Source: an uncultured Spirochaetaceae bacterium (GTDB lineage Bacteria; Spirochaetota; Spirochaetia; Sphaerochaetales; Sphaerochaetaceae). From it: a stretch of DNA of 64,000 nt. The DNA is taken from assembly GCA_944389975.1 (NCBI GenBank), contig CALXOH010000018.1, forward strand, positions 50,594 through 114,593. Direction: 5' to 3'. The notes under the pieces are model-generated. The model made no database searches. It was given only the letters and a program-made list of their open reading frames with translations, and was not told the origin of the DNA. Of the stretch, positions 1 through 64,000 are shown piece after piece; position 1 is the first letter of the stretch, and each line of letters opens with the position of its first letter. Position numbers and translations under genes: made by a program.

Positions 1-77
1 TATGATTTAGTCAATTAATTTAATTCAAATAAACATAAATAATATAAATATTTGATTTAAGTTTTAGACTATATTTC

Positions 78-896
78 ATGAAAAATTTAAAATCATTCAA
101 AACGTATCTGAAGAAGAAAGGATTATCGCCCAACACCATCTCAACATATGTGCAGGCAGTGATCGACTATCAAAAGACATATTCGACACTGACCGAGAAA
201 AATGTCCTAGCATGGAAGGAAAGTTTGAATAGCCGATATAAACCTGCATCAATGGCTGCAAGAATCAAAGGCATGAATGCTTATCTTGAATGCAACGGCA
301 TGACTTTACGACTTACTGGCGTAAAGCTCCCTCGCATCCATCACTTGGAAAACGTGATATCCATGTCGGACTATCACAAGCTGATCCGCAAGATGTCCGA
401 AAACACCAGTTTGCTCACACGCAAATGGATGCTACTTTTCAAGACGATAGCTATGACAGGTATGCGAGTGTCTGAAGCCAGACAGATCAGAGTTGAACAT
501 GTGGAAGCTGGCAAGGCCCAAATCTATGCAAAAGGAGGAATATACCGCATCATCCTCTTACCCAAGCGTCTATGTAAGGAACTGCAAAAATACCTGTCGG
601 ACATCAACCAGGAAGAAGGCTATATCTTTGGGAAGACTACTGAAGAACCATATGCCATAGGAACGATAGAAGCCAAATTGCATTACTATGGGAAGAAGTT
701 CAAGATTCCGAAGGAAGTTTGCCATCCACATTCACTGAGGCACCTTTTCGGAAAAGGTTTCATGGCATCGAAAGGTGCAGACATTACCGTTCTTGCTGAT
801 CTACTGGGACACGCATCAATCGAGACAACCCGCATCTATACAAGGCGAAGCATGGATGAACAAAGGGATGCTTTAGATAAGATCGTTACGTGGTAA
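78..896 (+). CDS. Tyrosine recombinase, probable tail-fibre shufflon invertase
   Basis: A 272-residue XerC/D-like recombinase. An N-terminal SAM-like DNA-binding domain (about 1-80) precedes the catalytic domain. The active-site residues are present: Arg130 in TGMRVSEA, Lys152, His218 and Arg221 in HSLRH, His245 in LLGHAS and nucleophile Tyr254 in TRIYTRR. The TAA stop directly abuts the first TGACGGGTAT core at 897-906, and four more cores follow within 1.9 kb, each at the start of a tail-fibre C-terminal cassette. This arrangement matches Rci-type shufflon recombinases, which invert segments between short repeats. No ribosome-binding site precedes the ATG. Whether the same enzyme also integrates the prophage is not decided by the sequence. 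Confidence 0.88.
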   Translation: MKNLKSFKTYLKKKGLSPNTISTYVQAVIDYQKTYSTLTEKNVLAWKESLNSRYKPASMAARIKGMNAYLECNGMTLRLTGVKLPRIHHLENVISMSDYHKLIRKMSENTSLLTRKWMLLFKTIAMTGMRVSEARQIRVEHVEAGKAQIYAKGGIYRIILLPKRLCKELQKYLSDINQEEGYIFGKTTEEPYAIGTIEAKLHYYGKKFKIPKEVCHPHSLRHLFGKGFMASKGADITVLADLLGHASIETTRIYTRRSMDEQRDALDKIVTW

Positions 897-906
897 TGAC
901 GGGTAT
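897..906 (+). repeat. Shufflon crossover site A (TGACGGGTAT)
   Basis: Core TGACGGGTAT in plus orientation, directly after the recombinase stop codon. It is followed by CTTACATTG, matching the looser flank seen at sites B, C and D (roughly NTYACATTG). Read in the cassette frame it encodes Asp-Gly-Tyr. Confidence 0.85.
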
Positions 907-1158
907 CTTACATTGCCCTCTGGCGTGCTGGTACTTTGGGGACGTGTATCAAGATCTTCTTCCGGCTATGCAACCGTTTCGTTTTCGCCAAGTTTCCTGT
1001 ATGCACCTACCGTATTCTCAACTTGTGCTTATGCAACCAATAGTCATTCCACTGCTAGTGGAAACGGGTATGTCACATCCGTAACAACAACAGGCATGAA
1101 GGTTGGAACTATAGATAAATACTACTCTTATTGGATGGCTATAGGGCAGAAAGGATAG
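898..1158 (+). CDS. Silent tail-fibre C-terminal cassette A
   Basis: An 86-codon open segment without its own start. It begins DGYLTLPSGVLVLWG inside site A and ends YWMAIGQKG followed by a stop. The opening D-G-Y, the L-x-W motif and the terminal (W/F/Y)xAIG motif are shared with the C-terminus of the fibre gene at 2466-3035, while the middle is different. It becomes a fibre tip only if inversion between sites A and E joins it to the constant N-terminus. It lies tail-to-tail with cassette B. Confidence 0.82.
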   Translation, partial: DGYLTLPSGVLVLWGRVSRSSSGYATVSFSPSFLYAPTVFSTCAYATNSHSTASGNGYVTSVTTTGMKVGTIDKYYSYWMAIGQKG

Positions 1159-1201
1159 GCAAGAATTCAACATCCAATATTCAAGTAATAAGATGTCAAA
1201 T

Positions 1202-1465
1202 TTACGTTTTCCCTATTGCTATCCAATAACACTGCTTAGAGCTGTCGGCCCAGTATCTTCCCAAATAAAAACCTGTTTCGGATGGGTTATATAGATTCAT
1301 TCCTTCATCTTGTAAAAGACCTGCTGTAAGTGAAATAAGACCATATGTAATACAAAATAATTTAGAAAAAGGGGGATTAAAGCTAACATATTGAAGCCCG
1401 GCTTTCGAAAGAGACAAAATCCCCCACCTAAGTTGAATTTCATTGTTCAATGTGACATACCCGTC
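1202..1465 (-). CDS. Silent tail-fibre C-terminal cassette B
   Basis: An 87-codon segment read from site B. It begins DGYVTLNNEIQLRWG and ends CYWIAIGKT. It has the same architecture as the other cassettes (D-G-Y start, x-x-W-G near residue 15, aromatic-x-AIG end) but a distinct central sequence. Because site B has the same orientation as site E, it must first be flipped with the A-B segment before it can be joined to the fibre gene by a second inversion, or be joined by deletion. Confidence 0.8.
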   Translation of the reverse strand, partial: DGYVTLNNEIQLRWGILSLSKAGLQYVSFNPPFSKLFCITYGLISLTAGLLQDEGMNLYNPSETGFYLGRYWADSSKQCYWIAIGKT

Positions 1466-1466
1466 A
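1457..1466 (-). repeat. Shufflon crossover site B
   Basis: Minus-orientation copy of TGACGGGTAT, preceded by TAT and followed by GTCACATTG. It bounds the A-B segment (897-1466) on the right and the chaperone segment (1457-1955) on the left. Confidence 0.85.
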
Positions 1467-1504
1467 ATATATTGTAATCAAACGATTTATGATATACTTT
1501 GTCT

Positions 1505-1948
1505 ATGCTTACAGACGAACGGAGAAAACAGATTATTTACTATTGGGATCCTGTTGAAGAATGCTATTATATCGGCAGGCAATTCGTTACTAAATCAGAA
1601 GAGATCAAAGCTCGTTGTACACAGATAACTAACTACGAGTGGAGACAACTCATAGAAAATCCAGTCGAAGGGAAACATATTGGGAATGACCCTGCAACAA
1701 ATAAGCCAGCGTATATTGATGACCCCCAACCATCGACTGAGGAGCTTTTGAGACAAGAACTGTCGGAACTTAAACAATATCTTTCGGCTACCGACTACCA
1801 GGCGATCAAATGCGGGGAACTTGGTCTATCAATGGCAACGGAATATCCTGAGAGTCATGCGAAAAGAACAGAAGCGCGAGCGAGAATCAACGAAATTGAA
1901 TCAACTCTATCAATAACACCACAAGTAATAATATATCCGTCGTATTGA
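1505..1948 (+). CDS. Putative tail-fibre assembly/chaperone-like protein inside an invertible segment
   Basis: A 147-residue protein from the ATG at 1505 (MLTDERRKQ). It has aromatic residues near the N-terminus, a Pro-rich middle and a helical, charged C-terminal half (about 85-140), a layout seen in small phage tail-fibre assembly proteins. The assignment rests on layout and position beside the fibre gene, not on a recognised motif. The last codons are PSY-stop, and the TGA stop is the first three bases of site C. The gene is flanked by sites B and C in inverted orientation, so it can flip by itself. At present it points away from the fibre operon. Confidence 0.6.
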   Translation: MLTDERRKQIIYYWDPVEECYYIGRQFVTKSEEIKARCTQITNYEWRQLIENPVEGKHIGNDPATNKPAYIDDPQPSTEELLRQELSELKQYLSATDYQAIKCGELGLSMATEYPESHAKRTEARARINEIESTLSITPQVIIYPSY

Positions 1949-1955
1949 CGGGTAT
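1946..1955 (+). repeat. Shufflon crossover site C
   Basis: Plus-orientation TGACGGGTAT preceded by TAT and followed by ATCACTTTG. Its TGA is the stop codon of the gene at 1505-1948, and its GAC-GGG-TAT codons open cassette C, in another frame. Confidence 0.85.
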
Positions 1956-2207
1956 ATCACTTTGCCAAACGGAATACTAATTGAATGGAGACAAATCAGT
2001 ACTAAGCAAAATGAAGATAAGTCAGTTGAATTTATAAAGCCATTCAAATCGAATAACGTACAAGTTGTTGCTCAAGCAGGAGCAAAAACAGGAGAATCGG
2101 CCACCTATATAAATGGAATTCAGATTTATTCAATCACTAAATCGTCATTCCGTATATTTTGTGCCATGGCCGCTACTACCGTACGATATATAGCAATCGG
2201 ATACTAA
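1947..2207 (+). CDS. Silent tail-fibre C-terminal cassette C
   Basis: An 86-codon segment starting DGYITLPNGILIEW in site C and ending VRYIAIGY-stop. It shares TKSSFRI and TATTV-like stretches with cassette D, so C and D are the most closely related pair. It lies tail-to-tail with D, the stop codons overlapping in a near-perfect palindrome at 2197-2215 (CGGATA/TATCCG arms). Inversion between sites C and E (1946-2727) would place it on the fibre gene. Confidence 0.82.
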   Translation, partial: DGYITLPNGILIEWRQISTKQNEDKSVEFIKPFKSNNVQVVAQAGAKTGESATYINGIQIYSITKSSFRIFCAMAATTVRYIAIGY

Positions 2208-2467
2208 TATCCGATCGCAAAAATTAATACAGTAGTTGCTGTTCTTCTCAAAATTATTCTAAAAGAGGATTTTGTCATATCACCTTTAGGTATCATTATC
2301 CCATTTGTGTAATCTGAGTAATGGTTAGTACCAGCATCTTGAGCAACAATTGCAAGGCAGTCATTAGGGAAAGGCTTCGCAAAATTCTTTGTACTGTCGG
2401 AGTCTTTCGCTACGAAATAAAATTCCCAGAAGAGTATCTTTTCATTAGGTAATGTAATATACCCGTC
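2204..2467 (-). CDS. Silent tail-fibre C-terminal cassette D
   Basis: An 87-codon segment beginning DGYITLPNEKILFW in site D and ending LIFAIGY-stop. It is in the same orientation as the active fibre gene and directly downstream of it. The fibre gene's own stop codon (TGA at 2466-2468) is part of site D. Recombination between the directly repeated sites D and E would delete the present tip and attach this one. Confidence 0.82.
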   Translation of the reverse strand, partial: DGYITLPNEKILFWEFYFVAKDSDSTKNFAKPFPNDCLAIVAQDAGTNHYSDYTNGIMIPKGDMTKSSFRIILRRTATTVLIFAIGY

Positions 2468-2468
2468 A
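2459..2468 (-). repeat. Shufflon crossover site D
   Basis: Minus-orientation core preceded by TAT and followed by ATTACATTA. It doubles as the stop codon of the expressed fibre tip and as the opening Asp-Gly-Tyr of cassette D. Confidence 0.85.
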
Positions 2469-3035
2469 ATAGCCAACTGCAATCCAAAAATGACGCCGTC
2501 CCCATTCTATAGTATTCAAATAAAATCCAGACTTTGATACTTTGTTGGATACCGGAGGATTAGCAGCTGGACACCATTCTTGATTGGAGACATCACCTCT
2601 GCCAACGATCACGCTTGGTATCTTCTGATAAGATGGAGAGAAAGGAATCCAATGAGCCGGGCCATTTGAATAATCAGCATATCCCCAGTGAATTAGTAAT
2701 CCATTAACCAATCTTGCATACCCGTCATTATCATTTATTTCCCAGTCCTCTCCTTCTACGCCTAAAGTCATCCCCATGCTATAGATATGCTTTATCATCT
2801 GTGACAAAGAGCCTATGTCATAGGTGTTGTTGGTCGCAGGCAGATTCGACTGGTTGTTCTTCCACGCTTTTCCCGACAAGTCAGAAACAGTTTGAGCCAG
2901 CTCGTTAAGAGATTGAAGGGTTTCTGCATCTGCTTGCCGCAGTAATTGAATGAGTGTATCGAGCAGTTTCGCCTGTCCGTCTTTTGAGTCTTTAACTGTT
3001 ACAAGTTCGCCTGTAGTTTTCGGATAATCTGGCAT
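2466..3035 (-). CDS. Tail fibre protein with exchangeable C-terminus
   Basis: A 189-residue fibre. The constant N-terminal part (about 1-103) holds a helical region around residues 15-55 and ends at Asp-Gly-Tyr encoded by site E. The variable part (about 104-189) runs from DGYARLVNGLLIHWG to FWIAVGY and is the currently connected tip. It lies downstream of two other fibre/tip genes on the same strand. The C-terminal domain is expected to contact the host surface, so exchange of it should change adsorption range. Start ATG follows an AGGAG-type site. Confidence 0.82.
   Translation of the reverse strand: MPDYPKTTGELVTVKDSKDGQAKLLDTLIQLLRQADAETLQSLNELAQTVSDLSGKAWKNNQSNLPATNNTYDIGSLSQMIKHIYSMGMTLGVEGEDWEINDNDGYARLVNGLLIHWGYADYSNGPAHWIPFSPSYQKIPSVIVGRGDVSNQEWCPAANPPVSNKVSKSGFYLNTIEWGRRHFWIAVGY
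2718..2727 (-). repeat. Shufflon crossover site E (anchor site in the expressed fibre gene)
   Basis: Minus-orientation TGACGGGTAT inside the fibre reading frame, preceded by AA as at site A and followed by GCAAGATTG. It is the junction between the constant N-terminus and the variable tip. The weaker match of its downstream flank suggests the core plus the tip-side bases travel with the cassette. Confidence 0.83.
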
Positions 3036-3051
3036 TTGTATTCTCTCCTCT

Positions 3052-4116
3052 TTATAATGCGGCGTATGATGATGTGCCGAAAATTGTGCGATTCAGCTGT
3101 GTCTGCACATTTCCGTTCAACCCTGATAGATAGTTCAGTATTGCTGTAGTGATATCCGAAGCGGAAAACTTGCCTTCGGCATTGGAAACCAAAACACGAT
3201 CGGGAGTAAGCGAAGTACCAACAATCCCTTGTGCCTCGTCCCTGAAGTCTTTCGCTTGCAGTGCATACTTTTTTGCAGAGTATTCCGTGCCGTCGACAGT
3301 ACCGTCAGTCTTTGTTGCCCAGGCTTCCGCAAGCGCTGACGCGTCTTCGGCGTTACCTTTAGCGGCAATCGCATCTGTTTTGGCATTATTCGCTTGAGTT
3401 GCACTGTCGGATGCATTCTGTGCCGATTGTCCCGCATTTGTCGCTGACTCAGAGGCCGCAGTAGCACTAGTACCAGCCTTTGCCGCATAGTGCTTAGCAG
3501 AGTACTCGCCGTTTGCTACGACACTGTTCTCAGGGTCGTTGGCCCATCTTTGTGCAAGGGTTGCGCTCTCTTCTGCGTTGGTTTCCGAGGTATGCGCTTC
3601 ACTCGCTTTTTGGACTGCGGTGTTGGCAAAGCCGGAGGCGTCCTGAGCAGATTTCGAGGCATTGGATGCAAGCTGTTGCATAGACTCAACCAAGGAGTCG
3701 TAGAGGTTTTGGATTGAGGTTAGGGCCGCTCCCCTGGCACCTGAATTGTTGTCTTGCCCTATCGCCGCAAGCGCCTTGTTCAAAGCTACCTGCAGAGCGC
3801 CAAGATCTTCGGATACTTTGGCATCCCAAGTCTGATTGTCGCTGGAGATCTTTTGACTAAAAGCCGATATGGCATTTTCGATCGCACTCTTGAGCTGTTC
3901 TACCGCGGCCTCTGCTGCGACAGCTCCAGCCTCGGCGTCCGTTGCGACTTTGCCGAGAGTTTGGATAAGTGTCTTTATCGCGTAGTGCTTTGCCGACTGG
4001 GGCACGCCTGATACAACACGGAAGGCAAGAAGCACATCGTCTTCCAGCGGTGTGCCCGTGTCTTCCGTACTTAACGCCTTGTCTATGTTCAGATCTGAGA
4101 TATCTTGTAACGCCAT
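3052..4116 (-). CDS. Alanine-rich tail fibre protein
   Basis: A 354-residue, Ala/Ser/Thr-rich, strongly helical fibre protein. Two copies of a module about 60-75 residues apart (RWANDPENSVV..GEYSAKHYA and AWATKTDGTVDGTEYSAKKYA) sit in the coiled-coil part (about 175-290), as in many phage fibre stems. The N-terminus (QDISDLNIDK) probably docks to the tail tip. It lies directly upstream of the shufflon-controlled fibre gene, which may form the distal part. Confidence 0.75.
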   Translation of the reverse strand: MALQDISDLNIDKALSTEDTGTPLEDDVLLAFRVVSGVPQSAKHYAIKTLIQTLGKVATDAEAGAVAAEAAVEQLKSAIENAISAFSQKISSDNQTWDAKVSEDLGALQVALNKALAAIGQDNNSGARGAALTSIQNLYDSLVESMQQLASNASKSAQDASGFANTAVQKASEAHTSETNAEESATLAQRWANDPENSVVANGEYSAKHYAAKAGTSATAASESATNAGQSAQNASDSATQANNAKTDAIAAKGNAEDASALAEAWATKTDGTVDGTEYSAKKYALQAKDFRDEAQGIVGTSLTPDRVLVSNAEGKFSASDITTAILNYLSGLNGNVQTQLNRTIFGTSSYAAL

Positions 4117-4178
4117 GACTCAACTATGCCACAGATCGAAAAATCAGATGCGGATAGCGATGGTGTTAACCTATGTTG

Positions 4179-7100
4179 TTAAAACTTCATATGCACAAAT
4201 CCCTCAGAATCAACATAAACTTGGTACTCTTTTATGTTGTATAGTAAATCATCCTCTGACGGAGATATAGGACAATTTAAAAACAACTTATTACCTCCTG
4301 TTACTTTATAAATTGTAAGAGCTTGATTTATGTATATGCTCTGATTTGGTACGGATACATAGTTTTTATTTTGTATATAAGGTGTCCAGGCAGTTGTTGG
4401 TTCAAAATCCTCAAACGCATTATCTCTACGTAGAACTTCAAAATATTCAGTGAGATCAATTCCGCTTCCATAAGAATCAAGAAAAGAAACTTCATAATTG
4501 GCACTTCTTCCATTATTTGCAACTTCGCAACTCGCCTTGAGAAAAACCAATTCCGGCAAGTCTGGACATCTAACACGAATTAAGTCAGATGAAAAATATT
4601 GATCTTCGTTCAACCATGTTCGGATCTCATCGACTAGTTTTTTTGCCTGATCTACACTTACTGACAAAGTCCATTGCGTTCCTGTATCTACTTCGGGAGC
4701 AGGTTCTGTTCTTATCACATCGCAATCAAAGGATCCTGAAAAATATCCTTCTGTAATTCGAGAAGCTTTTGCCTCAAGTCCATAACACTCGATTGTTCCG
4801 TTGCTCTTGATAATCGTTTGACGATTTGCGGACACTATTTCCTGATTTTCCGGGTCATACATGAACCCTGCAGCTGGAGCTGTAAGCTGTTCGTCCGGCT
4901 GTCCGAAGAAAATCCGACCCGACGCCGGATCTATCTGAAAGAGCGTCTTGTCGTCGTACATAACGACAAAAACCGGGGTGACCTTCTGCCCGTTTTGATA
5001 GTCGTAGATCCTGACAGACAAGCCCGAGCCTGCAGTTCCATTGCCGTCCCCTACCAAGAGATTGCGGAACTTGGCATAGAAGCTGAAGATATTGAAGCTC
5101 CCGAGGTTTGCACAAAAGAGATTGATGACACTTTGGATCGTCTGTGTTCCCGGTGCCTGCAGTGCATCGAAGATCGTGTCTTGGAATACATCAAAGGCAA
5201 TGGATGCCGGAGTACTCCCGTCCGCAATCGCCCACTGCGTGCCCGTCCAGTAATACGGGATGCGGGCACCTGTCGCCAAGTCCGTGACAAGGATGTGATC
5301 GCCGAGAATCAACGGCCCTTCGGTCGTGGATACGGGAACCTGATCCAAGGAAGGATAAATCCCTAGGTACTCCGTCTTCTCCTGTCCTTCCTGGACTCCA
5401 GTAACGACAAAACTCTTGGTAATGCCTATATCCGCAACGGAGCATGTCACAGTTATGCTTTTGACATCCTGACGGTTTGCGGGAATTGTTATCTCTATCT
5501 CAGAATCAACGCCCGATGTGACATAAGCCCAAGTTGCCGGGGCCTGTACTTCCCAAGCGCAGGGAGCAGCCGTGTTTATCCTCCTGCAGATAGCGGAGAT
5601 CTTCTGGTCGGGCCGAGTTACGCCACGCGAAGAGAGCCTGAAGGTCGTCGGGTTTATCTCAAGGGAAAAATCAGCAGAGGGAGGTCCCGAAAGGCATACA
5701 TACTCCCATTTGCTTTCCTTGTAGTTCCAGAACTTCTGCCATAGATACGACTCCCCTTCCGTCGGCCGTTCGGGAACGGACGGAGACCAAACGCCTGAAT
5801 TGGTGATGAATGCAATATTGTCCCATACGATCGCGATATCACCCCAAGTGATGATGTCTACGGTATCGTCGGGCTGTACGTCGTAGGACGCACCCCACTG
5901 GAAATAATACTGCGGATCGCCCCCATTCTGCCCATCCTGCAATCTTGTGATCGTGAGGCCTTTGGTAATACCTCCGGCTGTCACTTCCACCAATAGGTTC
6001 TCCCTTTCCCCCATCACAGAGATCGGAATGGATAGAGTGTCGCCTGTGCCCTGCTGCGCAACTCCCCCGAGCTTCCACAAGCACTGTGATGCGATATTTA
6101 CCCGCTGGGCATGCGCGATAATCACTTGGCTTGCCGGATCCGCTTCGCCGTTTGAATTGTAGTGGAAGTATGTCTGCGATAATTCCAGGAAGAGATATCG
6201 GAATCCATTCGAGGGTTTTGTTCCCGAGTGGGAAATTCCTGTCGTGCTCTCGACGACGACAAGAGGAACGAAGTCGTACTTATATACTGGCGTTTTCCTT
6301 CCCTCGAAGGTAGTCTGCACCCCGACGCAAAGAAGCTTGTATGGCAGCCCCGAAATCTGTACAACCTCACCAACCGTTATCTCAACCTTGGATGAAGAAA
6401 GGGATATGTCCGCATTCTCCGCATATTCCTGCATGTGGTAGTTCTTGATGAAGGCCTCCGCATCCTCGGAGTCTGCTATATAGTCCGCGTCGTACTCTTC
6501 CTCCTCGCCCTCTTTCTCAATATCCTTGATTTCCTTCGAATACTTTTTCCAGTATGCACGATCGGAAAGGACTCTGTAACGCTGCACCCCGACGGAAACG
6601 TTCTCGGTGTTAGTAAAGAGTACGGTGGCCTCCGTAGGAGTGACTTCGGCATCTATCTGTATGTTGGCCGCAGTAGTCGCTCCATCCTCGACCTTGACTA
6701 TCGTCGTCTCAAGCCTTGCATTCTTTGCATAGACTATGTTCTTCTCATCTTCTTCCTCGCATGTATAGTCGAGCTTCTCAGGATCCCCATCCTCCGGGTA
6801 TGTCGCACCCGGTTCCAATGTCTGAGCACCACTTCCCTCTTCGTCCGGATCCCCGCTATCGTAAACGTAATAGTTGTCGTCGTACGAATACTCGGCAAGG
6901 GACAGAACCATATGTGATCTCGTACGTATCGGCTGTTGCTTTATCGTAGGTCGGGACATAAAGGAGGAAAGCAACAACTGCCGAGGCGTAACTCCGTCAA
7001 CCTTCCAAGGATCCAAGATCAAAAGCTGGCCGAGTTTGACTACATAGGCAAGCCTGTTTTCGTAAAGGATTGTCTCGAGGCATTCGAATATCGACTCGCC

Positions 7101-7658
7101 TTCAGGTACGAAAACAATCGGGAGGGTTTTTGTCCTGATGACTCCGTCGGGGACGATGATCTTTTCCGTAAAGTCTGCCAAGACGCCCTTGTATAGATCG
7201 TCGACGTTGTCGTATACGGCCTCAAGAAGAAGATGCACAAGAGAATCACTTTCGTCTGATGGATATAGGATTTTCTTTCCCTCGAATACTACACCCCCTT
7301 CCGGTGCAAGTACATCGGAAAAAAGTGAAGCATAGGACTTGAATGAGATCTTGACGTGCACCCAGTCAGGATCGTTGGCCATATCCACTGTCGCCTTTCC
7401 GTCGCTGAAGCCCTCGAAGATAATGACATCGTCGTTTGTTATCCGCACGAGTTTATCCGTCGTATGGAAAAGTGCAGCATCCTCCAAATTCAGCGCACGT
7501 ATTGTAAGGGAGACGTTGGATATGTCTGAGCTCTTCCCGCCAAGGGAAAAGCCCTCCTTTATCTTGATGCTCGTATCCACTACGCGATAGGAAATATTGG
7601 TCCACTCCTTTGCAATGCCGTCCGCTTGTAGTTCCCTGATATATACCTTCAATCCCAT
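4179..7658 (-). CDS. Large tail tip / host-recognition protein
   Basis: A 1159-residue structural protein following the tape-measure gene, the usual place of distal tail and tail-associated proteins. The first 450 residues or so look like the tail-tip core. A block at about 490-580 and another at about 680-760 look like two related Ig-like beta domains: each has a T-Y/F-F entry, an R-x-N stretch and a C-x-W motif. The C-terminal third is beta-rich and Gly/Asp/Asn-rich. It overlaps the tape-measure stop by 10 bases, consistent with translational coupling. No peptidase motif was recognised. Confidence 0.75.
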   Translation of the reverse strand: MGLKVYIRELQADGIAKEWTNISYRVVDTSIKIKEGFSLGGKSSDISNVSLTIRALNLEDAALFHTTDKLVRITNDDVIIFEGFSDGKATVDMANDPDWVHVKISFKSYASLFSDVLAPEGGVVFEGKKILYPSDESDSLVHLLLEAVYDNVDDLYKGVLADFTEKIIVPDGVIRTKTLPIVFVPEGESIFECLETILYENRLAYVVKLGQLLILDPWKVDGVTPRQLLLSSFMSRPTIKQQPIRTRSHMVLSLAEYSYDDNYYVYDSGDPDEEGSGAQTLEPGATYPEDGDPEKLDYTCEEEDEKNIVYAKNARLETTIVKVEDGATTAANIQIDAEVTPTEATVLFTNTENVSVGVQRYRVLSDRAYWKKYSKEIKDIEKEGEEEEYDADYIADSEDAEAFIKNYHMQEYAENADISLSSSKVEITVGEVVQISGLPYKLLCVGVQTTFEGRKTPVYKYDFVPLVVVESTTGISHSGTKPSNGFRYLFLELSQTYFHYNSNGEADPASQVIIAHAQRVNIASQCLWKLGGVAQQGTGDTLSIPISVMGERENLLVEVTAGGITKGLTITRLQDGQNGGDPQYYFQWGASYDVQPDDTVDIITWGDIAIVWDNIAFITNSGVWSPSVPERPTEGESYLWQKFWNYKESKWEYVCLSGPPSADFSLEINPTTFRLSSRGVTRPDQKISAICRRINTAAPCAWEVQAPATWAYVTSGVDSEIEITIPANRQDVKSITVTCSVADIGITKSFVVTGVQEGQEKTEYLGIYPSLDQVPVSTTEGPLILGDHILVTDLATGARIPYYWTGTQWAIADGSTPASIAFDVFQDTIFDALQAPGTQTIQSVINLFCANLGSFNIFSFYAKFRNLLVGDGNGTAGSGLSVRIYDYQNGQKVTPVFVVMYDDKTLFQIDPASGRIFFGQPDEQLTAPAAGFMYDPENQEIVSANRQTIIKSNGTIECYGLEAKASRITEGYFSGSFDCDVIRTEPAPEVDTGTQWTLSVSVDQAKKLVDEIRTWLNEDQYFSSDLIRVRCPDLPELVFLKASCEVANNGRSANYEVSFLDSYGSGIDLTEYFEVLRRDNAFEDFEPTTAWTPYIQNKNYVSVPNQSIYINQALTIYKVTGGNKLFLNCPISPSEDDLLYNIKEYQVYVDSEGFVHMKF

Positions 7659-10600
7659 GATCCTATGACTCCTTCCGTCTGCAAGCTCTTGATGTTACGA
7701 TACACGGCTCTGCCTACTTCTTCCGAATCAAGCCCGTAAATATCCCCGTCGATGCGAATTACTATCGTGCTCGAAGAGTACGAATCGCGCTGCATTTCCG
7801 CAGCGGCTTCCCGTGTCGTCAAAAGTGCTGCAATGTTTTCCTGTTGTGCCTGATTGAGGATGAGTTCTCCCGGGTTTACCCTTGCAAGATGCTGATCTCC
7901 AGTCGAGGGCACTCCTGGAACCTTCGGGACTATACCACCGGTTGCATACTTTGCAGCCAATCCACTGACGATGCCAGATGCAACATACGCAGCTATCGAC
8001 CCTGCAGTGGCGATGCCTGCCTGTACCCAGTTCATCGATATCATCTGGGCAACGGCCTCTGCCGCAAGCTGATGGCCCAAGGACATGAGGATATCTGCAA
8101 GAGCCTCGAGTGCAGCCTTTCCCAAGGAGTGCCATGCATCCTCTCCCGACGCCGTGGCTTCCCTTTCTTCCTCCAGGCTTTTGATGTTTTCATCCAAACC
8201 CTTCTGTTTGTCCTCTGCAATCTTCAGGGCATCTTCGGCGGCCGCGATATCCGCTTCGTTTCCCAAGAGTACTGCCTCGTCGTACTCTTTCTGCTTTTCG
8301 TTTACTTCTTCAAGAGCGGCTGCCCTTTCATCTTCTTTTTCTGCTATCAGCTCATCGATTTCCGCCACCCTTTCATCGATGGTAAAAAGACTAGAAATGG
8401 AATCGGAAAAAGCAGATCCCATCGTCTGCATGAAGGATGTGGCTGAGCCTTTCGCAAATGCCTCCATGTTTGCACCGAATTGTTCCCAGCCCTCGGTATT
8501 GGAGAGCTCTGCGGAGAGATCTTTAACCTTGTCTGCCATTGCATCGAGTTCTTCGCTGGTGGCATTTCCGCTGGCGGCCATACTCTCCATTTCTTTCGTG
8601 TAGTCTCTGATTGCAGACTTGTATGCCGCGATCTTCGCGGAGTTCTCGTCGTAGTATTCACCAAGTCTTGCTTCAACTTCAGAAGATGCCGCAAGCTTTG
8701 AGTCGAGAGAGGCTCCGATGTCATCGCCCGGACTAGAAGAAGGAGTACCACCAGAACCTCCATCCGAGGCCTCCGGAACACCCCCGATCAAAGGTTTTCC
8801 CGTTGCTTTCGCCAGCTCGTTGTAAGACTCGGTCAGACTATCGATCTGTCCCTTCAGATAACTGTACCTAGCACTTCCGAGCTCAACCGTATCCAGCTCA
8901 TCCATGAGCGTGGTGATGTAGTCCTCGGATGCCTCCATGTTTGCCAGCGTGATCTCGCCATACTCCATAGCCTCGACATTGCCTGCTGAGTAAGCGTTTG
9001 CAAGCCGTAAGACTTCGTTTGCCGCCTTTGCATTTGTCGCAGATAGCCCGTCTAGTACTTCGGTAAAGCCCTCGGAGTACATTTCCGCAGCTTCCTGCAT
9101 GGATGCTGCCATATTCTCCTTCAGACGATCGTAGCCTCCGGAAAGTGAGTCGATACGGGCCTTCTGCTCCACGATTTCATCCGTCCATCTTTGCCAATCT
9201 GAAGCAATGTTTTCATCCAGCAACAACGAGCGACCAAGATGATCCAGTTCCTCCCGGCTTATCCCTGCCTGATTTGCAAGCCCGTCAAGCTTTAAATTCA
9301 TCTCGTCAATGACATTGTTTGCCGCGGCTATGTCTGACGCATTGGATCTCATCGCCCTCTCTGCATCCGCAAGAGCCGTCCCCATCTCCGTAAGGGCTCG
9401 GATAAAGGCTTCCTGCGACTGCTCGGCCATTGCCGCCGATGTCTCGTCGGTTGCGGTCTTGGCGTTCTCCTGCGCCGTCTTGTATCGTTCCAAAGCAAGC
9501 TTGACATTACCAAGCGCTGTGTCGAGGTTCTCGGCCTCGGAAGTGTTACCGGTAAAGCTGTCTATCATGTCCGCAAGCATGCCCGCCACATCCTGTACAG
9601 TGGGTTCGAAGAAGCTACCGATGGAACGGCCCGCATTGGATAAGGAGGTTGCAAGTTTCTCGACACCAGTGGTAACAGATGCGGCCGCTGCAGCTGTAAG
9701 ACCCGCTGTATCTTCCATCGCTTCGAGATTGTTCGCAAAGCGTTCTGCATTCGTACCCGCAAGCTGTAGTGCAGTCCTTCCCGCCTCAACGGAACCGAAG
9801 AGGTCTATAAGTGTCTTGTCGGTGCTCTCTGCATAGTCCTCCATCACAGTGAGAATTTCGGCAAGAGTCATGCCCGATGCGGTAAGCTCTGCGAAAGTTG
9901 TAGCACCAAGTCCAGCCGCTTCTGCCGCAAGGGCAAGGTTCTCCGCACCGACTTGTCCTTGCTTTCCAAGCTCTGACAGCAGCTGGTTCAAGCCCGTGAT
10001 GGCTTGGCTTGTCTGGGTACCTGCCGCAGTGGATGTTGCAAGTGCAGCTCCGATCTGCTCAAAGGACACTCCGAAGGCTGATGCCGTAGGGATGACTTGG
10101 GCAAGCGAGGATGCAAGCTGTCCTATAGTAGTCATGCCGAGGTTCTGTGTCTGTATCATCACGCCCTGGACTCTTTCGGCTTCTTCCACAGACATCCCGT
10201 ATGCGTTTATAACCGCCGCCGTTGCAGTAACCGTCTCCGATAGATCTGCAAAGCCGCCCTTTGCCGCCGCTGCGGAAGAACGAAGGAAATCCATCGCAAT
10301 TCCCATGTCTTCCGTCACCGGAACGCCCGAAGACAGTGCCTCGTAAAGTGCATTACCTATCTGATCTGCAGCAATGCCTGTCTCGGAAGAGAGGGAAAGT
10401 ATCCTGTCCCGGAGATTCGAGACATTGACCGAAACATCCCCAAACAGAGTCGATGCCGCACGGATGCTGTTCTCAAGCGCTGCAGTATCCTCTGCTATCT
10501 TTCTGATTCCAACACCTATAGCGGCGAGGAAAAGCCCTGCCTTGAATTTGCTTGTAAGCGATTCGATTCCCTTCAGACTGTGGGAAATCCTGCTGTTGAG

Positions 10601-10669
10601 GTTCTTCAAATCCCTGTCGAGCTGTGTCTGATCTATCCTGGTATCTATCCTGATGTCGCCGTCACTCAT
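7649..10669 (-). CDS. Phage tail tape measure protein
   Basis: A 1006-residue protein whose length should set tail length. The N-terminal 370 residues match the conserved TP901-type tape-measure core (AALENSIRAASTLFGDVS, SSGVPVTEDMGIAMDF, GLNQLLSELGKQGQ). A long Ala/Glu-rich coiled coil follows, with hydrophobic membrane-like segments around 885-925 (AVAQMISMNW, AGSIAAYVASGIV). The C-terminal end has the DQHLARVNPGE motif common in this family. Confidence 0.92.
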   Translation of the reverse strand: MSDGDIRIDTRIDQTQLDRDLKNLNSRISHSLKGIESLTSKFKAGLFLAAIGVGIRKIAEDTAALENSIRAASTLFGDVSVNVSNLRDRILSLSSETGIAADQIGNALYEALSSGVPVTEDMGIAMDFLRSSAAAAKGGFADLSETVTATAAVINAYGMSVEEAERVQGVMIQTQNLGMTTIGQLASSLAQVIPTASAFGVSFEQIGAALATSTAAGTQTSQAITGLNQLLSELGKQGQVGAENLALAAEAAGLGATTFAELTASGMTLAEILTVMEDYAESTDKTLIDLFGSVEAGRTALQLAGTNAERFANNLEAMEDTAGLTAAAAASVTTGVEKLATSLSNAGRSIGSFFEPTVQDVAGMLADMIDSFTGNTSEAENLDTALGNVKLALERYKTAQENAKTATDETSAAMAEQSQEAFIRALTEMGTALADAERAMRSNASDIAAANNVIDEMNLKLDGLANQAGISREELDHLGRSLLLDENIASDWQRWTDEIVEQKARIDSLSGGYDRLKENMAASMQEAAEMYSEGFTEVLDGLSATNAKAANEVLRLANAYSAGNVEAMEYGEITLANMEASEDYITTLMDELDTVELGSARYSYLKGQIDSLTESYNELAKATGKPLIGGVPEASDGGSGGTPSSSPGDDIGASLDSKLAASSEVEARLGEYYDENSAKIAAYKSAIRDYTKEMESMAASGNATSEELDAMADKVKDLSAELSNTEGWEQFGANMEAFAKGSATSFMQTMGSAFSDSISSLFTIDERVAEIDELIAEKEDERAAALEEVNEKQKEYDEAVLLGNEADIAAAEDALKIAEDKQKGLDENIKSLEEEREATASGEDAWHSLGKAALEALADILMSLGHQLAAEAVAQMISMNWVQAGIATAGSIAAYVASGIVSGLAAKYATGGIVPKVPGVPSTGDQHLARVNPGELILNQAQQENIAALLTTREAAAEMQRDSYSSSTIVIRIDGDIYGLDSEEVGRAVYRNIKSLQTEGVIGSWD

Positions 10670-10683
10670 GGATCCGTACCTCC

Positions 10684-11292
10684 TTACAAGGACGAGAAGG
10701 CCGCCGAGATGATATCCTCGCCGCTTACGTCCGGGTCTTTCTGTACGTGCAATCTAACGGATGCCTTTGCCTCCCTCTTTTTCTTCTTCACTTCCGGGGA
10801 GTCCTTCGGGGATATCTTCATTCCCCGAATGCTCATCACATTTCCCAAGACAGTTGATTCGGGGATTCCCGTAAGGAGCGCACGGAATTCCCACCAGTGT
10901 AAAGCCTTGAGCTCTGCAAGGCTGATGCCGTATGCCTGACGGAATGCGGCGAGGATAAGCGCATGATCTTCCGAGTATGAGAGTATTTCCTCGGCACTTT
11001 TCTTGTGCGGTATCTTTACGTAACTCTCCGGTTCGGGCCAGCCCTTGAGAAAAGCAATTATCCCGTCATGGACTGCGAGGATATCCTGTTTGTTTGCATC
11101 CAAGTGCACACGGGCCGCCCCCGTCAGCATCGTATCAAGCACCCTTTCAATGCGATATCCTTCGGGCATCTCTCGCTCGTCGAGTATGGCCAAGGCTTGA
11201 AGAGCCTTGGTTGTCCTGGTATCTATCATATACGTTCTGTCTTCGACAGTGATTCTATCTTTCAAGCTGTGGGTTATAAGTGAGTAATCCAT
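10684..11292 (-). CDS. Gp15-family phage tail protein
   Basis: A 202-residue protein matching the bacteriophage Gp15 family by pattern (DYSLITHSLKDRITVEDRTY near the start, WWEFRALLTGIP near 150) and by position directly upstream of the tape measure in transcription order. It and the preceding 129-residue gene occupy the place of the paired tail-assembly chaperones of siphophages. The Lys-rich C-terminus (KKKKREAKAS) is typical. Confidence 0.75.
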   Translation of the reverse strand: MDYSLITHSLKDRITVEDRTYMIDTRTTKALQALAILDEREMPEGYRIERVLDTMLTGAARVHLDANKQDILAVHDGIIAFLKGWPEPESYVKIPHKKSAEEILSYSEDHALILAAFRQAYGISLAELKALHWWEFRALLTGIPESTVLGNVMSIRGMKISPKDSPEVKKKKREAKASVRLHVQKDPDVSGEDIISAAFSSL

Positions 11293-11293
11293 A

Positions 11294-11683
11294 TCATGCC
11301 TCCAGCCCTTTCAGGCGTTCCTTGTAGTAGCTTGTATACGAAGCAAGCACCTCTGCTGCGATCTTTATCATGTCCCCGATCGGAATGTAATCGACGAGCT
11401 CCTCGATCTGTGCAAATTCACGTTCTCCAAAAACCTTTGAAAGTGCTTTCTTGAGTTTCTCCAGCGTTTCCCTTTCAAGCGACAGCAAGAGGACACCTGC
11501 GGCAATGTCTGTTTCCTTCGTGCCCTTTGTTTTGAGAATGATCTGTCTGAAGCCCGATTCGTAGTAATTCAAGGCATCCACGATCTCCTCGTATCCCCGG
11601 GGTTGGCACGGGGAAAAGGAAAGCATATATTCCTTCTGCTCCGTCGTAATTCTGACAGTCTTTACATGGGTCTTTACTTCCAT
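11294..11683 (-). CDS. Putative tail assembly chaperone (first of the pair)
   Basis: A 129-residue protein between the tail tube and Gp15 genes, one base from the next gene. Mixed alpha/beta N-terminus (VKTVRITTEQKEYML) and helical C-terminus. No family recognised by motif; the function is inferred from position. No obvious slippery heptamer for a -1 frameshift into the next gene was seen. Confidence 0.6.
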   Translation of the reverse strand: MEVKTHVKTVRITTEQKEYMLSFSPCQPRGYEEIVDALNYYESGFRQIILKTKGTKETDIAAGVLLLSLERETLEKLKKALSKVFGEREFAQIEELVDYIPIGDMIKIAAEVLASYTSYYKERLKGLEA

Positions 11684-11721
11684 CTCGTCTTTCCTCCCAA
11701 TTTCTCCTTTTTATGTGGAAA

Positions 11722-11760
11722 GCCCCTGTCCCCCGAAAGGAGTGAACAGGGAACAGGGGC
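11722..11760 (-). terminator. Stem-loop between tail tube and chaperone genes
   Basis: Arms GCCCCTGT and ACAGGGGC close a 23-base loop containing a further CCCTGTTC match. The following minus-strand bases are only weakly T-rich, so partial termination or mRNA stabilisation is more likely than a full stop. It would keep tail-tube mRNA more abundant than downstream genes. Confidence 0.5.
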
Positions 11761-11783
11761 AAGGCTAGAATTGGAAAAGAAGG

Positions 11784-12302
11784 TCAAGGTGCAGAAGGCT
11801 CTGTCTCCGTGAAAGCTTTTGTTGCGGTATCAAACCAGCCTTCGACGGGATCGCCATCCGTGTATATCGTCAGACTCATCGCCTGTGTCGCGCCGCCTTC
11901 AACGCTGAAAGGCTGATCCACTCCGATTGTCGCCTCGTACTTTTTCGCAGGATATGCGGTAGTGACCTGTGTGGATGCCGCTTTCGTAAGGTACACGACA
12001 ACAATCTGGGTCTTTACATCGTCCCCCGTCTTGTCGTCGAGCTCGGCAAAGTAATCGTTCGCCTCGTCTCCGACATACCTTTCGGCCGTAATTGCGAAAG
12101 TCTTCTCAAGTCCTGTCACCGAGTGCGTCGGGGATGCTGCATCGATATAGTGCTGTGTCTGTACCGTCGGGGAGTTGGACGGAGTTGCCGCCGTCACGCC
12201 CTTGCCTATCCTCGACCACTTCTCCGTTTCCTCCTGCGGCGTAGTGTTTACAAAAAGATGTATTTCCGTATTTTTCGGAACTGTAATTGTGCTCTCTGGC
12301 AT
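11784..12302 (-). CDS. Major tail tube protein
   Basis: A 172-residue protein (start MPESTITVP, preceded by GGAGGATTACT). It is beta-rich, with a hydrophobic strand pattern, a TYPAKKYEATIGV-like core and a Thr/Ser-rich surface, as expected for a siphovirus tail tube subunit. It is located between the connector genes and the chaperone/tape-measure genes. An in-frame non-ATG start further upstream at 12326 lacks a better ribosome-binding site. Confidence 0.72.
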   Translation of the reverse strand: MPESTITVPKNTEIHLFVNTTPQEETEKWSRIGKGVTAATPSNSPTVQTQHYIDAASPTHSVTGLEKTFAITAERYVGDEANDYFAELDDKTGDDVKTQIVVVYLTKAASTQVTTAYPAKKYEATIGVDQPFSVEGGATQAMSLTIYTDGDPVEGWFDTATKAFTETEPSAP

Positions 12303-12315
12303 AGTAATCCTCCAA

Positions 12316-12732
12316 CTACTGGACATAGTTCAGGGTGACAGCCACCCCGTATGTCACATTTCCCTTGTCGTCTCTCGATATGATCGAAGGAGTCGAAACC
12401 GCCTCCGCCGACCTTATCACCCGTCCTGAAGGAAGTGAAAAGTCGTGCATCTGGGAAAAGATGAACGACAGCTCCTGCAGGGCCTCTATTGATTCCAGGA
12501 GGACGGCCGAAGAGCCACCCTCCGCCTTTTTGCTTAATGCAAACCGTATCGATATCCGCATCAGGCACGTGCCGTCTATATACGACCTCGTCACGCTCTC
12601 TGCCGCCACGCTTTGGATTGCAAGGGAATTTTCAGGGACTCCGATATAATCGATATACGCAACAGGAAGCCCCAATGTCTCCCTGTTTGCATTTACAAAG
12701 TCCAAGATGTCTTCCATGATCGTGGATGTCAT
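12316..12732 (-). CDS. Phage tail terminator / minor capsid protein
   Basis: A 138-residue protein in the connector block. The start MTSTIMEDILDFVNANRE and the beta-rich remainder fit tail-terminator-like minor capsid proteins encoded just upstream of the tail tube in A118-like phages. Function is assigned from position and general fold impression. Confidence 0.55.
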   Translation of the reverse strand: MTSTIMEDILDFVNANRETLGLPVAYIDYIGVPENSLAIQSVAAESVTRSYIDGTCLMRISIRFALSKKAEGGSSAVLLESIEALQELSFIFSQMHDFSLPSGRVIRSAEAVSTPSIISRDDKGNVTYGVAVTLNYVQ

Positions 12733-12736
12733 TCCC

Positions 12737-13093
12737 TCATCTCCCCTTCAAGATCTTCTCCGCATCCTTCAGCCACTTCTTGAGGTTCTTCTGCTTGGAT
12801 GCTTCGAACCAGTGCGAAGAAGCTAAAGGATGATGAACTTTTTTGAAAGCATAGTCGCCGTAGTAGCATCGTTTTGCATAAGGCGTGTCGTAGATCAGCA
12901 TGCCGGGAATCGAGTATGTCCGTAAGACACTGGATGCGAGCATCCCCGTATCCATCGGCACGTAAGTGTCCGTGTCTGCAATGACTGCCATATCCAAAAC
13001 CCTCTGCGCCAGCTCTGTCCGATCTGCGAACTTCGCAAGCAAAGCCATCGTGGAAATGTTTACATTTACAGTAATCTTCAATCCATCAGGCAA
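12737..13093 (-). CDS. Minor capsid / HK97 gp10-like connector protein
   Basis: A 118-residue basic protein. The sequence VPMDTGMLASSV near residue 47 and PYAKRCYYGDY near 80 match the pattern of gp10-like head-tail joining proteins (usually ..VPVDTGxLxxS.. and ..YAxxxExG..). It overlaps the preceding gene by 8 bases. Confidence 0.68.
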   Translation of the reverse strand: MPDGLKITVNVNISTMALLAKFADRTELAQRVLDMAVIADTDTYVPMDTGMLASSVLRTYSIPGMLIYDTPYAKRCYYGDYAFKKVHHPLASSHWFEASKQKNLKKWLKDAEKILKGR

Positions 13094-13427
13094 GGCGCAC
13101 CTCCAGATGATGCAGATCTCCGGAAGGAGCGAACATTTGATCCACTCCCCTCACTGTCCACGTTCCGCCAAGCGGAGAGACAACCTCGTCGCCGTCTTTT
13201 ATCCCAGGGAGGTTCGTATCTCCATCACATGACGAAAACCCAAATGCAAAAAAGAGCGTTGCGGAGTACTCGTAGGAACGGCCTGTTGCATCCACACGTG
13301 TAGCCCTGGACGATATCGACACCCTGATTTTCCCAAGTGCATGGGTTTTCTCTGTTACCTTGTCCTTAGAGTTTTCAGGCGCGACCTTTTCAATCCATGT
13401 TCCCGTCTGAGTCAACAACCTTTCCAT
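13086..13427 (-). CDS. Putative minor capsid (head closure) protein
   Basis: A 113-residue beta-rich protein from ATG 13427, which has an AAAGGA site 9 bases upstream; an alternative ATG at 13451 adds eight residues but has a poor site. It lies between the adaptor and gp10-like genes, the usual place of the head-closure protein. It ends MFAPSGDLHHLEVRLA. Confidence 0.58.
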   Translation of the reverse strand: MERLLTQTGTWIEKVAPENSKDKVTEKTHALGKIRVSISSRATRVDATGRSYEYSATLFFAFGFSSCDGDTNLPGIKDGDEVVSPLGGTWTVRGVDQMFAPSGDLHHLEVRLA

Positions 13428-13457
13428 CAGCGGCGTTCCTTTTTCTTTCATCCGGTT

Positions 13458-13877
13458 TTATCCGATCTGTCTTCCGATAGCCTGTACCTTCTTGAGGAGC
13501 AGAACGGCCAAAGGAGGAATGCGGAATCCCTCTGCCGTCACTCCTGACTCATACCCTCCGTCGCCAAAGCTTGCACTCTCCGACGTATTCCCTACAGATA
13601 CGCTGTAGGATATCTTCGATCTTCCATCCTTTGAGGCTGTCTGCATGTATGCATCCGCGCCCCCGCTCTCTGCGATGTAGTCCACGGTAGAGGCAACCGC
13701 CCGCCTTATCTTGTCGGCAAACATGTCGTCATCCATGAGGTCGTATCTTGTGATTGCGTTGAAGGTATAGGAATCGATGACATCCGAAGCAATGGAAGAG
13801 ATTGCGGGAAAATCGTCTTCAGACACGCCAGCTTTCGGGGATATCGTCTTGTACTCCTCATAAGTCAGGTACTGCAC
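13458..13877 (-). CDS. Head-tail connector (adaptor) protein
   Basis: A 139-residue, mainly helical protein. The first half (YLTYEEYKTISPKAGVSEDDF) resembles gp6/gp15-type adaptor proteins that assemble under the portal. Position directly after the major capsid gene supports this. Confidence 0.62.
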   Translation of the reverse strand: MQYLTYEEYKTISPKAGVSEDDFPAISSIASDVIDSYTFNAITRYDLMDDDMFADKIRRAVASTVDYIAESGGADAYMQTASKDGRSKISYSVSVGNTSESASFGDGGYESGVTAEGFRIPPLAVLLLKKVQAIGRQIG

Positions 13878-13890
13878 GTTAGACTCCTGC

Positions 13891-14781
13891 TCAGGCCGAA
13901 GGCACGCTATTTACGTAGATTCCCTTGTGCTTGTTCTCCGGGGAAGAAGCATCATGGAAAATCCTGTATCTCCAGTGATAAGCATCTGCAAGGATGTTCT
14001 CGGCAGGAGTGAAGATTTTGTTGTCCACGTGCTTGACGTACTGCACTGCAGCTTCCTTGTCCATCAGCATGAAGTTGATATCCTTTCCTGTAGTACTATA
14101 TCCGCCATCGTCGGTGTCCAAGATAGTGATTTTCGTGTTAAAGCGATTCTTCGGAACCGTATAAACAGGAATATCATCGTACCTCGTGATTCCGTTCTGC
14201 ACCGCTTCTCCTGTGACAAGTCTTCTAGATCGGACGTTGTCCTTGAGGGTCTTGTAGAAAGAGTTGGAACAGAATAACACTAGTCTATTTGCAGGAACTT
14301 CCTCATCCTTGAGCGTTGCAATGGCAGTGCCAAGTGCATCCTCCGCATTCTCGTCTGTGATGTTTTCTTCCTTTGTGTGCTCCGATTTATCGTAGTAGGT
14401 CCAAAAACGATAAGCATCAAGCTCGGGAGAGACGTGAATACGGATGTACTCCGAAGACATCATGGCAAGAATAACTCCGAGAGACTCCATATTCTCAACG
14501 ACGTCGATATTGAATGCGCGTCCCCTGTCTTGCTCAAGTTTCATGTATTCCCACTCGAGGGTGATGCCACCTTTCTTTGCACCATCTCCGCGGTCGTAGT
14601 TCCTCAAGCCACCATCGAAGATGATCTTCGGTATTTTGATATACGGACTCGCATTATCCAAGACCCTTACCTTTTCCGGGGGAAGGTCCAGAACAGATGA
14701 CACAGACTCCTGTTTGTAGACAAGATCGACAAGAGAAGCCAGATAACTCTGTACCTGTTCGATTGTGTTCAAACTTGGCAT
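13891..14781 (-). CDS. Major capsid protein
   Basis: A 296-residue protein with the look of the A118-like capsid family (KIPKIIFDGGLRNYDRG, GGITLEWEYMKLEQDRG, NIDVVENMESLGVI, RIHVSPELDAYRFW). It follows the scaffold gene and precedes the connector genes, as in that phage group. No pro-domain is apparent. Confidence 0.85.
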   Translation of the reverse strand: MPSLNTIEQVQSYLASLVDLVYKQESVSSVLDLPPEKVRVLDNASPYIKIPKIIFDGGLRNYDRGDGAKKGGITLEWEYMKLEQDRGRAFNIDVVENMESLGVILAMMSSEYIRIHVSPELDAYRFWTYYDKSEHTKEENITDENAEDALGTAIATLKDEEVPANRLVLFCSNSFYKTLKDNVRSRRLVTGEAVQNGITRYDDIPVYTVPKNRFNTKITILDTDDGGYSTTGKDINFMLMDKEAAVQYVKHVDNKIFTPAENILADAYHWRYRIFHDASSPENKHKGIYVNSVPSA

Positions 14782-14800
14782 TTTTCTTATTTTCTCCTAG

Positions 14801-15415
14801 TTATTTCCCGACTTTGATTCCCGCGGCTGCAAACATTGCATCCTTGAGGGTGGTGTTATTTCCACCTTCAAAAGAGCCTCCTCCCCACATAGGGTTCGGT
14901 TTACCGCCATGGGTATTGTCGGGATTCGGATTTTCCTCCTCGAAAAGGAAAGCGTGGTCCTTCTTCACTGTCTCAAGCTGTTCCTTGAGCCCTGTAACAC
15001 TTCCGTCGTCAGAAACAAGAATCTTCGCCATATCGAGAAAAGGCATCACCGCCTTGCTCTCCTTGGCCTTGGCTGTCGCCAGAGCTTTCTCAATAGCACT
15101 GGTCTTTCTCATTCCTGCGATTTCCGCTTTGTAGTCCTTGTCTTTCTGATCGAGGCTTGCTTTCAGCTGGTCTATCTGGTTTTTGTAGTCGTCGGAGAGA
15201 TTGCCCTTTTCTTTCAGCTCGTCAACAAGCTTGTTCTGTGCCTCGAGCTGTTCCTTGAGCTTCTTCGCCTCGCCATTCTTCTCGTCGAACTTGTCCTTCG
15301 GTATATAGCCTTCGTAAAGGCCGCCTTTGGTAAGCTCCGCTTCAAATACCGAAACGTCCTTGATCTCATCCTTCTTCCACTTCTCCAGTAGCTCTGTAAG
15401 TCCCTTGATTGCCAT
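14801..15415 (-). CDS. Capsid scaffold protein (GP20-like)
   Basis: A 204-residue acidic, coiled-coil protein with a helical, Lys/Glu-rich stretch from about 40 to 105 and a Gly/Asn-rich end (NTHGGKPNPMWGGGS). This is the minor structural GP20-type scaffold that guides capsid assembly, immediately before the capsid gene. Confidence 0.8.
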   Translation of the reverse strand: MAIKGLTELLEKWKKDEIKDVSVFEAELTKGGLYEGYIPKDKFDEKNGEAKKLKEQLEAQNKLVDELKEKGNLSDDYKNQIDQLKASLDQKDKDYKAEIAGMRKTSAIEKALATAKAKESKAVMPFLDMAKILVSDDGSVTGLKEQLETVKKDHAFLFEEENPNPDNTHGGKPNPMWGGGSFEGGNNTTLKDAMFAAAGIKVGK

Positions 15416-15542
15416 ATCTGTCCTCCTTGCGCTTATATGCCGGTTCGCAACGGCGAGAACGCCGGGTTATACCTCCCGGCCGGTAATTGGATAGATAACA
15501 CAAAAAAGGAAAGAAAATCGGAATAGCGGCGTTGTATCGCGC

Positions 15543-16658
15543 TTAGATCTGCTCCCTGTCATACCTTCGGGGCAAGTCGTACTCCTTTACGAAAGCCCTG
15601 AGCTTAGCCTGAGTCCTGCGGACAAACATCGAGCTCCTCTCGTAATCGACTGTATCCCCAGTTGCTTTGGCGACGGCCTGCCTACGTTTCCAAGCTCGTA
15701 TATTGCGCTCATATCCACGCTGTTTCTGCAGGTTTTCGTAGAGCTCCTCGTTTTCGCTTGCAGTGAGGTCTATGTGCCAGTCGGTCTTGCCCATTCCCTC
15801 GTAGTATGGGAAGAAATGATGCTTGCAGTTTATCCCGCAAAGCCCTGTCGCCGTCCCATATCCCGTGGCATCCGAAAGCTTCGCATACTTTCTGCTGTTG
15901 CCCGAGATGGAGTAGATCTTACCCTGCCATACCTGGTGACTTGGTCGAGCTCCCGCATGAGCTGACACCTGCACAAGATCGATGTCGTTAGAGCTGCAGT
16001 CTTCCAGCGTGTAGTTCGCAGTAGCTTGGGCGACCGCAGTGACGATGTTTCTGCGTATGCCCGCATCGAGCGAGATTTCTGTAAGCCCTCCAGTCTCTTC
16101 CGACCGATATGTCAGCTTGAGTCCCGAACCTCCGAGTGCCCTTGTAGCCTTACGTACGGCAGATGCCAAGGTATCCGAACCCTCGAAAACAGAGACATAA
16201 GCGGTGTTGATCGCATTTCTGTAGGCTCTTATCCCTGCCTCGATTGCCCCTGTATTCGTCAGATTGAGACTATCCCTGCAGGTACGGAAAATGGCCGCAA
16301 CGCGAGCGGCCATTACTTTCTCGGGGATTGTGTTCAATGCGTTTCCTACTTCGCTACGTGCAAAGGCGCGGATATCTTCGACGAACTGGTTGTCTTCCCT
16401 GAAAGACTCCCGCACTATGTCCTCAACGGCTTTCTCGAGATCTTCCCTCTTCGCTTTCGACAGCCGTGCAAGTATAGTCCCAAGTCCCTTCCGTACTGCA
16501 TCGATATCCGCAAGCTTTCCAATCCTCCAGGAGCTTGGATCAGGCATCTGTCCCCAATGTATGCGTTTTGCAAGATACGTGACGATTTCCGTCTCGATCT
16601 CCGCATAGATGCGCGAGAGCTCTTCTTCAAAGAATGCATAGTCTGTAAGCCTCAGCAT
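15543..16658 (-). CDS. Phage minor capsid protein 2
   Basis: A 371-residue protein of the minor-capsid-2 type. The C-terminal part shows HAGARPSHQVWQGKIYSISG and GLCGINCKHHFFPYYEG, the Cys/His signature seen in head morphogenesis proteins of this family. It follows the portal gene with a one-base overlap, the standard arrangement. Confidence 0.85.
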   Translation of the reverse strand: MLRLTDYAFFEEELSRIYAEIETEIVTYLAKRIHWGQMPDPSSWRIGKLADIDAVRKGLGTILARLSKAKREDLEKAVEDIVRESFREDNQFVEDIRAFARSEVGNALNTIPEKVMAARVAAIFRTCRDSLNLTNTGAIEAGIRAYRNAINTAYVSVFEGSDTLASAVRKATRALGGSGLKLTYRSEETGGLTEISLDAGIRRNIVTAVAQATANYTLEDCSSNDIDLVQVSAHAGARPSHQVWQGKIYSISGNSRKYAKLSDATGYGTATGLCGINCKHHFFPYYEGMGKTDWHIDLTASENEELYENLQKQRGYERNIRAWKRRQAVAKATGDTVDYERSSMFVRRTQAKLRAFVKEYDLPRRYDREQI

Positions 16659-18115
16659 CAGGTGCCATCTCCAGTACCGAAGTAATCGTATGTCGGAGCC
16701 TCGGCGTTGATCTGCTCGATTTCGTGCCGCGCCTCCTCCTCACTCATGCCGCGGAAATTCATCAGGTAGTCCAGCTTGCTTCTGAGTCCTTTCTCGACTT
16801 CCTGTATCGCCCTTTCCCTCTCCGTATCTTCGTCCAGCATGATGCTGTCGCCGAAGGAGATCGTGATCGCATCGTCATCCGGAAGGCGCTCCGATGTGGA
16901 GTACAGAATCTCCAGCGCCCTGATCGATGAGAGTATGTGTCTGATTGCCGGCACCAGCATCTTGTTCTGTATTCCGAGCACCGTGTTGTATGTTCGTTTC
17001 TCCTCGGTCAGTACCTGCTTTGCAGTAGCGGGCATTCCCGTGTTGTCGGTAACGTAGGCGTTCGCATCGATCTGCATGATCGAACACGCAAGAGACATCA
17101 CGGCCTCCAAATGCTCCTTATAGGCAGCAAGCCTGAGCTCCGGTGCAGATACTTCGAAAAGATCCTTTCCCTGTTCCTTGCCCTGCAGTTTCTTGTAATA
17201 GTGTTTGTCGAAGGAGGAGATGTCATCGATCCATTTCCCGTCAATTTGTTTTTGGGGGATCATCGACTCGTCCAGGAAAACCCTACCTCTCCCTGCAATG
17301 CGCTCAAAGGCCATGTCGCTGAATGTTCTGTCGATCTCCTCGAGCTGATCGATTGCATTAGCAAAGATGGATATGCCTACGGGTGAACCGTCCTTGTTGT
17401 TTGCGAAAGGTGTCTTCATGTAGTGGAAAAGCGGCCGATCGAGGTTGTGGATGATTATCGGCTCGGGCGTGATTCCAGCCCATGCTGGAACCGTGGAAAG
17501 GGAGACCTCCGAGCCTAAAGTCCCTCCGTCGAAAGTGAAAGCCTTGCTTGTGATGGTGCAAGACGAGGATGACGCATCCGCGCCTTTGGAGAAAACATGG
17601 CTCTCCAGCTTGCAGTAGTGGTGATCCTTATCCGTACTTGCATAGTCGACGAAAATGGCCGACATGAGATCGTCGCCATCCCAAGCGACTGGAATCACCC
17701 GGTCCGCCGGATACCAGTCGACAAGGATGTTTTTCGTATCGATGTCGTAGTACGGCCGAGCGGAGATTGCACCAAGGGCAAGCGCCTTTTCAGTCTTCTC
17801 CTGGAGTACATCCCCCATTACTTTCCCGATGCGTGCCGTCGCTTCTTCGTCCTCGCCTATGCGGATATCGAACTCGTTGCAAGCTTTGCCCGCAATATCC
17901 TGACAGACGAGTTTTGCAAAAGATGCACTCTTGTCCCAGTCGGCATCCTTGAGCCACGGGGCGTGACCTGAATAGATGTCTCTCCAAAGCGTGATGAGTT
18001 CCGTCATCTCTCCCGGTAGGACTGGGGAAAGCCCCATCTTGCGCTTTATCTCCTCATTTCCTCCAAAACCGAATATTCCCATGATCCAACTCCTGAAATT
18101 GCCCCAAAAGCTCAT
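16658..18115 (-). CDS. Portal protein
   Basis: A 485-residue portal of the A118/SPP1 type: LVDWYPADRVIPVAWDG near 135-150 and a helical C-terminus ending in a short acidic tail. It forms the ring through which terminase packages DNA. It sits between terminase and minor capsid protein genes and overlaps the terminase stop by four bases (ATGA type). Confidence 0.87.
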   Translation of the reverse strand: MSFWGNFRSWIMGIFGFGGNEEIKRKMGLSPVLPGEMTELITLWRDIYSGHAPWLKDADWDKSASFAKLVCQDIAGKACNEFDIRIGEDEEATARIGKVMGDVLQEKTEKALALGAISARPYYDIDTKNILVDWYPADRVIPVAWDGDDLMSAIFVDYASTDKDHHYCKLESHVFSKGADASSSSCTITSKAFTFDGGTLGSEVSLSTVPAWAGITPEPIIIHNLDRPLFHYMKTPFANNKDGSPVGISIFANAIDQLEEIDRTFSDMAFERIAGRGRVFLDESMIPQKQIDGKWIDDISSFDKHYYKKLQGKEQGKDLFEVSAPELRLAAYKEHLEAVMSLACSIMQIDANAYVTDNTGMPATAKQVLTEEKRTYNTVLGIQNKMLVPAIRHILSSIRALEILYSTSERLPDDDAITISFGDSIMLDEDTERERAIQEVEKGLRSKLDYLMNFRGMSEEEARHEIEQINAEAPTYDYFGTGDGT

Positions 18116-19458
18116 GTTCCCATCCTTCCCGCAAGGGCGACTATATTGCCGAGCCCGTAGGACTTGGCCTTTACGTACACCTCAGAGTAGCAGAAGTAGC
18201 GAAGGGCATCGCATGTATGGTCGTTGATCTTCAACACTACGTCCTCCCCCGTCTTCTCGCTCTTCTCCTCATCCCACGAATACGACTGCAGCTCCCTGAT
18301 GAGGTTCTTGCATCTGCTTGCAACCCTGATTTTTCCGAGGGAAAAGAGCATACCGGTAAAGCGTATGCCGTTAAGAACATCGTTGTTTGCAAGCCACAAG
18401 CGAGGGAAAACCCGGGCTTTACGAAGTGCGGTTATAAGGGAAGCAGCAGAAGGGTCGAAATATGCAGCCTTTATCGGATACTTCGAAGCCAACGCCGAAA
18501 TGTCTGCGACGTACTCGTCGTCAGTCTTCTGTCGTTCCATCGCCTTGGACGACCAGTAGTATTCGTCGATGACGTCGAAAGTCCCTGTATCGGCAGAGTA
18601 CCCGATGACAAGGACCGCAGTCGGGTTCGTCGTGCCGTAGTCTCCTGCAACGTAATAAGCCGAGTACCGCCAGAGATCAGGGCCGAGGTTGTCGAAAACC
18701 ATTGTTTGCGGGTTAAAGGAAGAAAACACAAGCCCGGAAGCTAAACACCACTCGCCGAGTATGTAGCGCCGATAGAAAACACCTGTCCACTGCTTGTCAT
18801 AGAAGGCACGCCTTTCTTCAGATAGCGCCAAGTTGTCCGATAGCTGGAAGTGTACGTGCAACAGCTGCTTCTCCTGATATTTGTCGATGAAACGAGTCTT
18901 GACGAAATGCGAAGGTCCCTCGGGGTTGCAGTTCATCCATATCTTCGCACCAGTTACTGAGAGACGGGCCAATGCCTGATTGACAAAACTCTCAGGCATG
19001 AGCGCCACCTCGTCCAAAAGCACCCCGGCAAGAGTGATGCCCTGTATCAGATCCTGCGATTTCTCATCGTTGCCACCGAAAAGGAAGAAGTTGTTGACGT
19101 GTCCGTCGCTGTTGGAGATGATGACGCGGTTGTCGTGCTTTCTCTCGATGAGCGTATATCCGAGATAGCGGACGATCAGTTTCATCGGCCCCAGTACGTT
19201 TCTCTCGAAGCTCTTTATCGTCTTTCCGCATAGTGCGAAATTCTGTCCGTTAAAAGTCTCTGTAGCCCACATCAAAAAGCCAAAGGTGAGCGCTATCGTC
19301 TTTCCACTCCTGACAGCTCCGTCTGCAATGACACCTGCACACGATGCAAGCCGCGGTGTCTTGTACCAGTACATCAAGAGGAGCTGTTTCGGCGAGAACT
19401 TCCATTCCATCTTGATGGGTTGCTGGGCGTTACTCTGCCAAGCTTTCCTTATCGCCAT
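18112..19458 (-). CDS. Terminase large subunit
   Basis: A 448-residue packaging motor. Walker A is GAVRSGKTIAL (about 47-57), Walker B is GVLLDEVAL (about 145-153), and the RNase H-like nuclease half shows VAGDYGTTN, AAYFDPSA and DHTCDALRY with the expected acidic residues. It is PBSX-like in appearance. It overlaps the small subunit by 29 bases. Confidence 0.93.
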   Translation of the reverse strand: MAIRKAWQSNAQQPIKMEWKFSPKQLLLMYWYKTPRLASCAGVIADGAVRSGKTIALTFGFLMWATETFNGQNFALCGKTIKSFERNVLGPMKLIVRYLGYTLIERKHDNRVIISNSDGHVNNFFLFGGNDEKSQDLIQGITLAGVLLDEVALMPESFVNQALARLSVTGAKIWMNCNPEGPSHFVKTRFIDKYQEKQLLHVHFQLSDNLALSEERRAFYDKQWTGVFYRRYILGEWCLASGLVFSSFNPQTMVFDNLGPDLWRYSAYYVAGDYGTTNPTAVLVIGYSADTGTFDVIDEYYWSSKAMERQKTDDEYVADISALASKYPIKAAYFDPSAASLITALRKARVFPRLWLANNDVLNGIRFTGMLFSLGKIRVASRCKNLIRELQSYSWDEEKSEKTGEDVVLKINDHTCDALRYFCYSEVYVKAKSYGLGNIVALAGRMGT

Positions 19459-19906
19459 CAGCGCCCTCCATTGTTGCAGTGTCAGGGATATCCGCGATTG
19501 CTGAGATGTCGCTTTCTTCCAGCGCCTTGACCGCCGCCTTCATCGCCTGTGCAAATTCGCGCCTCTCTTCTCCAGAGTCCACAGGATGCGGATCGTCAGA
19601 CATGCCGAGATAGTTCTTCGCGAGGAAAATCGCCGCCCCTGGATTCTTGATCGCATGTCGGAAAAGCGACCTCCTGATGGACGCTCTTCCGGAGGCAAGA
19701 AACTCCTCGGCCACGGTCTCATATGACTGCCCCTCGTAGTTTTCCCTCACCCACTTCCGGATGGTTGTACGGGAAACGTGAAAAACCGAGAGTATCTCGG
19801 CCTGCGTGCACTGGATGGAAAGGAGATCCTCAAACAGCTGCTTTGCCGTTATCGTCCTTCCTTTCGCATCCTTCATCTCTGGCAATTGTGTCTTAGCTTC
19901 AGCCAT
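19430..19906 (-). CDS. Terminase small subunit
   Basis: A 158-residue protein. A helix-turn-helix (QAEILSVFHVSRTTIRKWV, about 36-54) recognises phage DNA, and a central helical part (IKNPGAAIFLAKNYLGMSD) probably oligomerises. The acidic tail overlaps the start of the large subunit gene. Confidence 0.87.
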   Translation of the reverse strand: MAEAKTQLPEMKDAKGRTITAKQLFEDLLSIQCTQAEILSVFHVSRTTIRKWVRENYEGQSYETVAEEFLASGRASIRRSLFRHAIKNPGAAIFLAKNYLGMSDDPHPVDSGEERREFAQAMKAAVKALEESDISAIADIPDTATMEGADGDKESLAE

Positions 19907-19910
19907 TCTT

Positions 19911-20567
19911 TTACGCTATCCTTTCGGCCTTGAGGCCTGTCAGTTTCTGCCAGCGCTCGATTATCACCTGACAGTATCTCGGGTCGATCTCCATCATGCG
20001 GCACTTCCTCCCGAGTTGTTCGCATGCGATCAAAGTCGAGCCACTACCGCCGAACGGGTCAAAAACAATCTCTCCTTTCCGGGAGCTGTTGTTGATAAGT
20101 CTTGAAAGAAGTGAAATCGGCTTCATAGTCGGATGCTCTTCACTTCGAGATGGTTTGTCGCAGTCGATGACCGTGCTTTGTGTCCTGTCGTCGACAAAAT
20201 AATGTGGAGCTCCCTCTTTCCATCCATAAAGGCAAGGTTCATGTTTCCACTGGTAATCCTGCCGACCTAAAGTAAACGAATTCTTGTTCCAAACTAGAAT
20301 CTGTCTAACTTCCAGCCCGGCATCCTGCAACGCAGAAACGAAGTTAAGAGTTTCAGATGTCGAATACCATATGTAGAAAGCCCGCCCTGCTTTGAGCCGT
20401 TCCTTCATCATACGGAAAACCGACAAGAGAAAATCTCTGAAATTGCTTTCTGTCATCTTGTCGTTCTCGATAGTTAAGGCATCCTTTGTCTTGCCTGTAT
20501 ACGCCACGTTGTATGGAGGATCAGTCAATATCATGTCTACAGATACCCCCCCCCAGTAGCTTTGCAA
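19911..20567 (-). CDS. DNA methyltransferase domain, separated from its ParB-like N-terminus by a 9-G run
   Basis: A beta-class DNA amino-methyltransferase (N6-adenine or N4-cytosine). The catalytic motif IV DPPYNVAY lies near the N-terminus and the SAM-binding motif FDPFGGSGST near the C-terminus, followed by EIDPRYCQVIIERW. The reading frame has no credible start or ribosome-binding site. It overlaps the end of the ParB-like gene at a run of nine G (20546-20554, minus strand). Removing one G joins the two into a continuous protein of about 400 residues (..AKLLGGVSVDMILTDPPYN..), the usual ParB-methyltransferase fusion of phages. Confidence 0.85.
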   Translation of the reverse strand: MQSYWGGVSVDMILTDPPYNVAYTGKTKDALTIENDKMTESNFRDFLLSVFRMMKERLKAGRAFYIWYSTSETLNFVSALQDAGLEVRQILVWNKNSFTLGRQDYQWKHEPCLYGWKEGAPHYFVDDRTQSTVIDCDKPSRSEEHPTMKPISLLSRLINNSSRKGEIVFDPFGGSGSTLIACEQLGRKCRMMEIDPRYCQVIIERWQKLTGLKAERIA

Positions 20568-21108
20568 TGTCGTCGATGCTCGTGCTGTCCCCGCACATCA
20601 CGATGTGGTTTCCGAGGCGGTAGACCTCGCCGAGCTTCACATAGGGCTCCTCCGGGGGCGTTGTGTCGAAGTCGTCCTCTTCGACAGGCTTGAGTGTATC
20701 GCCGCCTTCCTCGTCACCTTCGAGATCGTCCAGGAATCTCGTAGAGAATCCGAAAGGCTCCATGTCGTAGTCCAGATCGAGAAGACTCTGCAGTTCGTCG
20801 AAAAGCTGATCAGCATCCCACTCGGAGAACTCATTCGTTCGGTTGTCCGCCAGTCTGTAGGCCTTCACCTGTTCCTCGGTAAGATCTGCAGCTACGACGA
20901 CGGGCACTTCCTTCATCTTCAGCTTCTTCGCCGCCATCAACCTGGTATGCCCGACGATGATGACGTTATCCTTGTCCACGACTATAGGCTGCCGGAACCC
21001 AAACTCCTTGATGGATGCGGCTACCTTCTCCACCGCTTCCTTCGGAATGTTCCTCGGATTCTTTTCGTAAGGGATGATGTCCCGCACCTTCATGCTGATT
21101 ATTTCCAT
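20521..21108 (-). CDS. ParB-like nuclease/NTPase domain, truncated by the 9-G run
   Basis: A 195-residue ParB-like N-terminal domain (VRDIIPYEKNPRNI, IVVDKDNVIIVGHTRLMAAKKL, ADNRTNEFSEWD), followed by the VYRLGNHIVMCGDSTS linker that normally leads into a methyltransferase. The frame leaves the methyltransferase at the nine-G run and stops shortly after (GGGICRHDID). In the joined state it would form the N-terminus of an orphan phage methyltransferase that could protect phage DNA from restriction. Confidence 0.85.
   Translation of the reverse strand: MEIISMKVRDIIPYEKNPRNIPKEAVEKVAASIKEFGFRQPIVVDKDNVIIVGHTRLMAAKKLKMKEVPVVVAADLTEEQVKAYRLADNRTNEFSEWDADQLFDELQSLLDLDYDMEPFGFSTRFLDDLEGDEEGGDTLKPVEEDDFDTTPPEEPYVKLGEVYRLGNHIVMCGDSTSIDDIAKLLGGGICRHDID
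20546..20554 (-). repeat. 9-bp G homopolymer, candidate phase-variable tract
   Basis: Nine consecutive C on the plus strand (G on the coding strand) exactly at the joint between ParB-like and methyltransferase frames. Eight Gs restore one open frame; nine separate the domains. Such tracts slip during replication and switch many phage and bacterial methyltransferases. Confidence 0.8.
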
Positions 21109-21188
21109 CCAAAAACAAAGCTCCTTGTGTCTGTTTTTTTGATTGAGGGTCGCTCGTTTGCTAGAGCATTCCCGCCCTCATGATACGC

Positions 21189-21218
21189 AAAAAGCCCCTC
21201 CTGATTTGTTGGAAGGGC
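21189..21218 (-). terminator. Intrinsic terminator upstream of the ParB/methyltransferase gene
   Basis: On the minus strand GCCCUUCC pairs with GGAGGGGC (one G-U) around a 9-base loop, followed by TTTTT. It would end the early small-gene operon before the methyltransferase pair. The 136-base gap 21109-21244 otherwise shows no gene. Confidence 0.6.
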
Positions 21219-21244
21219 GTTGCATTTCTTTTTCTTTCGCCAAT

Positions 21245-21568
21245 TCATGCATTGCACGCAACAGTTGTATCTTTGCTTTTGCTTTTCCTGGACTTTCTCG
21301 AAGGAGAGGGACCCGTGTAAAGATAATCGACAAACGTGGAGCCATCGGGAAGAACCTGTCCCTCCTCGATGTACCTTTTGAGCGTATCGGAACGTTTGAA
21401 ACCAAACATCTGTGCACACTCCTGAATCGAGTCGAAAACGATTGTCATTCCATCACGTCCGAAAGCGATGACGGGAGTGCTTTTTGTCTTGTGCAGTTTG
21501 ATCTCCTCGTCATCCCAGCCTTCCTTTGACTGCTTGCTTCTTTTACTATTCACTGTATTGCTATCCAT
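21245..21568 (-). CDS. Small phage protein with NUMOD/HTH-like motif
   Basis: A 107-residue protein from ATG 21568. The segment VIAFGRDGMTIVFDSIQECAQMFG followed by LKRYIEEGQ and TFVDYLY resembles the short DNA-binding repeats (NUMOD1-like) found with homing endonucleases and phage regulators. Both ends are Lys/Ser-rich. Exact role unknown. Confidence 0.6.
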   Translation of the reverse strand: MDSNTVNSKRSKQSKEGWDDEEIKLHKTKSTPVIAFGRDGMTIVFDSIQECAQMFGFKRSDTLKRYIEEGQVLPDGSTFVDYLYTGPSPSRKSRKSKSKDTTVACNA

Positions 21569-21597
21569 AGAATTACATCCTCTCTTAAACTCTCCCC

Positions 21598-21768
21598 TTA
21601 CTTCCAAATCTGGACGATAAGGTTGACAATACCGATGTAAGCCAAGATTCCGAAAGACGCCCTCGCGAACTCCTGCCAGTCATTTACGACCGCACCCTTC
21701 CAAAAGAACCAGCACGTAAAGACTCCGAAAGCAAACCCGAACACGGTGTATAGAATCTTTGATACCAT
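21598..21768 (-). CDS. Small membrane protein
   Basis: A 56-residue protein starting MVSKILYTVFGFAFG, with GGAGGTGGAGTG just before the start and a TGATG overlap with the upstream nuclease-like gene. Two hydrophobic segments (about 5-23 and 38-53) flank a short polar loop. Function unknown; it is translated as part of the early operon. Confidence 0.6.
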   Translation of the reverse strand: MVSKILYTVFGFAFGVFTCWFFWKGAVVNDWQEFARASFGILAYIGIVNLIVQIWK

Positions 21769-22322
21769 CACTCCACCTCCTTTCTGAACTTTTCCATATA
21801 TTCCGTCCTATCGATGAAATGTATCGGTACATCAAGCGGCTCCGGAATCTTCGCTCCATATCCTTTGTCCAGCCAGTGTTGTATGTATCTGTACATGATG
21901 AATTCAGCCTCGGAGTTTCTTGCGAATTCATAGAATCCGCCTTGGTTTCTTCCATGCTTCAGATATACAGCTCCATCTTCAAAAACCTCATAAAGCAACC
22001 ATCCTTCCGGCACTTCATGCTCCATGGCAATGCCAGGATTCGTGACATACGCTCTGAACATTCCCATCCCTTTATCCGGATAGATCCTAAAGGCCTTCTT
22101 TCTGTCTTTAAGGAAATCGGCTCTTGTTGCTTTGCATTCAACCACTACAGAAGGTTCTTTAAGCCTGAATTTCTTGGATAAAGCAATGATGTCGGGAGAC
22201 TCTGGAAGTGATGTCATTCCTGGTTCATATGTGATAAGCATATCGCTTCTTCCAACAAAGTATTGCCTCATTATGAATTCGGCGATAAACCATCCGACGC
22301 TTATAAGCTCCGAGTGCGTCAT
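21768..22322 (-). CDS. PD-(D/E)XK-like nuclease protein
   Basis: A 184-residue protein (start MTHSELISVGW, strong GGAGGTGGAGTG site). The motifs SPDIIALS and VVVECKATRADFLKDRKK give the D..E-x-K pattern of restriction-like nucleases; the RADF-x-x-DRKK stretch resembles MmcB-type proteins. It could process DNA during phage replication. TGATG overlaps link it to both neighbours. The longer in-frame extension upstream lies inside the preceding gene and is not used. Confidence 0.65.
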   Translation of the reverse strand: MTHSELISVGWFIAEFIMRQYFVGRSDMLITYEPGMTSLPESPDIIALSKKFRLKEPSVVVECKATRADFLKDRKKAFRIYPDKGMGMFRAYVTNPGIAMEHEVPEGWLLYEVFEDGAVYLKHGRNQGGFYEFARNSEAEFIMYRYIQHWLDKGYGAKIPEPLDVPIHFIDRTEYMEKFRKEVE

Positions 22323-22750
22323 CACTCCACCTCCACGATGCACTTGCTGTAGTCTATCTCGCCGGTCTCGTCCTTGTACTCGGAGAGGTTTATGTATACC
22401 TCGCGTGCCCATGTTCCCAGAACGATGCTGACTTCCCAAGAGGTTCCAGTCCAATATCCTCCCTGTTCCTGATACCTTGGCTTTTCCCCTCTCCATGCGC
22501 ATATGCATCTAGAATCATCCACTGTCAGATAACTGAACTTAAAAATCTTCCTCAGCTCGTGGGCTAATTCAGTCAGCGTCAACGTGTCGGGATTTCCGAC
22601 AGGTACGCCGTCGACCTGATCTAAAATACGCATAGCCTCTTCCAATCCATAGGCTTCTCCCAGCGTGGTGGAACAACACGATTTCTCGTAGGCCTCCCAT
22701 TTTTCTTCTGTCTTCCTGTCTATCTCTCTCTTTGCTTCCTCTAGCGTCAT
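22322..22750 (-). CDS. Phage protein of unknown function
   Basis: A 142-residue protein from ATG 22750 (MTLEEAKREIDRK) with AAAGGAGGAAGT before it. Helical N-terminus, then a beta-rich C-terminus with many Trp/Tyr (CICAWRG, GYWTGTSWEV, WAREVYINLSEY). No family recognised. Coupled by TGATG to the downstream nuclease-like gene and by a 4-base overlap to the upstream micro-gene. Confidence 0.6.
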   Translation of the reverse strand: MTLEEAKREIDRKTEEKWEAYEKSCCSTTLGEAYGLEEAMRILDQVDGVPVGNPDTLTLTELAHELRKIFKFSYLTVDDSRCICAWRGEKPRYQEQGGYWTGTSWEVSIVLGTWAREVYINLSEYKDETGEIDYSKCIVEVE

Positions 22751-22842
22751 ACTTCCTCCTTTTTTATTTGCTCGTTCATTTTGTAAAGAAAGTTGAGACA
22801 GCAATTGATCCCCGCGATTTCTAGCAAAGGGTTCTTGATCAT
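22747..22842 (-). CDS. 31-residue phage micro-protein
   Basis: Starts MIKNPLLEIAGINCCLNFLY and ends in a Lys/Glu-rich tail. GAGGAGGCG precedes the ATG, and its stop overlaps the next ATG (ATGA). The start, spacing and coupling argue that it is translated. Role unknown. Confidence 0.45.
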   Translation of the reverse strand: MIKNPLLEIAGINCCLNFLYKMNEQIKKEEV

Positions 22843-22845
22843 TTC

Positions 22846-23031
22846 TTACGCCTCCTCGTTCCATGCGACTACATATGGATATTCCAGTGGATCGAGCAAT
22901 CTCTTGCCCACTAATTCCCCGAACTCCGCGTCCTTTTCCGTCAGGATCTTCCCTCCGTGGAACCGATACTTCTTGGCCTTCTTTTTCGCCAAGGAAAGGG
23001 TCCTGCAACCCAAATATGTTCGTTTTGACAT
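22846..23031 (-). CDS. Small basic phage protein
   Basis: A 61-residue protein (MSKRTYLGCRTLSLAKKKAKKYRF..) with GGGAGGTTGATCGG before the start. Very basic first half, acidic/hydrophobic second half. Function unknown; part of the early small-gene run. Confidence 0.55.
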   Translation of the reverse strand: MSKRTYLGCRTLSLAKKKAKKYRFHGGKILTEKDAEFGELVGKRLLDPLEYPYVVAWNEEA

Positions 23032-23074
23032 CCGATCAACCTCCCAAATACCTCACTAGCCGCGCAAGGATTGC

Positions 23075-23239
23075 TCACAGCGCGTCCGTTTTGCTTTCCC
23101 TAGTAATTTCACCTATTTGTTCTTCCGATGCGTTTAAAGGCCGTTTTTCATTTTCCCATCCGAGATCCCGCACCGCATCGTCGTGCAGGATCCGAAACCT
23201 TCTCTCCGCTTCCGCAAGGTCGAAATCAATCATGGCCAT
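23075..23239 (-). CDS. Small acidic phage protein
   Basis: A 54-residue helical, charged protein starting MAMIDFDLAEAERRF. The ATG lies two bases from the stop of the gene at 23241, so it is likely coupled to it. No recognisable family. Confidence 0.5.
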   Translation of the reverse strand: MAMIDFDLAEAERRFRILHDDAVRDLGWENEKRPLNASEEQIGEITRESKTDAL

Positions 23240-23240
23240 G

Positions 23241-23849
23241 TCAGATGAAATCCGGTGGTGGAATCAACTGCTCGTGGCTCCTGTCCTCCAGCAGGTTGCT
23301 TTCTTGGACAGTCTCCGTCTGATCGAAAAGATCAAGCTGTCCGTCGCTTCCCTTCTTACCTTCGACAGCATAGGCGTAGGCTTCATCCAACACCTTGTTG
23401 CACAGTTCGACCTCATCGTCGTCCAAAATGTTTCGATAATCCTCCTTGTCGTGGAGCGGCCAGCCGTCGTCGTCTTCCATATCGAAAAATCCAGCCACGT
23501 TCGGAGCAACAAGGAGAGGACTTTTGAGCTTCATCTCCGCCCTTGTTCCCGGACACGTCAGGATCGCCTTGAAGACGAAACCGTAGCCAGTCTGCGTCTC
23601 CTTCTTCTGCAGGCCGTATACATGCAGCCTTCCTGCTGGGATGTCCATCAGCTCCATGTGTTCGGCGAATGCGTGATCCAACTCAGAAAGCGCGTCGATG
23701 AAATCCTGGTGCGGAATCGTACCGGATTCCTTTGTCAGAACCTCCCTTGTCATCGTGTCGAGCATCTCAACCGTCATCAGGTGGCCTTCGTATTCGACCC
23801 TTACCGCGACTTCTGTCGTGTTTTTCTCGTCCGTTTTGGTCTCGTTCAT
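23241..23849 (-). CDS. Phage protein of unknown function
   Basis: A 202-residue acidic protein. The first 30 residues look disordered, the middle is mixed alpha/beta (HVYGLQKKETQTGYGFVFKAILTCPG), and an acidic patch MEDDDGW precedes a helical C-terminus. Start overlaps the end of the gene at 23846 by four bases (ATGA). Possibly a DNA-mimic or accessory replication protein, but nothing proves this. Confidence 0.6.
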   Translation of the reverse strand: MNETKTDEKNTTEVAVRVEYEGHLMTVEMLDTMTREVLTKESGTIPHQDFIDALSELDHAFAEHMELMDIPAGRLHVYGLQKKETQTGYGFVFKAILTCPGTRAEMKLKSPLLVAPNVAGFFDMEDDDGWPLHDKEDYRNILDDDEVELCNKVLDEAYAYAVEGKKGSDGQLDLFDQTETVQESNLLEDRSHEQLIPPPDFI

Positions 23850-24304
23850 TTCTCCTCCCTATCCGCCTGTAGCTTGTCCAATGCAAACTCGAGGCTTTCG
23901 CAGCGCTTTTTCAAAGCCTCGTTCTCCTTCTTGAGCGCATCGTCATTCCGACCTTCCCTTTGCGCCGCCACAAACCCGGGAATCAAGGAACATGCGACAA
24001 CCTCTTCCGGAGACCCGTTCTGTATCAGCTCGGTGTTGTACCGTAGCATCTGCACGTCTATGCCGGCCTTTCCGAACCTCCGGAATGTATCGAGAAGGAG
24101 AGACGACATCATCACGCCGATATTGTCAGGGGACATGTTCCCCAGAATGACCAATCGGGAACATCCGGCCCCCGCAGCCACGATATATGCATGCAACTCG
24201 TCGGATCCTATCCGAAGCTCGGCAAAGCGCTCGTCGTGTCCCTTATCCCCATCAAGCAGCTCAAGGACTGTTTCCTTGACTGCCGCGAAATCAACCTTTT
24301 CCAT
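23846..24304 (-). CDS. Phage protein of unknown function
   Basis: A 152-residue protein. An alpha/beta part with hydrophobic strands (LHAYIVAAGAGCSRLVILG) precedes a C-terminal coiled coil (about 118-150, DDALKKENEALKKRCESLEF). Located in the early operon; function not recognised. Confidence 0.6.
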   Translation of the reverse strand: MEKVDFAAVKETVLELLDGDKGHDERFAELRIGSDELHAYIVAAGAGCSRLVILGNMSPDNIGVMMSSLLLDTFRRFGKAGIDVQMLRYNTELIQNGSPEEVVACSLIPGFVAAQREGRNDDALKKENEALKKRCESLEFALDKLQADREEK

Positions 24305-24325
24305 TTTTCTTTCCTTTCCTTTCGC

Positions 24326-24454
24326 TCAGCACACAATGGCACTGAACGCAAATACAGTCATAAACATCCCCGAAAACACGCCGAAGATCACTCCGAGGAC
24401 GAAGCACTCGGCCCTTGTCACGGGTATTTCCTTCCTTTCGCCTGTTCCTCTCAT
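24326..24454 (-). CDS. Single-span membrane micro-protein
   Basis: A 42-residue protein MRGTGERKEIPVTRAE.. with one hydrophobic segment (about 18-41, ending FSAIVC). Its ATG overlaps the stop of the preceding gene (ATGA). A small phage inner-membrane protein; role unknown. Confidence 0.5.
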   Translation of the reverse strand: MRGTGERKEIPVTRAECFVLGVIFGVFSGMFMTVFAFSAIVC

Positions 24455-24660
24455 CTCGAACCACACTCCAGGGCGATGAGCCGATCCAGCAGCCATATCT
24501 CGAGGTTCTTCGACTTCAGGCTCGCCTTTATCTCGGCCTTCTCCTGAACTGCCACCTCGCGCCTTTCCATCAGCAGGTCGTAGAGCGTCTTCGTGACTAT
24601 CTCCTGTCCGATTGCAGCCTCCCTGCTCATCGGCCTCATCGTTCCGATCGTGATTTTCAT
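24451..24660 (-). CDS. Small helical phage protein
   Basis: A 69-residue helical protein (MKITIGTMRPMSREAAIGQEIV..) in the replication block, with 4-base overlaps on both sides. Unknown function. Confidence 0.55.
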   Translation of the reverse strand: MKITIGTMRPMSREAAIGQEIVTKTLYDLLMERREVAVQEKAEIKASLKSKNLEIWLLDRLIALECGSR

Positions 24661-25514
24661 ACCGCGTTCCTCCTTCTCCTCCTGTTCACTCCCGTCAGTT
24701 CAAGACGTATGGTCGTCATTTCCGCAATCCTTTCGGCAACCGGCTGTCCGATTCCCTTTGCCCGAAGTGCTTCGAGGGACATGTTCGAACTGAAGATCGT
24801 CGGCCGCATCGAGTTGTATCGGGCGTTGACGAGCTCGTATGTCTTCTCCCTCGTCCAGTTGTCGCTTCCGGATATCCCGAAGTTCTCCTGCCCTATGTCG
24901 TCCAGGAACAGGAACTCGACCGTCCTTATCTCGGCGAATATTGCCTCCTCGTCCTCCTTCGCATCCTTCTGCCATGTGCCGCGGATACGCTTGAGGATCT
25001 CGGCAATCGAGGAGAAGAGCACCGTATGCATGCACTCCATCAACTCGTTCGCCAGTGCCGCCAAAAGGTAGGTCTTCCCCACACCCGTCGGCCCGTAGAG
25101 ATATATCCCCGTTCCCCTTTCGAGCATCTTCGAAGCGTTCTCCGAATAGTCCTGGAGCACTTCGAGCGTCCGGATAAAGGACTCCGAACGGGCATCCTCC
25201 GTCACCGTCGAGAATCTTGCATCCCCGTACCTGTCCCCCATCATCGAGCGTTTCCGTATTTCCTCGACCTTCGCCTTCTTCTCCCGGCTTATGGCTTCCT
25301 CCTGCGCCTTTCGGGCCTTCTCCTCGTCGCAGGCACATCGGCATCGGATCCACCTTTCCCTTCTTGCCCCCGGTATGGTCTGCATCCGGATCCGCCTTGC
25401 GGTTACTTCCCCGCATTTCCGGCAGTGCCACATGCCATCTTTCCCGAGCATCTCCTTCGCCAGATCGATAGAAACCGTATCGCTCAGCTTCCTGATCGTT
25501 CCTTCTGCCATCAC
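24657..25514 (-). CDS. DnaC-like replicative helicase loader (AAA+ ATPase)
   Basis: A 285-residue IstB/DnaC-type ATPase. An N-terminal Cys cluster (CRKCG..CRCAC, about 34-70) may bind zinc. Walker A is YGPTGVGKTYLL (about 146-157), Walker B is FLFLDDIGQENFG (about 205-217), and SSNMSLEAL marks sensor 1. It loads host replicative helicase at the phage origin, working with the initiator encoded just upstream. Overlaps neighbours by four bases. Confidence 0.88.
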   Translation of the reverse strand: MMAEGTIRKLSDTVSIDLAKEMLGKDGMWHCRKCGEVTARRIRMQTIPGARRERWIRCRCACDEEKARKAQEEAISREKKAKVEEIRKRSMMGDRYGDARFSTVTEDARSESFIRTLEVLQDYSENASKMLERGTGIYLYGPTGVGKTYLLAALANELMECMHTVLFSSIAEILKRIRGTWQKDAKEDEEAIFAEIRTVEFLFLDDIGQENFGISGSDNWTREKTYELVNARYNSMRPTIFSSNMSLEALRAKGIGQPVAERIAEMTTIRLELTGVNRRRRRNAV

Positions 25515-26392
25515 TTCTCCTCCTTGAGCCTTCGCATGACCTCAACCGGATCCTCCGCTTCGTCGAGCCAGGAATCTTCGGCAGCACCCCTGTGTGCACC
25601 TCTGGCGGAGCTGCCCCCTGTGGCCTCGTCGCCTGTCCTGAATCCGGTGTTCTGCGTATTTCTAGCCTTACCACCGCCCCTTTCCTCCTGGATTGTCCTC
25701 TCCTTCGAGCTCCACTTGCGCGCCAGTGGCTTCCAGTCGCGGATCGGGGTGTTCCCCCGCATCCAGCCGACCGCCTCGTAGTAGTCCAGGAACTCCCGCG
25801 GATTCCCCAAGAGCCGGTTGCCCTTGAAGTAGGCGACGACCTCGCTCAGCGTCGGAGGTGTGAACGTCGCCGAAGAGCCTGCAGTGCTCTCTTCTTGGGC
25901 AAAAACAGGAATTTCGGGGTTTTCTTCTCGCGCGGTAAGGGGGGTAGTATTATTTTCTTTCTCTTTCTCTATCTCTATCTCTGTGTTACAGTTTGTTACA
26001 GCGGTGTTACATTGTAACGCTTTCGCATTTTCTCTATGCTTTCTGACCCTTGCTGCACTTGCAGATTCCGACCCTGAGAGCTCCTTGCTTTTCTCGGCGA
26101 GATAGGTCTCGTCGTCGGTCTTTACAAGCCATCCGAGGTCTAGCAAAAATCGGAGAACAAGCTCCACTGCCTCGGGCTTCTCGTCGATTGTCAGTGCCAG
26201 TTCCTTCGAAAATGTGTCCTCGAGTCCGTCGTAGTAGATGTGGTACTCGTCGTTGAGGCCCAAAAGAAGAATCTTGAGGACGATGATCGTGTATGCGTCC
26301 CCTCCCGGCAGACTGCGGAGCTTCTTGACGTATTTGTTCGTAAAGAAGTCCTGTGGAAGCTTGAGCCAGTAGTAGCGCTTGTTCTCCGCCAT
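25511..26392 (-). CDS. Phage replication initiator / replisome organizer
   Basis: A 293-residue protein. The N-terminus RYYWLKLPQDFFTNKYVKKLRSLPGGDAY-type sequence is the replisome-organizer winged-helix domain; a linker rich in Glu/Asn/Thr follows (about 120-170), then a C-terminal domain with YFKGNRLLGNPREFLDYYEAVGW, a DnaD-like pattern. It probably opens the phage origin and recruits the DnaC-like protein encoded next. Confidence 0.82.
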   Translation of the reverse strand: MAENKRYYWLKLPQDFFTNKYVKKLRSLPGGDAYTIIVLKILLLGLNDEYHIYYDGLEDTFSKELALTIDEKPEAVELVLRFLLDLGWLVKTDDETYLAEKSKELSGSESASAARVRKHRENAKALQCNTAVTNCNTEIEIEKEKENNTTPLTAREENPEIPVFAQEESTAGSSATFTPPTLSEVVAYFKGNRLLGNPREFLDYYEAVGWMRGNTPIRDWKPLARKWSSKERTIQEERGGGKARNTQNTGFRTGDEATGGSSARGAHRGAAEDSWLDEAEDPVEVMRRLKEEK

Positions 26393-26943
26393 CAGATTCC
26401 AGCCTCCCTTTCAAGCAACTGCCTGACTTCAAGGAGATATTCCACCGGATCCACCGGCGTAGGATGTCCGAGAGCGTTCATGAGCTTGGTGTATTTCGTG
26501 TCCTTGCCCACGGCTCCCGAAAAAAGCTCCATCGCATCGACGAAGGAACAATCCCCTACTACGTCCTCAATGACTGCGCTTGCAAGAAGCTGCTCGTTCT
26601 CGATCTTCGCCCTGTCGAAACTCATGTTCCAGGCGACAATGGTCTTTGCCTTCGAGAACGCATCCTTGAGCTCGTCGTGCCACTCTGCCCAAGACATGCC
26701 GTTTTTCAGCACATCGTTCCTGAGTCCAGTCAGTTTCTCGGTTATCGGCTCGATATCGAATCCCGGGTTGAAAACAAAGCGGCTGAAGCCTCCGAACGTG
26801 TCCATGAGCGTCAGACTGATGATCCTTGCATCCGCACCCACTCCGGTTGTCTGAACCTTCAGAAACCTCGTTCCTGAATCCTCCAGAAGTTCCCTTATGC
26901 GTGCCTTTGCCTCCGCTCCCATGAGAGCCGGTCTCTCTTTCAT
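26392..26943 (-). CDS. DnaQ-fold exonuclease-like protein with altered first catalytic motif
   Basis: A 183-residue protein from ATG 26943 (MKERPALMGAEAKAR), preceded by AAAGGAGG. The order LKVQTTGVGADARIISL, IVAWNMSFDRAKIENE and VDAMELFSGAVG follows the DEDDh exonuclease fold. However, the usual D-x-E of motif I is K-V-Q, so catalysis by that site is doubtful. It could be a structural or binding homologue. Four-base overlaps with both neighbours. Confidence 0.62.
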   Translation of the reverse strand: MKERPALMGAEAKARIRELLEDSGTRFLKVQTTGVGADARIISLTLMDTFGGFSRFVFNPGFDIEPITEKLTGLRNDVLKNGMSWAEWHDELKDAFSKAKTIVAWNMSFDRAKIENEQLLASAVIEDVVGDCSFVDAMELFSGAVGKDTKYTKLMNALGHPTPVDPVEYLLEVRQLLEREAGI

Positions 26944-27167
26944 TTTTCTGCCTCCTTTGAAGCCATCAAAGCCAGAGCATCCTGAAGTTCGCTTTCGGGA
27001 AAGGATGTGATACCCTCCCCCAGCGGATGGGAATAGCAGATGCGGGCAATCGGACAACCCGAACAGCCTCCGACCTTCTGCCTGTCGCGACAAAAAGAAA
27101 GCAGCAGATCGATCTTGCGTTCCCTTTCGATTTCCTTCCTGGTCTTGCCCCAGCTTATGACTTCCAT
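26940..27167 (-). CDS. Small cysteine-rich protein
   Basis: A 75-residue protein (MEVISWGKTRKEIE..) with an AAAGGA site. Four Cys in the pattern C-x9-C-x2-C-x5-C (CRDRQKVGGCSGCPIARICY) suggest a metal site. An upstream ATG at 27173 adds two residues. Role unknown; in the recombination block. Confidence 0.55.
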   Translation of the reverse strand: MEVISWGKTRKEIERERKIDLLLSFCRDRQKVGGCSGCPIARICYSHPLGEGITSFPESELQDALALMASKEAEK

Positions 27168-27193
27168 TTGCATTCCTTTCTTCAGGCAGGACT

Positions 27194-27676
27194 TCAGAAG
27201 AGTCCTGCCTCCTTGTCGAGATAAGTGACACCTACGGCGAACGCGGACCATATATCCGCGCTGAAGCCGTAGAAGAACCCGGGATTCTTCTTCGTACCCT
27301 TTCCGTAGTTGCCCTCGCCCGGAGCGTATCTGTCGGCGAGCGCCCTGCGGATCGTCGCATCGTTTGCATGCGGGCTTCCGCAAATTGCGAGCTTCTCCTC
27401 CTTGCGGTAGACGAAACGGATCCTTGCACGCATCTGGGAAGCGGCAAGGTCGAACCGCCCTATCCATACGCAGGTGTCGAAAACCTCGGCCCCCACCGGC
27501 ATTCCATAGGAAGCGACCATCTCGATCGCCACCGTGTAGCTGGAATCCACGAGGGATTGGATCCTGCGAAGCACGGAGAAGTTGTCCGTCTTTTCAAACT
27601 CGATCGGTTTTCTCGTTTTCTCGTCCATCACGACGTAGGCGCTTTCGAGCGTCCCGGGATCAATCGCAAGCAACAT
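27194..27676 (-). CDS. RuvC-like Holliday junction resolvase
   Basis: A 160-residue RNase H-fold protein from ATG 27676 (MLLAIDPGTLESAYVV). LAIDPG gives the first catalytic Asp, VAIEMVASYG the Glu, HANDATIRRAL and the late DIWSAFAVGVTYL the final Asp, the layout of phage RuvC-type resolvases. It resolves branched DNA before packaging. The start overlaps the stop of the annealing-protein gene (TGATG). Confidence 0.8.
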   Translation of the reverse strand: MLLAIDPGTLESAYVVMDEKTRKPIEFEKTDNFSVLRRIQSLVDSSYTVAIEMVASYGMPVGAEVFDTCVWIGRFDLAASQMRARIRFVYRKEEKLAICGSPHANDATIRRALADRYAPGEGNYGKGTKKNPGFFYGFSADIWSAFAVGVTYLDKEAGLF

Positions 27677-28638
27677 CAGAAAGCTCCGTCGTCCCATGCG
27701 GCATCGAGATCGGCAAGATCGTCCTCGTCGTCAAGTCCGTCATCGGCGGGAGTAACCGGAACCTTCTCCTCTTCCTTCACTTCCGCCTTCTTTTCGGCCG
27801 CTTTCTTGGTTTTCCTTGCTTCGGCTGTTTCCTGAGCCTTTGCCGCCGCCTGTGCTTGGTCGGAAAGGTTGATGTCGAAGAAATCCTCAGCCTTGGTCAC
27901 GCCGTCGCGCATTCCCGTCCAGATGTCCTGTAGGCGTAGATACTGCGATGTCGTCAACGCCTCGAGCTTGCGCTGGAGAAAAGCCTCCAGCTGTGCCCTG
28001 TTGACTCCAAATGCCTTGAATGCTTCCTCGAGTTTTCCGATTGTCTCGGGAGTGATCTTCACTTCAGCCGCCCTTGTCTTCCTGCAGAGATCCACCGCAT
28101 AGTCGATGACGTCCCCCGGGATGACCTTGAGGATGCAGGAACGGAGACGGCGTGCACCGAAGTTTGCAACTGCCTCGTAGATGTCCCTTTGTTCGGTAAG
28201 TATGGCCGTCCCCTTCTTCGTGTCCCTGACGTGCCGGACTGTGAAAATCATTTCCGCGATGTCGTTCGTCTCCATGTCGTAGGCATATGCCCTGACCTTC
28301 GTCTCCCTGTCGTTGCTCTCGATCTCCTCGAGCCCGGACTTGATGTTTCCCCATGCCCTTGCGACAGCTTCTGCGAGACGAATGCTCGGCCCGGTGATGG
28401 AAGAACCTCCCCTCGCGTACTCATAGACCGCGCTCCTTGCAAGAGTCGGACGGGAACATGCCGCCTCGATCTTCTTCAGCGACTGCTCCTCGTTCCGCGG
28501 AAACCTCTTTGCGATAATCATCTGTCCCTGCACCTGGGCAACCTCACGGCTGATTGCCGCACTGTCCTCCATACCGACGACGCTGTTCTGCATCATCGGC
28601 TGCAATGCCTGTTCCAATCCACTTGTCGATCTGTTCAT
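27676..28638 (-). CDS. Probable single-strand annealing recombinase
   Basis: A 320-residue protein. A conserved-looking core (about 25-190: AKRFPRNEEQSLKKI, GGSSITGPSIRLAEAVARAWGN, QRDIYEAVANFGARRLRSCIL) is followed by a charged, Ala/Lys/Asp-rich tail. It sits directly after a YqaJ-type exonuclease, the classic partner of RecT/Bet-like annealing proteins. The family name is not certain from sequence alone. Confidence 0.68.
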   Translation of the reverse strand: MNRSTSGLEQALQPMMQNSVVGMEDSAAISREVAQVQGQMIIAKRFPRNEEQSLKKIEAACSRPTLARSAVYEYARGGSSITGPSIRLAEAVARAWGNIKSGLEEIESNDRETKVRAYAYDMETNDIAEMIFTVRHVRDTKKGTAILTEQRDIYEAVANFGARRLRSCILKVIPGDVIDYAVDLCRKTRAAEVKITPETIGKLEEAFKAFGVNRAQLEAFLQRKLEALTTSQYLRLQDIWTGMRDGVTKAEDFFDINLSDQAQAAAKAQETAEARKTKKAAEKKAEVKEEEKVPVTPADDGLDDEDDLADLDAAWDDGAF

Positions 28639-28647
28639 TTTTCCTCC

Positions 28648-30258
28648 TCAGCCTTCCAGCTTCCTGAACTTGAATCCGTGTTCATTCATGTACGAGAGAA
28701 GGGCAATCCACTCCTTCTTGTCCGTGTGTTTTGCCTCGAACTTATAGATTATTTCCTTTTCTTTAGTTCCTTTTTCGGTATTTTTTTCTTTTTCTACTAT
28801 TGGAGTTTCCGCAGGAAAATATTCCTTTTCGGATTTCTGATTTCTTAATGCTTCCTCCTGTTTCTCCTTTTCTATCAAGGCTTTCTCTTCCGCGATCTTC
28901 CTTGCTGTTTCCTTTGCGGCGATGTAGTCATCTTTTACTTTTATCGCCCGTTCAAGGTTCCGGTTCCTGGCATAGTCGGAAAGGAGGATCGACTGCATGT
29001 CTAGGTCGGCTTCGGCCATCGCCATGATGATGGAGCAGTCGGATTCGAACTTCTTGAGTTTCTCCGTGACTGCATCCGCAACCGTAGAGAGGGATATGCT
29101 GCGATTTAGCCACTTGTCATCAAAATCAATTCCGCCTGACTTGTCAAAAAGGGATGCGAGATTATCCGGAAGGATTCTGCCTTTCAGTTCTTCGATTATC
29201 CCGAATACCTTGCGTCTCTTGTCTTCCTTTACGCTTGCATCAAAGCTGTCGAGTTGTGCCTTGATCGGAATGCGTACATCCTCGATGACTTTCTTCAGCT
29301 CGTTTGCCTTGCCCTCGAATTTCTTCAAGGGTTCTTCGTACTTGCGTTTTACTGCGATCCTCTTCTTATCGATGTCGTCGGCCATTGCTTTCAGTTCGGC
29401 ATGGATTTTCTTTGCATCCTTCTCCATGTCGAGGGTGAAGACTACGTCCCTGTAAGGCTCGACCATCTTCTCGACTTGCTTCTTCACCTTGTCAAAGTTC
29501 TCATAGAAAGTGCCGACTTCCGCATCCGCTTCGATCACTGCAATCTCTCCCGATTGGTTCTGATCGTTCATCACTGTCGGTGGTGTAGTCTTGGTCTGTA
29601 CATACTTGGTGAAAAAATGCGTTGCTCCTTTTATCGTGGCTTCGGTTGCCTTGCTTACTCCAGGAGTGCTTGTCTCGTAGTAGTACACCTTCGTCCAGCG
29701 ATCTGGCATATTCCCCTGGAACTCGGGGATTCCCTCGTAGGAGAACTCTGCCACGAGATAACAGAAGGTTGCATCAGTTACGTGCATCTGCACGAGCGTC
29801 TGCTCAAGGTAGTGCAAAGGAGGGAACCTTAAGTCCTGCCATTTTTCAAGATCAGCCTTGCTCTTCACTCCGACGGTCTTGATCTCCAGTACGCCACGGC
29901 TTCCGTCTTCATTCCTCGTCAACTCTCCGTCCAATGTGGCACCGAGAAAACCTTTGATGTAAAGCCTGACAGGATGATATGAAATAGTAAGCTCAGGATG
30001 CCCTTCTTCAAATGCGGCCCTGATCTCGGGCTCCCTTTCGATGCCCCTTTGTACTGCCGGGGATGAAGAGATGTCGCGGGCTTTTCCGAGTCCTGTCTTT
30101 TCCTCCCATACCTCGATCGGAGTCTTGAAAGGACTGTCGCCATTAGCGGCCGCAACGTCGCTGGCGGTAAGGTATTTCTTTCTTACTTCCAGCCAATCGG
30201 CCCTGTCCTGGCACTCGACGAAAGTCAGATCGTCCCATGCTGTCTTTTCCTGCATCAT
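28648..30258 (-). CDS. YqaJ-type exonuclease fused to a DUF1351-like coiled-coil domain
   Basis: A 536-residue protein. The N-terminal 225 residues are a lambda-exonuclease/YqaJ nuclease: WLEVRKKYLTASDVAAANGDSPF, GATLDGEL, VLEIKTVG (E-x-K) and LEQTLVQMHV. The remaining part (about 250-450) is a long helical, Lys/Glu-rich region (VKKQVEKMVEPYRDVVF, KKRIAVKRKYEEPLKKFEG, VKEDKRRKVFG) resembling the phage DUF1351 domain, normally a separate gene. A Glu/Lys linker and a short C-terminal domain follow. It resects DNA ends for the annealing protein. Confidence 0.82.
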   Translation of the reverse strand: MMQEKTAWDDLTFVECQDRADWLEVRKKYLTASDVAAANGDSPFKTPIEVWEEKTGLGKARDISSSPAVQRGIEREPEIRAAFEEGHPELTISYHPVRLYIKGFLGATLDGELTRNEDGSRGVLEIKTVGVKSKADLEKWQDLRFPPLHYLEQTLVQMHVTDATFCYLVAEFSYEGIPEFQGNMPDRWTKVYYYETSTPGVSKATEATIKGATHFFTKYVQTKTTPPTVMNDQNQSGEIAVIEADAEVGTFYENFDKVKKQVEKMVEPYRDVVFTLDMEKDAKKIHAELKAMADDIDKKRIAVKRKYEEPLKKFEGKANELKKVIEDVRIPIKAQLDSFDASVKEDKRRKVFGIIEELKGRILPDNLASLFDKSGGIDFDDKWLNRSISLSTVADAVTEKLKKFESDCSIIMAMAEADLDMQSILLSDYARNRNLERAIKVKDDYIAAKETARKIAEEKALIEKEKQEEALRNQKSEKEYFPAETPIVEKEKNTEKGTKEKEIIYKFEAKHTDKKEWIALLSYMNEHGFKFRKLEG

Positions 30259-30378
30259 ATGCTACGCTCCTATCGGAGACACGCAAGGAGGAATGGGTTA
30301 TCCTTGTTCATGAGCAATTTGGTGATGCGATCATGAGCAAGGCTTTTGACATTCTGCCTTGACGGTACCTCCTTATTT

Positions 30379-30426
30379 GGCAGGCGGTTTTGTACCTCTT
30401 TTAGAACCCGCCTGCCTTTTCTTTTT
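30379..30426 (+). terminator. Plus-strand terminator at the start of the early operon
   Basis: GGCAGGCGG (30379-30387) pairs perfectly with CCGCCTGCC (30408-30416) and is followed by TTTTCTTTTT on the plus strand. It overlaps the 3' end of the minus-strand gene at 30401. It would stop antisense transcription from crossing the early operon towards the repressor. The stretch 30259-30378 shows no credible gene. Confidence 0.5.
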
Positions 30427-30760
30427 CCGTCCTTTTGACGTAAGCCTTCGCCTGTTGGCGCAGATGTTCCAAATAAGCCTGTCTTCTCTCTTCAGGGTCC
30501 TTTGATGACCACGCGTCATACTCCGCATACGGCCATCGCGTAACGCCCGTCGGATAAGCGCTCTGTCCGAACCGAGGAAGCAGATACCTTTCGGCACCGC
30601 CCGCGCGGAGTCGGGAGATCGCTACGCTTTCCAGATATGCGATATCCTTGACCGTCACGACCTTCTTTGGATTGCCTCCGCAGTAGACGAGATACTTGAG
30701 ATACTTGGCCATTTCTTCCTGTGTCTTTTCAGTTGCAACGCCTTCGAGCTCAAGCTTCAT
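30401..30760 (-). CDS. Small DNA-binding protein (excisionase/MerR-type HTH-like)
   Basis: A 119-residue protein, first gene of the early minus-strand operon. VTVKDIAYLESVAISRLRAGG followed by RYLLPRFGQSAYPTGVTRWP looks like a winged-helix/excisionase fold in which a loop carries Pro-Arg-Phe. Expressed divergently from the repressor at 30905, it may act as Cro-like regulator or directionality factor. Confidence 0.6.
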   Translation of the reverse strand: MKLELEGVATEKTQEEMAKYLKYLVYCGGNPKKVVTVKDIAYLESVAISRLRAGGAERYLLPRFGQSAYPTGVTRWPYAEYDAWSSKDPEERRQAYLEHLRQQAKAYVKRTEKEKAGGF

Positions 30761-30783
30761 GCTGGCCTCCTCATATTCCTATT

Positions 30784-30896
30784 TATTTGAATATTTATAT
30801 TTCTATTTGATAATATATATTTCTGTATGCCGTCTTGTAAAGATATATTTTCAAATAGCGACATATATTGCTTTTTCGGTTGTTTGGAAATACAAT
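30784..30896. promoter_or_regulatory. Divergent early/repressor promoter region with TATTTGA half-sites
   Basis: TATTTGA occurs at 30784-30790 and 30804-30810 (20 bp apart) and inverted as TCAAATA at 30851-30857; CTATTTGA/TCAAATAG form a perfect 8-bp pair. For the repressor, TTGCTT (30868-30873), a 17-bp spacer and TACAAT (30891-30896) put the transcript start at about the ATG at 30905. These are probable operators of the lysis-lysogeny switch. Confidence 0.6.
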
Positions 30897-30904
30897 TCTC
30901 AAGC

Positions 30905-31360
30905 ATGGAAGAGAAGAAAAATACAATTGAAGATTTCAAGGATTTGACTTCTGAAAAGAAAAAGGAAAGAAGACTCCAGCTTTTCTGGGACAACGTCGAC
31001 ATTCTCCTTGCAAAAAAGAACTGTACACTCAGGGATGTGGCAGAGAAGACCGGGTTGAAATACCAAACCATTCTTGGATGGAGAACGAACAACAGGCTTC
31101 CTGATCTCTCTGCAGCCATAGACATGGCAAAGTGTCTTGGTGTTCTTGTGGAGAACCTTACGGAACCGGGCGAATATGGCGGCATATCAGTCCAGGACTT
31201 GGTGAAAGATGCAGCCGCTTTTGTTCCCCAAGCATTACAGACTGATGATAAGTTCCTTGACACTCTCAACAGAGTAAAGGAAGCGGCAGATATGATGGAT
31301 GGCATACTTTCAGACATGCGAAATTCTTCGGAATGGGTGAAAATCGGAGATACGGAATGA
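30905..31360 (+). CDS. CI-like phage repressor (Xre-type HTH)
   Basis: A 151-residue protein from ATG 30905. The HTH is CTLRDVAEKTGLKYQTILGWRTNNRLPDL (about 39-67); a C-terminal helical part follows without a LexA-type protease motif. No ribosome-binding site is seen, and the promoter position predicts a leaderless message, as for lambda cI. It shares the FW-x-N-V-D plus HTH layout with the two genes at 31922 and 32303. It faces away from the early operon it probably represses. Confidence 0.82.
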   Translation: MEEKKNTIEDFKDLTSEKKKERRLQLFWDNVDILLAKKNCTLRDVAEKTGLKYQTILGWRTNNRLPDLSAAIDMAKCLGVLVENLTEPGEYGGISVQDLVKDAAAFVPQALQTDDKFLDTLNRVKEAADMMDGILSDMRNSSEWVKIGDTE

Positions 31361-31361
31361 G

Positions 31362-31673
31362 TTACCATCTGAAATACCTCCGGAAGATATCCTCCAAGAC
31401 ATCCCTGTGCTGTACGAGGTAATCCAGCATAGCTGTTCTTTCTTCTTGCCTCTTGATCTGTTCTTCAGGGAAGGCAGAAAGAACGAAGACATCCAACAGG
31501 TAATGGATGAAGGTAAGGGAATCCCTGAAACCTTCGGCAAGTTGAATGCAGTCCTCATAAGACAAGGTATGAGTCTTCGACTTTGAAATGCGCATCAGAA
31601 TCTCTGCGCTTGCATTGGAACCCTTTCCTACCTTTTCAAACATCTCAAGAAAATCTTTGAGCTCAAGCTTCAT
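31362..31673 (-). CDS. Helical phage protein of unknown function
   Basis: A 103-residue helical protein (MKLELKDFLEMFEKVGKG..), convergent with the repressor at 30905 with only one base between stop codons. It overlaps the end of the ribbon-helix-helix gene upstream, so the two form a small operon. No family recognised; a toxin-like or repressor-modulating role is possible but unproven. Confidence 0.6.
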   Translation of the reverse strand: MKLELKDFLEMFEKVGKGSNASAEILMRISKSKTHTLSYEDCIQLAEGFRDSLTFIHYLLDVFVLSAFPEEQIKRQEERTAMLDYLVQHRDVLEDIFRRYFRW

Positions 31674-31833
31674 CCCCAACTTCCTTTGCCTCTTTGAGGG
31701 CGTTTCGTATCACAAGGCCAAGCCAACCCTGAAAGGTCATGCCTTTAGACTTTGCCAGAGCCTTTGCATGCTCTTTTTCATCAGGTGAAATTGATATGGT
31801 TAATTTTTGAAGGTCACTATTTAGTGTCTGCAT
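31663..31833 (-). CDS. Ribbon-helix-helix DNA-binding protein
   Basis: A 56-residue protein (MQTLNSDLQKLTISISPDEK..). The beta strand LTISIS, helix PDEKEHAKALAKSKG and helix FQGWLGLVIRNAL fit an Arc/CopG fold. A strong promoter (TTGACA 31868-31863, 17 bp, TAAATT 31845-31840) directs a transcript starting at about the ATG. It is probably a regulator or antitoxin for the gene at 31362, acting at the nearby inverted repeats. Confidence 0.65.
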   Translation of the reverse strand: MQTLNSDLQKLTISISPDEKEHAKALAKSKGMTFQGWLGLVIRNALKEAKEVGDEA

Positions 31834-31883
31834 ATCTAGAATTTAGTCCCTATATAGTTACTTGTCAACAAATTTAGTAACTA
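31815..31883. promoter_or_regulatory. Divergent promoters and operators between RHH and Xre genes
   Basis: TAGTTACT (31855-31862) and AGTAACTA (31876-31883) form a perfect inverted repeat that brackets the minus-strand -35 box. A second near-palindrome CACTA-TT-TAGTG lies at 31815-31826 across the RHH gene start. For the plus-strand gene, TATTCT (31910-31915) ends seven bases before the ATG at 31922. Confidence 0.6.
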
Positions 31884-31921
31884 TTTGGAGACTTTTCCGA
31901 ATAAACGATTATTCTAGAAAC

Positions 31922-32266
31922 ATGGATGCTTATAGGTTTTGGAAAAATGTTGATGCCATAAGTGATGGCGTTACCTTGGTAGCGCTAGCATCAAAGGCAA
32001 ATTTGAATTATCGGACAATTAAAAACCAAAGATCCGGTAATCGAATGCCTGGAATCTCCGAAGCCTATGCCTTAGCCAAGGCTCTAGGTACATCCATCGA
32101 ATTTCTATTAACCGGCAACGACACCTCTGAATTTCCACCTCGAATACTGACGATTGCAAAACGTTGTTTGGATGCTGATGAGGATGACTTGAGATTGATC
32201 GAGAAGGTTCTGAATATCAAAAAAGAAGACAGAGTTCATATTGGAAATTCCGAAGAACTGGCATAA
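31922..32266 (+). CDS. Xre-type HTH regulator
   Basis: A 114-residue protein (MDAYRFWKNVDAISDGVTL..). HTH VTLVALASKANLNYRTIKNQRSGNRMP at about 17-43; the segment LGTSIEFLLTGND is shared with the gene at 32303. The C-terminus is helical and charged. No ribosome-binding site; leaderless start predicted. A Cro/CI-like paralogue of the repressor at 30905. Confidence 0.75.
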   Translation: MDAYRFWKNVDAISDGVTLVALASKANLNYRTIKNQRSGNRMPGISEAYALAKALGTSIEFLLTGNDTSEFPPRILTIAKRCLDADEDDLRLIEKVLNIKKEDRVHIGNSEELA

Positions 32267-32302
32267 TTAAAGTTGTAATCAATTTTAGGGGTTACTTAAA
32301 AT

Positions 32303-32659
32303 ATGAGTTTTGCGTATCAATTTTGGAAGAGGATTGATGCTTTAAGAGGAAACACTTCTTTAAAGGATCTGTCTGAGAAAGTAGGCATAAAATATCAACG
32401 AATAAAAGAACAGCGATCTTCAGGGCGAATACCTAATGCTGATGATTTATTTCGCTTATCCCAAACCTTAGGCACTTCTGTAGAATATTTACTTACAGGA
32501 AAGAATCAACAAGTATATATTTGCCCCGAAGCAAAAGCCGTAAACGAAGACCCGGAGCTTCAAGCCCTTGTCCGCGCTATAATGAAGGACAGACGACTCC
32601 TTTCGGCTTTGGCCTCTGTTATAACATCAATGGAAAATACATCTGAGGGGCTGGCTTAA
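32303..32659 (+). CDS. Xre-type HTH regulator (paralogue)
   Basis: A 118-residue protein (MSFAYQFWKRIDALRGNTSL..). HTH TSLKDLSEKVGIKYQRIKEQRSSGRIP at about 18-44, followed by LGTSVEYLLTGKN as in the previous gene. An AGGGG sequence lies upstream. The three related repressors in 1.8 kb may have separate targets or titrate each other as heterodimers. Confidence 0.75.
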   Translation: MSFAYQFWKRIDALRGNTSLKDLSEKVGIKYQRIKEQRSSGRIPNADDLFRLSQTLGTSVEYLLTGKNQQVYICPEAKAVNEDPELQALVRAIMKDRRLLSALASVITSMENTSEGLA

Positions 32660-32685
32660 TATATACAAATCGGCAGGAGGGTGTA

Positions 32686-33255
32686 ATGAGAAAAATATCA
32701 ATTTTTATACTCGTCATGTTTTCAGCTTTCCCCTTATTCTCTTTTAGTTGCTTTGGAATTTCCGAAGGGTTTACAAAGGATCAAATCCAAGAATCAGGAG
32801 CAAAACTAGTTCAGATTAGCAAAGACTATGGAACTTACCAAGTATGGGAATTTGAACCTACACCAATGAATAAATGGAGAGATTTTGACTATTACTATGC
32901 CTATATTGATGAAAAGATCGGAACTTTTAGAGTTATCGCATGTACTAAATTATTGGGAACAGATGACAATGCAGAAGCTGAGCAAAATCAAATTTTTTTA
33001 AAAGCTAAATGGGATTATGCTGAGAAATATGGAATCAGTAAGGAAGACGCCGCAGAAGAAACTGTTATGTTAACGATTGGAGAATATCTTGATGAGCATA
33101 TTGAACTTTTAGGCTTCCTTTCAGCTGATTCTCTTTTTCTTGAAGATACACTGTATTATGGCAATCCGGATTATGTTGTGGCTGCCATATATACAGGAAA
33201 ATCATATTACGACGCTGTGGATATCTATTACGCAAATCAGAAAAACGTCATTTAA
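32686..33255 (+). CDS. Exported protein of unknown function
   Basis: A 189-residue protein with a signal peptide (MRKISIFILVMFSAFPLFSF, likely cut near residue 23-25). A GGAGG site precedes the start. The mature part is Tyr/Asp/Glu-rich and has no recognised domain. Position beside the repressors, on the strand opposite the lytic genes, fits a cargo gene expressed in the lysogen. Lower GC than the structural genes. Confidence 0.65.
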   Translation: MRKISIFILVMFSAFPLFSFSCFGISEGFTKDQIQESGAKLVQISKDYGTYQVWEFEPTPMNKWRDFDYYYAYIDEKIGTFRVIACTKLLGTDDNAEAEQNQIFLKAKWDYAEKYGISKEDAAEETVMLTIGEYLDEHIELLGFLSADSLFLEDTLYYGNPDYVVAAIYTGKSYYDAVDIYYANQKNVI

Positions 33256-33265
33256 TATCAGACAT

Positions 33266-33685
33266 ATGAAGAAAGTTTTTGTTGTACTTATTTCCCTGCT
33301 TGCGCTTATCGTAGCTTGCGATCCTGAACAGATAGCAACTCCCCTGGAGGATAGCCGATTTAATGGTAACTTTCACCATTATGAACACTGGGAAGATGAA
33401 AACGGAATAGAAGAATCGACACGTTCCATTTTTTGGCGTTTCAATGGAACCAATAAAGCACATCGCAGAACAAGAGCCAAAGCGTATTTTCTCGGAGACG
33501 GATGGACTTTTTTGGACTATGAATACGATTATGAGATAGAAACAAAAGACAATATGTATTTCAGGTCCAAGCTATGGGATAACAGTTATGATACTTGGAG
33601 CGAATGGATTCAATACGAATTTTTAGAAGACGGTTCACTTCGATTCCATGAAAGATTAGGAGCTGAAGACTACAAGCCGTATTAA
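33266..33685 (+). CDS. Lipoprotein of unknown function
   Basis: A 139-residue lipoprotein: MKKVFVVLISLLALIVAC gives a lipobox with Cys18. The mature part is rich in Tyr/Trp/Asp and predicted beta. It follows the exported protein by ten bases and is likely co-transcribed; together they may alter the lysogen's surface. Confidence 0.65.
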   Translation: MKKVFVVLISLLALIVACDPEQIATPLEDSRFNGNFHHYEHWEDENGIEESTRSIFWRFNGTNKAHRRTRAKAYFLGDGWTFLDYEYDYEIETKDNMYFRSKLWDNSYDTWSEWIQYEFLEDGSLRFHERLGAEDYKPY

Positions 33686-33763
33686 TTGCAATCCTTCATC
33701 AGCTTAACGGCATCGACCACTTTCTTAATCATTCTGTTATCCCTGTCGCGTAATTTGGCAGAA

Positions 33764-33840
33764 CTAAAAACCCACTATAATGTAGGGAAAATTCACGAAT
33801 TTTGCCGTATTCCCTACTAAAAACCAACTATATTGTGGTG
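33764..33840. repeat. Direct repeats enclosing palindromes
   Basis: Two imperfect 24-bp direct repeats (33764-33787 and 33817-33840; both start CTAAAAACC and continue ACTATA, with four or so mismatches) enclose a perfect 7-bp inverted pair TAGGGAA/TTCCCTA (33783-33789, 33810-33816) and an inner palindrome AAAATTC-AC-GAATTTT (33788-33803). No gene covers 33686-33962. The layout suggests a protein-binding or replication/recombination site, or the promoter side of the adjacent antitoxin RNA. Confidence 0.55.
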
Positions 33841-33879
33841 TTTTATACTTCAAGAAATTTATTTGTAGTGTTAGATTAT

Positions 33880-33971
33880 TTATAGAGGCACCGCCGATAG
33901 ACGGCTGATCTCACAGCTTTGAGCGAAAAGGTCGTCCAATCCTGCAAAAATCTTGGGCGGCCTTACTTTTT
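33880..33971 (+). ncRNA. Candidate antitoxin RNA convergent with the small toxin gene
   Basis: A plus-strand segment with an AT-rich start (TTAGATTATTTATAG), a short GCCG/CGGC hairpin and a strong terminator: AAGGUCGUCCAA pairs with UUGGGCGGCCUU (12 pairs, two G-U) followed by TTTTT. The G-U pairs exist only in plus-strand RNA (they are mismatches on the other strand), so the hairpin evolved for this direction. It overlaps the 3' end of the toxin gene at 33963-34034. Confidence 0.5.
33928..33971 (+). terminator. Terminator shared at the toxin/antitoxin-RNA junction
   Basis: Stem arms 33928-33939 and 33953-33964, loop of 13, then ACTTTTT. The toxin stop codon (33963-33965) lies in the 3' arm. 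Confidence 0.65.
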
Positions 33972-34034
33972 CCGAACAAGTATTACTAGACTGATGATTG
34001 AGATCACCAGCGACAGCAATTCAAAATCCGTCAT
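33963..34034 (-). CDS. Putative type I toxin (holin-like small hydrophobic peptide)
   Basis: A 23-residue peptide: one hydrophobic helix (LLSLVISIISLVILV) after an acidic N-terminus (MTDFE), ending in RKK. This matches the look of Fst/TxpA-type or holin-like type I toxins. A near-ideal AAAAAGGAGGCGCTT site precedes the ATG. The 5' leader carries a hairpin (GTCAGGAGG and CTTCCTGAC arms) that repeats the AGGAGGCG sequence, so alternative folding could hide the start. An extended -10 (TGTTATAGT) lies about 120 bases upstream. Confidence 0.6.
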   Translation of the reverse strand: MTDFELLSLVISIISLVILVRKK

Positions 34035-34170
34035 AAGCGCCTCCTTTTTCCCAGCTGTATAGAAGGGTCAGGAAGCAACGCCTCCTGACATCCGATAACC
34101 CGAAAAACAGGAGACCAGCCGCCTACCATCAATGGCAGTGCCACGATGACTATAACATGATTCGATGCGA

Positions 34171-34200
34171 AAAATAATCCCCCAGGAATCACCCCGGGGG
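34171..34200 (-). terminator. Terminator of the lysis/membrane block
   Basis: On the minus strand CCCCC and GGGGG close a 12-base loop and are followed by ATTATTTTT. It lies 27 bases after the stop of the gene at 34227. Confidence 0.65.
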
Positions 34201-34226
34201 AAAGTGAGAAGAAAAAATTATGAACC

Positions 34227-34823
34227 TTACAGGACTATTCCAACACCGGCCCTGACACGGAATCCCTCTGTAGATACGAACTTGTCTCCGAACATCTTTT
34301 CCGCACCAAGTGATACGGCGAGGTTGCTCCAGTGGAAGCCAAGTCCGAGACCAACACCCCAAGAATTCGATGAGATGTCGTAGACAGCCTCCGGCACGAT
34401 CGTCATGTTGAAACCACCGCCGAGGATGTCTGCATGATTACGCGCAAGTGCGTTGTACTCTGCAAGCAGAGCCTGATACTCGGCATAAAGTTCGTCGTAC
34501 TCCGCCTTCTGCACTGTATTGGCCTCAAGAGCCGCATCGAGTTCCGCCTTGATCCTCTCGTACGTCCTATCGCCCAGTGAGTCTCTCAACGAGGCTTCTA
34601 GCCCGCTTGAGATGCCGCTCTGTGTTCCGGTTGGCAATGTCGAAGCTTTCTCTTCCTGGAAGATTTCTCCCTCCGCTGCCACTGCTTCCGACTGCCCTTC
34701 CTGAAGCGGGGGCACGACTGTTTCTTTCGCGGGCGTTGCCGATGGCCAAGCCCAAGCCGATGAGAGCGCCAGCACCGATAGCGCCAGCAATAAAACCGTT
34801 GACTTTACCCATGATCTCCTCAT
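34227..34823 (-). CDS. Exported coiled-coil / beta-domain protein, possible spanin-like lysis protein
   Basis: A 198-residue protein: signal peptide (SWVKSTVLLLALSVLALSSAWA), a low-complexity Pro/Glu/Ala part, a coiled coil (about 85-130, KAELDAALEANTVQKAEYDELYAEYQALL) and a C-terminal beta-rich part (VGLGLGFHWSNLAVSLGAEKMFG..VRAGVGIVL) like an outer-membrane anchor. Placed directly after two membrane proteins, it may bridge the envelope during lysis; the tail-tip-like end is also compatible with an outer membrane adhesin. AAGGAG lies in the end of the previous gene. Confidence 0.55.
   Translation of the reverse strand: MRRSWVKSTVLLLALSVLALSSAWAWPSATPAKETVVPPLQEGQSEAVAAEGEIFQEEKASTLPTGTQSGISSGLEASLRDSLGDRTYERIKAELDAALEANTVQKAEYDELYAEYQALLAEYNALARNHADILGGGFNMTIVPEAVYDISSNSWGVGLGLGFHWSNLAVSLGAEKMFGDKFVSTEGFRVRAGVGIVL
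34567..34812 (-). CDS. Possible gene embedded in another frame of the exported protein
   Basis: An 81-residue frame inside 34227-34823. It begins MGKVNGFIAGAIGAGALIG, one hydrophobic Gly-rich helix, then a Ser/Gly/Arg-rich basic tail. AGGAG sits five bases before its ATG, formed by the first codons of the outer gene. Overlapping lysis genes are known (Rz/Rz1), but no lipobox is present here. Chance overlap is possible. Confidence 0.33.
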   Translation of the reverse strand: MGKVNGFIAGAIGAGALIGLGLAIGNARERNSRAPASGRAVGSSGSGGRNLPGRESFDIANRNTERHLKRARSLVERLTGR

Positions 34824-35338
34824 TTCACTGTCTCCTTGACACTGCCGTCACTAGCGGCGGCATCCTCGTCCGATGCACGGACCATCGCATCTGCTGTTGC
34901 CGCAGACACACCCTGCTCTTGCAAGTAAGCCTTGTATTCCTCGAGGAACGCCTTGTTCCTCGCTTCCACAACCGGCTTATAAGCAAAAAGGAACCACAGC
35001 CCCGAGCCAAGACCGACGCCAGCGGTCACCCCGAGGCGGATGAACATGGACGGCCACGTGACGCTCTTCGAGGCCCACAGGAAAGCCCATGTCGCCAGAA
35101 GCGTCAGGACAATCCCGATCCAGTACTGCCATGTAAGCTTCCATTTCTCACGCAGGACCTTGTACCATACATCTCCGACGGCAAGCGTGATGATCGCAAA
35201 GAACACCAAGCCCGTCACGAAATCCAAAACAGCACCCCATCCCCAAGGAAGGTTGAAAAGCCCTCCAATGAGAAGGGAACATGCCAGGACGATCGCGTTG
35301 CGTACAAGCGACGACTTGAGAATCTTACTCTTCGACAT
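34820..35338 (-). CDS. Membrane protein of the lysis block
   Basis: A 172-residue protein from ATG 35338 (MSKSKILKSS, strong GGAGGAGGAAG). Four hydrophobic segments (about 13-30, 36-56, 71-88, 96-115) are followed by a helical, Ala/Glu-rich cytoplasmic tail. Position next to the holin-like gene suggests a holin partner; no family recognised. Overlaps the next gene by four bases. Confidence 0.6.
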   Translation of the reverse strand: MSKSKILKSSLVRNAIVLACSLLIGGLFNLPWGWGAVLDFVTGLVFFAIITLAVGDVWYKVLREKWKLTWQYWIGIVLTLLATWAFLWASKSVTWPSMFIRLGVTAGVGLGSGLWFLFAYKPVVEARNKAFLEEYKAYLQEQGVSAATADAMVRASDEDAAASDGSVKETVK

Positions 35339-35714
35339 CTTCCTCCTCCTTCGCTGCATCCTCCGCAGCCTTTCTTGCTACTGCTTCCTGCTTCTTCCTT
35401 GCTACGAACTTCGCCACCCCGTGGATCGTGTCGTAGACGAAGACGGTTGTGATCGTGAGGATGAATCCCTGACCGAGACCGTAGGCGACCACGATCATGA
35501 AAATCCTGCCGGGCGTAGACATCCCCGCAGTGGCACCTATCCCGTAAAGGGAGGCAAGCACTGCCGAGACTGCATAAAGCATCGGCGCAATGAACTCGTT
35601 AGGAAACTTGGTGCCATGCTTAAGGAGATAACCAACTAGCATCAGCACAGGCAGCCATATCGCCAACCCCGGTGCGATCACATCCAAAACCAAAAAGGAA
35701 AGGATCCATTCCAT
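35325..35714 (-). CDS. Holin-like membrane protein
   Basis: A 129-residue protein from ATG 35714 (MEWILSFLVLDVIAPGLAIW). Segments around 5-27, 43-60 and 70-92 are hydrophobic, and a charged tail (KFVARKKQEAVARKAAEDAAKEEE) follows, the layout of phage holins. GGAGGGATAGGGAA precedes the ATG. An endolysin gene was not found in this block. Confidence 0.55.
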   Translation of the reverse strand: MEWILSFLVLDVIAPGLAIWLPVLMLVGYLLKHGTKFPNEFIAPMLYAVSAVLASLYGIGATAGMSTPGRIFMIVVAYGLGQGFILTITTVFVYDTIHGVAKFVARKKQEAVARKAAEDAAKEEEDVEE

Positions 35715-35718
35715 TTCC

Positions 35719-35916
35719 CTATCCCTCCAGTACCCTTTCCACAAGAACACGCACAGCACTTGCGAGAGCTGTGCTAGCCAAGGGAAAGACAACCTTGAAG
35801 GCCATCTCGGGCCACCTCCTCGGATAACTGTTTTCTAATCCGCCGTCCGGTACCTGATGGCGATCAAGGATCTCATCAAGGAGCATGAGCTCCTTATCCT
35901 CATCCATCTCTTCCAT
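35719..35916 (-). CDS. Small membrane protein of the lysis block
   Basis: From ATG 35916 it encodes 65 residues: acidic N-terminus (MEEMDEDKELMLLDEILD), then MAFKVVFPLASTALASAVRVL, one hydrophobic helix. An internal ATG at 35805 has the best ribosome-binding site (GAGGAGGTGG), so the real product may be only the 28-residue hydrophobic peptide. First gene of the right-end block. Confidence 0.42.
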   Translation of the reverse strand: MEEMDEDKELMLLDEILDRHQVPDGGLENSYPRRWPEMAFKVVFPLASTALASAVRVLVERVLEG

Positions 35917-36116
35917 GAGTTCTAAGAATAAGCACAAAGGCCGGGGGTGTTCGGTTTAAGGGCGGTCATTCGCAAAATGGGTTAGTGTTACCAAAATGTT
36001 ACCAACAGGTAGGAATACAGCACAATGCAGGGGGCGATATATACTTATCTAGTCTTGTAAAAAGAACGATTTATATCTTTTAAAAGAGGGTGTATTCCCG
36101 ATCGCCGGTATATTGG

Positions 36117-36147
36117 CCTCATTCCAAGCGGGATGAGGTTTTGTTTT
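36117..36147 (+). terminator. Plus-strand terminator near the prophage right end
   Basis: CCTCAT (36117-36122) pairs with ATGAGG (36133-36138), extended by TCC/GGA, followed by TTTTGTTTTT. No gene ends just before it on the plus strand. The 266 bases 35917-36182 otherwise hold no gene; GTTACCAAAATGTTACC at about 35988-36004 is a short direct repeat (GTTACC twice) that could belong to an attachment region. Confidence 0.5.
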
Positions 36148-36182
36148 TCCAAAGTAAAACAAATACTGCCAATAGCGACGAA

Positions 36183-37220
36183 TCAACCTCGCCAATAATG
36201 ATGGCATTTCATGCACACATAAAGATTATTTTTCTTATTATAAATAACTATGACACTTCCACATCTTGGACACTTCAGGTCACTGAGAGCAGAAAGAATA
36301 TCTCCTGATTCCAAGCCTCCTGCAATCTTATCAACAACATTCGTCAGAGTACTACAGAACAAAGACTCATCTTCATCGCCATCTTCATCGTCATATTCAT
36401 CGTCATATTCATCGTCATATTCTTCGTCATCGTCTTCCTCTTCGTCATATTCTTCGTCATTGTCTTCCTCTTCGTCATCTTCATCATGGGCTAGTTGGTG
36501 TATTGCACTATTTGAAGCCCATGGAGAATCCGTATCTTTCAAAATCCTTACGCCATAACTTTTTCCATTTTCACATGTTTCTGTTATGTCATTGATGAAT
36601 TCATCGAAGGAAAAACCAAACTGCGAATAAAACATACTCAGCTTTTCCAAAATGGAACGTACTTCCTGTCCAACGCTACCAAAGTAATATGTCCCCTTTT
36701 TCCCAGGCACCTTACAAAGCGAATATTCTCGACTATCGCCCGCAATCTCCAATGAGATTACATACTTAGCACTTGTCCATTGGAGTATGAAATTAACTTC
36801 AGGTTTGAAATTTACAGAAACATGCATCACATCGTCCGCAGCACAAAACTCATAAGCTTCTCGCCACTCAAGATTTACGAAATCAATTTCAAAGCTATGA
36901 TCAACATCATCAAAATGCCTTAGAAAATCCTTCAGATCTGATCTGGCAGAGGGAACACGGGATATAATACCATCCATCTCCTCCACCAATTCATCAACAT
37001 CAAGTTTGCATTCTCTGAACAATTCAAAAACAGAGCAGTCAAATCCTACATCCAATATCACACCTTTGCTATCCCATTTAATGTCCAATTCCGTACAATA
37101 AAATATGACTCGATACGTAATCTCCTTGAATGCGGGAATATTGTATTTACATGTTGCATCCACCTCGATCGGATCTGTTCTGAAATCATCCAAATAGTTC
37201 TTAATTTCTTCTTTTGTCAT
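36183..37220 (-). CDS. Acidic protein with C-terminal zinc ribbon
   Basis: A 345-residue protein. Residues 1-240 form a mixed alpha/beta region of unknown fold; about 245-295 is almost only Asp/Glu/Tyr, encoded by tandem 12-bp-like units (36380-36484); the C-terminus has C-P-R-C-G..C-M-K-C (about 320-340), a zinc ribbon. Low GC compared with neighbours. It could be a prophage-edge cargo gene or a host gene; a role in nucleic-acid or protein binding is a guess from the ribbon and the acidic tract. Confidence 0.7.
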   Translation of the reverse strand: MTKEEIKNYLDDFRTDPIEVDATCKYNIPAFKEITYRVIFYCTELDIKWDSKGVILDVGFDCSVFELFRECKLDVDELVEEMDGIISRVPSARSDLKDFLRHFDDVDHSFEIDFVNLEWREAYEFCAADDVMHVSVNFKPEVNFILQWTSAKYVISLEIAGDSREYSLCKVPGKKGTYYFGSVGQEVRSILEKLSMFYSQFGFSFDEFINDITETCENGKSYGVRILKDTDSPWASNSAIHQLAHDEDDEEEDNDEEYDEEEDDDEEYDDEYDDEYDDEDGDEDESLFCSTLTNVVDKIAGGLESGDILSALSDLKCPRCGSVIVIYNKKNNLYVCMKCHHYWRG

Positions 37221-37241
37221 CTTGACCCCCTCTTATTTTGA

Positions 37242-38591
37242 TTATCCAACTTTTTGCATACAAAGAAATGTTTTCTTGATAAAAACTACCGATAGTATTG
37301 CAACAGACACTTCTGTGATCCAAAACGAATGCCAGACCCCATCAACCCCGATGAAACGAGATAGGAAGAAAGACAAGGGGATTATCACGAAGATATTCCT
37401 CAGAAGAGTTATGAGAAGGGATGAGAGCCCTTTTCCAAGGCCTTCGAACGCACCTGTTGCCGCGACTGAAAAGGAAGAGAAGACGAATCCTGCTGAAATT
37501 ATACGTAATGCATGCGCACCCGTGGTGATCACATTCTCATCTTCTGTAAATATTCCGATCATCCATTCAGGAAAGATAAATGAAGAAAGCGTTCCCAACG
37601 CCATAACGCAAAGCGATATCAAAAGCACTGCATAGTACGTTTTTCCCATTCGATCCACCCTTCCGCCCCCGTAATTGTAACCGACGATAGGACGCATACC
37701 CTGAACCATTCCATCGACGGGAAGGTAAAGGAAAGTCTGCAATTTGTAATATATGCCGAGGATGAATATGTAGACTGCGGAAAACGATGAAAGCAGTGCA
37801 TTGAGCGCGGAGATAAGGAACGATGGAAGTGCGATGTTCAAGCTTGCGGGGATTCCAACTGAATACATGCGCTTCACGATCGAATATTCGAATGTAATGT
37901 GCCTGAGGTCGATGTACACTCCGCTTTTGTCATGAAGGTACATTGCAATGTAGAAAGCAAGAACGACGACCTGCCCTATTCCGGTTGCAAGGGCTGCCCC
38001 TTCCACCCCAAGCTTGGGGAAAATGCCATAGCCGAAAATCAATATCGGATCAAGGATGATATTCACGATGCACCCCGAGGCCATGCCTATCATCGTCACT
38101 TTCATCCTTCCAGTGGCTTGGAATATCTTTTCAAATGTGATTCCGAGGACGTTTACGAAAGTGAACGAAAAAGCTACAAGCGAATACCTCCAGCCCAGGA
38201 ACACGATCTCATCGGAGGTTGTGAAAAGCGCTATGAAGCGCTCTGAAAGGGACAAGGCAAGCACAGTCAGTATCAGGCTGTGTATTGCAGATAACACCAG
38301 GCCGGAAGTAGTTGCAGCACATGCCTTTTCCATTTTGCCAGCGCCTACAAAGTAGGAGATGGCGGAATTCATTCCAACGCCGAATCCGACTGCAATTGCG
38401 TTTATGAAGTTCTGTATCGGGAAGACAAGGGAGAGCGATGTCATCGCATCCTGACTCAATCTGGCGACGAAGAAACTATCTACGATGTTGTATAGCGATG
38501 TGATGAGCATCGAAAATGCCATCGGGAGGCCCATCGAGAGCACCAAGGGGAAAACAGGGGTTGTCCCCATATCCAGAACTTTTCCTTTCAT
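37242..38591 (-). CDS. MATE family efflux transporter
   Basis: A 449-residue, 12-helix membrane protein from ATG 38591 (MKGKVLDMGTTPVFPLVLSM). Two homologous six-helix halves are visible, with SMLITSLYNIVDSFFVARL near the start and DGMVQGMRPIVGYNYGGGR near the middle, both typical of the MATE family. It exports cationic drugs or metabolites by ion exchange. Divergent from the transporter at 38742. Confidence 0.9.
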   Translation of the reverse strand: MKGKVLDMGTTPVFPLVLSMGLPMAFSMLITSLYNIVDSFFVARLSQDAMTSLSLVFPIQNFINAIAVGFGVGMNSAISYFVGAGKMEKACAATTSGLVLSAIHSLILTVLALSLSERFIALFTTSDEIVFLGWRYSLVAFSFTFVNVLGITFEKIFQATGRMKVTMIGMASGCIVNIILDPILIFGYGIFPKLGVEGAALATGIGQVVVLAFYIAMYLHDKSGVYIDLRHITFEYSIVKRMYSVGIPASLNIALPSFLISALNALLSSFSAVYIFILGIYYKLQTFLYLPVDGMVQGMRPIVGYNYGGGRVDRMGKTYYAVLLISLCVMALGTLSSFIFPEWMIGIFTEDENVITTGAHALRIISAGFVFSSFSVAATGAFEGLGKGLSSLLITLLRNIFVIIPLSFFLSRFIGVDGVWHSFWITEVSVAILSVVFIKKTFLCMQKVG

Positions 38592-38741
38592 ATATTCCTC
38601 ACTCGTGGCGAAAAGATGATGCAATCAGGAAAAGTCCACGGAAGTTTTCGTTCTTTCCATCTACCTGAAAGATCAATCGTTGTCAACAAATTATGGAATT
38701 GCATCCATCCATCTGTTAGGATTCTTCAAAAGGGGGATTAT

Positions 38742-39662
38742 ATGATACCTATACTGCTCGGTTTTATCGCGGGATTCGGAATACCTTTGCAAACGAGCGT
38801 GAATTCAAAGCTCCGGGAGAGGCTTTCATCCCCTTTCGTCGCTTCCCTTGTCTCTTTTCTAGTCGCACTTGTATTCCTGATCGCATTGCTTCTCCTTACT
38901 GGCGGCAACCTCTCTTATCCTATGGATAAACTGGTCAAGGAGCCCTTCTGGATATGGCTCGGAGGTTTATGTGGAATAATATATCTGACCGGGAACATAC
39001 TGCTATTCGGAAAGCTCGGGAGCGTAGAGACTGTAGTGATGCCGGTGCTCGGGCAGATACTCATGGGACTGTTGATCGATCACTTCGGTTTGTTCTACTC
39101 CCAGGTGGTTCCTTTGGGTGCGTTGAGGCTTGCGGGGGCGCTTCTTGTCATTTCAGGTGTTGCACTCGTAGCAGTCGCAAAGAAAGGAAACAGGGATGAG
39201 ACTGGAAGGAATGGAGGCGACATCTGGCTCTGGAGATTCTTCGGAATAGGAATAGGGATGCTTCTTGCAATCCAGACTGCAACAAACGGGTACCTGGGGA
39301 AGATAGTGGAATCGCCGGTGAAAGCATCGATCGTGTCGTTCGCGACAGGCAGCGTGATCATAACCGTACTTTGTACGCTCAAACGGGAATGGGGAAAAGG
39401 AAAGGGAAATAAAGGATCATACCCATTTTGGATATGGCTTGGAGGAATCCAGGGAGGAATATACAACCTTGCGAACGTATACCTTTCGAGGATAATCGGA
39501 ACAGGGATGACCGTAGTGCTTCTTCTTGTGGGAACATCCACTGGAGGGCTCTTGGTCGATCACTTTGCGCTTCTCGGAACGCCCAAGAATCCGATCAACG
39601 TCAAAAAACTCTCGGGAATGGCGCTTATGGTACTTGGAGCTGCCTTGATAAAGCTCTTTTGA
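38742..39662 (+). CDS. DUF606 (YdcZ-like) DMT-superfamily transporter
   Basis: A 306-residue membrane protein from ATG 38742 with AGGGGGA upstream. It consists of two tandem five-helix DUF606 units (FIAGFGIPLQTSVNSKLRERL..GQILMGLLIDHFG and GIGIGMLLAIQTATNGYLGK..TSTGGLLVDHFALLG); many bacteria encode these as two separate genes. Substrate unknown. Confidence 0.85.
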   Translation: MIPILLGFIAGFGIPLQTSVNSKLRERLSSPFVASLVSFLVALVFLIALLLLTGGNLSYPMDKLVKEPFWIWLGGLCGIIYLTGNILLFGKLGSVETVVMPVLGQILMGLLIDHFGLFYSQVVPLGALRLAGALLVISGVALVAVAKKGNRDETGRNGGDIWLWRFFGIGIGMLLAIQTATNGYLGKIVESPVKASIVSFATGSVIITVLCTLKREWGKGKGNKGSYPFWIWLGGIQGGIYNLANVYLSRIIGTGMTVVLLLVGTSTGGLLVDHFALLGTPKNPINVKKLSGMALMVLGAALIKLF

Positions 39663-39666
39663 TCGC

Positions 39667-39921
39667 TCAAGGTTTGCATCTTGAGCATGGAACAAATCCT
39701 TCTGCTATCAGAGTTGCCCTGTTCTTGTCAGTCAATTCCCTTGACTCCGAGTCCTCCTTTGGCGCATTCGAGCAGGAAAGAGTATGGAAATACTTCGATT
39801 CAATATTGAGTATGTACGTTGCTTCGTTGAGTGAAACTTCTTCCTTTACAGGTAGCTCTTCCCCGGATTCCCAGTTCTCTCCAGTGCGGTAGTCGATGAC
39901 GATGCCAGGCTGTTTGGTGAC
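39667..39921 (-). pseudogene. 3' remnant of a nuclease/ComEC-like gene next to the IS element
   Basis: An 84-codon frame with no start, beginning directly after the tnpB stop: PGIVIDYRTGENW, a hydrophobic linker, then SKYFHTLSC and EGFVPCSRCKP. The F-H-x4-C..P-C-x2-C ending is the Ada-like cap seen at the C-terminus of some secreted nucleases and MBL-type proteins. The 5' part is missing, consistent with truncation by the IS insertion. Confidence 0.6.
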
Positions 39922-39966
39922 CTACTCTCCATCCTGTCTCACATTGTAGCGAGCCTGAGGATGGAG
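39922..39966 (-). ncRNA. 3' hairpin of the TnpB guide RNA / IS end
   Basis: CTCCATCCT and AGGATGGAG form a perfect stem across the last codons of tnpB. In IS605 elements this end hairpin is both the transposition signal and the scaffold end of the reRNA; the guide is the adjoining sequence, here starting about GTCACCAAACAGCC (39921 leftwards). The 5' end of the RNA cannot be placed. Confidence 0.55.
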
Positions 39967-41190
39967 CTTCTTCTCACTCAAGACACCTGATGGTGCCAGT
40001 ATCAGTGAGCTATCCCCGCTAGCCCAGCGGTTCAGGATGTCTTTACCCTCATCCAGCAGGTTCTTTGAGCTGTTCTTGTCCCTGTCATGATGTGTACCGC
40101 AGCTCTTGCATGTCCACTCCCTATCTGACAGCTGCAAGTCATGGTTGACTGCATGACATGCGGAACATCGCTTTGAGGAGGGGAAGAACCTATCAACCTT
40201 GACAAGCACCTTTACCTGGCTGTTCAGCTTGTAGGCAAGCATGTTCCTCAGCAGCCCGTAGCCGTTGTCGTATACGCTCTTGCCGAAGTTCAGGGACTGA
40301 GACATGTGCTGAAGATTGATGTCCTCCACTACCACGGCATCGAATGATCGGGACACATTGCAGGAGAGTTTATGAAGGAAGTCATTCCTCCTTGCACTTG
40401 CTTTCTCATGCAACTTTCCGGTTTTGTGTTTCCGCTCCCAGTAATTCTTTGATCCATACTTCATCCTTGAGAGCTTCCTCTGCTCCTTCGCAATCCTCTT
40501 CTCGAGATTGCGGTACCAGTGGATGTCGTCCTGCGTGATGTCATTCTCCCCTGAGGCGGAGACGACAAGGGATGGCATCGAGTAGTCGAAGGCTTCAATC
40601 CTGTCGAACTTCTTCCTTGTCTCTATTGGCTTTATATCCACATCAAAGGTAAGAGAGATGAAGAACTTCCCGCTTGTCGTCTCCTTGACTGTCGCATGCT
40701 TCATCCTCCACTCATCCGGTATGCTACGGTGGAGTATGATGCGCACTCTTCCGAGTTTCGGCAGTTTTATATAGTTCTCTCTATCACCTTTGTGAATAAT
40801 CTCAATATTGTTGTTTATCCAGTTGGTGGTGTATGAACGTTTATCCTTTCCTTTCTTCCTGAACCTGGGAGTCTTTCCTTTGGCAAAGAGTTTATTACAT
40901 GCTTGATTCAGATTCAGCTGGGTGTTTATGAGTGCCATCGAATCAACTTCACAGAGGAAGGGATTCTCCTTCTTCAGATGGGCAGGTGTTGTATTGAGAA
41001 GTTTTCCTTTGTTCATCTTCTCATAGCTGATGCGTTCATCAAGGAGATGATTCCAGACGAAGCGGCAGCAGCCGAAGGTCTTCCAGATGAGGATCTTCTG
41101 TTCTTTTGTCGGTTTTACACGGAATTCCATGCACTTGGAGACGATGACGGTGGATGGCATCTCTTTCTCTTCAGTTTTTTCTTCCGTCAT
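39922..41190 (-). CDS. tnpB: TnpB, RNA-guided nuclease of the IS element
   Basis: A 422-residue TnpB. The N-terminus has the usual MEFRVKPTKEQKILIWKTFGCCRF..WNHLL start, with PRFRKKG following. RuvC residues: Asp in IEAFDYSMPS, Glu in VVVEDINLQHM and the final Asp in HDRDKNSSKNLL. A C4 zinc ribbon is present (CSACH, CKSCG). It appears intact. TnpB cuts DNA matching the RNA that it carries from the element's end and helps the element persist. Confidence 0.9.
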   Translation of the reverse strand: MTEEKTEEKEMPSTVIVSKCMEFRVKPTKEQKILIWKTFGCCRFVWNHLLDERISYEKMNKGKLLNTTPAHLKKENPFLCEVDSMALINTQLNLNQACNKLFAKGKTPRFRKKGKDKRSYTTNWINNNIEIIHKGDRENYIKLPKLGRVRIILHRSIPDEWRMKHATVKETTSGKFFISLTFDVDIKPIETRKKFDRIEAFDYSMPSLVVSASGENDITQDDIHWYRNLEKRIAKEQRKLSRMKYGSKNYWERKHKTGKLHEKASARRNDFLHKLSCNVSRSFDAVVVEDINLQHMSQSLNFGKSVYDNGYGLLRNMLAYKLNSQVKVLVKVDRFFPSSKRCSACHAVNHDLQLSDREWTCKSCGTHHDRDKNSSKNLLDEGKDILNRWASGDSSLILAPSGVLSEKKLHPQARYNVRQDGE

Positions 41191-41614
41191 AATCCTCTCC
41201 CTGCGTCCTGATGTATTCCTTCAGGATCTCAAGCGGCACTCCACCTGCTGTTATCAGGCAGTAGCTCCTTGACCAGAACCGCTCGTTCCAGAGCATCTCG
41301 ACGATCTCGGGGAACTGTTTCTTTATTAGACGCGATGAAGCCGCCTTGTATGCGTTTATGAACTTCGATATCTCACTGTCAGGCTCAGCCTTGAAGAGTA
41401 TGTGGATATGGTCCCTGTCGTGGCCCCATTCTGAAAGAGTTATCTTGTACTTTGGTGCTATGTAGCAGAAGATGTGCTTCAGATATTCCGATATTACATC
41501 AGTGATGACTTCCATTCTGTATTTGGTGACGAGTATAAGGTGGTAGTTCAGGCTGAACACCGAATGGTTGTTCCCATCAAGCTGTGTCATTATATGGCTC
41601 TTCTCTCTGCTCAT
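41171..41614 (-). CDS. tnpA: TnpA, IS200-type Y1 transposase
   Basis: A 147-residue HUH single-strand transposase. YHLILVTKYR is near the start, the HUH metal site is HIHILF (about 73-78), and the catalytic Tyr is in EILKEYIRTQG near the C-terminus. Length and motifs are complete, so the element may be active. It overlaps tnpB by 20 bases. Confidence 0.92.
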   Translation of the reverse strand: MSREKSHIMTQLDGNNHSVFSLNYHLILVTKYRMEVITDVISEYLKHIFCYIAPKYKITLSEWGHDRDHIHILFKAEPDSEISKFINAYKAASSRLIKKQFPEIVEMLWNERFWSRSYCLITAGGVPLEILKEYIRTQGEDYDGRKN

Positions 41615-41693
41615 CTTATGTTAAGTATAACACAGAACACGAAATCAATAAATATCTTCTTTGATTCTAAAAGAGTTGTTTTTATACCACTGA

Positions 41694-42012
41694 TTAACAA
41701 AAGGCCTTGGAGATGAAAGGATTTTCTACTCCAATCCTCCTTGCTGCCAGCCGGAACATCACACATCCGTCAGGACACACGATATCATTCACATGCTTGT
41801 CGGAACCGCCGACATTCCTCAAGTCCCCGCCACTTCCAATGGCTTCCATGAGAGGATAGGAAAGCATCATCGTCTTCGACGAGAATGCCATGGTCATTCT
41901 GATTCACAGAACTGCCAAGGTATAGGAATATTTATCACCAATTTCTTCACCGTTGCGGCAGAGACCTTCTGGCTTATCTCCTCTCAGATACCCTGCAACC
42001 TCGACTTCGAAC
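41694..42012 (-). pseudogene. Decayed coding fragments beside the IS element
   Basis: Two open fragments in different frames: VEVAGYLRGDKPEG..YSYTLAVL-stop (about 42008-41909) and a 67-codon frame with MEAIGSGGDLRNVGG..CVMFRLAARR (41897-41694). Neither has a complete gene context. They look like pieces of degraded genes; I do not recognise the families. Confidence 0.4.
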
Positions 42013-42315
42013 TCTTATTCTCCATCCAGCCATTTCTTCATATTCCATCCTCTCGTCGTTGTTTATTTCCATCGCGCGCTCAAGCATCTTTTCCGAGATG
42101 TCGGTTGCAAGAACGCTTCTTGCACCCTTTTCTGCCATGTACTTTGCATGCCAGCCGTAGCCGCATCCTAGGTCAAGTACATCCTTTCCCCCGAGGGAGG
42201 AAAACAGCTTTTCAAGGCTCTCCCACTCCGCAGCCCCGTCAAGTCCCTTCCTGGAGCGCTCCATCAGGGCATAGGAAGAGAAGAAATCATCGTCGTCGTA
42301 TCTGTTTTCCTTCAT
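41974..42315 (-). pseudogene. Truncated SAM-dependent methyltransferase
   Basis: MKENRYDDDDFFSSYALMER and the SAM-binding motif VLDLGCGYGWHAKYMAE followed by VLATDISEKMLERA are those of a class I methyltransferase usually about 240 residues long. After about residue 92 the frame turns into unrelated Arg-rich sequence and stops at 113. It starts by ATGA overlap with the lipoprotein stop. Most of the protein is missing. Confidence 0.72.
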
Positions 42316-42896
42316 GAGATCGTAATTGATTCCCCGTCCACAGAGAGTAAGAGATTGTAGCCACCAAGGCTCTTCTTCTCATCTCCGTTCTCATCCACAA
42401 GCATGAAGTGTGGATCTGCAGAATATACGTCGATATTTGAAGTCCGATTGTTTTCAAGCTTTATCATGCTGTCGTTAGGGTAGTACCTTCCAATCTTTCC
42501 ATAGCGTTCGGCCAGGTATAGCATCTCTCCGTCATTCCACTTGTCACCGGCAATTGCAACATCCAGGGTATAAGTCACCTTCTCTTCTTTCGTGATTACG
42601 AAAACGCTCGATGCATCCACGTGAAATGCGTTATCGCGGATTTCGGGTTCCTTTCCATCGTATACCCATGCGTCCTTGAAAAACTCTCCGTTATCCCTTG
42701 TAGGCTTGTCAAAGACTTCCCCGGGACCGAGCATACACGTCTTCACTTCATCGCTTGAAAACGTAACGTATGCAACGCTTATACTTTCATCGGTGTCGTT
42801 TCTGATGTAGTTCTTGTATAGGTCATCGCATCCGGAAAGCAATGGAAGCGCAATGATGGTGATAAATAATGCTGTTATTTTCAGTTTTCTTCTCAT
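42312..42896 (-). CDS. Lipoprotein of unknown function
   Basis: A 194-residue protein with a lipobox (ALPLLSGC, Cys about 23). The mature part is beta-rich with an acidic character; FVITKEEKVTYTLDVAI and DPHFMLVDENGDEK are typical of extracytoplasmic beta proteins. No family recognised. Divergent from the pseudouridine synthase at 42946. Confidence 0.65.
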   Translation of the reverse strand: MRRKLKITALFITIIALPLLSGCDDLYKNYIRNDTDESISVAYVTFSSDEVKTCMLGPGEVFDKPTRDNGEFFKDAWVYDGKEPEIRDNAFHVDASSVFVITKEEKVTYTLDVAIAGDKWNDGEMLYLAERYGKIGRYYPNDSMIKLENNRTSNIDVYSADPHFMLVDENGDEKKSLGGYNLLLSVDGESITIS

Positions 42897-42945
42897 TGCC
42901 TACAAAATCCTCCGCGTGTTAGCTTAAGTGGAAAGGAGTGCACCC

Positions 42946-44172
42946 TTGCCGTTCATGCTTGTAACAGAAAGTTTGGAAAAAGAGAAGGATAAGTTCCTCT
43001 CCGAGATAAAGAAGAATTCATCCTACTCGTTTCCACCATCATCAGAATACCCTCTTTCAGAGCTTCATGAAAAGAAAGGGATGATGTTCTCACTTCTCAT
43101 CGGAGAAAGCAGAAGCGGAGAGGAAGTTGTTCTGAAAGGCTCATCGGGGATGCGCATAATCCCCGGGTACGTCAACCCATGCTACAGTAGGAACAAGATG
43201 AGCGAAGCGCTTGAAAAGCACGACAAGCTGCTGAAGAGCGCGAACGGCGATGAGGAAAAGAAGAAAAGGGAGGCTGAGGCACTTTCTGAGATAAATTCCC
43301 TGTTTTCATTCTCTTCACTCTCTGGAGATGCATTCACACTCTCATCAATCGAGAGCGCAAAAGGCGGAAGCGGAACGTGCGCAGGTGTGAAGGTACTCAA
43401 TAGTGCAATCAGGAAGGGCTACAGGATCAAGGCATTTGCAGAATTCTTCGTCGGTAAAGAGAACGAGAACTACAAGGAAGGCAAGTTCCACCCACCTTGC
43501 AACGAGAGGTGCAAAGAGATCATTGGAAAGATGCTTCTTCTCGACTACGTCTACGTCGACGAGTACATCGCAGTGGTTGAGAAACCGGCGGGACTGCTCT
43601 CCGTTCCGGGACGGGGAGAGGACAAGAAAGATTCGGTCACTGAACGCTTCCGCCTTCTTTTCCCGGATTGCCCTGTAAACCCATCGTGCCACAGGCTCGA
43701 CATGGACACGTCCGGGCTGATGGTGCTTGCCCGGGACAGAAACGCACACTCGATCCTATCCTCCGACTTCGAGAAAATGAACGTGAAGAAGACGTATGAG
43801 GCACTGTTGGATGGAATGATCGAAGAGAAGGAAGGGAGCATAGACCTTCCAATGAGGCTCGATGTGGATAACAGGCCCTACCAGATCGTCGATGAAGAGA
43901 ACGGGAAGAAGGCAGTGACGGAATTCAAACTCCTCGGATACGGAAAGAGGAATGGAAAACTCTACTCACGCGTTCTCTTTTCCCCGCTTACAGGGAGAAC
44001 CCATCAGATAAGGGTACACGCAGCATACGGCCTGGGGCACAGCATCATTGGAGACCGCCTCTACGGGAGGCGGGATGAAGGCGAGAGGCTCTGCCTCCAC
44101 GCAAAAACACTTGGGTTCACACATCCCGTGACAGGGAATGAAATGTCGTTTTCATCCCCTACTCCGTTTTGA
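42946..44172 (+). CDS. RluA-family pseudouridine synthase with an N-terminal extension
   Basis: About 408 residues. The C-terminal half is an RluA-type synthase: VVEKPAGLLSVPG, the catalytic HRLDMDTSGLMVLAR, and PLTGRTHQIRVHAAYGLGHSIIGDRLYG. The N-terminal 200 residues contain a Lys/Glu helix and an acidic part without S4 domain. It modifies uridines in rRNA or tRNA. TTG at 42946 has AAAGGAG eight bases upstream; ATG 42955 is an alternative. Confidence 0.88.
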   Translation: MPFMLVTESLEKEKDKFLSEIKKNSSYSFPPSSEYPLSELHEKKGMMFSLLIGESRSGEEVVLKGSSGMRIIPGYVNPCYSRNKMSEALEKHDKLLKSANGDEEKKKREAEALSEINSLFSFSSLSGDAFTLSSIESAKGGSGTCAGVKVLNSAIRKGYRIKAFAEFFVGKENENYKEGKFHPPCNERCKEIIGKMLLLDYVYVDEYIAVVEKPAGLLSVPGRGEDKKDSVTERFRLLFPDCPVNPSCHRLDMDTSGLMVLARDRNAHSILSSDFEKMNVKKTYEALLDGMIEEKEGSIDLPMRLDVDNRPYQIVDEENGKKAVTEFKLLGYGKRNGKLYSRVLFSPLTGRTHQIRVHAAYGLGHSIIGDRLYGRRDEGERLCLHAKTLGFTHPVTGNEMSFSSPTPF

Positions 44173-44953
44173 ATGAAAGAGGGTTGAAAGAGACCGGGTA
44201 TGCGTATTTGATTCCCACCCGGGATGCAAACTCCTCGAGCATCGGGATGCTTTTCGTGAGGTTTTCAACGACGTGCGCATCGGTATTCCTCACGAACGTT
44301 ATCTTCCTCTCCCTCGCAAGCTGCCAGAACTCGAGAAGGGGATATCCGGGGCGTGGAAACCTCGAAGGGCGCACAAGTCCGTTTCCGTTCGCTTCGATCG
44401 GGATGCCTACGTCCTCCGCTGCATCCAGAATGGCGATGGAGACAGCCTTTGCCTCGCTGTCGAAGTTCTCGTAATTGAGGAAAAAGACATCAGGATGGGC
44501 AAGAAAGTCAAAATACCCGGAAGAGATTGCCTTGATCGTGCTGTCGGCATAGCATTTGAGATCTTCCTTCGTAAGCTTGTATTTCGAAGAGAAAAGCGAT
44601 TGGTACCCGCCGTCCTTTTGCAGGAAGTGGGTTCCTACTATCAGATAGTCGGTCTCTTCCTTCAACTGCTGGTAATACCCATCCATGTCGGGAAAGTAAT
44701 CGCACTCCCATGACAGGCATACCTTCATCTTCCCCTCATACCTTTCCTTCTCCACAAGCACGTCACGCTCGTAGTCTTTCTTCTCCGAATAATCCATCCT
44801 CGAAGAGGACAGCCTTCCGTCCGGGAAAGGAAGGTGCTCCGAAAAACCCAATATTTCCAATCCGTTCTCAAAACCGGCGCGGGCGTACTCTTCCATCGTT
44901 CCCTTTCCATGCCCGCAGTAGAATGAATGCGTATGTAGATTGTATTTGATCAT
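44159..44953 (-). CDS. PHP-domain phosphatase (histidinol-phosphatase-like)
   Basis: A 264-residue protein from ATG 44953. PHP metal motifs: NLHTHSFYCGHG near the start, GFSEHLPF, WECDY, LIVGTHFL, LAHPDVFFLN and NTDAHVV near the end. This is the HisK/PHP family, which dephosphorylates histidinol phosphate or a related substrate. Converges on the pseudouridine synthase with a 14-base overlap of 3' ends. Confidence 0.85.
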   Translation of the reverse strand: MIKYNLHTHSFYCGHGKGTMEEYARAGFENGLEILGFSEHLPFPDGRLSSSRMDYSEKKDYERDVLVEKERYEGKMKVCLSWECDYFPDMDGYYQQLKEETDYLIVGTHFLQKDGGYQSLFSSKYKLTKEDLKCYADSTIKAISSGYFDFLAHPDVFFLNYENFDSEAKAVSIAILDAAEDVGIPIEANGNGLVRPSRFPRPGYPLLEFWQLARERKITFVRNTDAHVVENLTKSIPMLEEFASRVGIKYAYPVSFNPLSFKTE

Positions 44954-45010
44954 ACCGAACCCTTGGCTACAATCGTAATCTTGAACGGGGGAGAGAGAAA
45001 AGAGGCCTCG

Positions 45011-45078
45011 TTGACAAGTTGAAGGCAAGATTATACTCTCAAAAGAGAATGGAGTCCCGCTTTCATGGGGCCTTTTTT
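45011..45078 (+). promoter_or_regulatory. Promoter and possible leader attenuator of the RNA-binding protein
   Basis: TTGACA (45011-45016) and TATACT (45032-45037; spacing 15) form a promoter. In the leader, GGAGTCCC (45051-45058) can pair with GGGGCCTT (45067-45074; one mismatch, G-U pairs) followed by a T-run, a weak terminator 30 bases before the start codon. Possible autoregulation by the RNA-binding product. Confidence 0.38.
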
Positions 45079-45108
45079 CATGTCACTCGGACAGAGCAAG
45101 GAGTTTTA

Positions 45109-45669
45109 ATGATGGATAATGACAAGGAGAAGCCAGTCGACATGGCTCTCATGGAAGTCAGGATCAGAGAGATCGTAAGCAAGATCAAGAACGATTCCTC
45201 TTCCGGCCCGGAAGAACTTGAGGAGATCAAGAAGATCATAAGGAAAAACGTTCCGTTCCTGATGCGCAGTGCCTTTTCGGCATACCTTGTACGCGAAGTA
45301 TTGAATAGTGGATACAAGAAAAAGGAAAGGAGGGAGGAAAGGAAGACTTTCTCCAAGGAAAGGGAAAGGAGCGCAAGTCCGGAAAAGACGGAAAGCCAGG
45401 AGAAGACGGAAGAGAAGAAAGCAATTCCCGAGGGTGCGAAAACCATATACATCAACGTAGGAAAGATGAAGCACCTTTATGCCAAGAACCTCTCGATACT
45501 GATCCAGAACGAACTGGGGATCACTCGTAGCGACATCTACTCGATCCGCATCCACGACAAATATTCGTTCGTCACGATGAGCGAAGAGAATTGCGTAAAG
45601 GCAATTGAGAAACTGAACGGAAAAGAGATCAACGGCAGGGTTGCCGAAGTCACTTACTCAAATAGATGA
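45109..45669 (+). CDS. DbpA-type RNA-binding domain protein
   Basis: A 186-residue protein from ATG 45109 (AAGGAG five bases upstream). N-terminal helices, a Lys/Glu-rich linker (about 75-110), then a DbpA-like RRM: TIYINVGKMKHLYAKNLSIL..DIYSIRIHDKYSFVTM..GKEINGRVAEVTY. The domain normally follows a DEAD-box helicase, but no helicase is fused here. It likely supplies rRNA binding in trans. Coupled by 4-base overlap to the hydrolase. Confidence 0.82.
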   Translation: MMDNDKEKPVDMALMEVRIREIVSKIKNDSSSGPEELEEIKKIIRKNVPFLMRSAFSAYLVREVLNSGYKKKERREERKTFSKERERSASPEKTESQEKTEEKKAIPEGAKTIYINVGKMKHLYAKNLSILIQNELGITRSDIYSIRIHDKYSFVTMSEENCVKAIEKLNGKEINGRVAEVTYSNR

Positions 45670-46298
45670 CAAGATTTTTGGCAGGGGGCCTTCTTGGCAC
45701 CAGATATACCCTCACGACAATAGGCGACGGAGCATCGGTACTGATCGATGCCCCGGAGGGTATCGTAAGCGAAGTAAAAGAATTTCTGAGAGAGACCGAT
45801 ACCGGACTGGAAGCAATACTCCTCACGCACGGACACTTCGACCACATCGCAGGGCTCGGGGAATTGGAGAGGGAGTTCGGGCCTCTCGATGTATACCTTG
45901 ACCAGAGGGACGAAGTGTTTCTTACCAGAGGGAACGAAAAGATATTCTCCCTTCCTTCGTTCTACGGGGCAAAAGAGTACTATACCGACAAGCTTTCACT
46001 CTTTTCAGGAAAGACAAAGCGCCTCGAAGGAAAACTATTTTCATTCTCAGTCATCCATACTCCGGGGCACACCCCCGGATCCGTCGTATATTACGATGAG
46101 AAGAATTCGATAGCCTACACCGGCGACACGATATTCCAAGGCGGAGGGATCGGACGGACGGACATGACCTACTCATCGTTCTCCGATGAGATTACAAGCA
46201 TAAGGAATATTTTCTCGATACTTGGGGACGATGTGATGATAGTTCCCGGACACGGCAACAACAGCACGATCGGTGAAGAGCGGAAATACCACAATTAA
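45666..46298 (+). CDS. Metallo-beta-lactamase-fold hydrolase (glyoxalase II-like)
   Basis: A 210-residue protein with LLTHGHFDHIAGLGELE (H-x-H-x-D-H), HTPGHTPGSVVYYD, AYTGDTIFQGGIGR-like and VPGHGNNSTIGEE motifs binding two metals. Members hydrolyse thioesters such as S-lactoylglutathione or related compounds. ATGA overlap with the RNA-binding gene. Confidence 0.88.
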   Translation: MTRFLAGGLLGTRYTLTTIGDGASVLIDAPEGIVSEVKEFLRETDTGLEAILLTHGHFDHIAGLGELEREFGPLDVYLDQRDEVFLTRGNEKIFSLPSFYGAKEYYTDKLSLFSGKTKRLEGKLFSFSVIHTPGHTPGSVVYYDEKNSIAYTGDTIFQGGGIGRTDMTYSSFSDEITSIRNIFSILGDDVMIVPGHGNNSTIGEERKYHN

Positions 46299-46355
46299 AT
46301 ACGATATTTTCAAATAATACTTGAAATCTCCGTAGTTACGGTATATTATTTGCAT

Positions 46356-47549
46356 ATGATAAAACGTCTGATTGAACCATCCATCCGGCGTGCGATGGAG
46401 ACGTATCCGTCTGTGACACTGTTTGGCCCCCGACAATGCGGAAAGACGACCCTTGCCCGCTCGATGTTTCCTGGATTCTCGTATGCAAATCTGGAAGAGT
46501 CCCGCACAAGAGAACTGGCCTCTTCCGACCCGAATGAATTCTTCCATGCTTATCCCGAACCGGTGATAGTCGATGAGATACAGCGTGTCCCGGAGCTTCT
46601 GAGCACTATACAATACAGGATTGACGAGAGGAAACTCAAAGGTCAGTACATCATCACGGGGAGCCGACAGATGGCTTTGAAGAGTTCTGTCGTCCAGTCG
46701 CTTGCCGGCAGGACGGCAGTCATCGACATGCTCCCGCTGTCCCTGAGGGAATTGTCTGATTCCGGCATACGGCTTGGCAAGGAAGAACAGATACTTGCAG
46801 GTGGAATGCCTTTCCTATATGACGGTGAGGGCAAGGAACCGTCAAGATATTATTCCGATTATGTCGATACTTATGTAAGCCGCGACATTGCAGACATGAG
46901 TCAGATCCATGACATGGACAGGTTCATGCGCTTTCTTCGACTTCTTGCCGGAAGGACAGGGCAGCTCGTCAATGCATCGGCCTTGGCTGGCGATGTCGGG
47001 GTATCGAGTACTACGATAGGTTCGTGGATGTCGCTGCTTGAGGCATCCCGTCTGATATATGTCCTGAAGCCATGGTACAGGTCCAGGACAAGCCAGGTGG
47101 TCAAAACGCCCAAGATCTATTTCACGGATACAGGAGTGGCATGCTTCCTGCTTGGGATAACCACTCCCGGCCAGGTCCTCCGCGATCCGCTTTATGGAAG
47201 CCTTTTCGAGAACATGGTTGTCATCGAGGCATTGAAGGCGAGATATGATTCATATGTCGCCGATGATGGTCTGTTCTTCTACAGGACCGGGAATGGCACC
47301 GAAATTGACCTGATGCTGGACAGGAGGGGCATGATGGACCTTTTCGAGATCAAGGCCGGACAGGCCGTCGATGGCTACTATCTCAGGGCGATGAGGTCTT
47401 TCATCCAGAAATACGGGGAAGCGAGAATGCATGTGGTCTTCTCAGGAGATGGCTGCGGGTATCTGGGGGCGGATTTCCTGAACTATATGGACGTCTATGG
47501 TATGTTCATGGAGACTGAGGAGCCATATCGTCTGAGTTTCACCAAATAA
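46356..47549 (+). CDS. AAA-type ATPase with DUF4143 domain
   Basis: A 397-residue ATPase: Walker A LFGPRQCGKTTLAR (about 24-37), Walker B EPVIVDEIQRVPELL (about 70-84), IITGSRQ sensor, and the DUF4143 C-terminal half (DTYVSRDIADMSQIHDMDRF..YFTDTGVACFLLG..GTEIDLML..FEIKAG). Function of the family is unclear. TATATT at 46342-46347 places the transcript start at about the ATG, with no ribosome-binding site, so the gene may be leaderless. Confidence 0.85.
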   Translation: MIKRLIEPSIRRAMETYPSVTLFGPRQCGKTTLARSMFPGFSYANLEESRTRELASSDPNEFFHAYPEPVIVDEIQRVPELLSTIQYRIDERKLKGQYIITGSRQMALKSSVVQSLAGRTAVIDMLPLSLRELSDSGIRLGKEEQILAGGMPFLYDGEGKEPSRYYSDYVDTYVSRDIADMSQIHDMDRFMRFLRLLAGRTGQLVNASALAGDVGVSSTTIGSWMSLLEASRLIYVLKPWYRSRTSQVVKTPKIYFTDTGVACFLLGITTPGQVLRDPLYGSLFENMVVIEALKARYDSYVADDGLFFYRTGNGTEIDLMLDRRGMMDLFEIKAGQAVDGYYLRAMRSFIQKYGEARMHVVFSGDGCGYLGADFLNYMDVYGMFMETEEPYRLSFTK

Positions 47550-47890
47550 TGTTGTAGAAAGCTCCAGTCTCCATAGGTGGTGAGAGGAATGCGGCAGGAA
47601 CTACATTTGGACGACCTCGCTTGTCTCTATCTGGAAATCGGAAAGAGGACTCCATCCTCTACAGGGTGGAGATGAATTGCCGCATCCGCTTGGTATAAAG
47701 CCATATGAATGATGTAATCAGGCATGGACGACGAAGTTAGGAAAGTAAAGAACAGGACCATCAAGGAAAATTAATCAACTCTTACAAGCTGATGAACAAG
47801 GAACTCGAGCGTGCAAGAGCCCTTGCTCAGCGGAAATACCACTAAGTTTTCGATCGACAACCACCCTTTCCGAAGTGTTATAATCTTTCC
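47550..47890. other. Non-coding stretch with an IS605-end-like hairpin
   Basis: No complete gene in 340 bases. A hairpin at 47650-47671 (CTCCATCCT / AGGGTGGAG) has the same 5' arm as the tnpB-end hairpin at 39927-39966. GCGGCA and TGCCGC form an outer inverted pair. A short open frame ending NKELERARALAQRKYH-stop (to 47844) resembles an eroded 3' gene end. The stretch may be an old IS200/605 scar. The extended -10 TGTTATAAT (47876-47884) belongs to the next gene. Confidence 0.45.
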
Positions 47891-48580
47891 ATGCAGACAC
47901 TGACGAAATACCTTGGAAAAGAGAAGTACCCGGGGAGGGGAATGCTTGTAGGGAGACTTGAAGACAAGAGGCTTTTCATAATCTATTTCCTGATGGGAAG
48001 GAGCAATGAAAGCCGGAACAGGGTCATCAGATCCACGGATGGCGTTGTAAAGGTCGAGAAATTCGATCTATCGATCCAAAGCGCCGATTACATCCTCTAC
48101 CAGCCCGTAAAGATCGTAGGGAACGCACTTGTAGCATCAAGCGGCGATCAGATGGATGCGATAGTAAAGGCACTCGACGACTGGGATACGTTCGACTCTG
48201 CCCTGATGATGAAGGTTGCTGAGAAATCGGAGGAAGGACACAAGAGGCCACGCCTTTCATTGATAGTCAACCTTGACACGGAGGAAGTCGAGATAAGCCT
48301 CGTCAAGGAAGACGGGGATGTGAACGAAAGGTTCTTCTTCATCTACGACAAGATAAAGGCGAACAGCGCATATTTCATCTCCACGTATTCAGACGGCACG
48401 AAAGGAAAGGCATTCTCCGGAGAGCCGATGAAAGTAAGCCTCTCCGGATCCATTTCAAAGATTGCAGGCGATATCTGGTCGACATTGGACGAAGAGAACA
48501 AAGTCAGCCTATATGCCGCTGTGATCGAAAACGGCGCGATAAGGGAAGAGATAATCAAAAACAAATTGCAGGAGAAATGA
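47891..48580 (+). CDS. purO: PurO-like IMP cyclohydrolase
   Basis: A 229-residue protein. YPGRGMLVGRLEDKRLFIIYFLMGRSNESRNRV is the signature of archaeal-type IMP cyclohydrolase (last step of IMP synthesis), also found in some anaerobic bacteria. The rest is compatible with that four-layer fold. TGTTATAAT ends seven bases before the ATG and there is no ribosome-binding site, so a leaderless message is likely. Confidence 0.78.
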   Translation: MQTLTKYLGKEKYPGRGMLVGRLEDKRLFIIYFLMGRSNESRNRVIRSTDGVVKVEKFDLSIQSADYILYQPVKIVGNALVASSGDQMDAIVKALDDWDTFDSALMMKVAEKSEEGHKRPRLSLIVNLDTEEVEISLVKEDGDVNERFFFIYDKIKANSAYFISTYSDGTKGKAFSGEPMKVSLSGSISKIAGDIWSTLDEENKVSLYAAVIENGAIREEIIKNKLQEK

Positions 48581-48583
48581 GAA

Positions 48584-48603
48584 ACGGGGGAAAACTCCCC
48601 CGT
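48584..48603. terminator. Bidirectional terminator between purO and the DksA-like gene
   Basis: ACGGGGG and CCCCCGT close a 6-base loop between two convergent genes; short T/A-rich flanks on both sides. Confidence 0.65.
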
Positions 48604-48608
48604 CTGAT

Positions 48609-48968
48609 CTACCTGTTCATCCTCTCATTTTCCGATTTGCACTCGACGCAAAGAACTGCCGAAGGGATTGCCCTGAGCCTCTCTTCCGGTATCTTCCTGC
48701 CACACTGGAGGCAAATGCCGTACTTCCCGTCAGCTATGCGCTTCAAAGCGTTCTCTATAGCCTTCAGCCTCTGGGCATCCATGGCGTTCAACGCCTCCAT
48801 TTTCCTGTATGACCCCTCATCCGATGCAAGATCACTGGAATCACCCCTTCCGGAAGAAAGCTGGGCCTCTTCGCGGAACGTGTCACCCTCGTTGTTGAGC
48901 TTCTTCAACAGCGCATCCCTTTCTTTGAGAAGGTGCTCTTCCATTTCTTTAGTAAAAGCATCCATCAT
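48609..48968 (-). CDS. DksA/TraR-family zinc-finger protein
   Basis: A 119-residue protein: N-terminal coiled coil (about 1-75), then a C4 finger YGICLQCGRKIPEERL..AVLCVECK. Members bind the RNA polymerase secondary channel and mediate stringent control. The coiled-coil tip has SSDLASDEGSYRK rather than the classical D-x-x-D-x-A, so activity like E. coli DksA is not certain. Confidence 0.85.
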   Translation of the reverse strand: MMDAFTKEMEEHLLKERDALLKKLNNEGDTFREEAQLSSGRGDSSDLASDEGSYRKMEALNAMDAQRLKAIENALKRIADGKYGICLQCGRKIPEERLRAIPSAVLCVECKSENERMNR

Positions 48969-49050
48969 CCGATCCCCCTTTCAGAAAATCATGTTTAAGT
49001 AACATACTATGAGAGTTGCTTAAGGTCAAGTTAATATTTCGCATTTCCCC

Positions 49051-49263
49051 TCATTCCCCTTTTTCCTTCTCGCTCTCTTTCAAGGATTTCACAAGGGAAA
49101 GTGTCGTCTTGAAAAGGAAATAAGTGATGAAGATGTAAGCGATGAATACCAAAAGAGCAACAAACCTCGGGCCTGTATAAGAGATTGCAAGAAGCACAAG
49201 CCCGATCGTCATGAACACAAAGAGGAAGATCAGGGAAAGCATTATCGACGTGCTGTTCTTCAC
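49051..49263 (-). CDS. Small membrane protein downstream of thrH
   Basis: A 70-residue protein with two hydrophobic helices (about 8-29 and 34-55) and a charged tail (KSLKESEKEKGE). It overlaps the thrH stop by four bases, so it belongs to the thrH/TRAP operon. Function unknown. Confidence 0.65.
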   Translation of the reverse strand: MKNSTSIMLSLIFLFVFMTIGLVLLAISYTGPRFVALLVFIAYIFITYFLFKTTLSLVKSLKESEKEKGE

Positions 49264-49862
49264 TTCACAAATTCCTCTATCTCGCTTAAGAATTCATCGT
49301 ACTGGTATACAGCCTTCAGATCGCTTCTCTCCCTCACGATGTTCTCAGGCGGCCTGAAGAGTATCCCCTTGTCTGCAGCATCTATCATCGAAAGGTCGTT
49401 GTAGCTGTCGCCGGAAGCGAAAGTGCGGCAGTTTATGCTTTTGAACGCTTCAACCGCCTTTCTCTTTCCATCCTCCTGGCGCATCATGATCCCCATAAGA
49501 TATCCATCGCCATCGACGGAAAGAGAATTGCAAAGCATGAATGGATAGCCGAGTTTACGCAGTAGTGGTTTTGCAAACTCGACGAACGTATCGCTCAGTA
49601 TTACGACCTCCCCCAGCTCGTGGGCGCGGGTAAGGAAATCAGAGGCGCCCTCAAGTGGATCGAGCGTAGCTATCACATCCTGTATATCGGATAGCTTCAG
49701 CCCGTTTTTCCTCAGGATATCCATCCTGTACTTCATCAGTTTGTGGTAATCGGGTTCATCCCGGGTGGTTCGTTTCAAATCATCGATGCCGGTTTTCTCT
49801 GCAACACCGATCCAGATTTCAGGGATTAGAACTCCTTCGAAGTCGAGGCATATTACGTTCAT
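49260..49862 (-). CDS. thrH: ThrH-like HAD phosphatase
   Basis: A 200-residue HAD-family enzyme: nucleophile motif ICLDFEGVLIPEIW (D-x-E rather than D-x-D, typical of ThrH), VVILSDTFVEFAKPLLRKLG, and the ASGDSYNDLSMIDAAD motif IV. ThrH acts as phosphoserine phosphatase and homoserine phosphotransferase. In one operon with the TRAP transporter (4-base overlap). Confidence 0.87.
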   Translation of the reverse strand: MNVICLDFEGVLIPEIWIGVAEKTGIDDLKRTTRDEPDYHKLMKYRMDILRKNGLKLSDIQDVIATLDPLEGASDFLTRAHELGEVVILSDTFVEFAKPLLRKLGYPFMLCNSLSVDGDGYLMGIMMRQEDGKRKAVEAFKSINCRTFASGDSYNDLSMIDAADKGILFRPPENIVRERSDLKAVYQYDEFLSEIEEFVK

Positions 49863-51823
49863 GCCACTCCTCCCTGCATGCTTTTCCTATTTGATGTAAG
49901 GAGCTGGAAGAGAACTATTCCCAGCACGATCAGGAAGCCTAGTAAATCACTTACCGTTCCCGGATATACCATCATCAGTCCTCCGATTGCTATCGCGATG
50001 CGTAGGACAAACGGTATTGTCCGCCAAAGAAATCCATTGAGCGCAGCTGCGATCGCAAATAGTCCGATCAATGCAGTACATATTATCTGGATCACTTCCA
50101 GTGCTCCGGAGACGTTTATCAGAAGCATCGCAGGATTGAGGGCAAACACGAAAGGCACTATGAACGCGGCGATTGCAAGCTTTGTTGCGGTAAGCCCTGT
50201 CTTCATCGAATTCGCCTTTGCTATTGCAGCTCCCGCATACGCGGCGAGTGCCACAGGTGGGGTTATGTCCGCAACTATTCCGAAGTAGAAAACGAAGAAG
50301 TGTGCTGCAAGCTTCGTCACCCCGATGCTCGGATCCATCAATATCGGCGCGCACGTTGCCGCCATTATGCAGTAGTTTGCTGTCGTAGGAACGCCCATTC
50401 CGAGGACAATGCAGCATATCATCGTCAGCAAAAGTGCGATCAACACTTCCCCTGAGGAGAGTGCGACGATTGCAGCAAGAAGCTTGGAGGCAAGCCCGGT
50501 GACTGTGATGCAACCCGAGATTATTCCGGCGATCGAACACGCGACCACTACGGTGATGGATCCCTTTGCACCCCCTTCGAGCGCATCGAAGAACCTGGTG
50601 AGCGTAAGGCGCTCGTTCTTGTTGAAAATACCTACCACAACCGCAACCCCGATGGATACCGCGGCAGAATAAGCCATCGTATAGGTATTCGATGAGACGA
50701 GGTATACAAGGACGATCAACGGGAGAAGAAGGTATATCTGCTTTAATAGTTCCTTCACCTTCGGAAGCTGTTCCTTGGGAATGCCCTTCATCCCTACCCT
50801 CTTCGCTTCAAGGTGGACTGCAATGAATATGCCTGTGAAATACAGTATTGCAGGGATTATCGCACGCATCGCAATCGAGCTGTACGGCTCGCCCGTGAAC
50901 TCAGCCATCAGAAATGCAGCAGCGCCCATTATAGGCGGCATTATCTGTCCGCCAGTGGATGCGGCAGCCTCGACTGCAGCTGCAAACTCGGGTCTGTAGC
51001 CCATCTTCTTCATCATCGGGATCGTTATCGAGCCTGAACCCACGGTATTTGCCACAGATGAGCCTGATGCCATCCCTTCAAGCGCACTTGCAACTACGGC
51101 GACCTTTGCAGGACCTCCTGTAAAGCGCCCTACCGCGCAGTTTGCGAACTTGATGAAGAAGTCCGCCACCCCTGTCCGTTCGAGGAAATAACCGAAGATT
51201 ATAAAGAGCACTATGTACTTCACGCATACCTGCACGGGGGATGAGAATATACCGTTCGTCGTGAAAAAGAGGGTACGTATGACCCTTTGAAGGCTCAATC
51301 CGGATGCGAACGTGTACAAAAGGAGTGCACCGGCGACGAATAGTATCGGCAAGCCAACGCACCTTCTGCATAGCTCGACGAGCGTGATTATGGCAATTAG
51401 TCCGACTGCCATGTACAAAGGGCTTTGCATGACTCTCGCCGAAAGCCTTATGACGGTCATGGCATTGATGGCATAAAAGAAGAAAGAACCGGATCCGAGT
51501 ATCATCAGAACGTAGTCATACCAAGGTATGTGGTTCACCTTCTCTACACCTTTCTTCACTGGAAAGGTAAGGTATCCCATCAATACGATGAGGCCGAGGA
51601 AGATCGAATATCTTCTTTCGGGGAGCGTTGTGAGAAAGACTGCATCGACCAGTGCATAGAATGCAAAACCAACCATCAGGGCGCGCACAAGGATCCGGGG
51701 AACGCCTTCATAGATCCTGACGTTCGACTCCCTGTCGTACTTCTTCATGACAGCATTTACATCTTCCATTGTGCCGACCGAATCATCGATCTCTTCATTC
51801 ATGTAATTCTTTTCCTTATCCAT
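49859..51823 (-). CDS. TRAP transporter fused permease (TAXI type)
   Basis: A 654-residue fused small-plus-large TRAP permease, about 17-19 membrane helices, from ATG 51823 (AGGAG upstream). Motifs GMASGSSVANTVGSGSITIPMMKKMGYRPEFAAAVEAAASTGGQIMPPIMGAAAFLMAE and VPTTANYCIMAATCAPIL-like stretches are diagnostic (quoted here by positions about 265-325 and 485-505). It imports an organic acid with sodium or protons, using the receptor encoded just upstream. Confidence 0.93.
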   Translation of the reverse strand: MDKEKNYMNEEIDDSVGTMEDVNAVMKKYDRESNVRIYEGVPRILVRALMVGFAFYALVDAVFLTTLPERRYSIFLGLIVLMGYLTFPVKKGVEKVNHIPWYDYVLMILGSGSFFFYAINAMTVIRLSARVMQSPLYMAVGLIAIITLVELCRRCVGLPILFVAGALLLYTFASGLSLQRVIRTLFFTTNGIFSSPVQVCVKYIVLFIIFGYFLERTGVADFFIKFANCAVGRFTGGPAKVAVVASALEGMASGSSVANTVGSGSITIPMMKKMGYRPEFAAAVEAAASTGGQIMPPIMGAAAFLMAEFTGEPYSSIAMRAIIPAILYFTGIFIAVHLEAKRVGMKGIPKEQLPKVKELLKQIYLLLPLIVLVYLVSSNTYTMAYSAAVSIGVAVVVGIFNKNERLTLTRFFDALEGGAKGSITVVVACSIAGIISGCITVTGLASKLLAAIVALSSGEVLIALLLTMICCIVLGMGVPTTANYCIMAATCAPILMDPSIGVTKLAAHFFVFYFGIVADITPPVALAAYAGAAIAKANSMKTGLTATKLAIAAFIVPFVFALNPAMLLINVSGALEVIQIICTALIGLFAIAAALNGFLWRTIPFVLRIAIAIGGLMMVYPGTVSDLLGFLIVLGIVLFQLLTSNRKSMQGGVA

Positions 51824-51839
51824 CAAACTCCTCTCCAAC

Positions 51840-51868
51840 GGATAAAATACAGGGGGCTTCAAGCCCCC
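51840..51868 (-). terminator. Partial terminator between TAXI receptor and permease genes
   Basis: Perfect palindrome GGGGGCTT-C-AAGCCCCC (51852-51868) followed on the minus strand by TGTATTTTATC. It lies between receptor stop and permease start and would yield more receptor than permease, as is common in TRAP/ABC operons. Confidence 0.65.
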
Positions 51869-51880
51869 ACTATGATCAGA

Positions 51881-52846
51881 TCATTTTACGGGAACAGTGA
51901 ACCCTTTCTCCTGGAAGTACTTTGCAGCTCCCGGATGATAAGGTATGTTCGTTATGCTCGTTGCGTACTCCAAATCGAGCTCGTTGCCCTTGTCGTGGCT
52001 CTGGGCAAGCACGTCCTTGTTCTCGAATATTGCAGAGACGATGTCGTATGCAGCGTCCTCTGAAACGCTGTCGTTTGCGATTATGACAGCTCCGACTGCA
52101 ACGGTCTGGCAATCCTCATCCGTGCCGTACACATCCTTGGTAATCGTGTAAGGAGCGTAGTACGGGGAAGCATCGATCAAAGCATCGATGTGCTCCTGGT
52201 CAAAGCCGACGAGGTAGACTTTATTGGTACTTGCAAGGGTGGATACTGCCACCGTAGGTGCTCCCGAAACGATGAACGCGGCATCGATCTTTCCGTCCTG
52301 GAGCGAGTCGACGCTGTCGCCGAAGCTCTGGTATGTAGGATGGATATCACTCTCGGAAAGGCCATAGGAAGCCAGTACATCCAAAGCGTTGTAATAGACG
52401 CCGCTTCCTGCCGAGCCGATTGAAACAGTCTTTCCTTCGAGGTCTGCAATCGTCTTGATCGAAGGATCGAGGGTTACTACCTGTACCTGTTCGAGATAGA
52501 GCGCAGCTATGACTGAGAAGTCATCGACAGGCATGCCTTCGAAGAGTTTCTGACCTTCATATGCGTAGCTCATTACGTCAGTCTGTACAAACCCGAGCTG
52601 GTACTCTCCCATATCCATCATCTCGATATTGTCCTGGGAACCGTTGCTGACAACTGCAGTTACGTCTGTATCTGTCTCGGTCGAGATCTTCTGGGCCAGT
52701 ACGCTTCCGAACCCATAGTACGTTCCCTGATCCCCTCCCGTGCCGAATTGCAAGGAACCGGAAGTTGCAGAGTCAGTATCGCCGCCGGCAAAAACGGGTA
52801 CGAGCAAAACCAGAATGGCGAGAGCCAAAACAGCCAATCTTTTCAT
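51881..52846 (-). CDS. TAXI-type TRAP solute-binding receptor
   Basis: A 321-residue secreted receptor from ATG 52846 (GAGGAGGTAAC upstream). Signal peptide MKRLAVLALAILVLLVPVFA; then QFGTGGDQGTYYGFGSVLAQKIS, the standard TAXI N-terminus, and QTDVMSYAYEG, SIGSAGSGVYYNALDVL. It captures the substrate in the periplasm for the permease. Upstream, two ATGCAT palindromes (52894-52899 and 52903-52908) may be an operator. Confidence 0.92.
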   Translation of the reverse strand: MKRLAVLALAILVLLVPVFAGGDTDSATSGSLQFGTGGDQGTYYGFGSVLAQKISTETDTDVTAVVSNGSQDNIEMMDMGEYQLGFVQTDVMSYAYEGQKLFEGMPVDDFSVIAALYLEQVQVVTLDPSIKTIADLEGKTVSIGSAGSGVYYNALDVLASYGLSESDIHPTYQSFGDSVDSLQDGKIDAAFIVSGAPTVAVSTLASTNKVYLVGFDQEHIDALIDASPYYAPYTITKDVYGTDEDCQTVAVGAVIIANDSVSEDAAYDIVSAIFENKDVLAQSHDKGNELDLEYATSITNIPYHPGAAKYFQEKGFTVPVK

Positions 52847-52942
52847 GTTACCTCCTCTAAGACTGTGGAATGGGTCTATTTCGGAATGCGCATATGCATA
52901 AAATGCATAATTATTTACGAAAACCAAGACTTTTCCTACGCC

Positions 52943-54127
52943 TTAATTGTTCTGATTTTCATCAGTATTACTATTCCTTGTCAAGGTTTGTATTTCGGGC
53001 ATTTGGATATCATCGGATGTATTTTCATGCATTTTTCCATGACGGATCCTCCCCTCTTCCCTTATTTTCCCCGTGGAGAGGATGACTGCAATGCCCTTCA
53101 GGGAAGGGATGTTCGCCATGAAGATCTGCAAGGTGGAAGTGATCGGAACTGCCAGGAACATCCCTGCAAGCCCCCAGATGTACCCCCAGAATGCAAGGGA
53201 GATCAAAATGACCAGCGGGGAGATGTTGAGTTTCACCCCCTGCAGTTTCGGATCGATGATGTTGCCCATTATCATCTCTATGCTGATCATCAGCACAGCG
53301 ATGTAAAGCACTGTTATCCAAGACGGCATGAACTGGATCACAGCCATTATGATCGTGCCAGCAGTGACGATGATGCTTCCGATCGTCGGTATGAAATTCA
53401 ATATCGTCGCGAGAACACCCCATGCAAGTGCAAAGTCAAGGCCGGTGAGGATCGCAACTGCATAGAACAAAAAGCCGGTGATGAGGCTTATCATCAGCTT
53501 CAGGAATATGTATTTGGCAATCTGTCTGTTTATCTTCATCGAGAGCTTGGATACCCTTAGCGCCTTCTCCGGGGAAAGCACCGACATGATCTTTTCGGGG
53601 AAAGAGGACCGCTCAAGCAGAATGAAGAGAAGATAAAGGAAGACGAGCATCCAATCGGAGAAGAGGTCGATGATGCTTGAAGAGAACGATGAAAGGCTTT
53701 GGATTGCCAATGTATACCAATTGATATCCAGATAATCGATTATGCTGAATTCCGCACCATCCATTCCCAGCAATGGTGCGATGTACTGGCTGATGAGCAT
53801 ATCGATCTCATTGACCCGCATCGCGTAATACGGAAGCTTCGACAGGAGCATGTTCACTATCAAAAAAAGGACATAAATGAACACTGCGGATACCAAGACT
53901 ACCAGGACCATCACGATCAACGTTGACAAAAGCCTCGGGATCCTCGTTCCATCAAGCCTGTTCAAGATAGGATTGAGCAACATGAAAAGGAACATTGCAA
54001 TCACTATCGGAAGAAGTATCGAAGATGCCAGCTTCAGAAAAGAAATTGCAAATATCACGAGGAAGACCAGGAGGATGTTCCTGATGTGTTTCGCGTATTG
54101 TGTATTCTCATCCCCTTTTGTTTCCAT
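52943..54127 (-). CDS. AI-2E family (PerM/YdiK-like) transporter
   Basis: A 394-residue membrane protein with about eight helices. VIAMFLFMLLNPILNRL near residue 40, WGVLATILNFIPTIGSII near 225 (the P-x-x-G-S motif), and LQGVKLNISPLVILISLAFWGYIWGLAGMFLAVPITS near 300 (given in parts) are typical of the family. Some members export autoinducer 2 or act as Na+/H+ exchangers; substrate here unknown. Confidence 0.88.
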   Translation of the reverse strand: METKGDENTQYAKHIRNILLVFLVIFAISFLKLASSILLPIVIAMFLFMLLNPILNRLDGTRIPRLLSTLIVMVLVVLVSAVFIYVLFLIVNMLLSKLPYYAMRVNEIDMLISQYIAPLLGMDGAEFSIIDYLDINWYTLAIQSLSSFSSSIIDLFSDWMLVFLYLLFILLERSSFPEKIMSVLSPEKALRVSKLSMKINRQIAKYIFLKLMISLITGFLFYAVAILTGLDFALAWGVLATILNFIPTIGSIIVTAGTIIMAVIQFMPSWITVLYIAVLMISIEMIMGNIIDPKLQGVKLNISPLVILISLAFWGYIWGLAGMFLAVPITSTLQIFMANIPSLKGIAVILSTGKIREEGRIRHGKMHENTSDDIQMPEIQTLTRNSNTDENQNN

Positions 54128-54207
54128 ACTGCGATGTTACTTTGATTGGCATGAAAATGGCAAGGATGCACTTTTCCATCCTCTTTCATTGATTATATGA
54201 TTGCAAC

Positions 54208-54936
54208 ATGGATCAAAGTTATCTTGACAGGATTGAGATCGTACTGGTCGACACACAGGATGGTGCGAACATCGGAAGCGTGTGCCGTGCGATGAAGACA
54301 ATGGGGATCACTCACCTTTCGCTCGTAACGGATCGGGAGTACGACGAAAACAGGGTATATACGCTCGCTCTGCACGCACGTGACGTGTATGACTCGAGGA
54401 ACGTGTATAAAAGCGTCGAGGATGCGACAAAGGATAGCATATTCGTCGTCGGCGCCACGAGGCGGAGGGGAAAATTCCGCAAAGAGAGCGCGTATTCGCC
54501 AAAGCAGCTTGCTGAAAAACTCTCCCTGATGCCGGATGGTAAGGTTTCAATTCTCTTCGGACGGGAATCGGACGGGCTGAGGGATGATGAAGTCGCGCTA
54601 TGCTCGGCGATCGTGACGATCCCCACGAGTCCTTTGTTCCCATCCCTTAATCTTTCCCAAGCTGTACAGATAATCTCATACGAACTCTTCCTCGGCTCGA
54701 GAAAATACCCGGACGGGATGACTGCGGTTACAAAAGAGCGGATCGACCAAGCTGTCACAACGATCTCGGACTGCCTCTCTTCGATCGGGTACTACAAGTG
54801 GGATGAAGAGAGGAAATGGGTGGAGATATTCCTTCGCGACACGCTCTCGAAAGCAGGCCTGGGGGAGAAGGAGATGAAGAGGTTTGAGAAACTCTTCATC
54901 AAAAGTTCTACTTTGAAGATCCACAAGGAGGAGTGA
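54208..54936 (+). CDS. trmJ: tRNA 2'-O-methyltransferase TrmJ
   Basis: A 242-residue SPOUT methyltransferase: VLVDTQDGANIGSVCRAMKTMG, SILFGRESDGLRDDEVALC, and VTIPTSPLFPSLNLSQAVQIISYELF are the three SAM-binding knot motifs of the TrmJ/LasT group, which methylates position 32 of tRNAs. A TATATG hexamer lies nine bases before the ATG and no ribosome-binding site is visible. It heads an operon with the phosphodiesterase and DUF362 genes. Confidence 0.87.
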   Translation: MDQSYLDRIEIVLVDTQDGANIGSVCRAMKTMGITHLSLVTDREYDENRVYTLALHARDVYDSRNVYKSVEDATKDSIFVVGATRRRGKFRKESAYSPKQLAEKLSLMPDGKVSILFGRESDGLRDDEVALCSAIVTIPTSPLFPSLNLSQAVQIISYELFLGSRKYPDGMTAVTKERIDQAVTTISDCLSSIGYYKWDEERKWVEIFLRDTLSKAGLGEKEMKRFEKLFIKSSTLKIHKEE

Positions 54937-54939
54937 AAA

Positions 54940-55746
54940 ATGGCTATGTTTGAATCATTCCTATCCCCCCTACCGAGGGTGGTTGCCCATAGGGGGGATA
55001 GCAAGTTCTACCCGGAGAACACGCTCCCTGCATTCCTATCTGCACGGGAAATCGGAGTGGACGTCATTGAAACAGACGTACACATCACAAAAGACGGGGA
55101 GATAGTGATATGGCACGATCCGACGCTCGAGAGGAACACCGATGGAAAAGGCACGATAGAAAGCCACACGCTTGAAGAGCTTAAAAAGTACGATGCGGGG
55201 TACACATTCACCCGGGATGGAGGAAAAAGTTTTCCATTCAGGGGAAAGGGAATAACATTGCAGACTTTGGATGAGGCTCTCAAAGCCCTTCCCGACGCGA
55301 GATTCAACATCGACTTGAAAAGCAAGGACGAGAGGATAGTCGATGCATTCATCGGCGTGATACGCAAAAACCACGCGGAGAAACGGATCTGCGCGGCATC
55401 TTTCCACTACAAGAACCTCAAGGCCCTGAGGAGGAAAGCCCCGGACATCATGACGAGCGTAACGACAGTGGAGGTACTTTCCCTTGTACTGAGGGAAAAG
55501 CTTTCGCTTCTGCCGAGGAGATTCAGCAGGAAGATAATATTCCAAGTGCCTGAGAAACAGGTGTTGAGGATTATAACGCCATCGTTTGTCAGGAAAATGC
55601 ACGAAAGGGATGCAGTGGTGATGGTTTGGACGATCAACGACGAAGAGGACATGAAGAGGCTCTACAAGATGGGTGTTGATACCCTGATGACGGACGACCC
55701 GAGGCTTCTGGACAAAGTTGCAAGGGAAATAGGAACAAGGGAGTAG
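54940..55746 (+). CDS. Glycerophosphodiester phosphodiesterase
   Basis: A 268-residue TIM-barrel enzyme: VVAHRGDSKFYPENTLPAF, VIETDVHITKDGEIVIWHDPTLERNTDG with the catalytic His-Arg, Glu-x-Asp and His, and MVWTINDEEDM..DTLMTDDPRLL at the end. No signal peptide, so cytoplasmic; it frees glycerol 3-phosphate from phospholipid head groups. AAGGAGGAG upstream; three bases after trmJ. Confidence 0.92.
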   Translation: MAMFESFLSPLPRVVAHRGDSKFYPENTLPAFLSAREIGVDVIETDVHITKDGEIVIWHDPTLERNTDGKGTIESHTLEELKKYDAGYTFTRDGGKSFPFRGKGITLQTLDEALKALPDARFNIDLKSKDERIVDAFIGVIRKNHAEKRICAASFHYKNLKALRRKAPDIMTSVTTVEVLSLVLREKLSLLPRRFSRKIIFQVPEKQVLRIITPSFVRKMHERDAVVMVWTINDEEDMKRLYKMGVDTLMTDDPRLLDKVAREIGTRE

Positions 55747-55749
55747 GAT

Positions 55750-56859
55750 ATGAAAAGAAGTGATGTGTACTTTACAAACATGCGCACAGGATTCCAAAAC
55801 AATCTTTTGGACAAGCTCAGACGGCTTATAAAGCGCGCCGGCATGGATAAAATCGACTTTGACGGCAAATACGTAGCGATAAAAATGCACTTCGGAGAGC
55901 CGGGCAACCTCGCATTCCTACGCCCGAACTGGGCGAAGGTAGTCGGCGATGAAGTCAAGAAGTGCGGAGGAAAGCCGTTCCTGACAGACTCGAACACATT
56001 GTACGTCGGAGGAAGGAAGAACGCACTCGACCACCTCTCAGCTGCAGAGGAGAACGGGTTTTCAACAGTCTCCACGGGGATGCACGTGATCATAGCAGAC
56101 GGCTTGAAGGGGACCGACGAAGCAGTAGTGAAGATCGATGGAAACTCGGTCAAAGAAGCGAAGATCGGACGGGCTATTGCAGACAGCGACATCATAATCT
56201 CCCTTTCTCATTTCAAAGGGCACGAGTCGACCGGGTTCGGAGGCGCGCTCAAGAACATCGGGATGGGCTCGGGGTCAAGGGCCGGAAAGATGGAGATGCA
56301 CGCATTCGGAAAGCCGGTGGCGGATGAGGAAAAATGCATAGGATGCAGGAAATGTGCAAAAGTCTGCGCCCACTCCGCCCCTGTCTTCAACGAAAAAGGA
56401 AAGTGCCGCATTGATCACGAGAAATGCGTCGGATGCGGCAGGTGCATCGGAGTCTGTCCGAAGGATGCGATAAGGGAGGGCGAATCGAACTCGCACGAGG
56501 AATTGCAGCGAAGGATGATGGAATATGCGAAGGCTGTACTGCTTGAGAAAGAGAACTTCCACATCTCGATTGCAATCGACATATCCCCGAACTGCGACTG
56601 CCATAGCGAGAACGACCTTGCAATCGTTCCGAACATCGGCATTTTCGCGTCTTTCGATCCTGTTGCGATAGACCAGGCCGCTGCGGACATGGTCAACAAG
56701 GCTTATGCGAATGCCGGAAGCATGCTAGCAGAAAGCACTGAGCATACATCCGACCACTTCCATGACATCCACCCTGACACGAACTGGGAGGAAGGATTGG
56801 AGTACGCGGAAGAGATAGGGCTCGGCACCAGGAACTACAACCTCGTAGTCGTAGAGTGA
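55750..56859 (+). CDS. DUF362 protein with two 4Fe-4S clusters
   Basis: A 369-residue protein. The DUF362 part (KMHFGEPGNLAFLRPNW, GGKPFLTDSNTLYVG, LSHFKGHESTGFGGALKNIGMGSGS) surrounds a ferredoxin insert (about 193-245) with CIGCRKCAKVCAHSAP and CVGCGRCIGVCPKDAI, i.e. two C-x2-C-x2-C-x3-C/P sets. Redox role unknown. Three bases after the phosphodiesterase gene. Confidence 0.9.
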   Translation: MKRSDVYFTNMRTGFQNNLLDKLRRLIKRAGMDKIDFDGKYVAIKMHFGEPGNLAFLRPNWAKVVGDEVKKCGGKPFLTDSNTLYVGGRKNALDHLSAAEENGFSTVSTGMHVIIADGLKGTDEAVVKIDGNSVKEAKIGRAIADSDIIISLSHFKGHESTGFGGALKNIGMGSGSRAGKMEMHAFGKPVADEEKCIGCRKCAKVCAHSAPVFNEKGKCRIDHEKCVGCGRCIGVCPKDAIREGESNSHEELQRRMMEYAKAVLLEKENFHISIAIDISPNCDCHSENDLAIVPNIGIFASFDPVAIDQAAADMVNKAYANAGSMLAESTEHTSDHFHDIHPDTNWEEGLEYAEEIGLGTRNYNLVVVE

Positions 56860-57933
56860 TCAAAGAACGCTCTCGATGATCGACGAGAGGACTACCATAT
56901 CGCCCCGGTAGCATACTGCGCTCTGCCCCGGGGTGATTGCGTTCACTTCATCAGAGAACGAGAAAAGTATCTTTCCGTCCTCGAGGTGCCTGAGGCGTGC
57001 GCTGATGCCTTTTGAAACAGAGCGAACCTTCACCGTATATTCTTCCTTTTCCGAGAAATCCGGAAGGGACGAGTACACTACGTTTGATGCGACGAGCGCT
57101 TTACGCATGGTAAGTGCCCCCGGGCCTACCGTGACAGTGTTCGTGACGCTGTCGATCGAGATGACATAAAGGGGCTCTTTGTAGGCAATGCCCAAACCCT
57201 TCCGTTGCCCGATCGTATAGTTCCAATACCCTTTGTGCTCCCCTACCTTCCTCCCGTTGGGAAGGACGATATTCCCTTTTCTTTCCTTTTGGGAAAGAAG
57301 GAGGCGGTAGTCTCCCCCGTAGAAATCCTGGCTCTCGACCTCCCCTTTTTCATGGAAACCCAACTCCTCGTCAATTTTCCTCACTTCATCCTTCTTCAGT
57401 CCTCCGAGGGGGAAAATGGTATCCGAAAGCTGCTTTTGGGAAAGGCGCGAAAGGAAATACGACTGGTCTTTCACTTCGTCAACTCCCTTGAAAAGCCCTG
57501 TTCTATCCCCCACGGGTGAAAGCCTTGCGTAGTGCCCCGTCGCAAAATAATCAAAGTCGACCTCTTCCCTTGCCTTCTCGAGAAGATAACCGAATTTCAC
57601 GAGCTCATTGCACCATATGCAAGGATTGGGCGTCCGTCCGCCCATGTATTCCCTCTTGAAATCCTCAAGCACGTTCTCCTCATACGAATGCGAACAATCT
57701 ATGAAGTAGTGCGGGATATCAAGGAGGGAGGAAACCTTCAATATATTTTCGTAATCCTTCTTCTTGTCAGATGAGTAGCAGCTTCCAGGGGTTGCCGGAT
57801 CGGGATAACCCGCCCCCTCCCTCCAGAGCGTCATCGTAATGCCCACGACGTCATACCCTTCCTTCTTCAAGAGGTATGCAGCTACGGATGAATCTATCCC
57901 TCCCGACATTCCGACGGCAACACGTTTTCTCAT
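56860..57933 (-). CDS. mnmA: tRNA-specific 2-thiouridylase MnmA
   Basis: A 357-residue enzyme: PP-loop RVAVGMSGGIDSSVAAYLL, catalytic Cys in PNPCIWCNE (about 103) and the second Cys in PGQSAVCYRG near the C-terminus, with DQSYFLSRL between. It thiolates U34 of Lys, Glu and Gln tRNAs. Overlaps the J-domain gene by four bases. Confidence 0.95.
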   Translation of the reverse strand: MRKRVAVGMSGGIDSSVAAYLLKKEGYDVVGITMTLWREGAGYPDPATPGSCYSSDKKKDYENILKVSSLLDIPHYFIDCSHSYEENVLEDFKREYMGGRTPNPCIWCNELVKFGYLLEKAREEVDFDYFATGHYARLSPVGDRTGLFKGVDEVKDQSYFLSRLSQKQLSDTIFPLGGLKKDEVRKIDEELGFHEKGEVESQDFYGGDYRLLLSQKERKGNIVLPNGRKVGEHKGYWNYTIGQRKGLGIAYKEPLYVISIDSVTNTVTVGPGALTMRKALVASNVVYSSLPDFSEKEEYTVKVRSVSKGISARLRHLEDGKILFSFSDEVNAITPGQSAVCYRGDMVVLSSIIESVL

Positions 57934-59036
57934 AGATCCTCCATGATGGTCCTGTAAGCTTCGTTTATCAAGCGGACCTTCTCGTTTGCGAACTTCAAGA
58001 ACTCCTCGTCAAGACCCAGAGAGGAGATCGTATCGGGATGGAAACGCATCAAAAGGCGGCGGTAGGCATCCTTCACTTCCTCTTTTCCTGCGTCAGCGGG
58101 AAGTCCGAGCGTGGCATATGCTTTGACAAGCTTTTCCTTGTAATCCCCCTTTCCATCGTCATCTGCCGAGAACTTGTCAAAGTAACCCAGGAACATCTCC
58201 CTCTCCTCCTCGGAATCGGTAAAACCATCCCTGTAGTACTGGAAATCAAAAGGGGTGAGCGTCCTGACGTATCCGTCATCTCTCCGCATGACCTTGCGCT
58301 TGACTATCGTAAACGAGAAATCCTTGTCCTCGTCCGATGTCTGCATCATGTCGATGATCCTGTAGTAATCCACAAGATCAAAAAGATCATACGATCCCTC
58401 GCCGAGCATGAAGGAAAGCCGCTTGAGGTAATCTATCAACTTCAGCCTTCTTCTCTCGTCAACTTCCCCGTAAGTACGTATCCCGAGGTTGAGCGCCTCC
58501 AAATCCCCGATGTCAACTTCTTTTTCGGAAAAGCTGGAATAAAGCGCGAATTCCCCCTCCCCTCTCCTTTTGTACTCGAAGGTAAGGTTGAAATTACCTA
58601 AATCAAGATCACAAAGCCCCCTGTAGAACCCGAGCATTCCATCCTTATCCCTTGAGAACTGGAAATTGTTCACGGGGAGGATGTGTTCCAGATCCCTTTT
58701 CATCGAAGGAAGGACCTTGTAACCGGACGAGGAGAGGATCGACAGGATCTCCTCCATACCAAAGGGCGGGCACCTTCTTCCGTCGATCAGGTATTCCCCG
58801 TACTTCTTTCCTTTGGATATCGCACTCGCATGAATCGTCGCTTCCTTTATGGATATGCGGAAAAGCCTCGATGAAAGCACAGCTTCGTATACCTCTCCCC
58901 TTCCCTTTTCGCCATCAATTGCCAACGGGCGCTCGTAAAATGACGCTGCATTAAGGATCACTGGGGAGGAGGAGCGCATGAAAACATCTGTCAAATATCT
59001 TCGTATTCTCTCATCCACAACAATGGATGATAACAT
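57930..59036 (-). CDS. Protein with C-terminal J-domain
   Basis: A 368-residue protein whose last 65 residues are a J-domain (YATLGLPADAGKEEVKDAYRRLLMRFHPDTI..ANEKVRLINEAYRTIM, with the HPD motif) like that of DjlA. The N-terminal 300 residues are unassigned. It would stimulate DnaK towards particular clients. The start codon is uncertain: ATG 59036 lacks a ribosome-binding site, and ATG 58980 is an option. Confidence 0.8.
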   Translation of the reverse strand: MLSSIVVDERIRRYLTDVFMRSSSPVILNAASFYERPLAIDGEKGRGEVYEAVLSSRLFRISIKEATIHASAISKGKKYGEYLIDGRRCPPFGMEEILSILSSSGYKVLPSMKRDLEHILPVNNFQFSRDKDGMLGFYRGLCDLDLGNFNLTFEYKRRGEGEFALYSSFSEKEVDIGDLEALNLGIRTYGEVDERRRLKLIDYLKRLSFMLGEGSYDLFDLVDYYRIIDMMQTSDEDKDFSFTIVKRKVMRRDDGYVRTLTPFDFQYYRDGFTDSEEEREMFLGYFDKFSADDDGKGDYKEKLVKAYATLGLPADAGKEEVKDAYRRLLMRFHPDTISSLGLDEEFLKFANEKVRLINEAYRTIMEDL

Positions 59037-59098
59037 CAACGCAAAGTTCGTCCAACATATCGGATCTTTGTGTTAAACTACTTCCTATGGAGAAAGGG

Positions 59099-60403
59099 AT
59101 GATGAGGGAGAATCTGACATGGCCGAAACGTATGGTGTTCGCACTTACCATATTCTCCCTTTTCTTCGGAGCCGGCAATTTGATTTTCCCTCCGTACCTT
59201 GCGTTCCAAGCGGGAGAGAATATCACAAAAGCATTCCCCGGGTTTGCAATCACTGCAATACTCTTTCCGATCCTGGGCCTTGTCTCAGTTGCAAAGGCAG
59301 AAGGGATAGACAACCTCTCGTCCCGGGTGGGAAAAACGTTCTCCTTTCTATTCACCCTCGTGGTATACCTTGCAATCGGACCGTGCCTTGCCATACCGAG
59401 GACGGCCAGCACGAGTTACGAGATGTTCGCTTCCGCAATCTCTGCGGACAACAAGGTCATCGAGGCTGTCTACAGCATCGCCTTCTTCTCCCTTGCGGCA
59501 CTCTTCTCCTTGAGACCTGAAAAACTTGCAGGAAAACTGGGAAAGGTACTCTCCCCTGCACTGCTGACTTTGCTTTTGATCCTATTTCTCTCAAGTATGG
59601 CGATCTATCCCGAGGATGCCGTGATGGATATCCACCAGAACTACTCGGCAGCTCCGTTCTTCCAAGGTTTCCTTGACGGGTACCAGACGATGGATGCAGC
59701 TGCGGCACTGGTATTCGGCATGGTTGTCGTACTCAATGCAAAGACGCTCAGCGAAGGAAGAAACGTCGACCTTGTGAGGGAAGAGGCAAAATCCGGATTC
59801 ATCGCGGCAATACTTCTTTTTGCAGTCTACTTTGCGCTTGTAGTCATCGGCAGGGTCTCAGGATACTACTGGAATGACGTGAGCAACGGAACGATGCTTT
59901 TGTCAAATATAACGGGCGGGGTATTCGGACAGTTCGGGAAAGTATTCATCGCAGCGATATTCATGATCGCATGTTTCAACACTTGCGTCGGCCTTCTCTC
60001 ATCGTGCGCAACATACTTTGAAAAGCTCTTTCCAAAGCCAGGATATATCAAGTGGCTCATGATATTCGCCGTCTCAAGTGCATTGATTGCAAATGCAGGG
60101 CTGGATGCGATCATCAAAGCTTCGGTACCGGCACTATCGCTTCTATATCCGATAGTCCTGATATTGATCGTACTATCGCTATTCCCTTACAAAAGCGGGA
60201 TGAACATCATCTACAAACTTTCGACGTTGTTCGCCTTCATCCCTTCCTTGTTACACGTCCTTTCCTCGTACTTGGAAAGCTTTGCAAAGCTCGATTCATA
60301 TCTACCATTCTCCGAGTCCGGACTGGGTTGGGTAGTACCAGCTCTGATCGGGCTATCGATCGGGCTTCTTATATTCTCGATTCGCTCGATCGAAAAGAAA
60401 TGA
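59099..60403 (+). CDS. brnQ: BrnQ-type branched-chain amino acid transporter
   Basis: A 434-residue, 12-helix permease: WPKRMVFALTIFSLFFGAGNLIFPPYLAFQAG at the start (quoted in part), LAIGPCLAIPRTASTSYEM, and FNTCVGLLSSCATYF are LivCS-family marks. It imports leucine, isoleucine or valine with Na+ or H+. GGAG lies six bases before ATG 59099; ATG 59087 is at the predicted transcript start (extended -10 TGTTAAACT at 59071-59079). Confidence 0.92.
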   Translation: MMRENLTWPKRMVFALTIFSLFFGAGNLIFPPYLAFQAGENITKAFPGFAITAILFPILGLVSVAKAEGIDNLSSRVGKTFSFLFTLVVYLAIGPCLAIPRTASTSYEMFASAISADNKVIEAVYSIAFFSLAALFSLRPEKLAGKLGKVLSPALLTLLLILFLSSMAIYPEDAVMDIHQNYSAAPFFQGFLDGYQTMDAAAALVFGMVVVLNAKTLSEGRNVDLVREEAKSGFIAAILLFAVYFALVVIGRVSGYYWNDVSNGTMLLSNITGGVFGQFGKVFIAAIFMIACFNTCVGLLSSCATYFEKLFPKPGYIKWLMIFAVSSALIANAGLDAIIKASVPALSLLYPIVLILIVLSLFPYKSGMNIIYKLSTLFAFIPSLLHVLSSYLESFAKLDSYLPFSESGLGWVVPALIGLSIGLLIFSIRSIEKK

Positions 60404-60405
60404 AA

Positions 60406-60777
60406 TCACTCTTCGGTTTGAAGTTTGTAGATGCTTTTTGCACGCTCAACTACATCCGGATGCTCTTCCATATCCTTTGAAATGAGGTATGCAAGAAAAC
60501 CGGAAACAGTATTTGAACAGAGCCCCTCTTTCTTCAACTCCCCTGCCCTGATGACAGAATAAAGATATTGCTCTTCATAGAATCTGACGCTTGTGACCTT
60601 GTACGGTTTGCTGCGATCTATGGAAGAAGGGCGCCCCTTTTTCTTCTGCTCTTCAGGGAAAGCCGGGAATTCACTTGAAGCTGAACTCTCATCTGATAAA
60701 ACTTCAGAATCAACGATGATATCCTTATCTTTCTTTTCTTTTGCCTTCTTGGCCAACTTGTCTTTCTTCTTTCCCAT
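60406..60777 (-). CDS. Small charged protein with RHH-like C-terminus
   Basis: A 123-residue protein from ATG 60777 (AAAGGAG upstream). A Lys-rich stretch and an acidic/Ser-rich linker (about 1-50) precede KVTSVRFYEEQYLYSVIRAGELKK..VSGFLAYLISKDMEEHP, strand-helix-helix as in CopG/Arc proteins. Upstream, AGATA and TATCT elements around TAGTACTATA (about 60805-60830) form an imperfect palindrome over the promoter, compatible with autoregulation. Confidence 0.62.
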   Translation of the reverse strand: MGKKKDKLAKKAKEKKDKDIIVDSEVLSDESSASSEFPAFPEEQKKKGRPSSIDRSKPYKVTSVRFYEEQYLYSVIRAGELKKEGLCSNTVSGFLAYLISKDMEEHPDVVERAKSIYKLQTEE

Positions 60778-60950
60778 CGGGGCTCTCCTTTGAAACCTAT
60801 TATAGATAGTACTATAAAAGTATCTAAAAGCGAACCTTATACATGCAACTCGCATTGCAAAGACGTATGATAAAATTCGAATTGAGCGCTCCATCGCAAA
60901 TGCTTGAAAACAACCTCTTGAACGATTTTAAAACTTTTTTAAAAATGCTG

Positions 60951-60979
60951 TTGACACTAATGTGGTAATCATGCACAAT
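60951..60979 (+). promoter_or_regulatory. Promoter of tRNA-Asp
   Basis: TTGACA (60951-60956), 17-bp spacer, CACAAT (60974-60979); the tRNA starts 11 bases later. Confidence 0.6.
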
Positions 60980-60989
60980 AGCCTTGCTT

Positions 60990-61063
60990 GTGGGAGTAGC
61001 GAAGCTGGTTATCGCGCTGGCCTGTCACGCCGGAGATCGCGGGTTCGAGCCCCGTCTCTCACG
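60990..61063 (+). tRNA. tRNA-Asp (GTC)
   Basis: A complete cloverleaf: acceptor GTGGGAG/CTCTCAC, D-stem GCGA/TCGC, anticodon stem CTGGC/GCCGG with loop CTGTCAC (anticodon GTC), variable loop AGATC, T-arm GCGGG-TTCGAGC-CCCGT and discriminator G. CCA is not encoded. It is followed by an integrase gene, so its 3' half is the probable attachment site of the element to the right. Confidence 0.95.
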
Positions 61064-61069
61064 AATTCG

Positions 61070-61105
61070 AATAAGTCCTTACGTTGTAAGGACTTATTTC
61101 TTTTT
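61070..61105 (+). terminator. Strong terminator after tRNA-Asp
   Basis: A perfect 13-bp stem (AATAAGTCCTTAC / GTAAGGACTTATT) with a 3-base loop and a following TCTTTTT. The A-tract/T-tract symmetry allows function on both strands. Confidence 0.88.
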
Positions 61106-61132
61106 CTATGGTCGGTTTTCTGGGTTATCCAA

Positions 61133-61170
61133 ACCAAATCCAGACCAAATCCGAACCAATTGAGAGACGG
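61133..61170 (+). repeat. 11-bp-phased ACCAA repeats and inverted copy of the tRNA end
   Basis: ACCAA occurs at 61133, 61144 and 61155, exactly 11 bp apart (first two as ACCAAATCC). GAGAGACGG at 61162-61170 is the reverse complement of CCGTCTCTC in the tRNA 3' end (61052-61060). Position between att and the integrase gene suggests integrase or excisionase binding sites. Confidence 0.5.
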
Positions 61171-61255
61171 TTTTCCGCTTTTCGCAACACTTTTTCCGCA
61201 TTTTGTCACTATCTCATGGAATCCCGATGTTCTAAAACCTTTATAGGAGATGACC

Positions 61256-62518
61256 ATGCGATACAGGAGAAAGTACACCTTATACTCTGTAAAGTACCCT
61301 AACGGGACGAAGATTTGGTATTTCCGAATTTACCTTCCAGATGGTACCAGAAGATCTAAAAGCACAGGATGCAAATCAAAAGAAAAAGCAAGAATGTATG
61401 TTGACCAACTGCTTGATGATGAGGCATTGATCAGGAAAGTATTTGAGAGCGATTTGATTATAGCGGTTGACAGCACAAACACACTCATTCAATCATCAAT
61501 TCCGACTACACCAACCAATGGCATGACTTTCGAGGAATTTGCTTCCCCCTGGTGGAATTGGGATTCATGCCCCTACGTTCTTGCAAGAAGAGCTGCTGGA
61601 ACAGAGAAGCATCCAGGAATCAAAAAAAGCTATGTCGAAACCAGTGAGATGTGGACTCGAAGATATCTCATACCATATTTCGGCAAGTACAAGCTATCGG
61701 ACATCAGTGTCGATATGATCAACAGTTTCTGGCAGGTACTGAAAGACAAGCATGGGCTTGCCCCAAAATCGATAAACAATATCAGATCAATTTTCATCAT
61801 CATGATGAAAGAAGCTGTATCGAAAGGTCTGATAGAAAGGAATCCCGTTGAAATGACAATCGCAAGAACAGTTGACAAGAAGAAACAGGAACTTCTCACC
61901 GATGAAGAGTGTGCAAGACTTTTTGATGCTGAAAGAATTCAGGATCTGTGGAACGACAGAATTGTCTATTACGTCTACAGCCTTGTAGCAGGGCTGACAG
62001 GCTTGAGAGCTGGAGAGCTGCTTGCCCTGACAATTGACGAAGTTCAACGAAACAAAATCATCGTAAAGAGAAGCTACAATGAATCTTATGGCATGAGCAC
62101 GACAAAGACATCCGAGGAAAGAGTCGTCCCCATCACAGATGAGATCTATCGCTATCTCTACGTAGCTTGGCAGAGTCATCCGAATAATGAGAACGACTAC
62201 ATCTTTTCCTTTGATGGAAAGAAGCCGATGAATGAAGGAAGAGCAAGGGCTGCGTTCTACAAAGCCATGGAGAAAATCGGAATCTCTGAGGCAGAAAGAA
62301 AGAGACGTGGAATCACATTCCATTCCTGGAGACATAAATTCACAACGGATTGCGTCAAGTCGAACATGCATCCAGAGAAGATCATGGCACTTACTGGCCA
62401 CAAGTCAGCTGAGATGCTTCTCAGGTACACCGACCTCAACGCAGAGAAGGATCTTTCTGATCAGATCCAGGAAATCCAGAAAAGCAAGAGCAGGAGGATT
62501 ATCGGTATGAATGGCTGA
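61256..62518 (+). CDS. Phage/ICE-type tyrosine integrase
   Basis: A 420-residue site-specific integrase from ATG 61256 (GGAG six bases upstream). N-terminal AP2-like arm-binding strands (YTLYSVKYPNGTKIWYFRIYLPDGTRR), a core-binding domain (about 105-200), then the catalytic domain with Arg in TGLRAGELL, His-x-x-Arg in HSWRHKF, His in LTGHKSAEML and Tyr in LRYTDLNAEKD. It likely integrates the element into the adjacent tRNA-Asp. Confidence 0.92.
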   Translation: MRYRRKYTLYSVKYPNGTKIWYFRIYLPDGTRRSKSTGCKSKEKARMYVDQLLDDEALIRKVFESDLIIAVDSTNTLIQSSIPTTPTNGMTFEEFASPWWNWDSCPYVLARRAAGTEKHPGIKKSYVETSEMWTRRYLIPYFGKYKLSDISVDMINSFWQVLKDKHGLAPKSINNIRSIFIIMMKEAVSKGLIERNPVEMTIARTVDKKKQELLTDEECARLFDAERIQDLWNDRIVYYVYSLVAGLTGLRAGELLALTIDEVQRNKIIVKRSYNESYGMSTTKTSEERVVPITDEIYRYLYVAWQSHPNNENDYIFSFDGKKPMNEGRARAAFYKAMEKIGISEAERKRRGITFHSWRHKFTTDCVKSNMHPEKIMALTGHKSAEMLLRYTDLNAEKDLSDQIQEIQKSKSRRIIGMNG

Positions 62519-62524
62519 AAACGA

Positions 62525-62717
62525 GTTTTCCACAGGTAGCGTTTCCCTACTACTGTAATTTCTATTTTTCTATTGTTACTACTATCACGCGCGCGCATTA
62601 TGCGAGGATTGCTACTCAAAAGGTACGCTGTTTTATTCAAAAGGTACGCCAACATTACTCAAAAGGTACGCTCCTCGCTACTCAAAAGGTACGCTAATAA
62701 CTTCTGTTTTCCACAGG
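62525..62717 (+). repeat. Four iteron-like repeats bracketed by DnaA-box-like sequences
   Basis: TACTCAAAAGGTACGC at 62613-62628, 62656-62671 and 62679-62694, with a one-base variant (TATTCAAAA..) at 62634-62649; starts are 21, 22 and 23 bp apart. The identical 12-mer GTTTTCCACAGG flanks the array at 62525-62536 and 62706-62717 and differs by one base from a consensus DnaA box over TTTTCCACA. No credible gene spans 62519-62817. Candidate origin, regulatory array or transposon end. Confidence 0.7.
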
Positions 62718-62774
62718 CAGAATGTGAAAAACTCAGGATCTTGCAAAGATGGGAAACAAACTATGGATATTTAT

Positions 62775-62803
62775 TTGACAGTATATACTTTTCAACATAT
62801 ATT
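62775..62803 (+). promoter_or_regulatory. Promoter of brnTA
   Basis: TTGACA (62775-62780), 17-bp spacer, TATATT (62798-62803); GGAGAAGG follows before the ATG. TATAT/ATATA arms inside the promoter could be the BrnA operator. Confidence 0.75.
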
Positions 62804-62817
62804 AAAAGGAGAAGGAC

Positions 62818-63126
62818 ATGACGATTGTCAGTGAAGATGGAAGATTTGAATGGGATAGTGCCAAGGATAGGGAAAACAGACGAAAGCATCTTCTGTCGTT
62901 TGAGGAAATCCTTGACGTATTCGATGATCCAGCTTTTCTGGAGATTGATGATGAGGAACACTCCGTCTTCGAAGAAAGGTTCAGAGGCATAGGTTCCATA
63001 AGAGGAATTGTCATCATTACAACCTGCTTCGTGGAGAGGGGCGAGAGAATCAGAATCATCAATGCAAGAAGAGCTACAGCTTATGAGGAGGGAATCTACA
63101 ATGAGAACTTCAAGAAGTATTTCTGA
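62818..63126 (+). CDS. brnT: BrnT-family toxin
   Basis: A 102-residue ribonuclease-fold toxin: FEWDSAKDRENRRKHLLSFEEILDVFDDPAFL is the BrnT opening (W-D-x-x-K-x-x-x-N-x-x-K-H), with RGIVIITTCFVERGERIRIINARRAT in the core (both quoted in part). It is a RelE-like mRNA interferase neutralised by BrnA. The 3' end overlaps brnA by 26 bases. Confidence 0.9.
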   Translation: MTIVSEDGRFEWDSAKDRENRRKHLLSFEEILDVFDDPAFLEIDDEEHSVFEERFRGIGSIRGIVIITTCFVERGERIRIINARRATAYEEGIYNENFKKYF

Positions 63127-63376
63127 TGAGAGACTGAAGGAGATTGCTTCCATCGTCCCTACAGTGGATGACGAAACGCCGGAAATCACTCCAGAACAGG
63201 CCTCAAGAGCCAGGCTTGCGCATGAGTCTCATCCTGAATGGTATCGTGTAACACCTGTCAAGCAGCAGATCTGCATCAAGATCGACAAGGATGTCCTCGA
63301 TGCACTGAAAGCAGAAGGCAAAGGCTATCAGACGAGAATCAACAAGATTCTCAGAGAAGCTGTTCTGGGAGCTTGA
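63101..63376 (+). CDS. brnA: BrnA-family antitoxin
   Basis: A 91-residue antitoxin from ATG 63101 (GAGGAGGG upstream). N-terminal toxin-binding helices; C-terminal ribbon-helix-helix QQICIKIDKDVLDALKAEGKGYQTRINKILREAV. It should bind BrnT and repress the promoter at 62775. The 135 bases between 63377 and 63511 show no gene. Confidence 0.88.
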   Translation: MRTSRSISDERLKEIASIVPTVDDETPEITPEQASRARLAHESHPEWYRVTPVKQQICIKIDKDVLDALKAEGKGYQTRINKILREAVLGA

Positions 63377-63511
63377 CCAATGAGCAATCAGGTAATGAAC
63401 CTCAGTTCTCTCAGCATTGGGTAAAAGACTCTGCATCTGGAATCTGACCTGTGATAGAAACAGAAATGTCAGATTGGATTAATGCATAAGACATATCGGA
63501 GGAAATAACTT

Positions 63512-63862
63512 ATGGGATACTACTGCAAGATTATACATGAAGATTTGAGCGATTATATGGTCGCTACAGCACCAGTCGGCAACATAGTGGAGCTTTATCC
63601 AAGAAGCCAAACTGAAGCCTATATTTCTTTCACGTACAATTACGCCACTATCATTGACAAGGTTCTTGCTGGAGGAATCGATGGACTTGACGGAAAGAAA
63701 GTGGATGACACAATTGATGAAATCAGAGCAGCAATTGCCAAACTTGGTGATGATACCGATCCTGATCACTTCAAGCCAACTGAAGGGAACGCAAAACGAG
63801 CGCTCCAGGGACTTGTCCTACTTGCAGTGCAGTGTCCCGGAGGCATTTGGCAGATTCACTGA
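63512..63862 (+). CDS. Hypothetical protein of the integrated element
   Basis: A 116-residue protein (MGYYCKIIHEDLSDYMV..) with CGGAGGAAATAACTT upstream. Alpha/beta, acidic; DDTIDEIRAAIAKLGDDTDPDHFKPTEGNAKRAL suggests two helices around a polar loop (quoted in part: DDTIDEIRAAIAKLG). No family recognised; the following gene is probably in the same operon. Confidence 0.6.
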   Translation: MGYYCKIIHEDLSDYMVATAPVGNIVELYPRSQTEAYISFTYNYATIIDKVLAGGIDGLDGKKVDDTIDEIRAAIAKLGDDTDPDHFKPTEGNAKRALQGLVLLAVQCPGGIWQIH

Positions 63863-63882
63863 TTTTTTCATGGGAAAACAAG

Positions 63883-64000
63883 ATGTCAACGCTATTCAAG
63901 TATCAACTTGTAATCTTTGATTCGTCCTTGCATAGATACATCGAGGCAACCGAAGAAACAGAAACTTTCATCCAAGCTATCTACAATGTCCTAATGAGGG
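63883..64000 (+). CDS. Partial gene running off the window
   Basis: An open frame from ATG 63883 (MSTLFKYQLVIFDSSLHRYI..) that continues through the window end; GGGAAAACAAG precedes the start. Too short to assign. Confidence 0.4.
   Translation, partial: MSTLFKYQLVIFDSSLHRYIEATEETETFIQAIYNVLMR

What the first reader, a model, noticed from the sequence alone, without database searches (positions are those of the whole stretch)
897..2727. Tail-fibre shufflon: five TGACGGGTAT sites, five alternative C-termini
A tyrosine recombinase adjoins five identical 10-bp cores in both orientations (plus at 897 and 1946; minus at 1457, 2459 and 2718). Each core encodes Asp-Gly-Tyr opening one of five related but divergent tail-fibre C-terminal cassettes that share an x-W-G/E/R motif and an AIG-aromatic end. 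Only one is attached to the constant N-terminus. Inversion between opposite cores would exchange the receptor-binding tip; direct repeats allow deletion. Rci-type and phage inversion systems are known, but a tyrosine-recombinase shufflon of this layout in such a prophage looks unusual.
Basis: partly seen in the sequence, partly recalled or inferred. Interest (0 to 1): 0.93.

Follow-up and report, generated by a model that had tools for sequence, protein, structure and literature searches.

The report
Prophage tail-tip shuffler (tyrosine-recombinase shufflon)
A prophage in this genome carries five different predicted tail-fibre tips, each starting at the same 10-base site beside a gene for a predicted recombinase that likely flips the DNA between sites, which would let the virus change what it sticks to; the kind is already known from prophages of other gut bacteria, but here it belongs to a set of sister arrays whose sites differ with the recombinase, one of them with 21 cassettes.

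Summary
In detail: five identical TGACGGGTAT sites in two orientations, each opening one of five divergent C-terminal cassettes in the same frame. Extended to TAWTGACGGGTAT they are the only five in the 1.95-Mb genome. The cassettes match C-terminal ends of solved tail fibres; the recombinase is 39% identical to PsrA, an hsdS invertase. This and related genomes hold ten more arrays with verified sites, 2-21 in-frame cassettes each; the site differs with the recombinase subgroup. Two of them (one in this genome) lie inverted relative to each other, both breakpoints in the site. A metagenomic fibre shares 98% of the N-terminus and carries another tip from DGY on. Best reading: a tail-tip shufflon working by inversion, of the kind called Rin in Bifidobacterium and Eggerthella prophages; a new variant, not a new kind. 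No reads or enzyme assay were available; inversion at this very locus is inferred.

The parts
78..896 (+). tyrosine recombinase (predicted invertase), 272 aa; its stop codon TAA abuts the first site
   Evidence: Pfam Phage_integrase 5.9e-24; 39% full-length identity to PsrA; R130, K152, H218, R221, H245, Y254 invariant in 16 aligned sequences (catalytic role recalled)
894..906 (+). site 1 (10-bp core 897-906; 13-bp TAATGACGGGTAT)
898..1158 (+). silent tip cassette A (86 aa)
   Evidence: Gp53-like_C 1.8e-7, above cut-off
1202..1465 (-). silent tip cassette B (87 aa)
   Evidence: Gp53-like_C 0.0014, below cut-off
1457..1469 (-). site 2 (core 1457-1466)
1493..1498 (+). TATACT, possible -10 box 6 nt before the ATG of the assembly gene
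   Evidence: a like hexamer at the same spacing in 5 of 5 clade-I loci (TATACT, TAAACT, TATAAT x3), read by eye; promoter function untested
1505..1948 (+). predicted tail-fibre assembly protein (chaperone), 147 aa; its stop TGA is the first three bases of site 3
   Evidence: PHROG 188 tail fiber assembly 1.2e-4, and better PHROG 17180 of unknown function 8.5e-7; 5 of 5 sister proteins tested match tail fiber assembly PHROGs
1943..1955 (+). site 3 (core 1946-1955)
1947..2207 (+). silent tip cassette C (86 aa)
   Evidence: Gp53-like_C 5.5e-8
2204..2467 (-). silent tip cassette D (87 aa)
   Evidence: Gp53-like_C 6.6e-7
2459..2471 (-). site 4 (core 2459-2468); its TGA is the stop codon of the attached fibre frame
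2466..2726 (-). cassette E (86 aa), the one attached now
   Evidence: Gp53-like_C 2.0e-4 for the whole fibre, below cut-off
2718..2730 (-). site 5 (core 2718-2727), inside the fibre gene
2718..3035 (-). constant N-terminal part of the tail fibre (106 aa to DGY)
   Evidence: 98% identical to P0122, whose tip is different
3052..4116 (-). neighbouring tail-fibre-like protein, 354 aa (context)
   Evidence: PHROG tail fiber protein 6.7e-7
7649..10669 (-). tape measure protein of the same prophage (context)

Best explanation
This is most likely a tail-fibre shufflon: five C-terminal cassettes, each opened by one TGACGGGTAT site, lie between a gene for a tyrosine recombinase and the fibre's constant N-terminus, and the recombinase likely inverts the DNA between sites of opposite orientation, which would attach another predicted receptor-binding tip. 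Inversion between site 5 (2718, in the fibre gene) and site 1 or 3 would fuse cassette A or C at once; B and D would need at least two steps. The site is read in two frames: T-GAC-GGG-TAT (Asp-Gly-Tyr) opens each cassette, and its TGA ends the ORF before it (fibre, assembly protein), so exchanges would keep frame and stop. A predicted fibre-assembly gene with a possible promoter of its own sits between two outward-pointing sites, so its direction could flip without loss of expression (inferred). Shown: anatomy, frames, site families, homologies, inverted sister alleles. Inferred: that this recombinase acts on these sites, that deletion is disfavoured, and that tips change host recognition.
For: Sites and frames. 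Cassettes match Gp53-like_C (3 of 5 above cut-off) and, as a profile of 24 of the 26 clade-I cassettes, C-terminal ends of solved tail fibres: 4mtm (3.4e-8), 9zd7, and R-pyocin fibres 6cxb, 6cl5. Recombinase: PsrA 39% over 270 columns, presumed catalytic residues invariant, model of mean pLDDT 84 whose best PDB match is XerA. Of 16 loci examined, the window included, 11 have verified sites, 79 in all, each opening the same frame as its neighbours; 77 have 67-104-aa cassettes and 2 are cut by contig ends. The site differs with the recombinase subgroup. L036 (this genome's second prophage) against L039: flanks colinear at 88.6% and 92.5%, the stretches between the outermost sites turned round, breakpoints inside TAGTAGCGGTTACA. 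L044/L047 and L037/L038 also show moved or turned cassettes. P0122: 98% over 106 N-terminal residues, after DGY only a 7-residue match. Contig ends within 2.5 kb of the recombinase on the array side: 6 of 15 against 0.97 expected under a rough null.
Against: No reads: no alternative state of this very locus was seen. The recombinase was not assayed. The fibre model was too poor to use (mean pLDDT 43). Cassettes B and E are below the Pfam cut-off. P0122's tip is none of the five, so it shows exchange at the site, not switching among these. L036 and L039 belong to different species and their arrays also differ by unaligned cassettes, so more than one event separates them. In 5 of the 16 loci no such site family was found (L046 and L053 run off the contig; L048, L052 and L054 show none of this kind). 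This locus itself was not found in IMG/VR or the phage collection.
Confidence: 0.92

Rival explanations
1. A frozen array: the cassettes were gathered by ordinary recombination between phages and the recombinase no longer acts, so nothing switches now.
For: No alternative state of this locus was found. One sister recombinase (L047) is interrupted: one in-frame TGA and two separate matching pieces.
Against: This recombinase is open over its whole length with the presumed catalytic residues; the five sites are identical letter for letter; sister arrays are turned round at the site.
Confidence: 0.05
2. The recombinase is the prophage integrase and the repeats are a conserved coding motif.
For: It is of the integrase superfamily.
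Against: The prophage has another integrase beside a tRNA-Leu (L035 6857-8071 and 6654-6737). Five identical codon triplets are unlikely (3e-5), and sister subgroups have other sites.
Confidence: 0.01
3. The locus arms a tailocin (headless tail) rather than a phage.
For: The tip profile also matches R-pyocin fibres.
Against: Terminase, portal, head and tape-measure genes are present.
Confidence: 0.02

Closest known systems
Rin shufflon of Bifidobacterium (PMC6109161) and Eggerthella lenta (PMC8778435) prophages (passages read)
   Same: Tyrosine recombinase without arm-binding domain, short asymmetric sites (11 bp; 8 bp) before each C-terminal cassette, order recombinase - cassettes - constant receptor-binding gene, separate prophage integrase
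   Different: Other site sequences; here a predicted fibre-assembly gene lies inside the array, sites end upstream ORFs, one array has 21 sites, and each recombinase subgroup has its own site. Homology to Rin itself could not be tested
PsrA / hsdS invertases (PMC7096588, passages read, and listing)
   Same: Recombinase 39% identical over its length; that paper reports in vitro inversions by PsrA
   Different: Target is a type I specificity gene, not a tail fibre
Rci / PilV shufflon of plasmid R64
   Same: Many-segment inversion of C-termini of an adhesin (recalled)
   Different: Rci shares only 23% over 189 residues and sits on a very long branch; target is a pilus tip (annotation)
Invertible tail-fibre module of haloviruses phiCh1, phiH1, ChaoS9 (PMC6471424, passages read)
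   Same: Tyrosine recombinase Int1 beside two opposed tail-fibre genes
   Different: Two alternatives, recombinase in the middle, archaeal viruses
Gin/Cin/Min inversion of Mu, P1, p15B (described in PMC6109161, passages read; Mu detail recalled)
   Same: Switches tail-fibre ends; in Mu the assembly gene is also in the segment (recalled)
   Different: Serine recombinases

Membership tests
Rin-type phage shufflon | tyrosine recombinase lacking an arm-type domain, distinct from the integrase | tested here: met
   272 aa, core-binding and catalytic parts only; integrase elsewhere
Rin-type phage shufflon | short asymmetric repeat before each cassette, in both orientations | tested here: met
Rin-type phage shufflon | order recombinase - variable cassettes - constant receptor-binding gene | tested here: met
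Rin-type phage shufflon | inversions with breakpoints at the repeats | tested here: inconclusive
   seen for sister pair L036/L039; not observable for this locus
Rin-type phage shufflon | homology to the Rin protein | not testable with these tools
   no Rin sequence was at hand
PsrA-type hsdS invertase | recombinase homologous to PsrA | tested here: met
   39%, E 9e-64
PsrA-type hsdS invertase | hsdS genes as target | tested here: not met
   the repeats lie in a tail fibre gene and its cassettes
Rci/PilV shufflon | recombinase close to Rci | tested here: not met
   23% over 189 residues, E 2e-5
Serine invertase systems (Gin/Cin/Min) | serine recombinase | tested here: not met
   the adjoining recombinase is of Pfam Phage_integrase

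The most novel reading that the evidence does not exclude
One bacterial family hosts a radiation of prophage tail-tip shufflons in which recombinase and site have co-diverged into mutually private pairs, so that two shufflons in one cell (this genome has two, with different sites) switch independently; the arrays grow to at least 21 tips, serve two different fibre types, and most carry the fibre-assembly gene as a self-promoted, freely flipping module.
Probability: 0.5. Interest if true: 0.72.

Novelty: new variant of a known kind. Interest (0 to 1): 0.55.

Why it matters
It adds eleven verified arrays in one bacterial family to a phage switching mechanism that the papers I saw describe in two actinobacterial groups. 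Because each recombinase subgroup comes with its own site, they offer natural matched pairs for asking how small tyrosine recombinases choose sites and why they would invert rather than delete. An array of 21 cassettes would be larger than any shufflon I recall.

Tried and rejected
IMG/VR searches with the window's recombinase and fibre gave no relative; genome contigs gave one distant one. With alignments, 24 and 8 loci came back (L080 and L081 repeat contigs of the first set). I scanned 26 of these (not L080, L081, L084): none has a site family of this kind at the recombinase's 3' end, but one, L058, was flagged by its repeated words and proved to have a shufflon on the 5' side.

A structure search with the fibre was dropped because the model was poor. 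The recombinase model was used only to confirm the fold (XerA first, TM about 0.56, rmsd 17 over the whole chain, so domain placement is not to be trusted).

I considered that the direction of the assembly gene switches its expression. In the 10 of 11 arrays where I found one (none in L049, which is cut by the contig end) it points with the recombinase in 6 (L035, L036, L044, L045, L047, L051) and against it in 4 (L037, L038, L039, L050) (L050 recognised by eye only). A -10-like hexamer 6 nt before the ATG in 5 of 5 clade-I loci suggests a promoter of its own, so I do not favour an on/off switch.

The contig-end count uses contig numbers rounded and leaves out L054 (truncated recombinase).

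I saw no such system in spirochaetes in the listings (open-licence papers only). PMC5903667 (passages) reports putative inversions in 1 of 8 spirochaete species and prophage tail-fibre inversions in Proteobacteria, without this system in the passages I saw; PMC8042965 (passages) was not relevant.

Full report
What is there. A 272-aa tyrosine recombinase gene (78-896 +) is followed by five copies of TGACGGGTAT in both orientations. Each copy opens a frame GAC GGG TAT that runs 86-87 aa. Four cassettes are silent; the fifth (E) is fused to a 106-aa constant part, making a 189-aa fibre protein. Extending the core leftward to TAWTGACGGGTAT leaves exactly these five places in the whole genome. In the five-site alignment columns -3, -2 and 1-10 are invariant, and some downstream ones (14, 17, 18 and the Trp codon), the latter at least partly for coding reasons.

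Not chance. The window expectation is 0.06. If the five D-G-Y triplets were merely homologous protein, identical codons in all five would have a probability of about 3e-5 under the prophage's codon usage.

The site has two readings. In one frame it is Asp-Gly-Tyr; in another its first three letters TGA end the ORF before it: the attached fibre (...GGC TAT TGA) and the assembly protein (...TCG TAT TGA); the recombinase ends TAA directly before it. Exchanges at the site would thus keep frames and stops (inference).

Tips. Pfam Gp53-like_C matches all five, three above the cut-off. A profile of 24 cassettes from the window and four sister loci (24 of 26; left out were one of L039 and a truncated one of L038) has invariant G2, Y3, W14, A81, G83 and finds C-terminal ends of solved tail fibres: 4mtm at 3.4e-8, 9zd7, 6cxb and 6cl5 below 1e-3; lectin-like discoidin-2 only at 0.024. 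Receptor binding is therefore predicted from homology.

The prophage. Terminase, portal, major head, tape-measure, helicase-loader and RecE-like genes follow. A separate integrase lies upstream beside a tRNA-Leu. A 15-bp copy of the tRNA end at about 36.1 kb of the window may be the other attachment end, giving a prophage of roughly 38 kb (inference; another 15-bp match lies close by).

The recombinase. It is 39-42% identical to the best plasmid relatives; the two that I looked at, PsrA of Streptococcus dysgalactiae (39% over 270 columns) and one of Segatella, lie beside hsdS genes. It shares only 23% over 189 residues with Rci of R64. No NCBIfam model passes its cut-off (best XerA, 138.9 of 220). 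In a 42-row tree the window's clade I (5 rows) and a second shufflon clade III (8 rows) are each one well supported branch; deeper order is open and Rci is a very long branch.

Sister systems. Among 197 genomes searched (188 had some match, most of them weak and Xer-like), I fetched the 20 best loci and set aside four of another subgroup (L040-L043), which show no such array. The other 16, the window included, lie in 13 genomes of one family (L053 and L054 taken by rank only, not in the tree). Sites were verified in 11: the window 5; L037 9; L038 3; L036 3; L039 5; L044 2; L045 8; L047 7; L049 21; L050 7; L051 9; total 79 (L037 has a tenth with one mismatch). All sites of a locus open the same frame. 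Both orientations occur in 9 of 11; L038 and L044, cut by contig ends, show one. Seven site sequences occur, shared within subgroups (L037/L038; L036/L039; L044/L045/L047); each is absent from the 6 kb of the other loci, except that TGAGGCATT turns up 3 and 2 times in L036 and L039, which I take as chance in a long fibre gene. The recombinase's 3' end abuts a site in 11 of 11. Of the other five, L046 and L053 end at the contig end; L048, L052 and L054 show no site family of this kind.

Two fibre types. Clade I shuffles Gp53-like tips, on a short fibre (window) or on a protein of about 1,500-1,600 aa (L036, L037, L039). Clade III shuffles ends of Tail Collar fibres (PF07484 in the 3 of 3 tested: L045, L047, L050).

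Natural inversion. L036 is this genome's own second prophage (G000:C6), L039 that of another species. Their flanks run colinear (88.6% over 3.8 kb, 92.5% over 6.4 kb), while the aligned stretches between (87% and 90%) are turned round relative to the flanks; both outer breakpoints lie in TAGTAGCGGTTACA. Parts of the interior do not align, so cassettes were also gained or lost. At base level the fibre-side sequence is shared up to the site and then switches between two cassettes, which trade places with the recombinase side. L044/L047 and L037/L038 show further cassettes moved or turned. For the window's own fibre, 7 relatives were found: P0121 differs by one residue; P0122 is 98% identical through DGY and then different; the other five have 67-76% identity before and little or none after.

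Inversion or deletion. Sixteen same-direction sites stand in a row in L049. If direct sites recombined readily they should be lost, so inversion is probably favoured (inference).

The assembly gene. It lies between outward-pointing sites in the window, L037, L045, L047, L050 and L051, and next to a cassette in L036/L039; none was found in L049. PHROG models of 5 tested sister proteins tail fibre assembly, L039 weakly (0.0068).

Population sign. Six of 15 recombinases lie within 2.5 kb of a contig end on the array side (0.97 expected), nine within 5 kb (1.93 expected), as mixed arrangements would cause in assembly. This null is rough.

Novelty. Rin shufflons have the same logic; an invertible fibre module with a tyrosine recombinase is also known in haloviruses. 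New here, as far as my searches go (open-licence papers, mostly listings): the lineage, the subgroup-specific sites, the embedded assembly gene and the 21-site array. I rate it a new variant of a known kind.

Noticed in passing
L058 (IMGVR_UViG_3300035502_000186) 3195-6795: A different phage tail-fibre shufflon: PsrA-like recombinase (37% to the alignment's first sequence), palindromic TCATAATTATAATTATGA-like sites, and about five extra C-terminal cassettes ending in YRR[IV]G[ST]N in both directions; the recombinase's 5' end faces the array.
   Followed up: partly
L049 (G058:C3) 1-4948: Array of 21 sites with cassettes of 67-85 aa, cut by the contig end; the largest seen here.
   Followed up: partly
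L047 (G039:C31) 7155-7926: Recombinase gene interrupted (one TGA, two matching pieces) while another array in the same genome (L044) has an uninterrupted recombinase and the same site, so it might be served in trans.
   Followed up: no
L052 (G029:C118) 119, 1114, 1434: Three copies of GAAGCGGTATT in both orientations whose flanks are shared in mosaic fashion, as if recombined at the repeat; no tip-length frames follow and it is not at the recombinase end.
   Followed up: no
L040, L041, L055: PsrA-like recombinases with inverted repeats nearby; possibly phase-variable hsdS loci.
   Followed up: no
window 39922-41190 -: Lone TnpB-like (OrfB) gene by its look; not tested.
   Followed up: no
window 60989-62518: tRNA-Asp followed by another integrase: perhaps the start of a second integrated element.
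   Followed up: no
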